From contig JADBEO010000025.1 of assembly GCA_031316315.1 (NCBI GenBank), positions 1 to 53,925 of the forward strand: a stretch of 53,925 bases of DNA, given 5' to 3'. Origin of the DNA: Chelatococcus sambhunathii (lineage in GTDB: Bacteria; Pseudomonadota; Alphaproteobacteria; Rhizobiales; Methylopilaceae). Of this stretch, positions 1 to 53,925 are shown piece by piece; position 1 is the first letter of the stretch, and every line of letters begins with the position of its first letter. The notes below the pieces were generated by a model. It did no database searches and was not told the DNA's origin. It saw only the letters and a list, made by a program, of their open reading frames with translations. The translations under genes were made by a program, and so were the position numbers.

Positions 1-168
1 CCTCCCCTGGGACAGGGGAGGGTAGGGTGGGGTGCGACTCAGGACATGGCTTTACGCCCCAAGTCCCGACCCGACCCCGCCTGTCGGCGGGGCCACCCTC
101 CCCCGGCCAACTCCGCTGTTGCGGAGTTGGCCAAGAGGAGTGGTCCAAGTCGGAAGCATCCGACTTGG
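1..168. repeat. Dispersed palindromic repeat cluster running into pbpC
   Basis: Three imperfect or perfect hairpins follow each other. At 1-29, arms CCTCCCCT and AGGGGAGG flank a 5-nt loop and are followed by GGGTAGGGTG. At 105-132, GGCCAACTCCG pairs with CGGAGTTGGCC over a 6-nt loop. At 145-168, CCAAGTCGG and CCGACTTGG flank AAGCAT. The core AAGTCGGAAGCATCCGACTT recurs exactly at 3457-3476, and the first hairpin recurs at 53897-53925, so these are members of dispersed repeat families resembling REP/BIME elements. The cluster overlaps the 5' end of the pbpC reading frame. Confidence 0.8.
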
Positions 169-2249
169 ACGCGCGGGGCAGGGAGGGGCGCACGTCCGCC
201 GGCGCTCGCATTCTTGCCGCAGCGGCCCTCATCGTCCTGATCGCCGGCTCCGCCGCCGCGATCTCGCTGGCCGCCTATCCCGCGCCCGAACCGGGCAGGG
301 CGACCCTGCTCTCCACGCTCGTCAACGACCGCGACGGCCGCCTGCTGCGCCCCTTCGCGGCCTCCGACGGCGCGTGGCGGTTGCCGGTCGCCCGCGCGGA
401 AGTCGACCCGCGCTTCGAAAAGTTCCTCATGGCCTATGAGGACAAGCGCTTCCTCTCGCATCCCGGCGTCGACCCGGTCGCGATCGTCCGTGCGGCGTGG
501 CAGGCGGCGCGCCATGGCGGGGTGGTGTCGGGCGGCTCGACGCTGACCATGCAGGTCGTGCGCCTGCTCACCCCCGACCGCTCGAAGACGCTTCTTCGGA
601 AATGGCGCGAGGCGGGCGCCGCGATCGCCCTCGAACGCAGGCTCGGCAAGCAGGGCGTGCTCGACCTCTACCTGCGCCTGGCCCCCTATGGCGGCAATCT
701 CGAGGGCGTGCGGGCCGCGAGCCTCGCCTTCTTCGGCAAGGAGCCGGCGCGGCTCTCGACTGCCGAAGCGGCGCTGCTGGTCGCTATCCCGCAATCGCCC
801 GAGACGCGTCGGCCCGACCGCGACCCTAAGGCCGCCAAGGCCGCGCGCGACCGGGTGCTCGACCGGCTCGCGAGCGCCGGCGCGATCCCGCAGGCCGAGG
901 CCGACTGGGCCAAGGACGAGCCGGTGCCCGACGGCCGCCGCGCCTTCCCGAACCTCGCCGCCCACGCGGCCGAGGCCGCGGCGCGTCGGCTGCCCCCCGG
1001 CGGCGCTGCGCGCCTCACCATCCGCCGCGACCTCCAGCGCGCGCTGGAGGAGCTGGCGCGCGATCGGGCGCGGGCGCTCGGGCCGGGCCTGTCGGTCGCC
1101 ATCGTCGCGGCCGACGTCGCGACCGGCGCGATCGAGGCGGAGGTCGGCTCCGCGGACTACTTTGACGCCTCCCGCGCCGGCTCGCTCGACCAGACCCGCG
1201 CGATCCGCTCGCCGGGCTCGGCGCTGAAGCCTTTCATCTATGCGCTCGCCTTCGAGAACGGGATCGCGGCCCCCGCGACGCTGATCGAGGACCGGCCATC
1301 GCGCTTCGGCGACTACGCGCCGCGCAACTTCGACGAGGGCTATCACGGCACGATCACGGCGGGAGAGGCGCTCGCTTTGTCGCTCAACATCCCGGCCGTG
1401 GCGCTGCTGGAGGCGGTAGGGCCGGCGCGCTTCGTCGCGCGGCTGCGCTCCGCCGGCGGCGGCCTTGCGCTGCCGGGCGGGGAGACGCCGGGTCTCGCCG
1501 TCGCGCTCGGCGGCGTCGGGATCAGGCTGGTCGATCTCGCGACGCTCTACGCCGGCCTTGCGCGCGGCGGGGCGACGATCCCGCTGTCTGAGCGCTTCGA
1601 GGATCTCGCCGAGTCCGGCGCGCCCGGCCGCAGGCTGGTCTCGCCGGAAGCTGCGGCCGCCGTCGCCGGGGCCCTGCTGAAGAGCCCGCCGCCCGAGGCC
1701 GCGCTCGGCGGCCGGCTCGCCTTCAAGACCGGCACGTCTTATGGCTATCGCGACGCATGGGCCGTCGGCTTCGACGGCAAACGCGTGATCGCGGTCTGGG
1801 CCGGTCGCCCGGACGGCGCGTCGAGCGCGGGCCTCGTCGGCCGCGAGGCCGCGGCGCCGATCCTGTTCGACTCCTTCGCGCGCACCGGCGAGGCCGTCAC
1901 GCCGCTGCCGCCTGCGGAGGCCGCGCTCGCCTTCGCGGAGCTGCCGGAGCCGCTGCGCCGCTTCCGCCCCTTCGGCGCGCCGCCGCCCGTCGCGGGCGTG
2001 CGCGAAAGCCCGCCGCTCAGCGTCGCCTTTCCGCCGGACGGCGCGCGGGTGGAGCTCGCCGCCGGCGAGGAGCTCGCGCTGAAGGCCGCCGGCGGCGCTC
2101 CGCCCTTCCGCTGGCTGGTCGACGGCCGCCCGCTGCCGCCCCAGCGCCGCCGCGAGGCGCTCTGGCCGACGCCGGGACCGGGCTTCGCGCGCCTGACCGT
2201 CATGGACGCCACCGGCGCGACGGCCTCGGCGAGCGTGCGGATCGAGTAG
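165..2249 (+). CDS. pbpC: Penicillin-binding protein 1C (bifunctional glycosyltransferase/transpeptidase)
   Basis: This is a class A penicillin-binding protein that polymerises lipid II and carries a transpeptidase domain, anchored in the inner membrane and acting in the periplasm. Numbering from a TTG start (694 aa): one membrane helix at about 16-38, GT51 motifs EDKRF (92-96) and GGSTLTMQ (123-130), transpeptidase motifs SALK (352-355, nucleophile S352), SLN (406-408) and KTG (521-523), then a C-terminal PBP1C-type domain. All key residues are present. No ATG exists upstream of the membrane helix. The frame is open from a GTG at 27, but residues 1-46 from there are encoded by palindromic repeats, so I prefer TTG 165, which has GGAAG 8 nt upstream. 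That TTG itself lies in a repeat. Start uncertain; function secure. Confidence 0.88.
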   Translation: MDARGREGRTSAGARILAAAALIVLIAGSAAAISLAAYPAPEPGRATLLSTLVNDRDGRLLRPFAASDGAWRLPVARAEVDPRFEKFLMAYEDKRFLSHPGVDPVAIVRAAWQAARHGGVVSGGSTLTMQVVRLLTPDRSKTLLRKWREAGAAIALERRLGKQGVLDLYLRLAPYGGNLEGVRAASLAFFGKEPARLSTAEAALLVAIPQSPETRRPDRDPKAAKAARDRVLDRLASAGAIPQAEADWAKDEPVPDGRRAFPNLAAHAAEAAARRLPPGGAARLTIRRDLQRALEELARDRARALGPGLSVAIVAADVATGAIEAEVGSADYFDASRAGSLDQTRAIRSPGSALKPFIYALAFENGIAAPATLIEDRPSRFGDYAPRNFDEGYHGTITAGEALALSLNIPAVALLEAVGPARFVARLRSAGGGLALPGGETPGLAVALGGVGIRLVDLATLYAGLARGGATIPLSERFEDLAESGAPGRRLVSPEAAAAVAGALLKSPPPEAALGGRLAFKTGTSYGYRDAWAVGFDGKRVIAVWAGRPDGASSAGLVGREAAAPILFDSFARTGEAVTPLPPAEAALAFAELPEPLRRFRPFGAPPPVAGVRESPPLSVAFPPDGARVELAAGEELALKAAGGAPPFRWLVDGRPLPPQRRREALWPTPGPGFARLTVMDATGATASASVRIE

Positions 2250-2273
2250 GGGCAGGCGATCCGTCTCGGGATA

Positions 2274-2420
2274 CCCTCTCCCGCTTGCGCGAGAGGGTAA
2301 GGGTGCGGGGCGTCATCGCCGAGGGTTCAAGAACGGCGCTTTCCGGGTGGACGGGCTCTTCATGGAGCCGCAGCGCCGCGCGCCCTCATCCTTACCTTCT
2401 CCCGTGAACGGGAGCAGGGG
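2274..2420. repeat. Inverted pair of dispersed palindromic repeats (BIME-like)
   Basis: This fills most of the 332-bp gap between pbpC and grpE. The left unit (2274-2310) has CCCTCTCCCG and CGAGAGGG arms followed by TAAGGGTGCGGGG. The right unit (2383-2420) is an inverted relative, CCTCATCCTTACCTTCTCCC followed by a hairpin with GGGAG. The two units face each other about 75 nt apart, the usual layout of bacterial interspersed mosaic elements. It may end pbpC transcription, but has no T tract. Confidence 0.7.
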
Positions 2421-2504
2421 CGGCAAGCGTCGCGCGTCCGAAAAGAACGGTCGGACGAAACGCGATAGGCCTTCCCTTGGAGGGAACGGATAGAGCCCGA
2501 AAAA

Positions 2505-2533
2505 CTTGATTTTCGGCGCTCGCGGACTGATAT
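2505..2533 (+). promoter_or_regulatory. Candidate sigma-32 (RpoH) promoter of grpE
   Basis: CTTGAT at 2505-2510 and CTGATAT at 2527-2533 are separated by 16 nt, resembling the alphaproteobacterial heat-shock form CTTGAA-N15-17-CNATAT. It lies about 50 nt before the grpE start, and grpE is a classic heat-shock gene. The fit is partial and made by eye. Confidence 0.35.
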
Positions 2534-2581
2534 CCGGCCCCGCTTCCGCAATTGTTTCATTCGAGGACGAGAGGCCCGTTC

Positions 2582-3298
2582 ATGCCGGACCCGATGTCGG
2601 CCGATAACGCCGCCAAGCCGAAGTTCGACGGCGACCCCAAGTTCGAGAGCGACGCCAAGGCCGCGTCCGGACAGGCGAAGGCCGGCGCGCCCGAGACCGA
2701 CGAGACGCGCGCCGACGCCACCGTCGAGCCGGAGGTGACCGAGGCCGCGCCGCAGCCGGTCGACCGGACGCCGGAATTCGAGGCGGCGCTCGCCGAGATG
2801 CGCGACCGCCTGCTGCGCGCGCATGCGGAGATGGAGAACCTGCGCCGCCGCACCGAACGCGAGGTTCAGGACGCCAAGCGCTACGCCAACGCCGGCTTCG
2901 CGCGCGACCTGCTCGGCGTCGCCGACAATCTGCGCCGCGCGATCGACGCCGCCTCGGCCGGCACGGGCGGCGCGGACGCGGAAGACACGGACCCGGCGCT
3001 CGCCGCGCTGCTGGAGGGCGTCGAGCTCACCGAGCGCGAGCTGCTCAAGGCGCTGGAGAAGAACGGCGTCACCCGGCTTGAGCCGAAGGGCCAGGTGTTC
3101 GACCCGCACCGCCACGAGGCGGTGTTCGAGGCGCCCGATCCGAGCGTGCCGTCGGGCACGGTCGTGCAGGTCATGCAGGACGGCTACATGATCGGCGACC
3201 GCATCCTGCGGCCGGCGATGGTCGGCGTCGCCCGCGGCGGCCCGAAGCCGGGCGCCCCGGAAGCCGCGGCTGCGGCCGGTCTCGACCGGAAGGCGTAA
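2582..3298 (+). CDS. grpE: Nucleotide exchange factor GrpE
   Basis: GrpE releases ADP from DnaK in the cytoplasmic Hsp70 cycle. The 238-aa product has a charged, disordered N-terminal region of about 60 residues, a helical dimerisation stretch, and the C-terminal family signature: [11 protein letters not shown] and [19 protein letters not shown] are recognisable. The ATG at 2582 is preferred over an upstream frame start at 2552 because GAGG lies a suitable distance before it; an ATG four codons further in is also possible. In many relatives hrcA sits directly upstream, but here the upstream gene is pbpC beyond a repeat pair, and dnaK/dnaJ are not in the window. Confidence 0.95.
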
Positions 3299-3302
3299 AG
3301 GC

Positions 3303-3600
3303 GCGGGGCTTGTCCCGGCCTGGAGCCGGGACCCAGAGCCTCGACGACGCCTGAAGAAGCGTCGGCCGTCGGCCTAAAGCTCAACCGTCATGCCCGGGCT
3401 TGACCCGGGCATCCATCAGGAACTCGGATTTTTCCGAGTTCCTCACCAAAGTGGCCAAGTCGGAAGCATCCGACTTCGCGGGCGCGTCCGCGCCGGATGG
3501 ACCCCCGGGTCAAGCCCGGGGGTGACGATCCATTCCGACTGCGCTTTAAGCCAGCCCGCGAAGCGCGTCTGGGTCCCGGCTCAGGGCCGGGACAAGTCGG
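3303..3600. repeat. Nested composite palindromic repeat between grpE and lpdA
   Basis: The whole 300-bp gap between the convergent genes is a set of nested repeats. Outer units at 3309-3337 and 3568-3596 are inverted copies matching at 27 of 29 positions by eye. Middle units at 3387-3417 (GTCATGCCCGGG...) and 3495-3526 (...CCCGGGGGTGAC) are inverted relatives. In the centre are a GAACTCGG/CCGAGTTC hairpin (3420-3441) and AAGTCGGAAGCATCCGACTT (3457-3476), which is identical to a copy at 147-166. The structure could act as a two-way terminator for grpE and lpdA. Confidence 0.85.
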
Positions 3601-3601
3601 C

Positions 3602-5002
3602 TCACATGTGGATCGCGCGGCCCTCGACGGCGAGGGCGGCTTCCTTGACCGCTTCCGACAGGGTCGGATGGGCGTGGCAGGTGCGCGCGATGTCTTCCGA
3701 CGACGCGCCGAACTCCATGCCGAGCGCGACCTCGCCGATCAGCGTGCCAGCGTCGGGTCCGACGATGTGGACGCCGAGCACCCTGTCGGTCTTGGCGTCC
3801 GCCAGCACCTTCACGAAGCCCTCCGTCGTGCCGTTCGCCTTGGCGCGGCCGTTGGCCGTGAACGGGAACTTTCCGCTCCTGTACTCGACCCCGTCCTTCT
3901 TCAGCTCCTCCTCGGTGCGGCCGACCGAGGCGACCTCCGGATAGGTGTAGACCACGTTCGGGATCACCTCGTAGTTCACGTGGCCCGCCTTGCCGGCGAG
4001 GATCTCCGCGACCGCGACGCCCTCGTCCTCGGCCTTGTGGGCGAGCATGGGCCCCGCGATGGCGTCGCCGATGGCGTAGATCCCGTCGACGGTCGTCTTG
4101 AAATGCGCGTCGGTCTTCACCCGGCCGCGCTCGTCGAGCTCGACGCCGGCCTCGCTCAGTCCGAGACCTTCCGTGTAGGGAACGCGCCCGATCGCGACGA
4201 GCACGACGTCGGCCTCGACGACTTCGGCCTCGCCGCCGGCGGCCGGCTCGATCGTGACCTTCAGGCGGTCGCCCGCCTTCTCCGCGCCGGTGACCTTGGA
4301 GCCGAGCTTGAACGCCATGCCCTGCTTGGCGAGGATCCGCTGGAACTGCTTGCCGAGCTCGACGTCCATGCCGGGCAGGATGCGGTCGAGGAACTCGACG
4401 ACCAGCACCTCCGAGCCGAGGCGCCGCCAGACCGAGCCGAGCTCGAGCCCGATCACGCCGCCGCCGACCACGACCAGCTTTTTCGGCACGGACTGAAGCT
4501 CCAGTGCGCCGGTCGAGGACACGATGGTGGTCTCGTCGATGTCGAGGCCCTTCAGCCGCGCGACGTCGGAGCCGGTCGCGATCACGATCGCCTTGGTCTC
4601 GAGCGTCTGCTTCTCGCCGCTCTCCGGCGCGACCTCGACCTTGCCGGCGCCGAGGATCCTGCCCGTCCCGCGGAAGGCGTCGATCTTGTTCTTTTTGAGC
4701 AGGAATTCCACGCCCTTCACGTTGCCGGCGACGCCCTCGTCCTTGAAGGCGAGCATCTTGGCCAAATCCAGCTTCGGGGCGTCGACGCCGATCCCCATCT
4801 TCGCGAAGGCGTGGCCGGCCTCCTCGAACAGCTCGGAGGCGTGGAGCAGGGCCTTCGAGGGGATGCAGCCGACATTGAGGCAGGTGCCGCCATGGGTCGC
4901 CCGCTTCTCGACGACCGCGACCTTGAGGCCGAGCTGGGCGGCGCGGATCGCGCACACATAGCCGCCGGGGCCGGTGCCAATAACGACGAGATCGTAGGCC
5001 AT
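3602..5002 (-). CDS. lpdA: Dihydrolipoyl dehydrogenase (E3)
   Basis: This FAD- and NAD-dependent enzyme reoxidises dihydrolipoyl groups on the E2 subunits of 2-oxo acid dehydrogenase complexes. The 466-aa product starts with the FAD-binding GTGPGG (9-14), has the redox-active pair C41 and C46 in [13 protein letters not shown], a central NAD-binding [13 protein letters not shown], and the C-terminal active-site HAHPTLSE (H445, E450). Length is typical. It is on the same strand as sucA and odhB but separated from them by two small genes and an opposite-strand SWIB gene, so it probably has its own promoter. It is the likely E3 of the neighbouring 2-oxoglutarate dehydrogenase and possibly of other complexes. 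Confidence 0.95.
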
Positions 5003-5215
5003 CGCTGCTTTCCGGTTGTTTCAGGGAGCGAAAGGATCTTCGGGCCGGCTCACGCCTCGGCCAAAGGGATTAGACGCCGCGGTCCCGCAGCGCAATGCAT
5101 GGCGCGCGCGCCTGCGATCTGAACGGCCGGTCCGGAACCGTGCCTCGCATCGGCTGTTTAGCGTTCACAGACGACGATTGAACCGAGCCGGCGACCACGA
5201 ACAGGAGCGAACGAC

Positions 5216-5581
5216 ATGGCGACCGCCAAGAAGGCCAGCGAGATGAAGGCCGCCGGCAAAGCCGGCGCGGACAAGGCCGCGAGCAAGAAGACCGCGAGCA
5301 CGAAGGCGCCCGCGGAGAAGAAGGCTTCGGCCAAGGGGCGCAGCGACGGCGCGCACGCCAAGGTGAAGCCGTCCGACAAGCTCGCCGCGGTTGTCGGCGA
5401 AGGGCCGCTGGCCCGGACGGAGATCGTCAGCAAGATGTGGGAGTACATCAAGAAGAACAAGCTGCAGAACCCCGACGACGGCCGCGAGATCATGGCCGAC
5501 GACAAGCTCGGCCCGCTGTTCGGCGAGAAGAAGGTGTCGATGTTCCAGCTCAACAAGATCATCTCCGCCAACGTCAGCTGA
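5216..5581 (+). CDS. SWIB/MDM2 domain-containing small basic protein
   Basis: The 121-aa product has a Lys/Ala-rich, histone-tail-like N-terminal part (about 1-45) and a C-terminal SWIB fold (about 48-120), with recognisable features such as LARTEIVSKMWEYIKKNKLQ, REIMADDKLGPLFG and VSMFQLNKII. In eukaryotes SWIB domains occur in SWI/SNF chromatin remodelling subunits; bacterial forms are known in Chlamydia and Hyphomicrobiales, where the role is poorly defined but nucleoid association is plausible. AGGAG lies about 9 nt upstream of the ATG. It is the only plus-strand gene between odhB and lpdA and has a separate promoter region of about 200 bp. Family assignment is good; function is inference. 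Confidence 0.88.
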   Translation: MATAKKASEMKAAGKAGADKAASKKTASTKAPAEKKASAKGRSDGAHAKVKPSDKLAAVVGEGPLARTEIVSKMWEYIKKNKLQNPDDGREIMADDKLGPLFGEKKVSMFQLNKIISANVS

Positions 5582-5604
5582 GGCGGCGCGCGGCGCGGGC
5601 CAGG

Positions 5605-5910
5605 TTAACGGCCGGCGCCCGCTTCCTTGCGGATCGCCTTCGTCTGCACATGCAGCGTGGCGCGGTTCGCGACCACGATCAGGACCGACAGCCCGATCAG
5701 CCACGGCGCGATCGCCTTCAGACCGGCGATCGTCCGTTCGTGGTCGTTCGGGTAGACCGTCAGAAAGGCCGAGACCGCCACAAGACCTGCGATCGCCATG
5801 ACCGTCTGGCGGTCGAGCGCGCGCCTGCGGGCCGCTACCGCGGCGTCCGCGGCGTCTTCCGGCGCTTCGACCGGACCGGAGGTCTCCCGCCGCGCTGACC
5901 GCTTTCTCAT
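5605..5910 (-). CDS. Small two-helix membrane protein, unknown function
   Basis: The 101-aa product has a charged, Arg/Ala-rich cytoplasmic N terminus followed by two hydrophobic segments (about 36-53 and 62-82) joined by a short loop containing YPNDHER, and a basic C-terminal tail. I do not recognise a family. Its start lies 4 bp after the stop of the 117-aa gene upstream, and that gene follows odhB by 11 bp, so all three are probably cotranscribed. It ends 23 bp from the end of the convergent SWIB gene. Confidence 0.6.
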   Translation of the reverse strand: MRKRSARRETSGPVEAPEDAADAAVAARRRALDRQTVMAIAGLVAVSAFLTVYPNDHERTIAGLKAIAPWLIGLSVLIVVANRATLHVQTKAIRKEAGAGR

Positions 5911-5914
5911 CGGA

Positions 5915-6268
5915 TCAGCCCCCGGCGGCGTCCTCGATGCGCCAGGTCGACAGCACGTCGGGATCGACGACCACCTCGCCCGTGGTCTTCAGCCGGTACT
6001 CGCCGGATCGCGCAGGTCCGAACCAGCCCGTCGCCGGCGGCAGGACCAGCGTCTCGCCGGCGAACCGGCCCTCGCACGCGATCTCGATCCCGGCGCTCGG
6101 ATCCGCCGAGACGATGCGGCCATGATACTGGGCGACCCGCTCGCCGCTCGCCGAGACGAACACAGTGCCGACGAGCGCGTAGGCGCCGACGAGGCGCGCG
6201 GCGAGGTCCGCGTCCCAAGGCTCGGGAAACGGTTCGCCGGAGGCGACGAAACGCGGAGGATGCTCCAA
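5915..6268 (-). CDS. Hypothetical protein downstream of odhB
   Basis: The 117-aa soluble product has no signal peptide or membrane segment. Visible features are a Pro-rich start (PFPEPWD), an alternating beta-like middle part and a C-terminal GEYRLKTTGEVVVDPDVLSTWRI. I do not recognise the family. It starts 11 bp after the odhB stop and is followed after 4 bp by the two-helix membrane protein, which makes it part of the sucA-odhB transcription unit. GC content and codon use match the neighbours. A role tied to the dehydrogenase complex is possible but there is no direct evidence. Confidence 0.6.
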   Translation of the reverse strand: MEHPPRFVASGEPFPEPWDADLAARLVGAYALVGTVFVSASGERVAQYHGRIVSADPSAGIEIACEGRFAGETLVLPPATGWFGPARSGEYRLKTTGEVVVDPDVLSTWRIEDAAGG

Positions 6269-6279
6269 TCGAGCCTCCT

Positions 6280-7584
6280 TTACAGGTCCATCACCAGCCG
6301 CGCCGGATCCTCAAGGCTTTCCTTGACCCGCACGAGGAAGGTCACGGCCTCCTTGCCGTCGACGATGCGGTGGTCGTAGCTCAGCGCCAGATACATCATC
6401 GGCCGCACCTCGACCTTGCCGCCGATCGCCATCGGCCGCTCCTGGATCTTGTGCATGCCGAGGATGCCGGACTGCGGCGCGTTGAGGATCGGAGTCGACA
6501 TCAGCGAGCCGTAGATCCCGCCATTGGTGATGGTGAAGGTGCCGCCCTGCATCTCCTCGATGCCGAGCTTGCCGTCGCGGGCGCGGCGGCCGAAATCGGC
6601 GATGGTCTTCTCGATCCCCGCGAGGCCGAGGTGATCGGCGTCGCGCACCACCGGCACGACGAGGCCGCGGTCGGTGCCGACGGCGATGCCGACATGATAG
6701 TAATTCTTGTAGACGACGTCGGTCCCGTCGATCTCGGCGTTGACACTCGGAATGTCCTTGAGGGCCTGGATCACGGCCTTCACGAAGAAGCCCATGAAGC
6801 CGAGCTTCACGCCGTGCTTCTTCTCGAACGTGTCCTTGTACTTCGCGCGCAGCGCCATGACCTCGGTCATGTCGACCTCGTTGAAGGTCGTCAGCATGGC
6901 CGCGGTGTTCTGCGCGTCCTTGAGGCGCCGCGCGATGGTCTGGCGCAGCTTCGTCATGCGCACGCGCTCCTCGCGCGCGGCGTCGTCCGGCGCGGACGGC
7001 GCGCGCACGGCGGCCGGCGGCTGCGGCGCGGGCGCCTGGGTCGGCGCAGGCGCCGGCGCCTTGGCCTGCGCGCCGCCCTCGGCGGCGGCCAGCATGTCGC
7101 CCTTGGTCACCCGGCCGTCCTTGCCGGTTCCCTGCACGCCCTTGGGATCGATCCCGGTCTCGTCAGAGATGCGGCGAACCGAGGGAGCCTGGCCGGCGTC
7201 GGCCGGCGGCGTGCCGCCGTTCGCCTTGGCCTCCTTGGGCTTGGTCTCGTTGGCGTCGTCCTTGATCGGCTTCGCCGCCTCCGCGTTGGCGGGAGCGGCG
7301 GGCTTGGCTTCCTTGGCCGCCGCTTTGGGCGCCGCGGCGGCCGCGCCGCCTTCCTCGATCGAGCCGAGCAGCGCGCCGACGCCGACCGTCTCGCCGTCCT
7401 TGGCCTCGTATGCGCCGAGCACGCCCGCGGCGGGCGCCGGAACCTCCAGCGTGACCTTGTCGGTCTCGAGCTCGACGACCGGCTCGTCGACCTTCACGGC
7501 CTCGCCGGGCTTCTTGAACCAGCGGCCGATGGTGGCTTCGGTGACGGATTCGCCGAGCGTCGGAACGCGGATTTCAGTGGCCAT
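6280..7584 (-). CDS. odhB: Dihydrolipoyllysine-residue succinyltransferase, E2 of 2-oxoglutarate dehydrogenase
   Basis: E2o carries succinyl groups on its lipoyl arm and passes them to CoA. The 434-aa product has a single N-terminal lipoyl domain with the modified lysine K43 in [11 protein letters not shown], an Ala/Pro/Lys-rich linker (about 80-130), a peripheral subunit-binding domain beginning near [11 protein letters not shown] (about 131-165), a second Ala/Pro linker, and the catalytic acyltransferase domain ending in YDHRIVDG (H405, D409). One lipoyl domain and this catalytic core indicate the succinyl rather than the acetyl transferase. It is in the sucA transcription unit, after a YCII-like gene. 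Confidence 0.96.
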
Positions 7585-7617
7585 CGGATCGCCTCCCCGA
7601 AGGGAGGTCCCTTTCTG

Positions 7618-7950
7618 TCAGGAAACGTCGGCGGCGGGCCGGGACGCGAGCCCGGGCCGCAGGATGATATTCGGCATTGCGATCTTTTCGTACCGGAAAC
7701 CGTGACCTTCGGTGATCACGGGGTCGCGCGCGAGGATCGCGTCGAGCGCGGCTTCATCTTCCGCCTCGATCAGGCCAAGTCCCCACGGCCCGCTGGGATC
7801 GAGCACCGGACCGAACGCGATCCCGGCGCCCTCTTCGGCGAGCGCCTGACAATGCGCGAAATGACGAGCCATGACGGCGCCCTCGGCGTCCGTCATGTCG
7901 AACGGGAAGGTCGGCCGCGGACCGATGAGCCGGACGAGGAAGACCGCCAT
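7618..7950 (-). CDS. YCII-related domain protein inside the sucA-odhB operon
   Basis: The 110-aa product looks like a YciI/YCII-fold protein (a small ferredoxin-like dimeric fold): an initial beta strand VFLVRLIGPRP, a central helix with MARHFAHCQALAEEG, a GPVLDPSGPWGLGLIEAEDEA segment and a DPVI-type ending that is typical of the family. A His (in ARHF) lies where related proteins have a conserved active-site His. Its biochemical role is not established for the family as a whole. It starts 10 bp after the sucA stop with GGGGA upstream, and odhB starts 33 bp after it, so it is translated from the same mRNA. Confidence 0.75.
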   Translation of the reverse strand: MAVFLVRLIGPRPTFPFDMTDAEGAVMARHFAHCQALAEEGAGIAFGPVLDPSGPWGLGLIEAEDEAALDAILARDPVITEGHGFRYEKIAMPNIILRPGLASRPAADVS

Positions 7951-7960
7951 GACGATCCCC

Positions 7961-10930
<2,970 letters not shown>

Positions 10931-10975
10931 CGGAACAGCCTTGAGATCGGATCGGTTGCTGGCGTTTCGCGGCGC

Positions 10976-11004
10976 AATATAGGCGCGGCGCGCTCGGATT
11001 TGAA
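10976..11004 (-). promoter_or_regulatory. Candidate sigma-70-type promoter of sucA
   Basis: Read on the minus strand, TTCAAA (10999-11004) and TATATT (10976-10981) are 17 nt apart, matching four of six and five of six consensus positions. The expected start would give a leader of about 40 nt before the sucA ATG. The -10 is a rare AT-rich spot in this GC-rich intergenic stretch. Confidence 0.45.
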
Positions 11005-11221
11005 CGCCGGAAATGCGGAAATGGCGTGACGCCGGGCTCCGGAGGTTCACGGATCGTGCCGAAGCGTTACGCCAGCAGAGGCGCGGCCCCGTCTCGCGCC
11101 CTGTATCCCGCGCGACACGCATTCACAGCCTGCGTTCAACCGAGACACGATCCGCCCGAAAGATTTACGCGCACCGCGATAGTGATCGCCTGCGCAATGC
11201 GCGGGTGATCGGGGGAATGGC

Positions 11222-11638
11222 ATGAAGCGTGGTGCGGTGGTCGCCGCGGTCGTCGGGGCGCTCGCCCTGTCCGGCTGTCAGACGACGGGATCAGGACCTG
11301 AATACGTCAAGTACAAGCCGGGGCCCTCGCTCGAGGTCGCCACGGTGGGGTGCAAGGCCTACGCCGCGCAGGCCAGGCACGTCGTGATCGGCGTCGGCAG
11401 CGTCGAGGCGGCGGCGATCGGCCTGATCGCGACCCTCGCCGCGACGGCGGCTGCGCGCGCGAACGCGTTCCAGCAGTGCATGGTCGTGCAGGGCTATCGC
11501 AAGAACGACGGGAAGACCCCGCAAGCGGCGCCAGCGGCCGCTGCTCCGCCGCCGAAGGCCACGAAGGCCCCGGTGAAGGCTCCCGCCAAGACGACCGCGG
11601 AGACGACCGCGAAGACCTCGACGAAGCGGGCCGGCTAG
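11222..11638 (+). CDS. Small putative lipoprotein
   Basis: The 138-aa product starts with a lipoprotein signal peptide, ALALSGC, with the lipidated cysteine at C19. The mature protein has a short polar start, a hydrophobic Ala-rich segment (about 53-76, VEAAAIGLIATLAATAAARA) that may be a membrane-associated helix or glycine-zipper-like segment, and a Lys/Ala/Thr/Pro tail (about 95-138) typical of periplasm-spanning, flexible regions. A purine-rich GGGGGAAT lies before the ATG. It is transcribed away from sucA and towards sucD. I do not recognise a specific family. Confidence 0.7.
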   Translation: MKRGAVVAAVVGALALSGCQTTGSGPEYVKYKPGPSLEVATVGCKAYAAQARHVVIGVGSVEAAAIGLIATLAATAAARANAFQQCMVVQGYRKNDGKTPQAAPAAAAPPPKATKAPVKAPAKTTAETTAKTSTKRAG

Positions 11639-11648
11639 CCGGCTGGTT

Positions 11649-11696
11649 GAGGCGGCTTCCGCGTCGATCGGAACGAAAGTCCGCGGAAGCCGCCTC
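11649..11696 (+). terminator. Hairpin terminator after the lipoprotein gene
   Basis: A perfect 15-bp inverted repeat, GAGGCGGCTTCCGCG and CGCGGAAGCCGCCTC, flanks an 18-nt loop and starts 11 nt after the stop codon. No T tract follows, so it may work as a stabilising or factor-assisted end. Confidence 0.5.
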
Positions 11697-11773
11697 GGGC
11701 CTTAGCCACGGGGCGGACCTTTAACGCTGCTCGTTGACAGCACTTTGACAGCGGCGCGCCGGTCGATGGCCAG

Positions 11774-11810
11774 GTGGTCAGGATGGCGCCGTGGCCATCC
11801 TGCCTGTCCA
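11774..11810 (-). terminator. Hairpin downstream of sucD
   Basis: CAGGATGGC (11779-11787) and GCCATCCTG (11794-11802) form a 9-bp stem over a 6-nt loop, extended by GGTGG and CCACC. It lies just past the sucD stop on the minus strand, in the convergent gap with the lipoprotein gene. It lacks a clear T tract. Confidence 0.4.
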
Positions 11811-11828
11811 CCGGCCGACGCGCGCCGG

Positions 11829-12713
11829 TCAGCCCTTCAGCAGCTCCACCAGCGTCTTGCCGAGGCGCGCCGGCGACGGCGAGACCTTGACGCCCGCCGC
11901 CTCCATCGCCGCGATCTTGTCCTCGGCGCCGCCCTTGCCGCCGGAGATGATCGCGCCGGCGTGGCCCATCCGGCGTCCGGGAGGGGCGGTGCGGCCGGCG
12001 ATGAAGCCGACGGTCGGCTTCTTCCGGCCCTTCTTGGCTTCGTCGGCCAGGAACTGCGCCGCGTCCTCCTCCGCCGAGCCGCCGATCTCGCCGATCATGA
12101 CGATCGACTCGGTGCGCGGATCGGCCAGGAACATCTCCAGCATGTCGATGAACTCGGTGCCCTTCACCGGGTCGCCGCCGATGCCGACGGCGGTCGTCTG
12201 GCCAAGACCCTCTTGGGTCGTCTGGAACACCGCCTCATAGGTCAGCGTGCCGGAGCGCGAGACCACGCCGACGTTGCCGCGCGAGAAGATGTTGCCCGGC
12301 ATGATGCCGATCTTGCACTCGCCGGCCGTCACCACGCCCGGGCAGTTCGGGCCGATGAGGCGGGACTTCGAGCCCTCGAGCGCGCGCTTCACCCGCACCA
12401 TGTCGAGGACGGGAACGCCCTCGGTGATGCAGACGATCAGCGGGATTTCAGCCGCGATCGCCTCGAGGATCGCGTCGGCCGCGCCTGGCGGCGGGACGTA
12501 GACGACGGAGGCGTCGGCGCCGGTCGCCTCGCGGGCCTCCGCGACGGTGTCGAAGACGGGCAGGTCGAGATGGGTCTGCCCGCCTTTGCCGGGGGCGACG
12601 CCGCCGACCATCTTGGTGCCGTAGGCGATCGCCTGCTGGGAGTGGAAGGTGCCGTTCTTGCCGGTGAAGCCCTGGCAGATGACCTTGGTGTTCGCGTCGA
12701 TCAGGATGGACAT
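11829..12713 (-). CDS. sucD: Succinyl-CoA synthetase alpha subunit
   Basis: The alpha subunit binds CoA and carries the phosphohistidine of the enzyme that interconverts succinyl-CoA and succinate with nucleoside triphosphate formation. From the ATG at 12713 the product is 294 aa. It has the CoA-binding Rossmann region with [17 protein letters not shown], a central IGPNCPGV, and the phosphorylated histidine H251 in [10 protein letters not shown]. The frame is open further upstream, but that would overlap sucC heavily; the chosen start is 5 bp after the sucC stop. The two genes form a unit with mdh upstream. Confidence 0.96.
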
Positions 12714-12718
12714 CTCGG

Positions 12719-13915
<1,197 letters not shown>

Positions 13916-14065
13916 CGTGGTCCCCCCTGTCGGGTTGGAGCGGCTTCTCGCGGACGCTCTCGCCGTGTCCGGTTCGTTGGCGTGTCTGGCATACCAGATA
14001 CATTCGGTTCCGGCACGCCAGCAAAACGTCGGTCTCCGCGCCGGTCCAAGCCGGCGCGAGGGGCG

Positions 14066-15103
<1,038 letters not shown>

Positions 15104-15173
15104 CTAGCTTGATTGCGCAGGGCCATCAAGTCGCCGAAAGGCTGGAAATTCCGCGTCGCAGCAACAGGCGCGC

Positions 15174-16325
15174 TCATGTTTCGACGAGCCCCGTCGTCTG
15201 ACCGCTCGCGCGGCTGTCGCCGAGCCCGTGCGGGCGCGACAGCCAGCTGTCGGATCGCATCTCGGTGAGCCGGGAGGCGGTGCGGGCGAAGCCGAAGCTC
15301 TCGTAGCCCTCTTCCCCGGTCCAGAGCGCGTCGGGCTCGGCCTCGGCCGAGGCGACCAGCTTCACGTTGCGGTCGTAGAGGGTGTCGATCAGGTTCATGA
15401 AGCGCCGCGCCGGGTTGCGGGCGGTCTCGTCCATGCGCGGCACGCGGTCGAGGATGAGCGTATGGTAGCGTCGGGCGAGCGCGATGTAGTCGGCGGCGCC
15501 GAGCGGCTGGACGCAAAGATCGTCGAAGGAGGCGCGGGCCACGCCGTCCGCCGCCCGGGGAATGCGGATCTCGCGGCCCTGCACCTCCAGCGTCGCGGGC
15601 TTGCCGTCCTCGCCGGCGAGCGCCCGGAACGTCGCATCGAGGGCCTTCTCCGCGGCGGCGTCCGCCGGCGTGATCCAGACCTTGGCGTCGCCCAACTTCT
15701 CGCGGCGAAAGTCCGTGCGGGACTCCAGCCTGAAGACGTCGAGCCGGGTCTCCAGCATGCGGATGAAGGGCAGGAAGAGCGAGCGGTTCAGTCCGTCCTT
15801 GTAGAGGTCCGACGGCGGCACGTTCGAGGTCGCGACGATGACGACGTCTTTCTCGATCAGCCGCTCGAACAGCCGCCCGAGGATCATCGCGTCGGCGATG
15901 TCGGTGACGTGGAACTCGTCGAAGCAGAGCAGCGAGGCCTCCGCGGCGATGGCGTCGCCGACGACGGGCGTGACGTCGCCGCCGCGCGATGTCTGGCGGG
16001 CGGCGTGGATGCGCGCGTGGACGTCCTGCATGAAGTCGTGGAAGTGCGCGCGCCGCTTGGTCTCGACCGGAACGACCTGGAAGAAGATGTCCATCAGCCG
16101 AGTCTTGCCGCGCCCGACGTCGCCCCAGACGTAAAGTCCCTTCGGCGCCGGCGCGTTGGAGCGGCCGAACAGCCAGCCCAGCGCGCCAGGCCTGTCGGCG
16201 AGGCGCTCGCGGATGTTCTTCTCGAGGGCGTCGAGCCGCGCGGCGAGCCTCGCCTGGGCCGGGTCGCGGTCGAGCGCGCCTGAGGCGACGAGCGCCTCGT
16301 AGCGCTTGAGGGTCGTCTCGCTCAT
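15174..16325 (-). CDS. zapE: Cell division protein ZapE (AFG1-like ATPase)
   Basis: This AAA-type ATPase is related to yeast AFG1; in Escherichia coli ZapE affects the Z ring during constriction, especially at raised temperature. From the ATG at 16325 the product is 383 aa, with Walker A GDVGRGKT (68-75), Walker B LLCFDEFHVTD (about 132-142), and the family segments RRAHFHDFM, ATSNVPPSDLYKDGLNR and the C-terminal IDTLYDRNVKLVASAEAEP. The frame is open to 16394 but the extension is Arg-rich and unlike the family. It lies upstream of mdh on the same strand, 140 bp apart. Confidence 0.92.
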   Translation of the reverse strand: MSETTLKRYEALVASGALDRDPAQARLAARLDALEKNIRERLADRPGALGWLFGRSNAPAPKGLYVWGDVGRGKTRLMDIFFQVVPVETKRRAHFHDFMQDVHARIHAARQTSRGGDVTPVVGDAIAAEASLLCFDEFHVTDIADAMILGRLFERLIEKDVVIVATSNVPPSDLYKDGLNRSLFLPFIRMLETRLDVFRLESRTDFRREKLGDAKVWITPADAAAEKALDATFRALAGEDGKPATLEVQGREIRIPRAADGVARASFDDLCVQPLGAADYIALARRYHTLILDRVPRMDETARNPARRFMNLIDTLYDRNVKLVASAEAEPDALWTGEEGYESFGFARTASRLTEMRSDSWLSRPHGLGDSRASGQTTGLVET

Positions 16326-16521
16326 CCGCGCTCGCGGCTTCAGGGAGGGACGCCCAAGAAGAGGGCGCGCCCGCTTTAAAGAGCGCCGGCGCAAGCGTCA
16401 AAGCCGTCTTCCGTTCGCAGCGCGCATGGCCCATATGCGGATCACGGCCGCGTGGCTTCCGGAACCGCGCCTCCCGACCGGACGTTCGCTTCTGACAGCA
16501 ACCGGGTTTCGCTGGTCCGCC

Positions 16522-16896
16522 ATGAAGATCGCCTTCGCCGCCCTCGCCTTGACCGCCGCCACCGTCGGACTTTCCGCGACGCCGGCCCATGCCGAGTCGA
16601 GCTATTGGGAGCAGCGCTGGCGCTCGCGCGACGCGACGCCCGAATACGGCCAGTTCGACGATCGCCGCCCGGTCGCGAAGAAGCGACGCTACGCCCGCGG
16701 GCAGGATCGGCGCGCCTCCTACCGCCGGTTCGTCGAGGAGTATGAGAGCTACGGCGACTCCGTCCCGCGCCCGTTCCGGATCGAGCGCAATGACGGCCGC
16801 GCGCACCCCACGATGAACAACGACTATTGGCTGCAGAGCTCGATCTACGACTTCCAGGACGGCAGGCCCGCCGACCTGAAGAAGTATCGCTACTGA
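16522..16896 (+). CDS. Secreted hypothetical protein
   Basis: The 124-aa product has a clear Sec signal peptide (KIAFAALALTAATVGLSAT, cleavage likely after AHA at about 22). The mature part is rich in Arg, Tyr, Asp and Glu, with repeated aromatic and charged residues and the ending PADLKKYRY. I do not recognise a family. The start is placed at the ATG opening the signal peptide because the longer frame upstream overlaps the zapE 5' end. Ribosome binding site is weak. It is followed 52 bp later by cutA on the same strand. Confidence 0.6.
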   Translation: MKIAFAALALTAATVGLSATPAHAESSYWEQRWRSRDATPEYGQFDDRRPVAKKRRYARGQDRRASYRRFVEEYESYGDSVPRPFRIERNDGRAHPTMNNDYWLQSSIYDFQDGRPADLKKYRY

Positions 16897-16948
16897 CGAA
16901 GCAGGCGCCGACGGCCAGGGTCGCCGCGCGCGAAGGGCGGGACACGCC

Positions 16949-17263
16949 GTGGCCGAATTCCTTGATATCTCGACCACGGTCGACGACCGCAGCGTCGCCG
17001 AGCGCATCGCCCGGGCCGCCGTCGAGCAACGGGTTGCGGCCTGCGCGCGCATCCACGCCGTCGAAAGCGTCTACCGCTGGAAGGGGGATGTCGAGACAGC
17101 GGCGGAATTCGTCGTCGAACTCAAGACGACGGCGGCGCGGCGCGAGGCGGCGGAGGCGCTGATCCGGGAGCTCCACACCTACGAGCTTCCGGAAATTCTG
17201 GTCCGGCCTATCCTCGGCGGGTCGTCGACTTATCTCGACTGGGTCGCGGACGAGGTGTCCTGA
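16949..17263 (+). CDS. cutA: Divalent-cation tolerance protein CutA
   Basis: CutA1 is a small trimeric ferredoxin-fold protein linked to copper and other cation tolerance in Escherichia coli, though its molecular role is unsettled. The 104-aa product starts with GTG and has the family signatures: AERIARAAVEQRVAACARI, YRWKGDVETAAEFVVELKT, HTYELPEILVRPI and the terminal YLDWV. The conserved cysteine in AAC is present. Its 3' end overlaps the 3' end of the DUF2061 gene on the other strand by 34 bp. Confidence 0.93.
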   Translation: MAEFLDISTTVDDRSVAERIARAAVEQRVAACARIHAVESVYRWKGDVETAAEFVVELKTTAARREAAEALIRELHTYELPEILVRPILGGSSTYLDWVADEVS

Positions 17264-17508
17264 GCGTGACCGAGCGGCTTCGGGATCCTGAGGCCCCAGC
17301 CGATATGCGCCCAGCCGCGCTCGTGAAGGTAGTAGAGCACGATCTTCGTGACGACTTCGGCGCTCGCGATCGAGCCGGCGACCTTGAGCGAGCCCGTGAA
17401 CAGCCAGCCGAGGAACATCGTGTCCAGCGAGCCGAGCGCGCGCCAGCTGATGGTCTTGGCGAGCGAGCGCGCAGGCGTCGCGTTCGCCGTGACGATGATG
17501 TCGGTCAT
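17230..17508 (-). CDS. DUF2061 small membrane protein
   Basis: The 92-aa product belongs to the DUF2061 family of short predicted inner-membrane proteins: RSLAKTISWRALGSLDTMFLGW and EVVTKIVLYYLHERGWAHIGWG are the family signature. Two hydrophobic stretches lie at about 25-46 and 48-62. GGGAG is placed well before the ATG. The function is unknown; in other bacteria relatives sit next to cysteine biosynthesis genes or fused to kinases, which is not the case here. Its last 34 bp overlap the end of cutA in convergent orientation. Confidence 0.85.
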   Translation of the reverse strand: MTDIIVTANATPARSLAKTISWRALGSLDTMFLGWLFTGSLKVAGSIASAEVVTKIVLYYLHERGWAHIGWGLRIPKPLGHAQDTSSATQSR

Positions 17509-17786
17509 GGAAACTCCCTGAGCGGATCGCCGATCCTGTTCGAGGCTTCGCCTCTCGGCTGATCGGGCTGCTTGACGCGGAAACCGCGTCGCTGTCCAGC
17601 GGCGGCGGCCGTCTGATGCCGCCCGCTTATCTTCGGGCGGGGCAAAAGCCGGTCGGTTAAAGCTTTCTCCAGACTCTTCGCGTTTTTCTGTTTTGGGCGA
17701 AAGCGTGTCCGGCTTTTCGTCGCGCCTGTGGCCGAAGGGCGACAGGCGCGGGATCGCCGGGCGGTGGCGTAGAGTGGAGTAGCCGG

Positions 17787-19232
17787 GTGAGTTCCCAGAC
17801 CGCGACGCGTATCCGCGCGGCCTTTGTCGTCATCGCAGCCGCCATGGTCCTCGCCGGCTGCGCCGGCCAGCGTAATTCAGGGATCACGCGGGTGCGGCTC
17901 AGCGACCGCGAATGCCTGGCGCGGGCCATGTATTTCGAGTCGAACCGCTCGAGCGACGCCGGCATGCTGGCCGTCGGAACGGTGGTCATGAACCGGCTCA
18001 AGTCCGGCAAGTACGGCTCGACCGTCTGCGAGGTCGTCGGCGCGCCGCGCCAGTTCGCGCCCGGCGTGCTGACGCGCTCCATGACCGACAGCGGCGCGCC
18101 GCGCGCCCGCCGGATCGCAGACGCGGTGCTCGCCGGCCGCCGCCATCCGGGCGTGCAGAACGCGCAGTTCTTCCACACCGCGGGCTACAAGTTTCCGTAC
18201 AACAACATGCGCTACGTGCTCGTTGCTGGCGGCAACGCCTTCTACGACAAGACCAAGGCGCCGAAGACCTGGTGGGGCGGCGAAGGCCGCTGGGGCCCGC
18301 CGCCGGCGCCGACCGAGCGCATCGACGGCGGCCCGATCATGGTCGCCAACGTCGAGGTGCATGACGACCGCCGGCAGGTCGCGATGGCGGAGCCCGCCCC
18401 CGTCCCCTCGCGCCGCGGCTCCGGCGGCGGCGCCGACGCCCGCATGAATGAGCCCGCCCCGCCGCAAGGGGTGGTCGCCGGCATCCCGACCTACGAGCCC
18501 AAGCCCGGATCGCGCGCCGCGCGAGAGGAGATCCGCGTCGCGTCTCGCGCGCCGCGTGAAGAAATTCGCATGGCCTCGCTCGAACCGTCGCGCCGCCCCG
18601 GCGTCGAGGTCTATGACCCCGCGCCGCGCCGCGCCGAGGCGATCCGCGAGGACAACGGCCTGCGCGAGGAGGATCGCTGGCGCGACCAGGAGCTCGCCGA
18701 GGAGAACGGGAAACGCGCCGCCGCCAGCGACGCCGATTGGGGCGAGCGCCGCGAGGCGCGGGTCGCGAACGTCGAGAGCGCGCCGCTGCCCGTCATCGAG
18801 ACGCGGCCTTCCGCCCGGTACGACCGGCCCGTGAAGACCGCGTCGCGCGCGCCGGATTACGACGCGCCGCGCGGCCGCGACGACTATCGTCCCGCCGTGG
18901 CCGAACGCGTCTATGAGCCGGCGCCGACGCCTGAGCCTGTTCGCGAGACGCGCGTCGCCTCGCGGACGCCGCGAACGATCGAGCGGTCCCGGCCGGTCAT
19001 GGCCGATCCCGCCGCCTCGGGCTGGCAGGTCGGCGCGCAGCCGGTCCGGACCGAGCGCGACGATCCGGAGGCGGCCGGTTACAGTCCGCTCTCCAACGCC
19101 GCCGCCGAAGCCGGCTATGACGTGGGCGCCGAACAGCGCCGGCCGGCGAAGCGCGCGGCGGCGCGGTCGGCGCGCTCCTATGACGGCGTCGAGCTTCAGG
19201 GCGGCGATCAGGTGCAGTACGGCTACCGCTAG
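17787..19232 (+). CDS. SleB-type cell wall hydrolase, lipoprotein form (paralogue 1)
   Basis: This is a Hydrolase_2 (SleB) family enzyme expected to cleave peptidoglycan at or near the outer membrane. The 481-aa product starts with GTG, has a lipoprotein signal LAGC (C25), then the hydrolase domain (about 35-155) with ECLARAMYFESNR (catalytic Glu E51), GMLAVGTVVMNRL, QFAPGVLTRSM and FFHTAGYKF. The remaining 300 residues are low-complexity, rich in Arg, Ala, Pro and Glu, with repeats such as VASRAPREEIR, probably a flexible tether. Two paralogues lie at 45374-46390 and 46816-47721. Unlike them, this copy is lipidated and has a different C terminus. Confidence 0.88.
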   Translation: MSSQTATRIRAAFVVIAAAMVLAGCAGQRNSGITRVRLSDRECLARAMYFESNRSSDAGMLAVGTVVMNRLKSGKYGSTVCEVVGAPRQFAPGVLTRSMTDSGAPRARRIADAVLAGRRHPGVQNAQFFHTAGYKFPYNNMRYVLVAGGNAFYDKTKAPKTWWGGEGRWGPPPAPTERIDGGPIMVANVEVHDDRRQVAMAEPAPVPSRRGSGGGADARMNEPAPPQGVVAGIPTYEPKPGSRAAREEIRVASRAPREEIRMASLEPSRRPGVEVYDPAPRRAEAIREDNGLREEDRWRDQELAEENGKRAAASDADWGERREARVANVESAPLPVIETRPSARYDRPVKTASRAPDYDAPRGRDDYRPAVAERVYEPAPTPEPVRETRVASRTPRTIERSRPVMADPAASGWQVGAQPVRTERDDPEAAGYSPLSNAAAEAGYDVGAEQRRPAKRAAARSARSYDGVELQGGDQVQYGYR

Positions 19233-19283
19233 GGCAAAGCGGCGGCGCTTGGCGCGTCGCCTTCGGGCGCGGCGTCCCGGAGA

Positions 19284-19724
19284 TCAGCGGCGCAGCCGCG
19301 CCTCGAGCGACTTGAGCTCGTCGATGTTGGCCTGAACGCGCGCGGCCAGCCGGCCGTGCAGCGAACGGGCGAGGTCCGGATATTCGTCGAACAGGCGCCG
19401 GAACAAGCCGCGCGCGATCTTGAGAAGCTCGGTCGGCTCCGCGGCCGTCGCGGTCGCCGGACGTAGCACGTCGTCGATCAGCGCCAGTTCGCCGATCAGA
19501 GCGCCGCGCCCGACCCGCTTCTCCGCGCCCTTGCGGGACAGCGTGACGGCCCCGGCGGCGACCACATAGGCTGAATCGGCGCGGTCGCCCTCGCGGAACA
19601 GCACGTCGCCCTTGGCGAGCCGCACCCGCTCGGCTGAAAAAGCGATCAGGCGCTGCGCGTCGCGGCCGAGCTGATCCAGCATCGGCGTCTCGCCTAGCGT
19701 CCTGATGTCGTCCTCGAGCGCCAC
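19284..19724 (-). CDS. Cyclic-nucleotide-binding domain protein without HTH
   Basis: The 146-aa product is a single cNMP-binding beta-barrel (about 18-125): VLFREGDRADSAYVVAAGAV and the phosphate-binding-cassette region GALIGELALIDDVLRPATATA are recognisable. It lacks the C-terminal DNA-binding helices of Crp/Fnr regulators, so it should act through protein contacts. It lies 37 bp after the stop of the response regulator gene on the same strand. The pair resembles the Brucella otpR locus, where the regulator is cotranscribed with a gene annotated as a cAMP-dependent kinase regulatory subunit. Whether it binds cAMP or c-di-GMP is open. Confidence 0.82.
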   Translation of the reverse strand: MALEDDIRTLGETPMLDQLGRDAQRLIAFSAERVRLAKGDVLFREGDRADSAYVVAAGAVTLSRKGAEKRVGRGALIGELALIDDVLRPATATAAEPTELLKIARGLFRRLFDEYPDLARSLHGRLAARVQANIDELKSLEARLRR

Positions 19725-19761
19725 ACCGCCCCGCTACTCACCGGGGCGAACCCCGAACGCC

Positions 19762-20448
19762 CTACGGGACCAGCTTGTAGCCCCCCGCTTCCGTGACGAG
19801 AAGCCGTGCGTTGGAAGGGTCCGCCTCGATCTTCTGGCGAAGTCGATAGACGTGCGTCTCCAGCGTGTGGGTCGTCACGCCCGAATTATAGCCCCAGACT
19901 TCCTGAAGAAGCGTTTCGCGTCCGACCACGGCGGAGCCGGAGCGATACAGGAACCGCAGGATCGCGGTCTCTTTCTCGGTAAGCCGGATCTTGCCGTTCT
20001 TCTCGGTGACGAGAACCTTGCCGCCGGGCCGGAAGGTGTACGGGCCGATGGTGAAGACGGCGTCCTCGCTCGCCTCGTGGCTGCGCAGCTGCGCGCGGAT
20101 CCGGGCGAGGAGCACCGCGAATCGGACGGGCTTCGCGACATAGTCGTTCGCCCCCGCCTCCAGCCCGAGAATCGTGTCGGCGTCGGAGTCCTGACCCGTC
20201 AGCATGATGACCGGGCCGCGATAGCCGTCGCGACGCATGATCTTGATGGCCTCGCGGCCGTCCATGTCGGGCAGGCCGACATCCATCAGGATGAGGTCGA
20301 CATGATCGCCGCGCACATGGGCGATGGCGGGCTGGGCGGCGCCGGCCTGGGCGGCTTCGAACTCGTCATGCAGGTCGAGCTGTTCGGCGAGTTCCGTACG
20401 GAGGTCGGCGTCGTCCTCGACGACAAGGATCTTGCGTTTGCTGGCCAT
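19762..20448 (-). CDS. OmpR-family response regulator, CenR/OtpR-like
   Basis: The 228-aa product has an N-terminal receiver domain with the acidic pair D12/D13, phospho-acceptor D56 in LILMDVGLPDMDG, the Thr in MLTG and Lys in AKP, followed by an OmpR/PhoB winged helix (about 130-228) with TLETHVYRLRQKIE and ending TEAGGYKLVP. Sequence style and the adjacent cNMP gene suggest the regulator called OtpR in Brucella and CenR in other alphaproteobacteria, reported to control envelope integrity and cell shape. No histidine kinase is adjacent, also as in that system. The family call is firm; the CenR identity is inference from remembered likeness and context. Confidence 0.85.
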   Translation of the reverse strand: MASKRKILVVEDDADLRTELAEQLDLHDEFEAAQAGAAQPAIAHVRGDHVDLILMDVGLPDMDGREAIKIMRRDGYRGPVIMLTGQDSDADTILGLEAGANDYVAKPVRFAVLLARIRAQLRSHEASEDAVFTIGPYTFRPGGKVLVTEKNGKIRLTEKETAILRFLYRSGSAVVGRETLLQEVWGYNSGVTTHTLETHVYRLRQKIEADPSNARLLVTEAGGYKLVP

Positions 20449-20556
20449 TCAACGGTCTCTTGGGCTCACACGGTCCGGAGATAGTGCGCGCCCCCTGCTT
20501 TCGGCAAGGCGCGAAAGCCGTTCCGGGCGTTGGATTACGGGAGCGTGATCAGGAGC

Positions 20557-21126
20557 ATGCCGAAGCGTCTCGTGGCGCGCATCACGGTCCGGTCGGTTGT
20601 GGGTCGCCGGGCGGAGGGAAGGCTGACGGTCGGCGGAGCGGCGTTCCGATGCGCCTTGGGGCCCGCCGGAATCGTCTCGGCCAAGCGCGAGGGGGACGGC
20701 GCGACGCCGCGCGGGTCGCTTCCCGTGCGGCGCGTGTTCCGCCGGGCCGACCGCGGCCCGCGCCCCCAATGCGCGGTCGAGGTCCGCGTCACGCGGGCCA
20801 GCGACGGCTGGTGCGACGCGGTCGGGAACCGCCGCTACAACCGACTGGTGCGCCTTCCGTTTCCAGCCTCGCACGAGACCATGTGGCGGGACGACCATCT
20901 CTATGATCTCGTCGGCGAGCTTGGCTGGAACGACCGGCCGCCGACGCCGGGGCGCGGCAGCGCCATTTTTCTGCACGCGGCCCGGCCGGATTTTACCCCG
21001 ACGCAGGGCTGCGTGGCGCTTGCGCCGGGGCCGCTGAGGCGCGTGCTCGCGATGGTCGGACCCGGCACGCGCATCGCCATCGGCCTCGTCCCGCGCAAGA
21101 TCCGGCGAAAATGCGGCCGCATCTGA
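20557..21126 (+). CDS. L,D-transpeptidase catalytic domain (YkuD) protein
   Basis: The product (189 aa from the ATG) is a YkuD-fold domain protein with the active-site signature IFLHAARPDFTPTQGCVAL: H140, and the Cys nucleophile C152 in TQGC. Substrate-loop residues GDGATPRGSLPV occur near 47-56. Such enzymes form 3-3 crosslinks in peptidoglycan or attach proteins to it; short versions without a clear signal peptide are common in Hyphomicrobiales and their substrate is not settled. The frame extends to TTG 20530 and a GTG at 20545 is also possible; no start has an ideal ribosome site. It is divergent from the CenR-like regulator, about 110 bp away. Confidence 0.8.
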   Translation: MPKRLVARITVRSVVGRRAEGRLTVGGAAFRCALGPAGIVSAKREGDGATPRGSLPVRRVFRRADRGPRPQCAVEVRVTRASDGWCDAVGNRRYNRLVRLPFPASHETMWRDDHLYDLVGELGWNDRPPTPGRGSAIFLHAARPDFTPTQGCVALAPGPLRRVLAMVGPGTRIAIGLVPRKIRRKCGRI

Positions 21127-21158
21127 CGAAGATGTCAGCGGTCACCCAGCCTCTCGAA

Positions 21159-21186
21159 CTTGTGCGTTTGCGCTGAGTTCCCATAT
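21159..21186 (+). promoter_or_regulatory. Candidate sigma-32 promoter of the Bax-inhibitor gene
   Basis: CTTGTG (21159-21164) and CCCATAT (21180-21186) are 15 nt apart, close to the heat-shock consensus CTTGAA-N13-17-CCCATNT. The -10 with its downstream bases, CCCATATCCTT, is identical to the element upstream of clpB at 38421-38431. The gene starts 70 nt downstream. Confidence 0.5.
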
Positions 21187-21255
21187 CCTTTGCGACCAAC
21201 GGCGTGCTGCGGAGCAGCGCGTCTGAAGGGACATGTTCCGAAGGGACGTCAACAG

Positions 21256-22038
21256 ATGTCGGACTACAATCGCAACGCTTGGGGGCAGACCCTCGGCCAG
21301 CCGACCGTGGCGAACGCCGCGGTCGATCAGGGCCTGCGCTCCTACATGCTGAGCGTCTACAATTTCATGGCGATCGGTCTCGCGATCACGGGCGCGACCG
21401 CCATCGGCATGTTCCTGCTCGCCGTCACGCAGGATCCCGCGCAGGCCGCGGCGACGCTCAAGAACGGCATGTATCTGACCGGCCTCGGCAAGGCTCTTTA
21501 TCTGAGCCCCCTGAAGTGGGCGATCATGCTCGCCCCCCTCGCCTTCATCTTCTTCCTGTCGGCGGGCCTCTACCGGATGAGCGCCACCGCAGCGCAGTTC
21601 GCCTTCTACGCCTTCGCGGCCGTGATGGGCCTGTCGCTGTCGGTGATCTTCCTCGTCTACACCGGCAATTCAATCGCGCGGGTGTTCTTCGTCACGGCCG
21701 CCGCCTTCGGCGCGCTCAGCCTCTACGGCTACACGACGAAGCGCGACCTCACCGCGATGGGGTCGTTCCTGGTGATGGGCCTGTTCGGCATCATCCTCGC
21801 GAGCCTCGTGAACATCTTCCTCGGCTCGTCGATGGTGCAGTTCGTGGTCTCGGTGCTCGGCGTGCTGATCTTCGCCGGTCTCACGGCCTACGACACGCAG
21901 CGCATCAAGGAGATGTACTACGAGCTGGACGACGACGGCACCATGACCCGCAAGGCGGTGATCGGCGCGCTGTCGCTCTATTTGGACTTCATCAACATGT
22001 TCCAGATGCTGCTCGCTCTCTTCGGCAATCGCGAGTAA
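21256..22038 (+). CDS. Bax inhibitor-1 / YccA family membrane protein
   Basis: The 260-aa product is a seven-helix inner-membrane protein of the BI-1 (UPF0005) family. An N-terminal cytoplasmic segment of about 30 residues, which includes DQGLRSYMLSVYNFMAIGL, leads into helices covering the rest. The family signature TAYDTQRIKEMYYE is present near 215, and the C terminus ends LFGNRE. Escherichia coli YccA inhibits the FtsH protease and other members conduct calcium; which applies here is unknown. AAGGGA lies upstream of the ATG. A sigma-32-like promoter upstream and a strong terminator downstream suggest a single-gene unit. Confidence 0.93.
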   Translation: MSDYNRNAWGQTLGQPTVANAAVDQGLRSYMLSVYNFMAIGLAITGATAIGMFLLAVTQDPAQAAATLKNGMYLTGLGKALYLSPLKWAIMLAPLAFIFFLSAGLYRMSATAAQFAFYAFAAVMGLSLSVIFLVYTGNSIARVFFVTAAAFGALSLYGYTTKRDLTAMGSFLVMGLFGIILASLVNIFLGSSMVQFVVSVLGVLIFAGLTAYDTQRIKEMYYELDDDGTMTRKAVIGALSLYLDFINMFQMLLALFGNRE

Positions 22039-22062
22039 GCGCCGGCCGCAGTCGAACTTGGA

Positions 22063-22094
22063 AGGGCCCCGGCGGCGACGCCGGGGCCTTTTTC
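22063..22094 (+). terminator. Rho-independent terminator of the Bax-inhibitor gene
   Basis: GGGCCCCGGC and GCCGGGGCC form a stem over GGCGAC and are followed by TTTTT. It starts 25 nt after the stop codon. This is the clearest intrinsic terminator in the window. Confidence 0.9.
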
Positions 22095-22171
22095 GTTCTC
22101 GGCCCTCAATCGGACTTGTCGCCGGGGGCGTTTCGGCCATCTTCGCGGCTCCCTGAACCGAGAGGCGAGCC

Positions 22172-22567
22172 ATGGCCAAGATGATCCACTCGATGATCCG
22201 CGTGCGCGACGAGGAGGCCTCGCTCGCCTTCTATCGCGAGGCGTTCGGGCTGGAGGTCGCCGATCGCTATCCGTTCGAGAGCTTCACGCTGGTCTATCTG
22301 AGAAACGAGGAGACCGGCTTCGAGCTGGAGCTCACCGTCAACGCCGACCGCGAAAAGCCATACGAGCTTGGCGACGGCTACGGCCACCTCGCTCTGTCGG
22401 TCGACGACCTCGACGCCGAGCACGCCCGCATGGAGGCGGCCGGACTGAAGCCGAACATGGTAAAGACCATGCAGCGCGACGGGACGCCCTTCGCGCGCTT
22501 CTTCTTCATCTCCGACCCGGACGGCTACAAGATCGAGGTCCTGCAGCGCGGGGGACGCTTCCTCTGA
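22172..22567 (+). CDS. gloA: Lactoylglutathione lyase (glyoxalase I)
   Basis: Glyoxalase I isomerises the hemithioacetal of methylglyoxal and glutathione to S-lactoylglutathione. The 131-aa product is a single VOC module pair with the four metal ligands in the expected places: H6, E53 (in ELELTVN), H72 (in GYGHLALSVDD) and E122 (in GYKIEVLQR). Length and the lack of the long insert of eukaryotic zinc forms place it with the Ni-dependent bacterial type. It ends 4 bp from the convergent cupin gene. Confidence 0.93.
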   Translation: MAKMIHSMIRVRDEEASLAFYREAFGLEVADRYPFESFTLVYLRNEETGFELELTVNADREKPYELGDGYGHLALSVDDLDAEHARMEAAGLKPNMVKTMQRDGTPFARFFFISDPDGYKIEVLQRGGRFL

Positions 22568-22571
22568 CGGA

Positions 22572-23102
22572 TCAGGCGCCGCTGGTCGCGGCAAGGCCGG
22601 CGCCGGACGGGGCCGGCTTGGTTCCGCGCAGCCAGCCAAACACCTTCGTCTTGAGCCCGAGCGCCTTCACGACCGGCGTCGGGAACGCGCGGCGGCAGAA
22701 GGCGATCTTCTTGACGTAGGTCTCGACCTTCCAGGTCGCCCAGCTGCCGGCGGCGAAATAGGCCACGTCGCCTTCGCCGAGGCGCGTGACGCGGCCGGTC
22801 TCGTCCGTCACCGTCACCGCGCCTTCAAGGATGTGCACCGTCTCGTCCCATACGAAGCGCCAGCGGAAGGCGCCGGCCGTGCAGTCCCAGATCGTGGTCG
22901 AGGAAAAGCGGTCGGCGCTCGTCGAATGCAGCTTGGCGCGCGCCAGCGGCTGGCCGGAGATCACCCAAGACGGCTCGATCGGCGCAGGATCGAGGGTGAT
23001 GGCCGCGAGCGGCGCGCTGAGGAAAACCGGATGGCGCGGAGCGGCCGCCGCCGGCGCCGGGTCGTCGAGCGCGAGATCGGTGAAATCCTTGACGAGCGAC
23101 AT
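22572..23102 (-). CDS. Cupin domain protein (Cupin_3 / DUF861-like)
   Basis: The 176-aa product carries a cupin barrel of the Cupin_3 type (about 65-140): FSSTTIWDCTAGAFRWRF, WDETVHILEGAVTVTDE and LGEGDVAYFAAGSWATWKVE follow the family pattern seen in (S)-ureidoglycine aminohydrolase-like and EutQ-like proteins. The metal-binding His and Glu are partly kept. Start at ATG 23102 (MSLVKDFTDL) is preferred over a frame extension of ten residues. The substrate is unknown. It converges on gloA with a 4-bp gap. Confidence 0.8.
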   Translation of the reverse strand: MSLVKDFTDLALDDPAPAAAAPRHPVFLSAPLAAITLDPAPIEPSWVISGQPLARAKLHSTSADRFSSTTIWDCTAGAFRWRFVWDETVHILEGAVTVTDETGRVTRLGEGDVAYFAAGSWATWKVETYVKKIAFCRRAFPTPVVKALGLKTKVFGWLRGTKPAPSGAGLAATSGA

Positions 23103-23193
23103 GAGCGAGCCTGAAGTAGGATACTGCCCCAAGCAGTAAGGATCGCAGCGTTAAGAACCCGCTCCCGGATTCGTTCAAATCCCAGGAGTTTGA

Positions 23194-23805
23194 TCACCAA
23201 AGCGTGTTCGCCGCCCGCTTCGGCCACTCCCGGTCGTAGGCCTCTCCGCCAACTCGTCCCTCAGTGATCGCCGCCAGTATCCGCCCGGGCGTCGGAAGCG
23301 CCGCCGGGTCGGCGTGACGCGAGGGGTCCCAGAGCTTCGATCGCACGATCGCGCGGGCGCACTGGAAATAGACCTCGTCGACGGCGACGACCATGACGCT
23401 GCGCGGCGCCTTGCCTTGGACGGCGAAGGACGCGAGCAGGTCCCGGTCGATCGAGAGCGTCGCGCGGCCGTTGACCCGGAGCGTCACGCCGAGTCCCGGA
23501 ACCAGGAACAGCAGCGCCATTCGCGGATCGCGGACGATGTTCCTGAAAGAGTCGATGCGGTTGTTGCCGCGCCGATCCGGCATGGCGAGCCTGGTCGCGT
23601 CGATCACGCGCACGAAGCCCGGCTCGTCGCCGCGCGGCGAGCAGTCGAGGCCCTCCGGGCCCGCCGTCGCGAGCGCGGCGAAAGGCGAGGCCTCGATGAT
23701 CGCGCGGTACTCATCGGTGACGTGGTTCGTCACCTTGACGAGCGACGCCTCCTGCGGCGCGCCATAGATCGCTTCCAGTTGCTCGATCGATGTGATGACC
23801 GCCAT
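23194..23805 (-). CDS. FMN-binding PPOX-fold flavoprotein (MSMEG_1061-like)
   Basis: The 203-aa product belongs to the pyridoxamine 5'-phosphate oxidase-like split-barrel superfamily. Signs are FAALATAGPEGLDCSPRGDEPGFVRV, LAMPDRRGNNRIDSFRNI and ALLFLVPGLGVTLRVNGRA, which follow the pattern of the subgroup typified by MSMEG_1061, with C-terminal VYFQCARAIVRSKLW. These bind FMN or related flavins; the substrates are mostly unknown, so true pyridoxamine phosphate oxidase activity should not be assumed. It is a separate unit upstream of the cupin gene. Confidence 0.85.
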   Translation of the reverse strand: MAVITSIEQLEAIYGAPQEASLVKVTNHVTDEYRAIIEASPFAALATAGPEGLDCSPRGDEPGFVRVIDATRLAMPDRRGNNRIDSFRNIVRDPRMALLFLVPGLGVTLRVNGRATLSIDRDLLASFAVQGKAPRSVMVVAVDEVYFQCARAIVRSKLWDPSRHADPAALPTPGRILAAITEGRVGGEAYDREWPKRAANTLW

Positions 23806-23862
23806 CGCGCCCTCCGCTCGACTGACCGGATCGGCCGCCGGCGCCGCGGCGTCAAGCGGCGA

Positions 23863-24501
23863 TCACCGGCCGCCGTCGGTCGCGCTCATCACGATGCGGA
23901 CGAGATCGGCGGCGTTCTTGGCGCCGAGCTTCTCCATGATGCGGGCGCGGTGGACCTCGATCGTCCGCGGGCTGATCCCCAGAAGCCGGCCGGCCTCCTT
24001 GTTGGACTGGCCGCCCGAAATCAGTCCGAGCACCTCGCGCTCGCGCGGCGTCAGCGAGTGGGCGCCGGGGATGTCGTCGACGTCGTCCTCGATCCGCTCG
24101 CCGGCGCTCGCGCGGGTCGCGCTTGCGGCGAGAGCGGCCTTGACCCGGTCGACGATGGTCTCCGGATCGAACGGCTTCTCGAAGAAATCGAGCGCCCCGC
24201 AACGGATGGCGTCGACGGCCATCGGGATGTCGGCGGACCCGGAGATCATGATCACGGGCGCGGTGCCGCCGCGCGCGTTGAGCGTCTTAAGGACGTCGAG
24301 GCCCGAGCGGCCGGGCATCAGGACGTCGAGCAGGATGCAGACGGGCTGGGCGTCGAAGCCGTGCGCGAGGAAATCGTCGCCGCTCTCGAAAGCGCGGACG
24401 AGAAAACCATCGGAGTCGAATACAGCCGTCAATAGGTCTCGGATGACCTCGTCGTCGTCGACGACGCAAACCACCCGGATACGGTCATGCCCCATCGACA
24501 T
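23863..24501 (-). CDS. FixJ/NarL-type response regulator (orphan)
   Basis: The 212-aa product has a receiver domain with the acidic triad in VVDDDE, phospho-acceptor D59 in CILLDVLMPGRSG, MISG and the Lys in EKPF, then a LuxR-type helix-turn-helix (about 146-200) beginning LTPREREVLGLISGG and including SPRTIEVHRARIMEKL. This is the FixJ-style TCS regulator of alphaproteobacteria. No sensor kinase is adjacent. The start is at 24501 (MSMGHD); an ATG two codons in is equally possible. A perfect 16-bp palindrome lies 33 bp upstream and could be its own operator. Targets cannot be read from the context. Confidence 0.88.
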   Translation of the reverse strand: MSMGHDRIRVVCVVDDDEVIRDLLTAVFDSDGFLVRAFESGDDFLAHGFDAQPVCILLDVLMPGRSGLDVLKTLNARGGTAPVIMISGSADIPMAVDAIRCGALDFFEKPFDPETIVDRVKAALAASATRASAGERIEDDVDDIPGAHSLTPREREVLGLISGGQSNKEAGRLLGISPRTIEVHRARIMEKLGAKNAADLVRIVMSATDGGR

Positions 24502-24533
24502 CTCGCGCCCCCACGCGGGTACCGGAGCTTTCA

Positions 24534-24549
24534 TACGGGTTAACCCGTA
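24534..24549. promoter_or_regulatory. Perfect 16-bp palindrome upstream of the FixJ-type regulator
   Basis: TACGGGTTAACCCGTA is fully self-complementary and lies 33 bp before the regulator start in a relatively AT-rich 200-bp intergenic region shared with the pyrF 3' end. The form fits a dimeric regulator site. Binding protein unknown. Confidence 0.5.
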
Positions 24550-24708
24550 CAGCACCATTGTACTGCGCGAAGCCGAGACGCCGCGCAAGCGGCTTCTCAG
24601 CACATCCTATGGTTTGCAGCCATAATCATACCAATTGGCGAGACGCCTGTGGCCGCGGCTCCTCAGTCGGACCGGAAAAGCGGGTCTTTGGAATAACTTA
24701 CCGAAAAC

Positions 24709-25422
24709 TCATTCCGCGGCTGCCGCCGCGGCGATTTCCTCGAGGATCGCTTCGGCGGCCGCCTTTGGATCCGCCGCCCCGAGCACAGGTCGGGAGACCA
24801 CGAGTCGGTCCGCGCCGGCCCGGATCGCTTCCCCGGGGGTTGTGACACGTTTTTGGTCTCCGAGGGCGGCGCCGACCGGCCTGACGCCGGGAGTGACGGC
24901 GAGGAACGGCGAGGGCGCCAGCCTGCGCACCGTGGGAAGGTCCGTCGGCGCGCAGATCACGCCGTCCACGCCCGCGTCGCGCGCATGGCCGACGCGGCGC
25001 GCCACAAGCTGCTCAGGCGTGTCGCTGAATCCCGCCGCCGCCACGTCGGAAGCGTCCCACGAGGTCAGCACGGTCACGGCCAGCACCTTGAGCCCGCTAT
25101 CGCCGCGCCCGGCGGCGGCGGCGCGCATCGTTTGCGGATAGGCGTGCACCGTCATCAGGCTCGCGCCGATGCGCGCGATCTGGCGAGTCGCCTTCTCGAC
25201 GGTCTGGCCGATGTCGTGCAGCTTGAGGTCGACGAAGACCTGCTTGCCGGACCGCGCGAGCCGCTCGGCCAGGGTGAGGCCGCCGGCCACGGCGAGTTCG
25301 AAGCCGATCTTGTAGAAGGTCACGCTCTCGCCGAGCCGGGAGACGATCGCCTCGGCCTCGTCGAGGCTCGCGACGTCGAGGCCGACGATCAGCCGGTCGC
25401 GCGGGTCGATCGCCGCGCTCAC
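24709..25422 (-). CDS. pyrF: Orotidine 5'-phosphate decarboxylase
   Basis: The enzyme makes UMP from OMP, the last step of de novo pyrimidine synthesis. The 237-aa product has the beta-barrel start LIVGLDVASLDEA, the catalytic tetrad region VDLKLHD (D65, K67, D70), VTVLTS, and the phosphate-binding VTPGVRP and AGADRLVVSRP. Length is typical. Its ATG overlaps the stop of the upstream FMN reductase gene by 4 bp, so the two are translationally coupled. Confidence 0.95.
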   Translation of the reverse strand: MSAAIDPRDRLIVGLDVASLDEAEAIVSRLGESVTFYKIGFELAVAGGLTLAERLARSGKQVFVDLKLHDIGQTVEKATRQIARIGASLMTVHAYPQTMRAAAAGRGDSGLKVLAVTVLTSWDASDVAAAGFSDTPEQLVARRVGHARDAGVDGVICAPTDLPTVRRLAPSPFLAVTPGVRPVGAALGDQKRVTTPGEAIRAGADRLVVSRPVLGAADPKAAAEAILEEIAAAAAAE

Positions 25423-26000
25423 GACAGGCGCCCCGCGACGTCGACCAGCTTTTTCACGACCACGTCGAGGAAGTCACGCGTGCGCTCGTTGGCGAGCGAG
25501 CCGTCCACGCCGAAGGCGGTCGCGGCGTTGCCGACAGCGACCATGTCGGGCAGCACCAGCGCGCCGAGGCCGAGCTCCATCATCGTGCGTAGCTGCGTCA
25601 GGCCGCGATAGCCGCCCATCGCGCCGCCGGAGACTGCCCCGAGCGCGAAGACGCGGTCCTTGAAGGCGGGCAGCGGCGGTCGCCCCTCGACATTGATCCG
25701 CGACATCCAGTCGAACGTGTTCTTCAGCAGCGGCGGAAAGCTCGCATTGTATTCCGGGCTCGCGACGAACACGCCCTGATGCTCGAAGAACAGCTCGACC
25801 AGATTCCTCGCGGCGGCGGGGATCCCCTCGCGCGCCTGCAGGTCGCCGTCATAGAGCGGCAGCGGGTAGTCCTTCAGCGATATGTGGCTGACCTTCGCGC
25901 CCGCCCGCCTCAAGGCGTTCGCGGCGGCGACGGCGAGCTTCTCGTTGATCGATCCGGAGCGGATCGAGCCGGCGAACACGATGATCTTTGGGGAGGCCAT
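25419..26000 (-). CDS. NADPH-dependent FMN reductase family protein
   Basis: The 193-aa flavodoxin-fold product has the FMN phosphate-binding loop AGSIRSGSINEKLA (10-23), SPEYNASFPPLLKNTFDW (about 102-119), and a GAVSGGAMGGYRGLTQLR segment, the pattern of ChrR/azobenzene-reductase-like quinone or FMN reductases. It probably reduces quinones or flavins with NAD(P)H. It is upstream of pyrF with a 4-bp ATGA overlap. The link with pyrimidine synthesis is positional only. Confidence 0.9.
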   Translation of the reverse strand: MASPKIIVFAGSIRSGSINEKLAVAAANALRRAGAKVSHISLKDYPLPLYDGDLQAREGIPAAARNLVELFFEHQGVFVASPEYNASFPPLLKNTFDWMSRINVEGRPPLPAFKDRVFALGAVSGGAMGGYRGLTQLRTMMELGLGALVLPDMVAVGNAATAFGVDGSLANERTRDFLDVVVKKLVDVAGRLS

Positions 26001-26098
26001 GGCTCTTCGGGGGGTGTCGTCGGGTGGCGGGGATCGGACGCGATTGACCGGCGCATGACTTACGACGGCTCGCGCCGCCGAGTCAGCCCTCTCCGCAA

Positions 26099-27028
26099 TC
26101 AGCTCTTGCGCGTCGCCACGAAGCGCGCCGCGGCGCGCAGAAGGTCGGCGCGCCCGCCGAACGGAGCGAGGGAGTCGAGCGCTTCGGCGGTCAGCCGCTC
26201 GAGCCGGGCGCGCGCGCCGTCAACGCCAAGCAGGCCGACGAGCGTCGCCTTGCCGGCCGCGGCGTCCTTGCCGGTCGCCTTGCCGACGGCGGCGCTCTCG
26301 CCCTCGGCGTCGAGCAGATCGTCGGCCACCTGAAAGGCGGCGCCGATCGCGCGGGCGTAGGCCGAAACGGCGGCTCGATCGTCAGGCCCGGCGCGGCCGA
26401 GGATCGCGCCCATCGCGGCGGCGGCCTCGATCAGCGCGCCGGTCTTCATGCGCTGAAGCTGCGAAACCTCATCCTCGGTCAGAGCGAGCGGGCGCCCGTC
26501 CGCGAAGCGTCCCTCCGCCGCGAGGTCGAGCATCTGGCCTCCGACCATGCCGCCGAGGCCGGCCGCCCGCGCAAGCGCCAGCACCAGATCCGCGCGCACC
26601 GCGCCGTCTGCGTGCGTTCGCGGGTCCGAAAGGATGTCGAAAGCCAGACCCTGCAGCGCGTCGCCCGCGAGGATCGCCGTGGCGTCGTCGAAGGCCCGAT
26701 GGACGGTCGGGCGTCCGCGCCTCAGGTCGTCGTCGTCCATGGCCGGCAGATCGTCATGGACGAGGCTGTAGGCGTGCACGCACTCGACCGCGAGCCCGGC
26801 CCGGAGCGCGCCTTGGCCGGTCGCGTCGAAAAGCTCGGCGACGGCCAGCGTCACCGCCGGCCGCAGCCGCTTGCCGCCTCCGAGCGCCGCGTGGCGCATG
26901 GCCGCGAGCAGCCGCTCCGGTCGCGCCGTCTCGCCGGGGGCGGGCGCGTCGCCGAGCAGCGTCGACAGCGCGGCTTCGACCTCGCCGGCGACCTTTGCGA
27001 GGTGGGCTTCGAAGGCTGCGGGTTGCAT
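26099..27028 (-). CDS. ispA: Polyprenyl synthetase, farnesyl diphosphate synthase type
   Basis: The enzyme condenses dimethylallyl or geranyl diphosphate with isopentenyl diphosphate to give farnesyl diphosphate for quinones, hopanoids and undecaprenyl phosphate. From ATG 27028 the product is 309 aa. Features: GGGKRLRP, the first Asp-rich motif DDLPAMDDDD (92-101) preceded by HAYSLVH as in IspA, and the second motif DDLLD (about 238). The extended first motif with two inserted residues is the type II bacterial FPP form. The upstream frame extension of 54 codons is not family-like. mtgA is divergent, 137 bp away. Confidence 0.93.
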   Translation of the reverse strand: MQPAAFEAHLAKVAGEVEAALSTLLGDAPAPGETARPERLLAAMRHAALGGGKRLRPAVTLAVAELFDATGQGALRAGLAVECVHAYSLVHDDLPAMDDDDLRRGRPTVHRAFDDATAILAGDALQGLAFDILSDPRTHADGAVRADLVLALARAAGLGGMVGGQMLDLAAEGRFADGRPLALTEDEVSQLQRMKTGALIEAAAAMGAILGRAGPDDRAAVSAYARAIGAAFQVADDLLDAEGESAAVGKATGKDAAAGKATLVGLLGVDGARARLERLTAEALDSLAPFGGRADLLRAAARFVATRKS

Positions 27029-27165
27029 GGCTTCTTCTTGCTTGGTCGAGCGCGAGGCCGTGCCCGAAGGATCTTGCGCCGTCAAGGGTCGCTCCCGGCG
27101 CGGCGGAGGCTCTGCTAAGACGGTCGCACGGGCCCGACCGTCGGTCCCTTGCGGTTCGAGGATCG

Positions 27166-27918
27166 ATGGCGGCTCCCGCTCGCAGGTCATACGTCTCGGG
27201 ACGCGCGCCCTCGGCGCGCCCCGCGGTCGGACGGGGCGCCGTGGGCCGGCGATTGCCGCTGCTGAGATATCTCCTGCTCGGCCTGCTCGCGCTCGCCGTC
27301 GCGCCGATCGTTCTGACGCCGCTCTATGCGATCGTGCCGCCGGATTCGACGCTGATGCTCGCTCGCGCCGTCACCTTCCAGCCGGTGAACCGGACCTGGA
27401 CGCCGCTCGCCGCGATGTCGCCGGCTCTGCCGCGGGCGGTTCTGACCTCGGAGGACGCGCGCTTCTGCAGCCATCATGGCGTCGACTGGGCGGCGCTCCG
27501 GACCGTGATGCGCGAGGGCGGCGACAAGGGCCCTGGCCGCGGGGCCTCGACCATCACCATGCAGGTCGCGAAGAACCTCTTCCTGTGGCAGGGCGGCGCC
27601 TATGTGCGAAAGCCGCTCGAGATCGCGCTCGCCCACTGGATCGACCTCGTCTGGTCGAAGCGGCGCATCATGGAGGTCTATCTCAACATCGCCGAATGGG
27701 GCCCGGACGGGACGTTCGGCGCGGAGGCCGGCGCGAGGCGCGCCTTCGGCCGCGGCGCCGGGAAGCTTTCGGCCCAGCAGGCGGCGCTGATGGCGGCCGC
27801 GCTGCCGAACCCGATCCTGCGCGACCCGCGGCGGCCGAGCGCCCGGATGCGCGCCCACGCCGCCATCGTCGCCAGCCGCGCGCGGGCGATCGGCGCGCTC
27901 GCCGACTGTCTGAAGTGA
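27166..27918 (+). CDS. mtgA: Monofunctional peptidoglycan glycosyltransferase
   Basis: MtgA polymerises lipid II glycan strands without a transpeptidase domain. From ATG 27166 the product is 250 aa: a basic cytoplasmic start of about 30 residues, one membrane helix (about 33-55), and a GT51 domain with SEDARFCSHHGVDW (catalytic E96), GASTITMQVAKNLFLW (126-141), RKPLEIALAHWIDLVWSKRRIMEVYLN and AALMAAALPNP. All motifs are intact. A longer frame begins at 26995 but overlaps ispA. It is the second glycosyltransferase gene in the window besides pbpC. Confidence 0.93.
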   Translation: MAAPARRSYVSGRAPSARPAVGRGAVGRRLPLLRYLLLGLLALAVAPIVLTPLYAIVPPDSTLMLARAVTFQPVNRTWTPLAAMSPALPRAVLTSEDARFCSHHGVDWAALRTVMREGGDKGPGRGASTITMQVAKNLFLWQGGAYVRKPLEIALAHWIDLVWSKRRIMEVYLNIAEWGPDGTFGAEAGARRAFGRGAGKLSAQQAALMAAALPNPILRDPRRPSARMRAHAAIVASRARAIGALADCLK

Positions 27919-27956
27919 CGCGCCCGGCGCGCGCGTGACGCCGGCGCGTCTTGGCG

Positions 27957-27986
27957 CTGGATTTCGTGGACGGATGCGGCTATAAG
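27957..27986 (+). promoter_or_regulatory. Candidate promoter of rpmF
   Basis: A good -10, TATAAG, occupies 27981-27986 with TGGATT 17 nt upstream, a weak -35 match. It would give a leader of about 110 nt. No other -10-like element is obvious between mtgA and rpmF. Confidence 0.35.
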
Positions 27987-28100
27987 CCCGGCCGACGCGG
28001 CGGGGCCTCACAAGGGCTCCGCCCGAAATGTTTCGCGCCGGCGCCTGACCGACCGTCTCGCCTCGCGCCCCAAAACGTCAAGAGACGGAGACTTTTCGAA

Positions 28101-28286
28101 ATGGCCGTTCCGAAGCGAAAGACCTCGCCCTCCAAGCGCGGCATGCGCCGTTCCGCCGACGCTCTCAAGTCGCCGACCTATGTCGAGGACAAGGATTCCG
28201 GCGAACTGCGCCGCCCGCATCACCTCGACCTGAAGACCGGCATGTATCGCGGCCGTCAGATCCTGACGCCGAAGGCCGAAGCCTGA
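28101..28286 (+). CDS. rpmF: Ribosomal protein bL32
   Basis: The 61-aa product is a typical alphaproteobacterial bL32: [17 protein letters not shown] at the N terminus, then a [17 protein letters not shown] segment. The zinc-binding cysteines of some L32 proteins are absent, as is usual in this group. The start is set by family length and by an A-rich, purine-rich GGAGAC upstream; the open frame extends further upstream without family likeness. A strong terminator follows. Confidence 0.96.
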
Positions 28287-28306
28287 TCCTTCGCGCCTGA
28301 CGTTCC

Positions 28307-28344
28307 GAAAACGGCCGCCGGACAAGCTTCGGCGGCCGTTTTCG
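28307..28344. terminator. Bidirectional terminator between rpmF and ubiG
   Basis: GAAAACGGCCGCCG (28307-28320) and CGGCGGCCGTTTTC (28330-28343) form a 14-bp stem over a 9-nt loop. It has a run of T on the plus side and of A on the other, so it can serve both rpmF and the convergent ubiG. Confidence 0.88.
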
Positions 28345-28351
28345 TTTCGGC

Positions 28352-29104
28352 TCAGCTCTTCGCCGCGGCCATGGCGTAATTGACTGACATGTCCTCGCAA
28401 GGGCTCCAGGCGTTCTTCAGCGGCTCGAACCGGATGCCGCGCTGATCGGCGATCTCGAGCCCCGCCGCGCGTGCGGCGAGCCTCAGTTCGGCCGGGGTCA
28501 CGAATTTCTCGTAGGAATGGGTGCCGACCGGCAGCCAGCGGAGCATGTATTCCGCGCCGACGATCACCAGCGCATGCGCCATCAGCGTGCGGTTGATGGT
28601 GGAGAACAGCGCGAGCCCGCCGGGCTTCACCAGCCTGCCGATCGTCGCCACGAAGCCGTCGACGTCCGCGACATGCTCGACGACCTCGGAGGCGACGACG
28701 ATGTCGAAGCTTGCGCCCTCTGCGACGAGGTCCTCCGCCGCGCCGGCGCGATAGTCGATCTGGAGTCCGCTCTCCTCGGCGTGCGCCCGCGCCACCTCGA
28801 TCAGGTCGGACGCCGGATCGACCCCAGTCACCTGCGCGCCGAGCCGCGCGAGCGGCTCCGCCAGCACGCCGGCGCCGCAGCCTACGTCGAGCAGCGTCAG
28901 GCCGGCGAGCGGACGCATGCCCTGCGCGTCACGCGCAAATCGCGCGCAGGCAGCGTCGCGGAAGATGGTGACGCGCGCCGGATTGAAGCGGTGGAGCGGC
29001 CGCATCGGGCCGTCGAGATCCCACCAGCGCGCCGCCAGCGCGTCGAAACGCCTGATTTCCTCGGCGTCGAGGCTCGCGGCGCCGCCGCCCGTCCGTCCCG
29101 CCAT
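28352..29104 (-). CDS. ubiG: Ubiquinone biosynthesis O-methyltransferase
   Basis: UbiG carries out both O-methylations of the ubiquinone ring. The 250-aa product has DLDGPMRPLHRFNPARV, the family-specific N-terminal segment, the SAM-binding LLDVGCGAGVLAEPLARLGA (71-90), VVEHVADV and the late LFSTINRT and IVGAEYMLRWLPVGTH segments with KFVTP. The start is set by an exact AGGAGG 6 nt before ATG 29104; a TTG five codons upstream would put this Shine-Dalgarno inside the gene. It is divergent from lysC. Confidence 0.96.
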   Translation of the reverse strand: MAGRTGGGAASLDAEEIRRFDALAARWWDLDGPMRPLHRFNPARVTIFRDAACARFARDAQGMRPLAGLTLLDVGCGAGVLAEPLARLGAQVTGVDPASDLIEVARAHAEESGLQIDYRAGAAEDLVAEGASFDIVVASEVVEHVADVDGFVATIGRLVKPGGLALFSTINRTLMAHALVIVGAEYMLRWLPVGTHSYEKFVTPAELRLAARAAGLEIADQRGIRFEPLKNAWSPCEDMSVNYAMAAAKS

Positions 29105-29123
29105 CGACGTCCTCCTCAAGCCG

Positions 29124-29152
29124 TTGTGCCGCGTCCGCCGCGCGGCTATCTA
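29124..29152 (+). promoter_or_regulatory. Candidate promoter of lysC
   Basis: TTGTGC (29124-29129) and TATCTA (29147-29152) are 17 nt apart, about 80 nt before the lysC ATG. Moderate match to a housekeeping promoter. Confidence 0.35.
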
Positions 29153-29230
29153 TACGCGCCTTTTCGGCCGGCGGCCCGCCGCGCCGGACCAACCTTTCGT
29201 CAATCCCGTCCTTCCGATCGCTCGCGCCTT

Positions 29231-30484
29231 ATGTCCCGTATCGTAATGAAATTCGGCGGAACCTCCGTCGCCAACGTCGAGCGCATCAAGAACGTCGCCG
29301 CCCATGTGAAACGCGAGGTCGACGCGGGCAACGAGGTCGCGGTCGTCGTCTCCGCCATGGCGGGGGCGACCAACCAGCTCGTCGCCTGGACGAAGGAAGC
29401 CTCCCCGATCCACGATGCGCGCGAATACGACGCGATCGTCGCCTCCGGCGAGCAGGTGACCTCCGGGCTGCTCGCGATCTCGCTGCAGGCGGCGGGCGTG
29501 CCGGCGCGCTCCTTTCAGGGCTGGCAGATTCCGCTGAAGACCGACGCGGCGCATGGCGCGGCGCGGATCGCGGATATCGAAGGCGACACGCTGATCTCGC
29601 GCATGACCGACGGGCAGGTCCCGGTGATCGCCGGCTTCCAGGGCGTCGGCCCGGACAACCGCATCTCGACTCTCGGGCGCGGCGGCTCCGACACCAGCGC
29701 GGTCGCGGTCGCGGCCGCCGTGAAGGCCGACCGGTGCGACATCTATACCGACGTCGACGGCGTCTATACGACCGATCCCCGCATCGTGCCGCAGGCGCAG
29801 CGGCTCAACAAGATCGCCTTCGAGGAGATGCTCGAAATGGCCTCGCTGGGAGCGAAGGTCATGCAGGTGCGCTCCGTCGAAATGGCCATGGTTCACAAGG
29901 TCCGCGTCTTCGTGCGCTCGAGCTTCGACGCGCCGGACGCGGCCCAGACAGGTCCCGACGGCCAGCCGCTCGGAACACTCATCTGCGACGAGGACGAGAT
30001 CGTGGAAAGCCAAGTCGTCACCGGCATCGCCTATTCCAAGGACGAGGCCCAGATCACGCTCCGGCGCGTCGCCGACCGGCCCGGCGTCGCCGCCGGCGTG
30101 TTCGGACCGCTCGCGGAGGCCTCGATCAACGTCGACATGATCGTCCAGAACATCTCCGAGGACGGCAAGACGACGGACATCACCTTCACCCTGCCGACCT
30201 CCGACCAGGCGCGCGCGATCGAGATCCTGAACGCCAAGAAGGCCGAGATCGGCTTCGAGGCGCTGAACACGGAAGCCGACGCCTGCAAGGTCTCGGTGAT
30301 CGGCATCGGAATGAGGAGCCATGCGGGCGTCGCCGCCCAGGCGTTCCAGGCGCTCGCCAAGCGCGGCGTCAACATCCGGGCGATCACGACGTCCGAAATC
30401 AAGATCTCCGTCCTGATCGACACTGCTTTCGCCGAACTTGCCGTCAGAACGCTGCATTCGGTATACGGGCTCGACAAGGCCTGA
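29231..30484 (+). CDS. lysC: Aspartate kinase
   Basis: Aspartokinase phosphorylates aspartate at the head of lysine, threonine and methionine synthesis. The 417-aa product has VMKFGGTSV (5-13), SGEQVTSGLLA, GRGGSDTSAVAVAAAV, TDVDGVYTTDPR, and two C-terminal ACT domains (about 265-417) that bind feedback effectors. This is the monofunctional form of about 410 aa. The frame is open far upstream, but ATG 29231 gives the family N terminus MSRIVMKFGGTS. ptsP follows after 80 bp on the same strand; lysC-ptsP order is common in Hyphomicrobiales. Confidence 0.96.
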   Translation: MSRIVMKFGGTSVANVERIKNVAAHVKREVDAGNEVAVVVSAMAGATNQLVAWTKEASPIHDAREYDAIVASGEQVTSGLLAISLQAAGVPARSFQGWQIPLKTDAAHGAARIADIEGDTLISRMTDGQVPVIAGFQGVGPDNRISTLGRGGSDTSAVAVAAAVKADRCDIYTDVDGVYTTDPRIVPQAQRLNKIAFEEMLEMASLGAKVMQVRSVEMAMVHKVRVFVRSSFDAPDAAQTGPDGQPLGTLICDEDEIVESQVVTGIAYSKDEAQITLRRVADRPGVAAGVFGPLAEASINVDMIVQNISEDGKTTDITFTLPTSDQARAIEILNAKKAEIGFEALNTEADACKVSVIGIGMRSHAGVAAQAFQALAKRGVNIRAITTSEIKISVLIDTAFAELAVRTLHSVYGLDKA

Positions 30485-30564
30485 AGTCCTGTTTCAAGCC
30501 TGCGCCTACAGGGCGTTGAGCAGTCGGCGCGGCTTGGGCCGCGACCCTTTCCGGAGAGCGGAAG

Positions 30565-32841
30565 ATGCGAGGCCAGTATGGCGGCCCGCGCGTGCTTTTG
30601 CGCCGGCTGCGGGAGGTCATGGCGGAGCCGGTCACGGCGCAGGAGCGCCTTGACCGCATCGTCGTTCTGATCGCCGCCAACATGGTGGCCGAGGTCTGCT
30701 CGGTCTACGTGCTGCGCGTCGACGGCGACCTCGAGCTCTACGCGACCGAAGGCCTCAACCGCGAGGCCGTCCACCGCACCACCATGCACAAGGGCGAGGG
30801 CCTCGTAGGCCTCGTCGCGGACGAGGCCGAGCCCGTCAACCTTTCGGACGCGCAGTCGCATCCCGCCTTCGCCTACAAGCCGGAGACGGGCGAGGAGATC
30901 TACCACTCCTTCCTGGGCGTTCCGATCCTGCGCGCCGGCAACACGCTCGGCGTGCTGGTCGTCCAGAACAAGTCGCACCGGACCTATTCCGAGGAGGAGA
31001 TCGAGGCGCTGCAGACCACCGCCATGGTCATCGCGGAGATGATCGCGGGCGGCGAGCTCTCGGGCGCCGGCGACGGGCTCGAGCCGGTCGGGCGGCGGCC
31101 GGCGCACGCCTTCGGCGGCGCGCTGTCGGAGGGCATCGGGCTCGGCCATGTCTGGCTGCACGAGCCGCGCGTGGTAGTGAAGACCTTCATCGCCGAGAAC
31201 ACCGAATCCGAGCTGAAGCGCCTCGACACGGCGCTCGCGAACCTGCGCGCCTCGATCGACGTGCTGATCGACGAGGGCGACGTGGCGCGCGCCGGCGAGC
31301 ATCGCGACGTGCTCGAGGCGTTCCGGATGTTCGCCAACGACCGCGGCTGGGTGCGCCGCCTGCACGAGGCGGTCCAGACCGGCATCACCGCCGAAGCCGC
31401 GGTCGAGCGGGTCCAGTCCGACACGCGCGCGCGCATGCAGCGCCAGACAGATCCTTATCTGCGCGAGCGCTTGCACGATCTCGACGATCTCGCGAACCGC
31501 CTGTTGCGCGAGCTCGTCGCGCCGGGCAAGGGCATGATGACGGACGTGACCGACCTCCCGGACAACGCGATCCTGGTCGCGCGCTCCATGGGGCCCGCCG
31601 CGCTGCTCGACTACGACCGCACCAAGCTGCGCGGGCTCGTGCTCGAGGAAGGTTCGGCCTCGAGCCACGTCGCCATCGTCGCGCGCGCGCTCGGCATCGC
31701 CGCGGTCGGCCAGATCGAGAACGCGACGGGGCTGGTGGAGCCGGGCGACGCCATCATCGTCGACGGCCTTTCGGGCGAGGTGCATGTCCGGCCGACCGCG
31801 GATGTCGAGCGGGCCTATGTCGACAAGGTGCGCTTCCGCGCCCGCCGGCAGGAGCAGTACCGCGCGGTGCGCGACGCGCCCTCGACGACGCGCGACGGCG
31901 AGAAGGTCCAGCTCCTGCTGAACGCCGGCCTTCTGGTCGACCTGCCGCACATCGCCGAGACGGGCGCTGCGGGCGTCGGTCTGTTCCGGACCGAGCTGCA
32001 ATTCATGATCGCCGCTTCGATGCCGAAGACGGCCGCGCAGCAGAAGCTCTACCGCGCCGTGTTGGACGCGGCGGACGGCAAGCCGGTCACCTTCCGCACG
32101 CTCGACGTCGGCGGCGACAAGATCCTGCCCTACATGCGCAACGAGCCCGAGGAGAACCCTGCGCTCGGCTGGCGCGCCATCCGCCTCGGCCTCGATCGGC
32201 CGGCGCTGCTGCGCACCCAGATCCGCGCGCTGCTGAACGCGGGCGGCGGACGCGACCTGCGCATCATGTTCCCGATGGTCGCCTGCGTCTCGGAGTTCGA
32301 CGACGCGCGCGACATCGTCAATCGCGAGCTCGCGCGGCTGGTGAAGCACGGCCATCCGGTGCCGGCCTCGGTGGCGCTCGGGGTGATGATCGAGGTGCCG
32401 TCGCTGCTGTTCCAGCTCGACGAGATTCTCGCCAAGGTCGACTTCGTCTCGGTCGGCTCCAACGACCTGCTGCAGTTCCTGTTCGCGGTCGACCGCGGCA
32501 ACGCGCGCGTGTCCGGTCGGTTCGACACGCTCAGCCCCGCCTTCCTGCGCTCGCTCGCGCGCATCGCCGAGCGGGCCAAGGCGGCGGGCAAGCCGGTGAC
32601 GCTCTGCGGCGAGATGGGTTCGAAGCCGCTCGAGGCGTTGACGCTGATCGGCCTCGGCTACAGGTCGCTCTCAATGTCGCCGGCCTCGATCGGCCCCGTG
32701 AAGGCCGCGCTGCTCGAAGCCGACGCCTCCGAGCTTGCAGATTTCATCAAGCCGCTGGTCGCGCGCGCCGACGGCGCCGCGACGCTGCGGGGCGAGATCG
32801 AGGCCTTCGCCGCCGAGCGGGGTCTGCAGGTCTCGCCATGA
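30565..32841 (+). CDS. ptsP: Phosphoenolpyruvate-protein phosphotransferase PtsP (nitrogen PTS enzyme I)
   Basis: EI-Ntr takes phosphate from phosphoenolpyruvate and starts the regulatory nitrogen PTS cascade to NPr and EIIA-Ntr. The 758-aa product has an N-terminal GAF domain (about 25-165), the HPr-interacting EI N-terminal region (about 180-310), the phosphohistidine swivel with H368 in [15 protein letters not shown], and the PEP-binding TIM barrel (about 440-740) with [27 protein letters not shown] and the catalytic Cys in TLCGEMG. All key residues are present. The next gene, prfA, overlaps by 4 bp. Confidence 0.96.
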
Positions 32842-33923
32842 GCGGAATCATCTCGGCCGACCGGCTCGACGCCGTCGTCGAGCGCTTCGCGCTCGTCGAG
32901 CATGACCTCGGCGCGACGAGCGACGGAGAGACGCTGGCGAGGCTCAGCCGCGAGCGCGCCGAGCTCGAGCCGGTGGTCGAGGCCATCCGGGAGCTGCGCG
33001 CGGCGCAGGCCGAGATCCGCGACCTCGAGGCGATGATCGCGGACGCCGCCACCGATCCGGAGATGCGCGCGCTCGCCGAGGCCGAGAAGCAGGAGGCGGA
33101 GGCGCGCGTCACGTCCCGCGAGGAGCGGCTTCAGGTCGAGCTCCTGCCGAAGGACGAGGCCGACGCGCGCGGCGTGATCCTCGAGGTGCGAGCCGGGACC
33201 GGCGGCGACGAGGCGGCTTTGTTCGCCGGCGACCTGTTCCGCATGTATCAGCGTTTCGCCGACGGGCAGGGCTGGAAAGTCGAGGTGCTGAGCGCGAGCG
33301 AGGGCGCGGTCGGCGGCTTCAAGGAGATCGTGGCGGAGATCGACGGCCGCGGCGCCTTCGGCCGGCTGAAGTTCGAATCCGGCGTGCACCGCGTCCAGCG
33401 CGTGCCGGCGACGGAAGGATCGGGCCGCATCCACACCTCCGCGGCGACGGTGGCCGTGCTGCCGGAGGCGGAGGAGGTCGACGTCGAGCTCGACGACAGC
33501 GAGCTGCGCTTCGACGTGTTCCGCGCCCAGGGCGCGGGCGGACAGCACGTCAACAAGACGGAGTCGGCCGTGCGCGTCACGCATCTGCCGACCGGGATCG
33601 CCGTCGCGGTGCAGGACGAACGCTCGCAGCACCGCAACCGGGCGCGGGCGATCGCGCTGCTGCGCGCCAAGCTCTACGACATCGAGCGCGAGCGGGCGGA
33701 CGTCGCGCGCGCCGACGCGCGCCGGGTGCAGGTCGGCTCGGGGGACCGGTCGGAGCGCATCCGCACCTACAACTTCCCGCAAGGGCGGGTCACCGATCAC
33801 CGCATCGGCCTGACGCTCCACAAGCTCGACTCCGTGCTCGCGGGGGACGCGCTCGGCGAACTGATCGACGCGCTCGCGGCCGAGCAGCGGGCGCGCCTGC
33901 TCGCCGCCCAGGACGCGGCTTGA
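32838..33923 (+). CDS. prfA: Peptide chain release factor 1
   Basis: RF1 reads UAA and UAG and triggers peptide release. The 361-aa product has the stop-codon-reading tripeptide PAT (190-192) in [11 protein letters not shown], and the GGQ motif (234-236) in [15 protein letters not shown] that enters the peptidyl transferase centre, followed by [12 protein letters not shown]. The ATG overlaps the ptsP stop (ATGA), and its own stop overlaps the prmC start (TTGA), so the three are translationally coupled. Confidence 0.97.
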
Positions 33924-34777
33924 CGCTCTCGGAGGCGACGCGGGCCGCCGCCCTCGCGCTCGCGCGGGGCGGGGTGGAGACGCCGGAGCTCGACGCGCGG
34001 GTTCTGGCGGCGGAAGCCTTCGGCGTCGGGGCGGCAGAGGCGCTGGTCGGCGCCGGCCGCGCGCCGGCCGGGGGGCTCGACGCGCTCGACGGTTTCGTGG
34101 CTCGCCGTCTGGCCGGCGAACCCGTGGCGCGCATCCTCGGGCGCCGCGAGTTCTGGCGCCTCGACTTCGCCCTCGCGCCGGAGACGCTGGCGCCGCGGCC
34201 GGACACCGAGACGGTGGTTGAGACGGCGCTGTCGTTCGTCGCCGATCGTTCGTCCGCGCTGCGCGTGCTCGATCTCGGGACCGGGTCGGGCTGTATCCTG
34301 CTCGCGCTGCTGACCGAGCTTCCCCAGGCGTTCGGCGTGGGCGTCGACCTCGCGCCGGGCGCTGCTGCGGCGGCGCGGGGGAACGCCGGAAGGCTTGGCC
34401 TCGCCGGCCGCGCCTCCTTCCTCGCCGGGCGATGGGCTGAGGCGCTAAACGGCCCGTTCGATCTTGTCGTCTCGAACCCGCCCTACATCGAAAGCGCCGC
34501 GATCGCGGGCCTCGACCGGGAGGTGCGGCTGCATGATCCCGCGCTCGCGCTCGACGGCGGCGCGGACGGGCTCGACGCCTACCGGGCGATCCTTCGGGAC
34601 CTCCCCCGCCTGCTCGCGCCGGAGGGGGCGGCCGTGCTGGAGCACGGCGCCGGGCAGGGCGAGGCGGTGGCCGCGCTGGCCCGCGGGCATGGTCTCGATG
34701 TCGCTGCGGCGTCAGCCGACCTCGCCGGCGTGCGCCGCGCGCTGGCGGTCCGGCCGGCGGCGGGCGGACGGCGATAG
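33920..34777 (+). CDS. prmC: Release factor glutamine methyltransferase
   Basis: PrmC methylates the GGQ glutamine of RF1 and RF2, which fits its place right after prfA. The 285-aa product begins with a TTG start overlapping the prfA stop, has an Ala-rich helical N-terminal domain with [17 protein letters not shown], the SAM-binding [15 protein letters not shown] (117-131), and the catalytic NPPY (186-189) in [11 protein letters not shown]. Length is typical. Confidence 0.94.
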
Positions 34778-34789
34778 CGCAAAAAAGCC

Positions 34790-34818
34790 TTGGAATATGT
34801 GGGCGGCGCGTCTATGTT
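34790..34818 (+). promoter_or_regulatory. Candidate sigma-70-type promoter of the DUF4167 gene
   Basis: TTGGAA (34790-34795) and TATGTT (34813-34818) lie 17 nt apart just past prmC. Transcription from here would give a leader of about 305 nt before the DUF4167 ATG. Apart from this and a GCCGG-type hairpin near 34900-34925, I see no gene in 34778-35132. Confidence 0.42.
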
Positions 34819-35132
34819 CCGGGTCGGAATCGTTCAGCGCCAGCCCTCGAAGTCGTTCGGGGAGCGTGAGCGGCGAACGAAAGATTTCAGGGTGAGCCCG
34901 ACGCCGGATTTCCGGCGCGGCGCGCTTTGAAAGATCGACGCAAAGCTTCGATCACGCCGTATCGCCTTGTGGGGGCCTCGCTCCGGCAATGGCGGCCCCG
35001 ACGCGACCGGCCGGTCGCGCTCTCAACGGAGCGCGAGGCGGCTGCGTCGTCCGGGCGACCGGCGCGGGCTCGTCGGTCGAGGGCGGTCCCGAAGGGCCTT
35101 TTACTCCAGAGCGAGCGTAGATTTTGAACCCG

Positions 35133-36044
35133 ATGAGGCAAGGACAGTCGAAGCGCATGCGCGGCCGTGGCCGTGGCGGCGGCGGCGGTAACAGCGGCGG
35201 CGGCAAGGGGCCGAACCCGCTCACGCGTTCATATGAGTCGAACGGCCCCGACGTGAAGATCCGCGGCACTGCCGGGACCATCGCCGACAAGTATGTCCAG
35301 CTGTCGCGCGACGCGCTGCTGTCGGGCGACCCGGTCGGGGCGGAGAACTATCTCCAGCACGCCGAGCACTACTACCGGCTCCTGGCCGCCGCGCAGGCCC
35401 AGTACCAGCCGCACCAGACCTTCGTGCGCGCCGACGCCGACGACTTCAACGACGGCGATTTCGACGGAGAGGGCGACGGCGAACCGGGCGGCGGCTTCCA
35501 GCAGGGCGGCGCGCCGCAGGCGCAGGGCGGCCACCAAAACAACGGCTTCCAGCAGAACCGCGGCCAGCAGAACGGCCGCCATAACGGCTACAACAACGGC
35601 CCGCGCGACAACGGCCCCCGCGATAACGACCAGAACCGGCAGGACCGGGGCGAGCGTCGCGACCGGCAGGAGTTCAGGCGCGACCGCGGCGAGAACGGAC
35701 GTCAGGATCGCGGCGAAGGCGGCGGCGAGGGGCAGGAGCGCAGCGACAAGCCGCAGCGGTTCGATCCATCCGGCGACCAGCCTTCCGTCGGCGAGCTTCC
35801 TGCTTTCATCACCGGGGGCGGCGGATCGCCGGCCCGCGCCGAAGAGGCCAAGCCGTCCGCCGAGAGCGCGCCGGAGGCCGCTGCGCCCGTCGAGGCGGCC
35901 GAGCCGCAGGACGGCGGCGAGGCCCGCGAGGGCGGCGGCACGGGACGTGGGCGTCGCCGGCGTTATGGCCGCAGCCGCTCCGCGGCTCCCGAGGACGCGG
36001 GCGGCGAGGGCGGCCCCGCGCCGGCCGAGCAGGGCTCGGACTGA
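35133..36044 (+). CDS. DUF4167 domain-containing protein with disordered RGG-like tail
   Basis: The 303-aa product has the DUF4167 domain at the N terminus (about 1-90): RQGQSKRMRGRGRGGGGG, then NPLTRSYESNGPDVKIRGT, TIADKYVQLSRDALLSGD and AENYLQHAEHYYRLLAAAQAQ. The rest is a long low-complexity region rich in Gln, Asn, Arg, Gly, Asp and Glu, with RQDRGERRDR-like repeats. Such composition suggests RNA binding, but no function is established. A TTG three codons upstream is possible; ATG 35133 fits the family start MRQGQ. It follows prmC, the usual order in Hyphomicrobiales. Confidence 0.9.
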   Translation: MRQGQSKRMRGRGRGGGGGNSGGGKGPNPLTRSYESNGPDVKIRGTAGTIADKYVQLSRDALLSGDPVGAENYLQHAEHYYRLLAAAQAQYQPHQTFVRADADDFNDGDFDGEGDGEPGGGFQQGGAPQAQGGHQNNGFQQNRGQQNGRHNGYNNGPRDNGPRDNDQNRQDRGERRDRQEFRRDRGENGRQDRGEGGGEGQERSDKPQRFDPSGDQPSVGELPAFITGGGGSPARAEEAKPSAESAPEAAAPVEAAEPQDGGEAREGGGTGRGRRRRYGRSRSAAPEDAGGEGGPAPAEQGSD

Positions 36045-36063
36045 GAAACTCCGGAACGCCGTA

Positions 36064-36097
36064 GAAAAAAGCCGGGGCCTTCGCTCCGGCTTTTTGC
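36064..36097 (+). terminator. Rho-independent terminator after the DUF4167 gene
   Basis: AAAAAAGCCGG and CCGGCTTTTT form a stem over a short loop containing GGCCTTCGCT, followed by more T. It starts 20 nt after the stop codon. Confidence 0.88.
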
Positions 36098-36154
36098 TTT
36101 GGACGCGATCTTGTTTCGGGTCAGGCGCGCGCCAGAAACGTTGCGCGCGATCGG

Positions 36155-37462
36155 TTGGCGGTCACGTACCGACACAGGATCGCCATGGGTTCGATCGGCG
36201 CGCTGACGACGCTGAACTTTCTGATGGCCGACGTGCGGGACGGCCTCGGCCCGTATCTGGCGATCTTCCTTCAGGGTCAGCATTGGTCGCCGGTCGACAT
36301 CGGCCTCGTGCTGACGATCGGCGGGCTCGCCGGGATGATCGCGACGACGCCTATGGGCGCGTTCGTAGATGCGACCCATCGCAAGCGCCTTGTGACGATT
36401 GGCGCGGGGCTCGCCGTCACGGCGGCTTGCTTGGCCATCTACCTGTTTCCGAACTTCTGGATCGTCTCGCTCTCGCAGGTCCTCACAGGCGCGGTCGGCG
36501 CTGTGATCCCGCCGGCGATCGCGGCGATCACGCTTGGCGTCGTCGGGCCTGCCGGCTTCTCGCATCAGATCGGCCGCAACGAGGCGGCGAACCATGGTGG
36601 CAACGTCGTCGCGGCGGTCGCCTGCGCCGGATTCTCCTATCTCGTCGGCATCCAGGCCGTGTTCTTCGTGATGATCGCCATGGCGGTCGGATCGATCGCG
36701 GCGACGCTGGCGATCCGCGAGAGCGACATCGACCACGACATCGCGCGCGGTCTCGACAGCGCGGCCGGGACCGACCACGCAAAATCGGGGCTGGCGGTCC
36801 TGCTGAAAACGCCCTCACTGCTCGTGTTGGGGCTGATCCTGATGCTGTTCCACTTCGGGAACGCCGCGATGCTGCCGTTGGTCGGGCAGCGTATCGAGGC
36901 GCTCCAACTCGGCAACGCCGTGTTCTGGACCTCGGTGGCGGTGATCGTCGCGCAGGCCGTGATGGTTCCGATGGCGCTGCTCGCGGCACGGATCGCCGAG
37001 CGCGTCGGCTACGCGCCGCTGCTGATCGCGGCGCTGATCGCGCTTCCGGTCCGCAGCATCGTGGCCGCCTCGACGCCGCATGCGTGGATCGCGATCCCGG
37101 TCCAGATGCTCGACGGGGTCGGCGCCGGCATTCTCGGCGTCGTCACGCCGGCGCTCGTCGCGCGCATCCTTCGCGGCACGGGACGCTTCAATGTGGGGCT
37201 CGGCGCGGTGATGACGGTGCAGGGCGTTGGCGCCGCGATCAGCCCCTGGGCCGCCGGCAATATGATCCAGTACGGTCAGGACTGGCTCGCGACGCTCGGC
37301 CTCGCGCCGAACCTCAGCGGCTACGGCGTCGCCTTTCTCGGGCTCGGCCTGTCGGCCGTCGTCGCGCTCGCGCTGTTCTTCGCGACGATGCGCCTGCTGC
37401 CGCTGGAACGGGAGGGCGGCCACGTACGCGGCCGGCCAGCCGAGGCGCCCGCCTTGGCGTGA
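36155..37462 (+). CDS. Major facilitator superfamily transporter
   Basis: The 435-aa product has about twelve hydrophobic segments with a central cytoplasmic loop (about 190-215, DIDHDIARGLDSAAG). NFLMADVRDGLGPYLAIFLQ in helix 1 and GMIATTPMGAFVDATHRKRL after helix 2 (a loop 2-3 motif-A variant) support an MFS permease; the ADVRDGLGP feature belongs to an uncharacterised proteobacterial subgroup. Substrate unknown. The start is uncertain: TTG 36155 gives a basic RHR before helix 1, and ATG 36185 ten codons in is the alternative. It converges with the MOSC gene, 3 bp apart. Confidence 0.88.
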   Translation: MAVTYRHRIAMGSIGALTTLNFLMADVRDGLGPYLAIFLQGQHWSPVDIGLVLTIGGLAGMIATTPMGAFVDATHRKRLVTIGAGLAVTAACLAIYLFPNFWIVSLSQVLTGAVGAVIPPAIAAITLGVVGPAGFSHQIGRNEAANHGGNVVAAVACAGFSYLVGIQAVFFVMIAMAVGSIAATLAIRESDIDHDIARGLDSAAGTDHAKSGLAVLLKTPSLLVLGLILMLFHFGNAAMLPLVGQRIEALQLGNAVFWTSVAVIVAQAVMVPMALLAARIAERVGYAPLLIAALIALPVRSIVAASTPHAWIAIPVQMLDGVGAGILGVVTPALVARILRGTGRFNVGLGAVMTVQGVGAAISPWAAGNMIQYGQDWLATLGLAPNLSGYGVAFLGLGLSAVVALALFFATMRLLPLEREGGHVRGRPAEAPALA

Positions 37463-37465
37463 CGG

Positions 37466-38236
37466 CTAAAGCACGCGGATCTCGTCGCCGACCGAGATCG
37501 TCCCACCAGTGAGCGGCTCGGCATAGACGCCGCAGTCGGCGTGGCCGAGGCTCTTCATCAGCGACTTCGGGATGGGAAGATCGCGCGCCGCGGTCTGCGG
37601 ATCGACCTCGGTCGCCGCGCAGCGCACCGTCCTCTGCACGACGCGGAATCGGACCTCGCCGATCTGGACCTCCTTGTCGAGCCAGTCGAGTTCGTCCCAG
37701 GGATCGAAGCCCGAGAAGTCGAGGTTGCCGCGGAAGCGGAGCGGATCCACGGCGGCGCCGACGATGTCCTCCACCCCTGAGACGCTCGCAAGGTTGATCA
37801 GCGAGAGCACGCCTTTCGACGTGTCCGAGAAGGTGTGCCGGCCTGGGGCAGGCAGGACCTTCAGCGGGCCGTTCAGTTCCTCCCCCATGAAATCCGTGAA
37901 CCAGCGCTCGGCGTCGGCCCGGCCGTCGGCGCTCGATAGGTCCGCCGAAAGGGCCGTCTCGCCGTCGAGCTCCACGGACAGCGTCGAAGCCTCGTGATCA
38001 AAGCGGCTGCGCAAACGGGCGAGGCGCGCGTTGCGCATCAGGCAGAGAAAGCGGGTCTTCGGCAGCTTGGCCGGATTCTCGGCATCGAAGCCCGACGGCC
38101 CGTTCTCGATCGCGTAAATGCGGTCTCCGACGATCTGGCGGCCGGGTTCGACCGAAACGCTGTCGAGCGGCTCCGGCGACAGGCCCTTGACCGGGAACCG
38201 CCGAAGCGCGGCGACGCGGCCGCGGGAGTTGCTCAT
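37466..38236 (-). CDS. MOSC domain-containing protein
   Basis: The 256-aa product has an N-terminal MOSC beta-barrel (RRFPVKGLSPEPLDSVSVEPGR, GDRIYAIEN) and the C-terminal MOSC domain with FRGNLDFSGFDPWDELDW, RTVRCAATEVDP (a conserved Cys, C-x near 210) and CGVYAEPLTGG. MOSC proteins bind molybdenum cofactor through the conserved Cys and act as sulfur carriers or reductases of N-hydroxylated compounds. ATG 38236 gives the family N terminus; the frame is open much further upstream. It is divergent from clpB. Confidence 0.88.
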   Translation of the reverse strand: MSNSRGRVAALRRFPVKGLSPEPLDSVSVEPGRQIVGDRIYAIENGPSGFDAENPAKLPKTRFLCLMRNARLARLRSRFDHEASTLSVELDGETALSADLSSADGRADAERWFTDFMGEELNGPLKVLPAPGRHTFSDTSKGVLSLINLASVSGVEDIVGAAVDPLRFRGNLDFSGFDPWDELDWLDKEVQIGEVRFRVVQRTVRCAATEVDPQTAARDLPIPKSLMKSLGHADCGVYAEPLTGGTISVGDEIRVL

Positions 38237-38398
38237 CTGACCTGATCCTGCGCTCGGAGCGGCGAGGCGCCACCTTGGACCGGCCGCGTCGGGACCGCCA
38301 CCGGTCACTCCGCCGCGCCGGTTCCGGGAGCGCCGGACGACCGACGGACGAACGCGGCTCCCGCGCGAAAATCTTGCGCAAGAGACGTCGCGTTCCCT

Positions 38399-38431
38399 CT
38401 TTCGAGAGACTGACCTCACGCCCATATCCTT
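38399..38431 (+). promoter_or_regulatory. Candidate sigma-32 promoter of clpB
   Basis: CTTTCG (38399-38404) and CCCATAT (38421-38427) are 16 nt apart; the -10 matches the heat-shock consensus fully and the -35 partly. The 11 bp CCCATATCCTT also occur upstream of the Bax-inhibitor gene at 21180-21190. It would give a leader of about 140 nt. The rest of the 340-bp gap 38237-38576 shows nothing else I can name. Confidence 0.48.
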
Positions 38432-38576
38432 CCGGAGGTCGCCGCGATGGGGCCTCCGCCGGACCGTCCGGTCCGGCAAGTCGTGTTGAGGCGCCGAACG
38501 GGGTCCACCAGGAGTCTCGGCCGCGGAGGCCCGCAAGGGCAGCGGCGTAGGTCGGCGCGCTCGGAAGGAGACGCGC

Positions 38577-41177
<2,601 letters not shown>

Positions 41178-41220
41178 TCACAATGTGCGAAGGTCCGTCA
41201 GGAGCAACGTAGGGCCCAGC

Positions 41221-41316
41221 GTCATTCCGGGCTTGTCCCGGAATCCATTGCCGCGAAGTTCTCGATAGTTTGGGGTCGTCAGCGGGAATGGGTCCCGGCA
41301 CTTCGGCCGGGACGAC
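41221..41316. repeat. Composite palindromic repeat downstream of clpB
   Basis: A left unit (41221-41250, GTCATTCCGGG...CCCGGAATCCATTG) and an inverted right unit (41285-41316, GGAATGGGTCCCGGC...GCCGGGACGAC) flank about 35 nt. A composite of the same layout and size occurs at 52897-52996, and the left unit is related to 3387-3417. BIME-like. Confidence 0.75.
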
Positions 41317-41365
41317 GGTCGCTGATCTCGGCTCGGCCTCTGATCACCCTGTTCTACGCATCTTT

Positions 41366-41394
41366 CGGCCTTCCCGCAGCGCGCGGGGAGGCCG
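41366..41394. terminator. Hairpin terminator between clpB and padR
   Basis: CGGCCTTCCC and GGGGAGGCCG form a stem over about 9 nt, followed by GTTT on the plus side and preceded by AAAGA on the reverse side. It sits 7 bp from the padR-like stop and can serve both convergent genes. Confidence 0.65.
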
Positions 41395-41401
41395 TTTCAT
41401 T

Positions 41402-42010
41402 TCAGAGATCCCGCAGGTCTCGGGCGGCGCGGTTGAGAATCTCCCGCGCCTTGGCGGCCTGCTCGCCTGTCAGCCGGCCGTCGCGCAGCTTCTCGAACAG
41501 AACGCGCCTCAGGTCCGAGATTACTTCGCCGAGCGCCACGTCGCCGAGCGCGTCGGAGGTCTCGTCGAGCTGGGCGTTGATCTTGTCGAGCTCCGCGCGG
41601 TTCTCCTCGAGATAGGCGCGGCCGGCGTCGGTGATCGAATAGAGCCGCTTGTTGCCCTGCGTCTCCGAGACGGCGAGGTCGGCGTCCTCCATCATCTGCA
41701 GCATCGGATAGATCGAGCCGGGGCTCGGGGAGTAGGTCCCCCGGAAGCGGGCCTCGAGCGCCTTGATGACGTCGTAGCCGTGGCGAGGGGCCTCCGCGAG
41801 CAGGCCAAGCACGACGAGGCGCAGAGCGCCCGCGTCGAACATTCGGCCGCCGCCGCCGCGCCCGAACGGTCCGCCGCCGAACGGTCCGCCGCGATGGCGC
41901 CCGAACGGTCCGCCGCGGAAGCGAGAGCCGCAGGCTCTGTCCCCGTGATCCGACGACGCGAACCAGGGACGGCGGCCCCAATGGCCGAAGGGTATGGCGT
42001 GACTGGACAT
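41402..42010 (-). CDS. PadR-family transcriptional regulator, YqjI-like
   Basis: The 202-aa product has a winged-helix PadR domain (about 57-135): MFDAGALRLVVLGLLAEAPRHGYDVIKALE, then YSPSPGSIYPMLQMMEDADL and KRLYSITDAGRAYLEENR, followed by a C-terminal dimerisation helix ending REILNRAARDLRDL. The first 56 residues form an extra segment with GPFG repeats, four or five His and one Cys. Escherichia coli YqjI, a nickel-responsive regulator of iron homeostasis, has the same layout with a His/Cys-rich extension. GGAGAG precedes ATG 42010. Two perfect inverted repeats upstream are probable operators. Confidence 0.88.
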   Translation of the reverse strand: MSSHAIPFGHWGRRPWFASSDHGDRACGSRFRGGPFGRHRGGPFGGGPFGRGGGGRMFDAGALRLVVLGLLAEAPRHGYDVIKALEARFRGTYSPSPGSIYPMLQMMEDADLAVSETQGNKRLYSITDAGRAYLEENRAELDKINAQLDETSDALGDVALGEVISDLRRVLFEKLRDGRLTGEQAAKAREILNRAARDLRDL

Positions 42011-42022
42011 GATCGTCTCTCC

Positions 42023-42066
42023 AGATAGGTCTTTCATTCGACCTATCTAACAAACGATATATCGTT
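42023..42066. promoter_or_regulatory. Probable PadR operators: two inverted repeats
   Basis: AGATAGGT-N10-ACCTATCT (42023-42048) is a perfect 8-bp inverted repeat. AACGATATATCGTT (42053-42066) is a perfect 14-bp palindrome beginning 5 bp further on. Both lie within 60 bp upstream of the regulator start, in a short AT-rich patch. PadR proteins commonly repress themselves at such sites; ATATATCG-type palindromes are typical. Confidence 0.65.
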
Positions 42067-42110
42067 CTGCAAGGCGCGCGTTCGGTTCTCGCGCCGAACG
42101 GGCGTGAGGC

Positions 42111-42920
42111 TTAGCTTCGGCGCATCGCCATGATTTCCGGCGTCGGCGGCTCGGAAGCCTCCGGGCGCGCCGTCGCTCGTCTCTCCGCCCAGACGCAGGC
42201 GCGGTAGTCGAAGCCCTGGACAAGCGTCGGCTTCACCACCTCGAAATAGGGCGAGATGTCGAAGTCCCGCGGCATGTAGAGGGAGTGATGGCGGATGTGC
42301 AGGATCTCGCGCCGCGCGCCCTCGTCCGACACCGTCTCGATCTTGGGCAGGATCGGATAGCGCACCTGCTCGAAGGCGCGGGCGATCAGGGACGAGCAGA
42401 TCGCCCGGGTCGGAAGGCCCGACCCCAGCATCAGCACGCGCCGGCCCATCGCGTTCGAGATCAGCGGCAGCGGCGTCAGGTAGCGCAGCAGGTCGAAGAT
42501 GTTCTTGACGTCGTATTCGTAGCCGAGCCGCAGGATGCAGTAGCGCGCGACCCGCTCCCGCTCGTGGACGTCGAGATCGTACGGGCGGCAGATGCGCGTC
42601 TGCTCGCCGGCGTATTTCGACAGCGGCGCCGAGGCGCAGCCGATGCCGAGCTCCATCTCGACCAGGGTGTGGCGCTCGCCGTCCGGCTCGAACGTGTCGA
42701 GCATGTCGCCGACATAGAGCACGGCGTGAGACCAGATCGACGAGGTCATGCGGCGGATGACGGCCGCGACGCGCGAGCGGCCCGCGACCAGCAGCACGTC
42801 ACCGACCTGGAGCGTCGCGCGCAGCGCCTCCGGGCTTCCGGGCACGAGCGGCTCGCTGCGGACGTCCTGCACGAGATAGTCGACGACGCGCCTGCCGACG
42901 GCGTTTCCGAGCCAGTCCAT
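42111..42920 (-). CDS. YiiX/YaeF-like permuted papain-fold amidase
   Basis: The 269-aa product resembles the circularly permuted NlpC/P60-papain group (C92 family, YiiX/YebB-like). In order: LQVGDVLLVAGRSRVAAVI (38-56), the catalytic-type His H65 in SIWSHAVLYVGD, EMELGIGC, LGYEYDVKNIFDLLRY, and the catalytic-type Cys C175 in LPTRAICSSLIARAF. Such enzymes are thought to cut amide bonds in peptidoglycan or lipids. No signal peptide is visible. ATG 42920 is chosen because the frame upstream to 43172 runs through the regulatory region. Its upstream region carries a CtrA-like half-site and a dense GANTC cluster. Confidence 0.8.
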   Translation of the reverse strand: MDWLGNAVGRRVVDYLVQDVRSEPLVPGSPEALRATLQVGDVLLVAGRSRVAAVIRRMTSSIWSHAVLYVGDMLDTFEPDGERHTLVEMELGIGCASAPLSKYAGEQTRICRPYDLDVHERERVARYCILRLGYEYDVKNIFDLLRYLTPLPLISNAMGRRVLMLGSGLPTRAICSSLIARAFEQVRYPILPKIETVSDEGARREILHIRHHSLYMPRDFDISPYFEVVKPTLVQGFDYRACVWAERRATARPEASEPPTPEIMAMRRS

Positions 42921-43035
42921 GGCCCCGAGCCTCCCGCGGGCCCGCCCGCGACCCTCCGGGCGATGCGGACAGATTGCCGCAGGCGCTGCAGGCGAAACGT
43001 TTCCCTGGCTCGAGTTGTCGGCGGTATTTCGGTCG

Positions 43036-43047
43036 ATATGGTTAACA
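43036..43047 (-). promoter_or_regulatory. CtrA-like half-site (TTAACCAT) upstream of the YiiX-like gene
   Basis: On the minus strand the sequence reads TGTTAACCATAT, containing TTAACCAT, a described CtrA recognition octamer. It is about 118 bp before the gene start. The same 12 bp occur at 46466-46477 before the SleB-type gene. Confidence 0.45.
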
Positions 43048-43077
43048 GAGGGTGGCGAATACGCTGTCGTAAATGGC

Positions 43078-43183
43078 GAATCGAGAACGAATCGGGAATC
43101 GGCGATTCGTCCGCGATTCGTTCTACTGGAACGAACCGTGACTCGACTCGTGGCCTCGCAGCTAAGACTCATCGGAGCGAGTC
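43078..43183. promoter_or_regulatory. Dense cluster of nine GANTC (CcrM) sites
   Basis: GANTC sites start at 43078, 43089, 43096, 43104, 43115, 43140, 43145, 43166 and 43179, nine in 106 bp. CcrM methylates this site in alphaproteobacteria, and GcrA reads methylated GANTC in promoters. It lies in the 359-bp gap between the YiiX-like gene start and the ethylmalonyl-CoA mutase stop (42921-43279), which has no gene. Confidence 0.7.
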
Positions 43184-43279
43184 GCGCCGATACTCCGGCT
43201 CACGAATACATGAGCGCGGCGGACGAAGACTCGCTCGGGGGTCCGGCGGTTGCTTCCGCCGGAGCGAGCGGCGCCGGCC

Positions 43280-45250
43280 TCACGCCGCCTCTTGGCCGGC
43301 GCCCTCGGCGATGCGGACGATGTCGCCCATGATGGCGGTGAGGTCGAAGTTCTTCGGGGTGTAGACCGCCGCGACGCCCATCGCCTTCAGCTCGCGCTCG
43401 TCCTCCGGCGGGATGATGCCGCCGACGATCACCGGCACGTCGTCGAGGCCCTCCTTGCGCATCCGATCCATCACGTCGCGCACGAGCGGCAGGTGCGAGC
43501 CGGACAGGATCGAGAGGCCGACGACGTGGACGCCCTCCTCGAGCGCGGCGTTGACGATCTCGGCGGGGGTCAGGCGGATGCCCTCGTAGACCACCTCGAA
43601 GCCGCAGTCGCGGGCGCGCACCGCGATCTGCTCGGCGCCGTTGGAATGGCCGTCGAGGCCCGGCTTGCCGACGAGCAGTTTCAGCCGCCGCCCGAGCGCG
43701 TTCGACGCCGCTTCGACCGACTTGCGCACGTCCGCGATGCCGGTGCCCTCGCGGTCGCCCTTCGACGCCTTGCCGACGCCGGTCGGCGCCCGGTACTCGC
43801 CAAAAATCTCGCGCAGGGTCTGGCCCCATTCGCCGGTCGTCACGCCCGCCTTGGCGGCGGCGATCGACGGCTCCATGACGTTGCGGTCTTCCCTGGCGGC
43901 CGCGGCGAGCTCCGCCAGCGCCCTGTCCACGGCCTTCTGGTCGCGCTGCGCCTTCCAGGCGTTGAGGCGCTCGATCGCCTCCTGGCCGACGCTCTCCGGC
44001 ACGACCTGGATCGAGCCTTCGCCGGTCGAGAGCGGCGAAGGCTCGGTGGCCTCGTATTTGTTGACGCCGACGACGACGAGCTCGCCGGATTCGATCGCCG
44101 CCAGTCGCCTGGCGTTGGACTCGACCAGGCGGCCCTTCATGTAGCCGGACTGAACGGCCGTGATCGCGCCGCCCATCTCGTCGATGCGGGCGAGTTCGGC
44201 GAGCGCCTCCTCCTTCAGCTGGGCGACCTTCTCGTCCATCACATGCGAGCCGTTGAAGATGTCGGCGTATTCGAGGATGTCGGTCTCGTAGGCGAGGATC
44301 TGCTGAGCGCGCAGCGACCACTGCTGGTCCCAAGGCCGCGGCAGGCCGAGCGCCTCGTTCCAGGCCGGCAGCTGCACGGCGCGGGCGCGGGCGTCCTTCG
44401 ACAGGGTGACCGCCAGCGTCTGGATCAGGATGCGGTAGACGTTGTTTTCAGGCTGCGGCTCGGTCAGCCCCAGCGAATTGACCTGCACGCCGTAGCGGAA
44501 GCGGCGGTGCTTCGCCTCCTTCACGCCGTAGCGGTCGCGCGTGATCTCGTCCCAGAGATCGACGAAGGCGCGCATCTTGGCGATCTCGGTCACGAGCTTC
44601 ATGCCCGCGTTCACGAAGAACGAGATGCGCCCGACGGTGGTCTCGAACACCTCGCCCTCGACGCCCGCCGCCTTGACCTCGTCCAGCACCGCGATCGCGG
44701 TCGCCAGCGCATAGGCGAGCTCCTGCGTCGGCGTCGCTCCAGCCTCCTGCAGATGGTAGGAGCAGACGTTCATCGGGTTCCACTTCGGCATCTCCTTCGT
44801 CGTGAAGAGGATGACGTCGCGGATCAGCCGGAGCGACGGCGCGGGCGGGAACACGTAGGTCCCGCGCGAGAGGTATTCCTTGATGATGTCGTTCTGGGTC
44901 GTGCCGTTCAGCGCGGCGCGGTCGGCGCCCTGCTCCTCGGCGAGCGCGGCGTAGAGCGACAGCAGCCAGGCCGCCGTCGCGTTGATTGTCATGGACGTGT
45001 TCATCTGCGCGAGCGGGATGCCGTCGAACAGGGTCCGCATATCTCCGAGATGGGAGACCGGCACGCCGACCTTGCCGACCTCGCCCCGCGACAGCACGTG
45101 GTCCGGGTCGTAGCCCGTCTGGGTGGGCAGGTCGAAGGCGACGGACAGGCCGGTCTGGCCCTTGGCGAGGTTCGACTTGTAGAGGCGGTTCGAGGCTTCG
45201 GGCGTCGAATGGCCCGCATAGGTTCGGAACAGCCAGGGCTTGTCGGCCAT
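43280..45250 (-). CDS. ecm: Ethylmalonyl-CoA mutase (B12-dependent, MeaA/Ecm type)
   Basis: The enzyme isomerises (2R)-ethylmalonyl-CoA to methylsuccinyl-CoA with adenosylcobalamin in the ethylmalonyl-CoA pathway, which assimilates acetyl-CoA without isocitrate lyase. From ATG 45250 the product is 656 aa and opens MADKPWLFRTYAGHSTP, followed by GLSVAFDLPTQTGYDPDH; the PTQTGYD variant and YAGHST fit MeaA-type mutases, whereas methylmalonyl-CoA mutase has FDLATHRGYD. The C-terminal cobalamin domain has DGHSNG with the cobalt-binding H535, plus LSILSGSH and VGGIIP. The frame is open to 45337 without family likeness. Methylmalonyl-CoA mutase is the main alternative, less likely. Confidence 0.88.
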   Translation of the reverse strand: MADKPWLFRTYAGHSTPEASNRLYKSNLAKGQTGLSVAFDLPTQTGYDPDHVLSRGEVGKVGVPVSHLGDMRTLFDGIPLAQMNTSMTINATAAWLLSLYAALAEEQGADRAALNGTTQNDIIKEYLSRGTYVFPPAPSLRLIRDVILFTTKEMPKWNPMNVCSYHLQEAGATPTQELAYALATAIAVLDEVKAAGVEGEVFETTVGRISFFVNAGMKLVTEIAKMRAFVDLWDEITRDRYGVKEAKHRRFRYGVQVNSLGLTEPQPENNVYRILIQTLAVTLSKDARARAVQLPAWNEALGLPRPWDQQWSLRAQQILAYETDILEYADIFNGSHVMDEKVAQLKEEALAELARIDEMGGAITAVQSGYMKGRLVESNARRLAAIESGELVVVGVNKYEATEPSPLSTGEGSIQVVPESVGQEAIERLNAWKAQRDQKAVDRALAELAAAAREDRNVMEPSIAAAKAGVTTGEWGQTLREIFGEYRAPTGVGKASKGDREGTGIADVRKSVEAASNALGRRLKLLVGKPGLDGHSNGAEQIAVRARDCGFEVVYEGIRLTPAEIVNAALEEGVHVVGLSILSGSHLPLVRDVMDRMRKEGLDDVPVIVGGIIPPEDERELKAMGVAAVYTPKNFDLTAIMGDIVRIAEGAGQEAA

Positions 45251-45373
45251 ATTTCGAGCTCCGCCTGCGACAGGACGGGCGCGCTCGGCCGGCGACGCCC
45301 CGAACCCTCGTCTTAGCTCACGTGTGCGGCGCCGCAATGAGCGAATCGTCGGAGGACGAAGGCGCCGGACTGG

Positions 45374-46390
45374 TCAGTCGAAATCCGACCAGGCCTGCGC
45401 GACGACGAAGTTCGCCATCGGGTTCGGCGTCGGATCGCCCCGCTTGCGGAAGATCGGCGCCGCGGAGGCGTAGACCGGCGTCGCCGGAGCGATCACGCGT
45501 TTGGCGTCGCGGCCGTCCTTGGCCGGCGGGGCGAGCGACATCACGACGGAAAGCGCCTCGTTCGCGGCTGGCGTGCGCGCCGGTTCGCCGCGGAAGGCGA
45601 GCGCCTTCGACAGGGCGCCGCGGTCGTCGACGATCTCCTGCGCCACGCGGGTCTGGGCGACTTCGGCCGCGGCGACCTGGATGACCTGCGGGGCGGCGGC
45701 GGACGCCACCTCGGGCCGGGCGTCGCCGAGCTCGATCTGCGGGGCGAGCGGCGCCGCCGTCTCCAGGGCGGGCAGCGCGGCGACCCTCAGGACAGGCGCG
45801 TCGTTCGGATCCTGCGGGACGACCTTCGCGACCACGCGTACGCCGACCCTGCGCTCGTCCTCTGCCTCCGCGAATGCGCGCGACAGAGAGTCCAGATTGG
45901 CCCTCGCGGCCTCCTCGTCGCCGCCGCGGTTCCAGCGGTAGAAGGCGTTTCCACCCGAGACGAGGACGTAATCCTTGTCGTCGTTGCGGAACGGGACGTT
46001 GGCGGTGTGGAAGAACATGGCGTCGCCGGCGGCCGGGTGGCGTAGCCCGTTCAGCACGGCTTCGGCGACCTGACGGGCCTTTTCCGCCGGCCTCTTCTCG
46101 GACATGCGGCGCGAGAGCACGCCGGGCGCGAACTGGCTCGTCTGGCCGACGACGCCGCATACGGTCGAGGCGTAGCGGCCGGATTCGAGACGGTTGGCGA
46201 CGACGGTGCCGACCGCCAGCATGCCGTCCTCACGCTTGCGATTGGATTCGAAATACATCGCGCGGGCCATGCATTCGACGTCAGTCAGCCCGGGCGCCTT
46301 GGCGCTGCGCCGGCCGGCCTCCGCCGCGCCGAGGCCGGCGAGAACGAGCGCGGAGGCGAGCGCCGCGCGCGTCAGAAGTCGATGGTTCAT
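45374..46390 (-). CDS. SleB-type cell wall hydrolase, secreted (paralogue 2)
   Basis: The 338-aa product has a Sec signal peptide (cleavage likely after AEA at about 25), a Hydrolase_2/SleB domain (about 36-155) with ECMARAMYFESN (catalytic Glu E48), GMLAVGTVVANRL, QFAPGVLSRRM and MFFHTAN, and a long Ala/Val-rich tail. The last 16 residues, NPMANFVVAQAWSDFD, match the end of paralogue 3 nearly exactly, and TPAANEALS recurs there too, so the two neighbours arose by tandem duplication. They would act on peptidoglycan in the periplasm. A CtrA-like half-site lies 78 bp upstream. Confidence 0.88.
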   Translation of the reverse strand: MNHRLLTRAALASALVLAGLGAAEAGRRSAKAPGLTDVECMARAMYFESNRKREDGMLAVGTVVANRLESGRYASTVCGVVGQTSQFAPGVLSRRMSEKRPAEKARQVAEAVLNGLRHPAAGDAMFFHTANVPFRNDDKDYVLVSGGNAFYRWNRGGDEEAARANLDSLSRAFAEAEDERRVGVRVVAKVVPQDPNDAPVLRVAALPALETAAPLAPQIELGDARPEVASAAAPQVIQVAAAEVAQTRVAQEIVDDRGALSKALAFRGEPARTPAANEALSVVMSLAPPAKDGRDAKRVIAPATPVYASAAPIFRKRGDPTPNPMANFVVAQAWSDFD

Positions 46391-46465
46391 TCTTTTCCGC
46401 AGTCCCCGAGAGAGCGTCCGGACCGTATGGACGAACCGTCCGCCTAACGGGATCAGCGAAGAGCA

Positions 46466-46477
46466 ATATGGTTAACA
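46466..46477 (-). promoter_or_regulatory. CtrA-like half-site (TTAACCAT) upstream of SleB paralogue 2
   Basis: The minus strand reads TGTTAACCATAT, the same 12 bp as at 43036-43047. It is 78 bp before the gene start, inside an AT-richer stretch (46470-46620). Confidence 0.45.
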
Positions 46478-46611
46478 AAAGGTCAATGCGAGTTTTTCCG
46501 TACGATCAGCGCCCATATTTCGCCGCAATCCGTAATAACACATTTGGCGTCTGATATTTCCCACTGCTCCATCTATCCAGAAATAAAGCGAATACTTGAC
46601 GTATAGTATCG

Positions 46612-46764
46612 ATGGAAGTCGTCATCCTCCGCCGTGACGATCTCGAGGCCGAGACTGTTGACGACACGTCGTCGCCATATTGGGCGCTAAGGAGGCGACA
46701 AATGCGGCGCGCGTCGGAGCGGCCGGCGGCGCCGCACCGACCGCGCCAACAGGTCGCACTCTGA
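46612..46764 (+). CDS. Possible small reading frame (50 aa) in the SleB intergenic region
   Basis: The 425-bp gap 46391-46815 contains an ATG at 46612 opening a 50-codon frame. An internal in-frame ATG at 46702 is preceded by an exact AAGGAGG at 7 nt spacing, which would give a 20-aa Arg-rich peptide. Codons 1-17 look like the local coding style, later codons (CTA, AGG, AGG, CGA) do not. I recognise no family. It may be a gene remnant or a short peptide gene. Confidence 0.2.
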   Translation: MEVVILRRDDLEAETVDDTSSPYWALRRRQMRRASERPAAPHRPRQQVAL

Positions 46765-46815
46765 AGCAGGAACTGTGGATAGTTCGGCGATGCCGGAACC
46801 GCGCCGCGCGGGATG

Positions 46816-47721
46816 TCAGTCGAAGACCGACCAGGCCTGGGCGACGACGTAGTTCGCCATCGGATTGGGCTTCGCCGCCGCGGCGTGGCCGATCACGGGC
46901 GTCAGCGAAGCCTGAACGGTCGCGGCCGGCGCGATCACCCTCAGGCCGCCCGCCTTCTTCGGGGTGAGCGCTGCGACCGCGGCGAGGGCGCTGTTCGCCG
47001 CCGGCGTATTGCCTTCGTCGCTGCGATAGGCCGAAGCCGCCGTGAACGCTCCGGATTGCAGCGGCGCGTCGCCGAAACGGACCTGAGCCGACGTAGGCGT
47101 TTGCTGAATGACACGCGCGAGGACGACCGGGTTCTCCATCGCCTTGCGTCGCAGCGCGGCGGCGAGAATCGGCGCAGCGGCGGCCTGGTCGATCCGGGCC
47201 TGGGCGTAGGCCTTCGCCATGGAGAGCGCGTTCGCGCGCGCCGCGGCGGGGGTCTTTGCGCTGCGCTTCTCGTAGAAGATGTTGCCGCCGGCGACGGTTA
47301 CGTAATGCATGTCGCCATAACCGAAGCGCAGGCCGGCGGTGTGGAAGAACATGGCCTCCTTCACCGCCGGGTGGCGGTGGCCGGAGATCACCGCCTCGGC
47401 CACGCGACGCGCGCGGACCGCCGCCTCGCCGCCCATGCCTCGCGACAGCACGCCGGGCGCGAACTGGCCGCGCTGGGCGACGACGCTGCAGTAGTCGCCG
47501 CCGTAGCGGCCCGATTTCAGGCGATTGGCGACGACCGTTCCAACGGCGAGCATGCCGTCTTCAGAACTCTTGTTGGATTCGAAGTACATCGCCCGGGCGA
47601 GGCATTCGCGATCGGCCGAAGATCGCGAGTGGGTCGGCTGCTGGGCGGCCTGCGCGATGGCGACGCCCGAAAGCGCAGCCAGTGCGAAGACGCCAGCGTG
47701 CACGACGGGCCGTTTTGGCAT
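46816..47721 (-). CDS. SleB-type cell wall hydrolase, secreted (paralogue 3)
   Basis: The 301-aa product has a Sec signal peptide (cleavage likely after AQA at about 25), the hydrolase domain (about 36-155) with ECLARAMYFESN (catalytic Glu E48), GMLAVGTVVANRLKSGRYG, QFAPGVLSRGM and MFFHTAGLRFGYGDMHYVTVAGG, and an Ala-rich tail closing with NPMANYVVAQAWSVFD, nearly the same as paralogue 2. It lies 425 bp upstream of paralogue 2 on the same strand. Both lack the lipobox of paralogue 1. Confidence 0.88.
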   Translation of the reverse strand: MPKRPVVHAGVFALAALSGVAIAQAAQQPTHSRSSADRECLARAMYFESNKSSEDGMLAVGTVVANRLKSGRYGGDYCSVVAQRGQFAPGVLSRGMGGEAAVRARRVAEAVISGHRHPAVKEAMFFHTAGLRFGYGDMHYVTVAGGNIFYEKRSAKTPAAARANALSMAKAYAQARIDQAAAAPILAAALRRKAMENPVVLARVIQQTPTSAQVRFGDAPLQSGAFTAASAYRSDEGNTPAANSALAAVAALTPKKAGGLRVIAPAATVQASLTPVIGHAAAAKPNPMANYVVAQAWSVFD

Positions 47722-47859
47722 GCCCCGTGGTCCCCGTGGCGACGGGCGGGTGACCGCCCGTCATCAAGGCGGCACAAAAAGCGCACGGCTAAGACATAGT
47801 CAACACATTCGTGCGCCCAGATCGGAACATCCAGGGAAGGAGGTGTTCCACGGGCGCGA

Positions 47860-48210
47860 TCAGCGCGCGTCGCCGAACGTCTCGTCCTCCAGCGCGCGGC
47901 GCGCCGCGTCCCGGTGCCGGTCCTTCATGTGCACGCGCACTGCTGCGATCGCCGCCGCGATGATGCTGGCGTCGTCCGCGAAGCCGACCAGCGGAAAAAT
48001 ATCGGGAACCGCGTCGAAGGGCGTCACGAAATAGAGCAGCGCGCCGATCAGCGCGACGCGCACGTGGTTCGGCGTCTCGCGGTCCATTGCGCAGTAGTAG
48101 GCCGCGACGGCGTCCTCCGCGAACGGGATATGGCGCGCGACGCGCCTGATCTTCGGCCAGAAGTCGCGCACCACCCGCGCCTGGTCGGCGGAGTCGCTGT
48201 CGCTCGTCAT
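47860..48210 (-). CDS. DUF1232 (YkvA-like) protein
   Basis: The 116-aa product carries the DUF1232 signature, LIGALLYFVTPFDAVPDIFPLVGFADDASIIAAA in pieces at about 53-86, which forms one hydrophobic helix and a PFD-x-PD turn. The N-terminal part is charged and soluble. YkvA-like proteins are widespread small membrane-associated proteins of unknown function. It lies between SleB paralogue 3 and the zincin gene on the same strand. Confidence 0.85.
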   Translation of the reverse strand: MTSDSDSADQARVVRDFWPKIRRVARHIPFAEDAVAAYYCAMDRETPNHVRVALIGALLYFVTPFDAVPDIFPLVGFADDASIIAAAIAAVRVHMKDRHRDAARRALEDETFGDAR

Positions 48211-48279
48211 GAAGCCGCTCTCCCTGCTGGAGCGCCATTCCGGCGCAGGCCGTCTAGGTGGCCCCGCAGGCCGGCGCGA

Positions 48280-48762
48280 TCAAGGACGGTCGGCTCCGCC
48301 TTCCGCCGCGACCGCCTCGGCCTCGATCGCCTCCATGGCGGCGTCGGACAGGCCGAAATGGTGGCCGATCTCGTGAACCAGCACATGGGTGACGATCGCT
48401 CCCAGCGTTTCGTCGTGCTCAGCCCAGTAATCCAGGATCGGGCGCCGATAGAGATGCACATAATTCGGAAGTCGCCCGGTGCGCGGACCGGCGTCTGGCT
48501 GGGACATTCCGACGCCGGTGAACAGGCCCAGCAGGTCGAACTCGGTCTCGGCGCCGAGCTCGGCCATCACCTCGTCGGACGGAAAATCGTCGACGCGGAC
48601 GATGACCCCTTCGGCAAGATCGCGAAAGGTCTCGGGGAGGCGTGCCATCGCCTCCTCAGCCAGCTTCTCGATCTCGGCCAGGCTCGGGGCCTTGAGCTCC
48701 GACCAGCCGGTCGCCGTCGGAGCGCCGGCGGCCCTCCAGGACGCGCCGTTCAAGAATTTCAT
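48280..48762 (-). CDS. Minimal zincin-like metallopeptidase
   Basis: The 160-aa product has a single zinc-binding motif HEIGHHFGLSD (HExxH at 130-134) near the C terminus and the family pattern LAEEAMARLPETFRDLAEGVIVRVDDFPS, then LGLFTGV and RLPNYVHLYRRPILDY. These match the short zincin family with metallopeptidase-like fold (PF06262-like), whose substrates are unknown. GGGAG precedes ATG 48762; the frame upstream to 48843 is not family-like. No signal peptide, so cytoplasmic. Confidence 0.86.
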   Translation of the reverse strand: MKFLNGASWRAAGAPTATGWSELKAPSLAEIEKLAEEAMARLPETFRDLAEGVIVRVDDFPSDEVMAELGAETEFDLLGLFTGVGMSQPDAGPRTGRLPNYVHLYRRPILDYWAEHDETLGAIVTHVLVHEIGHHFGLSDAAMEAIEAEAVAAEGGADRP

Positions 48763-48830
48763 CGCAGCTCCCGACGCCCCCAACATCGAACCGACCCGCG
48801 CTTTTCCCAAGACCAACATCCTCCTGTATC

Positions 48831-48855
48831 GCGCGCCGATCAAGCGTCGGCGCGC
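48831..48855. repeat. Perfect 9-bp inverted repeat in the gap before the small secreted gene
   Basis: GCGCGCCGA and TCGGCGCGC flank TCAAGCG. It lies about 70 bp upstream of the zincin gene in the 344-bp gap 48763-49106, where I otherwise see no gene. Role unknown. Confidence 0.4.
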
Positions 48856-49106
48856 CGTCCGTCCGCAATTGCCCGAGCGCAGGGCGTCCGCCGAACGCGC
48901 GTGTCAATGGCTGGGGGCGCCAAAGGCTGCGACTCGACGAATAGATTGTGGGCGCTAATTGCCGTCCCGCCGGTTTGCGTCGCAATGGCGGCGTGAATAC
49001 GTCATGAACGTAGGTTTCAGGCTCGGTTCAAGTCGGGCGTCGCAGCTTAAGGACCCGGGCGTTCCCCGTTCAGTCGGCCCAAAGAAAACTCTCAGGAGAA
49101 CCAGAC

Positions 49107-49385
49107 ATGCGGACTTTCCTTCTCGCCGCCGGCGTCGCGGCCGCCATGGGCGCCTTCGCGATCGCCCCGGCCAGCGCCGCTCCGATCGCGACGCACGGGA
49201 TCATCGTCGCCCCCGCCGCCACCACCGACGTCGCCTGCCGCACGGTGAAGAAGGTGGTCTTCAAGAACGGCGTCAAGCGCGTCACCACCACCCAGCAGTG
49301 CTCGCGCCCGGTGATCCGCGAGCGGGTCGTCGTCGGCCCGCGTCGTCGCGCCCCGGCCGTCGGCATCGGCGTCCGCATCCGCTGA
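49107..49385 (+). CDS. Small secreted basic protein
   Basis: The 92-aa product has a signal peptide (FLLAAGVAAAMGAFAIAPASA, cleavage after about 24) and a mature part of about 68 residues with two Cys (in VACRTV and QQCSRP), strongly basic: KKVVFKNGVKRVTTT and RERVVVGPRRR. The two cysteines could form a disulfide in the periplasm. AGGAGAAC precedes the ATG and an intrinsic terminator follows. I do not recognise a named family; similar short secreted proteins are common in Hyphomicrobiales. Confidence 0.72.
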   Translation: MRTFLLAAGVAAAMGAFAIAPASAAPIATHGIIVAPAATTDVACRTVKKVVFKNGVKRVTTTQQCSRPVIRERVVVGPRRRAPAVGIGVRIR

Positions 49386-49410
49386 GCGGAACGGCCGTCC
49401 AGGTCACGAG

Positions 49411-49438
49411 CGCCCGGTTCGATCGAGCCGGGCGTTTT
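49411..49438 (+). terminator. Rho-independent terminator after the small secreted gene
   Basis: CGCCCGGTTCGATCGAGCCG plus GGCG form a GC-rich hairpin with CGCCCGG pairing CCGGGCG, followed by TTTT. It starts 26 nt after the stop. Confidence 0.85.
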
Positions 49439-49562
49439 CGTGTCCGCGGAACCATATCCGCCGCAGAAACGGCGGAGCGGCGAAATGAGAGCGGCGGCGA
49501 GGGACGGGCTTTGCTAAACTCCCGCGCCGATGGCGGGCCGAGGCCCGCGCTTGAGTGAGGTG

Positions 49563-49808
49563 ATGACGATGATCCGTGCCGGCATCGTTCTTGCGGCGAC
49601 GGCTGCGGCCTTCGCGATTTTCGCGCCCGCCGCCGACGCGGCCGACGCGCCGTACCGTACGCGCGAACGCGTCTACGAGCGCCCGGTTCCGCGCGTCTAC
49701 TACCAGCCGGTCCGGCCGACGGCTGTGTGCCGAGTGGCCTTCGCTCCTGACGCCAAGGGCTGGCCGAAGGAGCAGAACCGAGTCGCCCGCTGCACGCATT
49801 TCGACTGA
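49563..49808 (+). CDS. Small secreted protein, Arg/Tyr-rich
   Basis: The 81-aa product has a signal peptide (IRAGIVLAATAAAFAIFAPAA, cleavage near ADA-AD) and a short mature region with YRTRERVYERPVPRVYYQP and two Cys near the end. ATG 49563 is followed two codons later by another ATG, and GAGG lies upstream of both, so the start could be 49569. No family recognised. It resembles the preceding small secreted protein in size, signal and two-Cys layout but not in sequence. Confidence 0.62.
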   Translation: MTMIRAGIVLAATAAAFAIFAPAADAADAPYRTRERVYERPVPRVYYQPVRPTAVCRVAFAPDAKGWPKEQNRVARCTHFD

Positions 49809-49818
49809 CTTTCCGCCT

Positions 49819-50289
49819 TCACCATTTCATCGTCGGATCGATGCGGATCACGTAGTTCCGCCAAGGCGCGCGTTCGGCGATCCGGTCGTAGAGCGCGCCC
49901 GCCGGGCTCTCGATCGGAACCATCCAGCGCAGATGGATCCAGCCGCGGGCCTCGCCCTGTGCGACGATATGGGCGATCAGCGCCTGCGCGATCCCGCCGC
50001 CCCGGGCCTCCGGCCTGACGAACAGGTCGTCGAGCTGGCCAGCCCGACGGCCCGAGATCGCCTCCGGCAGATCGTAATAGAGCGCGAAGCCGACCAGCCC
50101 GCCGTCGCGCTCGGCGCCGGCGATCTCGACGACCGGCTCAGCCATCAGCCTCGAGACATAGGCAGGATCCGGCGCCTCGGGCTCGCGCCCGAGCAGCGCG
50201 CCGGCGTAGGAAGCGACGAGCGGCGCGAGCCGCTCGACGTCGGTGTGGCCGAGCCGGCGGAGAACGAGGTCTCCGCCGCCCGCAATCAC
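49819..50289 (-). CDS. GNAT-family N-acetyltransferase
   Basis: The 156-aa product has the GNAT fold: an initial [21 protein letters not shown], the beta-strand [11 protein letters not shown], the acetyl-CoA-binding [20 protein letters not shown] (motif A, R/Q-x-x-G-x-G/A variant RGGGIA), and the terminal [12 protein letters not shown], which recalls diamine-acetyltransferase-like members. The GTG start overlaps the leuC stop by 4 bp, so it is coupled to leuC. The frame runs further upstream inside leuC, which I disregard. Substrate unknown. Confidence 0.85.
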
Positions 50290-51713
50290 CGCCACTCGCG
50301 GATGTCGACGAACCTGCCGGCGATCGCCGCCGCAGCCGCCATGGCGGGGGAGACGAGGTGGGTGCGGCCACGAAAACCCTGACGGCCCTCGAAGTTGCGG
50401 TTCGAGGTCGAAGCGCAGCGCTCCTCGGGCGCCAGTTTGTCGGGGTTCATGGCGAGGCACATCGAGCAGCCGGGCTCGCGCCAGTCGAAGCCGGCGGCCT
50501 TGAAGATCCGGTCGAGGCCTTCCGCCTCCGCCTGCTCCTTCACGAGGCCGGAGCCGGGGACGACCATGGCGTTGACGTTGCCGTTGACCGTCTTGCCCTC
50601 GATCACCTTGGCGGCCGCGCGCAGATCCTCGATGCGCCCGTTGGTGCAGGAGCCGATGAAGACGCGGTCGAGCGCGATGTCGGTGATCTTCGTGCCGGCG
50701 GACAGGCCCATATAGGCCAGCGCGCGCCGGATCGCGGCTTTCTTGCCTTCGTCGGCGGCGGCCTCCGGATCCGGCACGACGCCGGTGATCGAGACCACGT
50801 CCTGCGGGCTCGTGCCCCAGGAGACGATCGGCGGCAGGTTGGCGCCGTGGAGCCGGACGATCCGGTCGAAATGCGCGCCTTCGTCCGAATGCAGCGTGTC
50901 CCAGTAGCGGCGCGCCGCGTCCCAGGCCTCGCCCTTCGGGGCCATCGGCCGACCCTCGAGGAAATCGTAAGCCTTCTCGTCCGGCGCGATCATGCCGGCG
51001 CGGGCGCCGCCCTCGATCGACATGTTGCAGACCGTCATGCGGCCTTCCATCGAGAGCGAGCGGATCGCCTCGCCGGCGTACTCCATGACGTAGCCGGTGC
51101 CGCCCGCGGTGCCGATCTCGCCGATGATGGCGAGGATCACGTCCTTCGCGCCGACGCCTTCGGGCAGCTTGCCGTCGACGACGATCTGCATGTTCTTGGC
51201 TTTGGTCTGGATCAGCGTCTGGGTTGCGAGCACATGCTCGACCTCCGACGTGCCGATGCCATGCGCCAGCGCGCCGAAAGCGCCGTGCGTCGAGGTGTGG
51301 CTGTCGCCGCAGACGATGGTCGTGCCGGGCAGGGTGAACCCCTGCTCGGGGCCGACGACGTGGACGATGCCCTGCCGGCGGTCGAACTCGTCATAGTACT
51401 GGACGCCGAATTCCTTCGTGTTCTCGGCGAGCGCCGCGATCTGCGCGGCGCTTTCCGGATCCGGGTTCGGCAGCGAGCGATCGGAGGTCGGCACGTTGTG
51501 GTCGACCACCGCCAGCGTCTTCTGGGGCGCGCGGACCTTGCGGCCGGTGGCGCGCAGGCCCTCGAAGGCCTGCGGGCTCGTCACCTCATGAACGAGGTGG
51601 CGGTCGATATAGAGCAGCACCGAGCCGTCCGGCTGGCGCTCGACGACGTGGTCGTCGAAGATCTTGTCGTACAGGGTCTTGGGAGCGGAAGGATTGGGAG
51701 CGGCGCTCATCAT
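50286..51713 (-). CDS. leuC: 3-isopropylmalate dehydratase large subunit
   Basis: LeuC, with LeuD, isomerises 2- to 3-isopropylmalate in leucine synthesis. The 475-aa product has the aconitase-family layout with [37 protein letters not shown] and [18 protein letters not shown], which supply the three 4Fe-4S cysteines. Length is typical. A second ATG lies directly after the first. leuD is not adjacent; a GNAT gene overlaps the end. A long leader with a small frame and hairpins lies upstream. Confidence 0.96.
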
Positions 51714-51750
51714 TCGCCTCGAAATGTCGCGATTGTCGTTCAGGGTTCGG

Positions 51751-51771
51751 ACGGCCGCGCGTCGCGGCCGT
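51751..51771 (-). promoter_or_regulatory. Perfect hairpin in the leuC leader
   Basis: ACGGCCGCG and CGCGGCCGT form a 9-bp perfect stem over 3 nt. It lies 38 nt upstream of the leuC start and right after the end of a small frame (51774-51881). It lacks a T tract, so it is not a simple terminator. Confidence 0.4.
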
Positions 51772-51773
51772 AT

Positions 51774-51881
51774 TCAGCCCCGAAGTCGGCTCGCGGTCGC
51801 CGACAGGCGCGCGTGAAATCGCGAGGGCAGGCGCGCGTGGTCGCTGAGGCCCGCAAAGGCCTCCGACGTCAGCGTCGCCAT
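51774..51881 (-). CDS. Possible leader peptide upstream of leuC
   Basis: A 35-codon frame (starts MATLTSEAFAGL, with AGGA 5 nt before the ATG) lies between the putative leuC promoter and leuC. It has five Leu codons but no run of them, so it is not a classic leucine attenuation peptide. It ends 2 nt before a perfect hairpin. Confidence 0.25.
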   Translation of the reverse strand: MATLTSEAFAGLSDHARLPSRFHARLSATASRLRG

Positions 51882-51908
51882 CCTGATCCTGCGCCCGATC
51901 ATGGGCGT

Positions 51909-51938
51909 CATATAGTGGCACTCTGGAAGGAGTTGCAA
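51909..51938 (-). promoter_or_regulatory. Candidate promoter of leuC
   Basis: On the minus strand TTGCAA (51933-51938) and TATATG (51909-51914) are 18 nt apart. The leader to leuC would be about 190 nt. It is the only clear AT-rich element in 51714-52237. Confidence 0.4.
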
Positions 51939-51980
51939 TCGCCGGCGCCGCCGGTCGGACCCGCGCGCCGCGCGCACGTG

Positions 51981-52012
51981 AAAACGCCCGACCGTTTCCC
52001 AACGGCCGGGCG
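51981..52012 (-). terminator. Orphan Rho-independent terminator on the minus strand
   Basis: CGCCCGGCCGTT pairs with AACGGTCGGGCG (one mismatch) over a 4-nt loop and is followed by TTTT, read on the minus strand. No minus-strand gene lies upstream of it; the next gene is lemA on the plus strand. The 524-bp gap 51714-52237 otherwise holds only the leuC leader elements. Confidence 0.7.
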
Positions 52013-52237
52013 GCGTTCGAGGATCCGGAGCGGAGAGGGGCGGGAATCCGATCCGGCGCCTTTCGGGCGGGGAGTTGCGCCTCGAACGATCGCAAGACTA
52101 GCGGCGCCTGGCTGAACGCATCATGGCCGGCGCGTTCATGAGCGGTTCACGGCGCCGGCGTAGCCGCGCGCTTGACAATCCGCCCGCAGGTTCGACCTTG
52201 GGCGCGACAGGCGCCGCGCTCAGCGCCCGTAACGGGG

Positions 52238-52861
52238 ATGCGTTTCATGACCTTGGCTCTCACCGCGCCGTTCCGTCGGCTTCTCGCGCTGGCCGCGCTC
52301 GTCGCCGCGTCTCTTTCGCTCGCGGGCTGCGGCGCGATCAACCGCGTGCCGACGCTCGAAGAGCAGGCCAAGGCCCGCTGGTCAGAAGTGCAGAACCAGT
52401 ATCAGCGCCGCGCCGACCTCATCCCGAACCTCGTCGAGACCGTGAAGGGTTTTGCGCGTCAGGAGGAGAAGGTGCTGACCGAAGTGGTCGAGGCGCGCGC
52501 AAACGCGACCAAGGTCACCATCGACGCCTCCAAGCTCACCGATCCCGAGGCGGTCAAGAGGTTCCAGGAGGCGCAGCAGCAGCTGTCCGGCGCGCTCGGC
52601 CGGCTGCTGGCGGTGTCCGAGAACTATCCGGACCTGAAGTCGAACCAGAACTTCCTCGCGCTGCAATCGCAGCTCGAAGGGACGGAGAACCGGATCGCCG
52701 TCGCCCGCCGCGACTACATCGCGGCCGTCCAGGCCTACAACACCGAGCTGCGCACCTTCCCCGGGCGCTGGATCGCGTCGTGGCTCTATCCGGAAGCCAA
52801 GCCGATGGCGACCTTCGAGACCGCGCAGGAGAACCAGGCCCCGCCCAAGGTCACCTTCTGA
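52238..52861 (+). CDS. lemA: LemA family lipoprotein
   Basis: The 207-aa product has a lipoprotein-type signal ending LSLAGC (C31) and a LemA helical bundle: RVPTLEEQAKARWSEVQNQY, RRADLIPNLVETVKGFA, SENYPDLKSNQNFLALQSQLEGTENRI and RRDYIAAVQAYNTELRTFP. The NFLALQ and AYN signatures are intact. LemA proteins are membrane-anchored helical proteins of uncertain function, often beside a TPM-domain gene. No such gene follows here within the window; a lytic transglycosylase follows instead after a repeat. The start could also be the ATG at 52247. Confidence 0.93.
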   Translation: MRFMTLALTAPFRRLLALAALVAASLSLAGCGAINRVPTLEEQAKARWSEVQNQYQRRADLIPNLVETVKGFARQEEKVLTEVVEARANATKVTIDASKLTDPEAVKRFQEAQQQLSGALGRLLAVSENYPDLKSNQNFLALQSQLEGTENRIAVARRDYIAAVQAYNTELRTFPGRWIASWLYPEAKPMATFETAQENQAPPKVTF

Positions 52862-52896
52862 GCAGAAATAAGAGGCAAGGCGCCTGAAGCGCCGCC

Positions 52897-52996
52897 GTCG
52901 TCCCGGACTTGGTCCGGGACCCATTGCCGCTACCAAATCCAGATAGTCCGATGTCCCGGCGGTAATGAACCCTGGCGCTTCGGCAGGGGTGACGAC
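52897..52996. repeat. Composite palindromic repeat downstream of lemA
   Basis: A left unit (52897-52929, GTCGTCCCGGAC...GTCCGGGACCCATTGCCG) and an inverted right unit (52961-52996, GGTAATGAACCCTGGC...GGGGTGACGAC) flank about 30 nt containing GATAGT. The composite at 41221-41316 has the same layout, the ATTGCCGC after the left hairpin and GATAGT in its centre. Confidence 0.75.
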
Positions 52997-53108
52997 CGCA
53001 GAGGCTGATCTGATCGTTCAAAGACCATTAGGCCCTCGCGCTCCTTCGTGAGTCTCCGTTCAGGATTGCCGGGCTATGATCGCGCCGGGCACCTGTGGAG
53101 ATCGGGGC

Positions 53109-53852
53109 GTGGCGCTGAAGCATCTGGCGATCCTCGCCGCGCTGACGCTGGCGGCGCATGGCGCGTGCCGGGCGGAGACGCCGGCGGACGTCGCGCCGGT
53201 CGTCTCGCCTGATCCGTCGGCTGCGCGCGCGCTGAACATCGCGATCGTTCGGCGCGCGGCCGAGGCGAGGGGCCTGCCGCCGGAGGTCGCCGAGGCCGTG
53301 GCCTTCGTCGAGACGGGCTTCGATCCCTCAGCGGTCGGCGGCGTCGGCGAGATCGGCCTGATGCAGATCCGGCCCGCGACCGCCGAGATGCTCGGTCACC
53401 GCGGCGGCGCGCTCGATCTGTTCGATCCCGAGACCAACGCGCGCTATGCCATGCGCTACCTCGCCGGCGCCTGGAAGCTCGCGAACGGCGATCTCTGCCG
53501 CGCGCTGATGAAGTATCGCGCCGGCCATGGCGCGGAAATCATGTCTCCGCTCTCGGCGCAATATTGCCTGCGCGCCAAGGGCTACTTGGCGCGGCTCGGC
53601 TCGCCGCTCGCCGACGGCGTCGCGCCGACCGTCGTCGCCATCCACGAACTGCCGGGAGAGAAGCCGCTCTCGGCGGCGGCGGAGCGGGTGAAATATTCCG
53701 GGCCCTATCTCGGCTGGCGGCCCGGCAAGCACACCGCCGCCGACAACGCGCGCTTCTGGACGCGCCACGAGGCCCGAATCCGCGCGATCGAGGCGGGCAT
53801 CCAGCGGCGCATGAAGGTGCGGCTGGTGCGGGCGGGGAAGCCGCGGGGCTGA
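53109..53852 (+). CDS. Lytic transglycosylase, SLT domain
   Basis: The enzyme cleaves peptidoglycan glycan strands with 1,6-anhydro product formation. From GTG 53109 the product is 247 aa: a signal peptide (about 1-23, cleavage near CRA-ET), then the lysozyme-like SLT domain (about 42-150) with AEAVAFVETGFDPSAVG (catalytic Glu E68), GEIGLMQIRPATA, and FDPETNARYAMRYLA, and a basic C-terminal tail. All SLT core motifs are present. GGAG is 8 nt before the GTG; the frame is open to 53076. Confidence 0.9.
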   Translation: MALKHLAILAALTLAAHGACRAETPADVAPVVSPDPSAARALNIAIVRRAAEARGLPPEVAEAVAFVETGFDPSAVGGVGEIGLMQIRPATAEMLGHRGGALDLFDPETNARYAMRYLAGAWKLANGDLCRALMKYRAGHGAEIMSPLSAQYCLRAKGYLARLGSPLADGVAPTVVAIHELPGEKPLSAAAERVKYSGPYLGWRPGKHTAADNARFWTRHEARIRAIEAGIQRRMKVRLVRAGKPRG

Positions 53853-53896
53853 CCGACGCGGCGGAGACCGGGATCTAGCTCAGTCCTTCCGAAATC

Positions 53897-53925
53897 CCTC
53901 CCCTCTCTGAGGGGAGGGTAGGGTG
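53897..53925. repeat. Dispersed palindromic repeat at the window end
   Basis: CCTCCCCT and AGGGGAGG arms flank a 5-nt loop (CTCTG) and are followed by GGGTAGGGTG. The same arms and tail with another loop (GGGAC) occur at 1-29. The unit is cut by the window end. Confidence 0.75.

Follow-up and report, generated by a model that had tools for sequence, protein, structure and literature searches.

Introduction

GcrA has been reported to bind promoters with methylated GANTC sites (PMC3667746). An extended GcrA motif, YGAKTCK, was described in Caulobacter, and no such preference was reported in Brevundimonas (PMC7987155). CtrA half-sites were placed near −35 or over −10, and 108 GANTC sites were counted at 96 start sites, eleven of which had more than one (PMC4287350). 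GANTC was also described as under-represented yet enriched in intergenic DNA (PMC3973325). Furthermore, MucR was reported to shield GANTC sites, a bound protein can block CcrM, and P169 was listed with four GANTC (PMC5172544). In Agrobacterium, methylation was tied to replication (PMC11514494), and repABC loci were described as GANTC-rich (PMC11514494, PMC6090056). LexA and GANTC were treated together in Dinoroseobacter, with GTTC and GAAC consensus groups (PMC6473078).

The DNA analyzed in this study, referred to as the window, is a stretch of 53,925 nucleotides from Chelatococcus sambhunathii. It contains an array of nine GANTC sites upstream of a yiiX-like gene, which the original prediction took as a possible methylation-controlled promoter of that gene or a site for another methyl-sensitive protein. 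In our study, the element was real, unusual and conserved, and its reading as a promoter for yiiX proved too narrow. A comparable array was not described in the titles or abstracts among the open-licence literature matches listed.

GANTC Density and Layout of the Element

The nine GANTC sites lie within 106 bp (43078–43183), and the tenth stands at 43228, 45 bp beyond. The number expected per 106 bp is 0.14–0.16 (0.16 at the window rate), in agreement with the original prediction, which had put it well under one. Its description of the first five sites as GAATC, GAATC, GAATC, GATTC and GATTC was matched by the sequence, and that of a gene-free stretch also held, with no called gene between the start of yiiX (42920) and the end of ecm (43280). 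Longer mechanical ORFs cross this gap, and the start conserved among yiiX relatives is 42920.

Across the whole window there are 80 GANTC, whereas 100 dinucleotide shuffles averaged 311 (sd 17.5); therefore, GANTC is avoided elsewhere in the window. None of the other 15 palindromic XYNY′X′ classes occurs more than once in the same 106 bp, and the second-densest GANTC cluster of the window has three sites. Many equally dense clusters elsewhere in the genome would have counted against the original prediction. In 378,400 bases of the source genome (509 GANTC in total), sampled as 20 stretches covering about 9% of it, five of them picked for holding GAACGAATC, no cluster of at least four GANTC per 106 bp was found. 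At the sampled-genome rate, the Poisson probability of nine GANTC in a given 106 bp was about 4e-14. A chance cluster was thus rejected by the shuffle, palindrome-class and sampled-genome counts and by the Poisson probability. A dispersed repeat was also rejected, the whole 401-bp gap having a single match in the genome.

Two further genomes of the genus were sampled over 400 kb each. In G012, where one stretch was chosen to hold the window-type element, two clusters of at least four GANTC were found: that element (eight GANTC) and one of six sites by a Rep-like ORF. The latter (L079:4620-4701; G012:C1:3084620) packs its six GANTC into about 80 bp just after the Rep-like ORF, which was read by eye as belonging to a plasmid-type element in the chromosome. 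In G007, where one stretch was chosen to hold the array upstream of the SUV3-like helicase gene (suv3 array), the two clusters were one of four sites (G007:C1:118040) and the suv3 array itself (five GANTC).

The coordinates of the features are collected in Table 1.

Table 1. Coordinates of the element, its sites, the neighboring genes and the sister array.
Feature	Position	Strand	Basis or conservation
Whole element, TTAACC edge to outermost GANTC	43038..43232	.	Sequence and genus alignment
GANTC sites 1-9	43078, 43089, 43096, 43104, 43115, 43140, 43145, 43166, 43179		Nine sites within 106 bp
Array module GAACGAATC-N2-GAATC-N3-GATTC-N6-GATTCGTTC	43085..43123	+	GANTC at 0, +7, +15, +26; spacings compared with relatives and the suv3 array
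Core inverted repeat TTCGTTC-N5-GAACGAATC	43115..43135	-	In 13/13 genus genomes, N5 or N6
GANTC (GAATC), outermost on the yiiX side	43078..43082	.	Position without counterpart in the other genus genomes compared
Tandem GACTCGACTC (GAGTCGAGTC on the minus strand)	43140..43149	.	Two GANTC
GANTC	43166..43170	.	Kept in 7/8 same-type genomes
GANTC	43179..43183	.	Kept in 3/8 same-type genomes
Tenth GANTC	43228..43232	.	Kept in 5/8 same-type genomes
TTAACCAT, CtrA half-site-like	43038..43045	-	TTAAC 69-70 nt after the core in genus genomes
GTATTCG	43203..43209	-	GTATT invariant in eight same-type genomes, 74-76 nt before the core
yiiX-like gene, permuted papain fold by structure match	42111..42920	-	No match in 4/13 genus genomes
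ecm, methylmalonyl/ethylmalonyl-CoA mutase-type gene	43280..45337	-	Upstream neighbor in the source genome (G000) and G010, by translation
suv3 array in the source genome (L190)	G000:C56:38412-38481		

The alignment of the genus gave an invariant layout of TTCGTTC-N5/6-GAACGAATCG, with another TTCGTTC 23 nt further and a TTAAC at 69–70 nt. These offsets from the core omit the row of G009, in which TTAAC stands on both sides of the element; G005 has an additional TTAAC at 46 nt. In five genomes (G011, G007, G009, G004 and G005), a GAACRAA farther out on the opposite side completes a dyad-symmetric set of four half-sites, and in the first three of these every array GANTC sits within a GAACGAATC. 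The GAACGAA/TTCGTTC half-sites, which set the architecture, were not mentioned in the original prediction, and neither was the suv3 sister array. The CtrA-like half-site that it had placed by the cluster was found as TTAACCAT, and the distance of its TTAAC is conserved in the genus. A full TTAA-N7-TTAA was not present in 42901–43300 of the window, and the consensus promoter scan of 42850–43350 gave no sigma-70-like promoter or terminator. The −35/−10 consensus of the general stress sigma factor is GGAAC/CGTT; judged by eye, it did not fit the element and was rejected.

Conservation of the Element

With R1, a sequence-only model of the window-type element, one strong match was obtained in each of the 13 genus genomes (E 1.8e-22 to 3.2e-13), and the element was absent from five genomes of other genera of the family at E 0.01. 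The original prediction presupposed a ccrM gene. Genes for a CcrM-type methylase (PF18755, RAMA, the C-terminal domain of CcrM) and for GcrA (PF07750) scored over the cut-off in all 13 genus genomes.

Conservation in place was compared in the eight genomes of the same type, the source genome included. The mean pairwise identity was 0.95 over the 20 nt with which the core begins, 0.65–0.83 in the neighboring steps of the element and 0.3–0.56 in most of the 20-nt flanking steps; beyond TTAAC it drops to the level of the flanks (at most 0.64 per 20-nt step). Among 16 palindromic classes, GANTC was the sole one conserved in place, with nine columns kept in at least 5/8 genomes and none for the others. 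In the tandem GACTCGACTC, the core-proximal GANTC was kept in 8/8 genomes and the distal one in 7/8, the middle letter of the former being G in five genomes and A in three. Thus, one aligned position of this locus reads GAGTC or GAATC in 8/8 genomes, and one in the suv3 array reads GACTC, GAATC or GATTC in 9/18. In the eight genomes, N changed in 7/72 cases against 28/288 for the other four letters, so N was no freer, in a count biased by picking the columns for GANTC. The half-sites are under stricter conservation than GANTC, the TTCGTTC arms persisting where GANTC is lost. Moreover, 8/10 GANTC of the element match the extended GcrA motif YGAKTCK, against 17/70 of the other GANTC in the window. 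The source genome holds 19 copies of GAACGAATC against three of its reversed control, and most of the 19 are solitary.

Relation to Neighboring Genes

Neighboring genes were taken from a simple codon-composition caller and named by reading their translations. The product of yiiX was matched by Foldseek to 3kw0 (E 9.8e-5) and E. coli YiiX 2if6 (E 1.8e-3), both with a probability of 1.00, from a model with a pLDDT of 75.4. Pfam gave nothing for it up to E 10, and the NCBIfam YaeF family was reached only at E 0.025, far below the family cut-off. The name YiiX-like given in the original prediction is therefore right by the fold of the model, and it is not backed by a family profile. Relatives of yiiX that carry a taxon name come from an uncultured Methylopila MAG (96% identity) and from Hansschlegelia zhihuaiae (82%), which places the window near these taxa. 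The window also has a pair of neighboring genes for cell-wall hydrolases (Hydrolase_2), at 45374–46390 and 46816–47721. The element was rejected as a part of ecm, which adjoins it in G000 and G010 only and was not seen there in the other 11 genus genomes.

A yiiX match was found in 9/13 genus genomes, with none in G002, G003, G006 and G008. In all nine, the core stands 209–237 nt before the start of yiiX and the gap 5′ of the gene carries 4–9 GANTC per 106 bp, so the density upstream of orthologues, on which the original prediction laid weight, was conserved in 9/9 genomes. This density and the fit of most sites to YGAKTCK are in keeping with its methylation-controlled promoter of yiiX. That the element is simply such a promoter was not borne out. 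The four genomes lacking yiiX retain 135/136 cells of the 34 invariant columns defined on the nine yiiX-bearing genomes (34, 34, 34 and 33 per genome), and in the other columns they show only 34–48/71 majority matches. No yiiX was found near the element in these four by tblastn (best E 0.12), G006 has an apparent remnant of the yiiX start (by eye), and the nearest called genes on the two sides of the element in G002 and G003 are convergent. Furthermore, paired GAACGAA/TTCGTTC half-sites were present within 360 nt 5′ of yiiX in 0/26 relatives outside the genus, one of which has a single half-site. The yiiX loci of other genera from which these 26 were taken (21 relatives and L034–L039; L032 and L033 duplicate two records of the genus) had at most three GANTC per 106 bp anywhere in the locus.

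A gene tree built from the SUV3-like helicase (13 genus genomes and four outgroups) stayed the same when G013 was added to the gene set, and on it the yiiX label needs three changes within the genus. A single change was enough in 0/200 bootstrap trees, but one loss is all that the strongly supported branches require by themselves. Because the best tree needs three changes and no bootstrap tree one, several separate losses of yiiX in the genus are likely. The left neighbors of the element also vary (pheT-type, ecm, divergent or other genes). The near-intact element in genomes lacking yiiX, the convergent neighbors, the tree and the varied left neighbors together indicate that selection on the element has a target other than, or in addition to, the expression of yiiX. 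Its conservation does not depend on the gene.

Sister Array Upstream of suv3

Weaker matches of R1 led to a second GANTC array, 109–131 nt upstream of the SUV3-like helicase ORF and behind ORFs read from their translations as DUF3108-type and L28-type. With R2, a model built from 12 suv3-array loci, the array was found in 18/18 family genomes, and 55/150 genomes of the order (five of this genus) matched at E 1e-4 or better. Fifteen of the best other loci of the order were inspected, and a helicase motif was close by in 15/15. The fullest form (L228) is GAACGAATC-N2-GANTC-N5-GAGTC-N3-GATTC-N6-GATTCGTTC-N7-GTTC, with GANTC at 0, +7, +17, +25, +36 and +47; most loci hold a part of this set, from one to six sites, and in the arrays of the genus the spacing after the second site is one base longer. 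The middle letters are mostly fixed, being T in 33/33 at the anchor, itself selected as GATTC, and G in 15/16 at −8.

The alphaproteobacterial LexA/SOS box has the consensus GTTC-N7-GTTC. A box of this type stands at a fixed place in 33/33 suv3 loci, and in some of them a GANTC lies inside its spacer; the anchor GATTC is likewise present in 33/33. A LexA box was rejected for the window-type element, being found in none of the 13 genus genomes. The window array resembles the suv3 plan minus 10–11 bp in the middle, and R2 scores the window copy at E 2.2e-6. The two arrays may be related by descent, or they may have converged because a single protein binds both; either is possible.

Nine R2 loci were inspected, six at the helicase gene and three elsewhere (L201, L210 and L216 in G016, G017 and G014 of a sister genus). 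The latter three have a GATTC-N8-TTCGTTC-like site with GGGAACAT in front, and they are perhaps further members of one regulon. In G012, the suv3 array occurs as two tandem copies 186 bp apart (L148, G012:C1:2267770-2268025).

Chromosomal Position

The distance from the element to parB was 3–4 kb in three genomes (G007, G009 and G011); it was larger in G008 (31 kb), G002 (85 kb), G006 (251 kb) and G012 (1.4 Mb), and in the other six genus genomes the two are on different contigs. The gene hemE is presumably a neighbor of the replication origin by synteny. Seven genomes have both on one contig; the element was 25–73 kb from hemE in five of them, and the distance rose to 164 kb in G006 and to 1.5 Mb in G012. 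Closeness of the element to the origin is thus common but not universal. In the sampled parts of G012 and G007, GC skew and counts of GGGNAGGG pointed only to a rough terminus near 1.1–1.2 Mb and to no firm origin. The element is unlikely to be oriC itself because DnaA boxes (TTWTNCACA) were absent within about 6 kb in 11/12 loci and from the whole window.

Upstream of hemE (L217–L224), at least one GANTC was observed 67–93 nt before the gene in 8/8 genomes, and TTAA-N7-TTAA 170–205 nt before it in 6/8. This interval is possibly an origin or promoter region. GAACGAA/TTCGTTC half-sites were found upstream of hemE in none of the eight genomes.

Possible Function of the Element

The explanation that we favor, with about even confidence, is a free-standing regulatory DNA array that has a CtrA-type half-site on its border and whose predicted occupancy would be linked to the methylation of GANTC. 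From the sequence we infer protein binding, methylation dependence and an effect on transcription. A dimeric or oligomeric protein would bind the GAACGAA/TTCGTTC half-sites, which are interleaved with CcrM sites at fixed, helix-scale spacings, and its occupancy and the methylation state of GANTC would depend on each other. The sites would be fully methylated before passage of the fork and hemimethylated after it. GcrA and/or a not yet named protein might read the array and so time transcription from adjacent TTAAC/CtrA-type promoters, which would be directed toward yiiX where that gene is present.

The nearest alternative is that GAACGAATC is the recognition sequence of a sequence-specific regulator and happens to contain GANTC, so that the element is its operator and methylation is irrelevant; we regard this as possible, though doubtful. 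The question between the two is whether GANTC itself matters. That it does is argued by the sites without a GAAC arm, many of which are kept in place in the eight genomes, by middle-letter changes that preserve GANTC, by the extended motif and by the avoidance of GANTC elsewhere in the window. The counterargument lies in the stricter arms, invariant in 13/13 genomes while GANTC at two arms is variable, in the mostly fixed middle letters and in the one type with all its GANTC inside arms. An operator would also suit the excess of GAACGAATC over its reversed control in the genome (19 against 3), but most of these copies are solitary. An improbable reading goes beyond the favored array and takes the element as a stand-alone epigenetic site. 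Here, a phased array of CcrM sites would serve a putative alphaproteobacterial reader of hemimethylated GANTC, a functional counterpart of SeqA, and would sense passage of the replication fork; one copy, at the SUV3-like helicase gene, would be widespread, and the second, specific to the genus, would no longer belong to any particular gene.

We give equally little weight to an ordinary CcrM/GcrA-controlled yiiX promoter, whose copies in yiiX-less genomes would be relics of a possibly recent gene loss. The gene follows the core at a narrow range of distances in 9/13 genomes, TTAAC keeps its place as would suit the CtrA half-sites reported near −35 of activated promoters (PMC4287350), and strongly supported branches require one loss only. 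However, the element is near-perfect in the four yiiX-less genomes, the best tree needs three changes with no bootstrap tree at one, and the 26 outside relatives of yiiX lack the paired half-sites. A chromosomal maintenance site near the origin, sequestering or titrating a reader of hemimethylated GANTC, would account for conservation independent of a gene, for the short distances to parB (3–4 kb in three genomes, 31 kb in G008) and to hemE (25–73 kb in 5/7), and for a likeness to repABC loci, described as GANTC-rich (PMC11514494, PMC6090056). It is nevertheless very improbable in view of G012 (1.4–1.5 Mb from parB/hemE) and G006 (251 and 164 kb), the absence of DnaA boxes from 11/12 loci and from the window, and the sister array upstream of suv3. 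A structured RNA or small RNA gene is extremely unlikely: the core is able to form a 10-pair hairpin, but compensatory change was seen in 0/10 pairs among nine sequences, the loop varies, a search of four sources gave no Rfam match there, and conservation falls to the flank level beyond TTAAC.

Comparison with Known Systems

The favored array can be set beside several described systems. Like alphaproteobacterial repABC loci, it has an excess of GANTC in cis-acting DNA, as reported for those loci (PMC11514494); unlike them, it has no repC recognized by eye beside it in 13 loci. As in the MucR-shielded hypomethylated promoters such as P169, several GANTC lie in one intergenic region; a fixed half-site architecture is not mentioned for those promoters as far as that source describes them (PMC5172544). 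The LexA/SOS box is shared by the suv3 array (33/33) and absent from the window-type element (0/13). The overlap of the suv3 array with this LexA-type box raises the question of whether methylation, DNA-damage and cell-cycle control meet at one site.

The closest likeness in parts is to the GcrA/CcrM promoters of Caulobacter (mipZ, podJ, ctrA P1 and others): the GANTC sites are intergenic, CcrM-type and GcrA genes are present, a CtrA half-site is nearby, and most sites of the element fit the extended GcrA motif. Unlike those promoters, the element has GAACGAA half-sites and is kept without a particular gene. It offers a compact natural probe of which proteins besides GcrA read GANTC methylation. 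Moreover, as far as these sources describe them, the Caulobacter promoters have 1–4 GANTC each (PMC3667746, PMC5172544, PMC4287350), in contrast to the ordered array of 4–10 sites found here, which outlives its neighbor gene.
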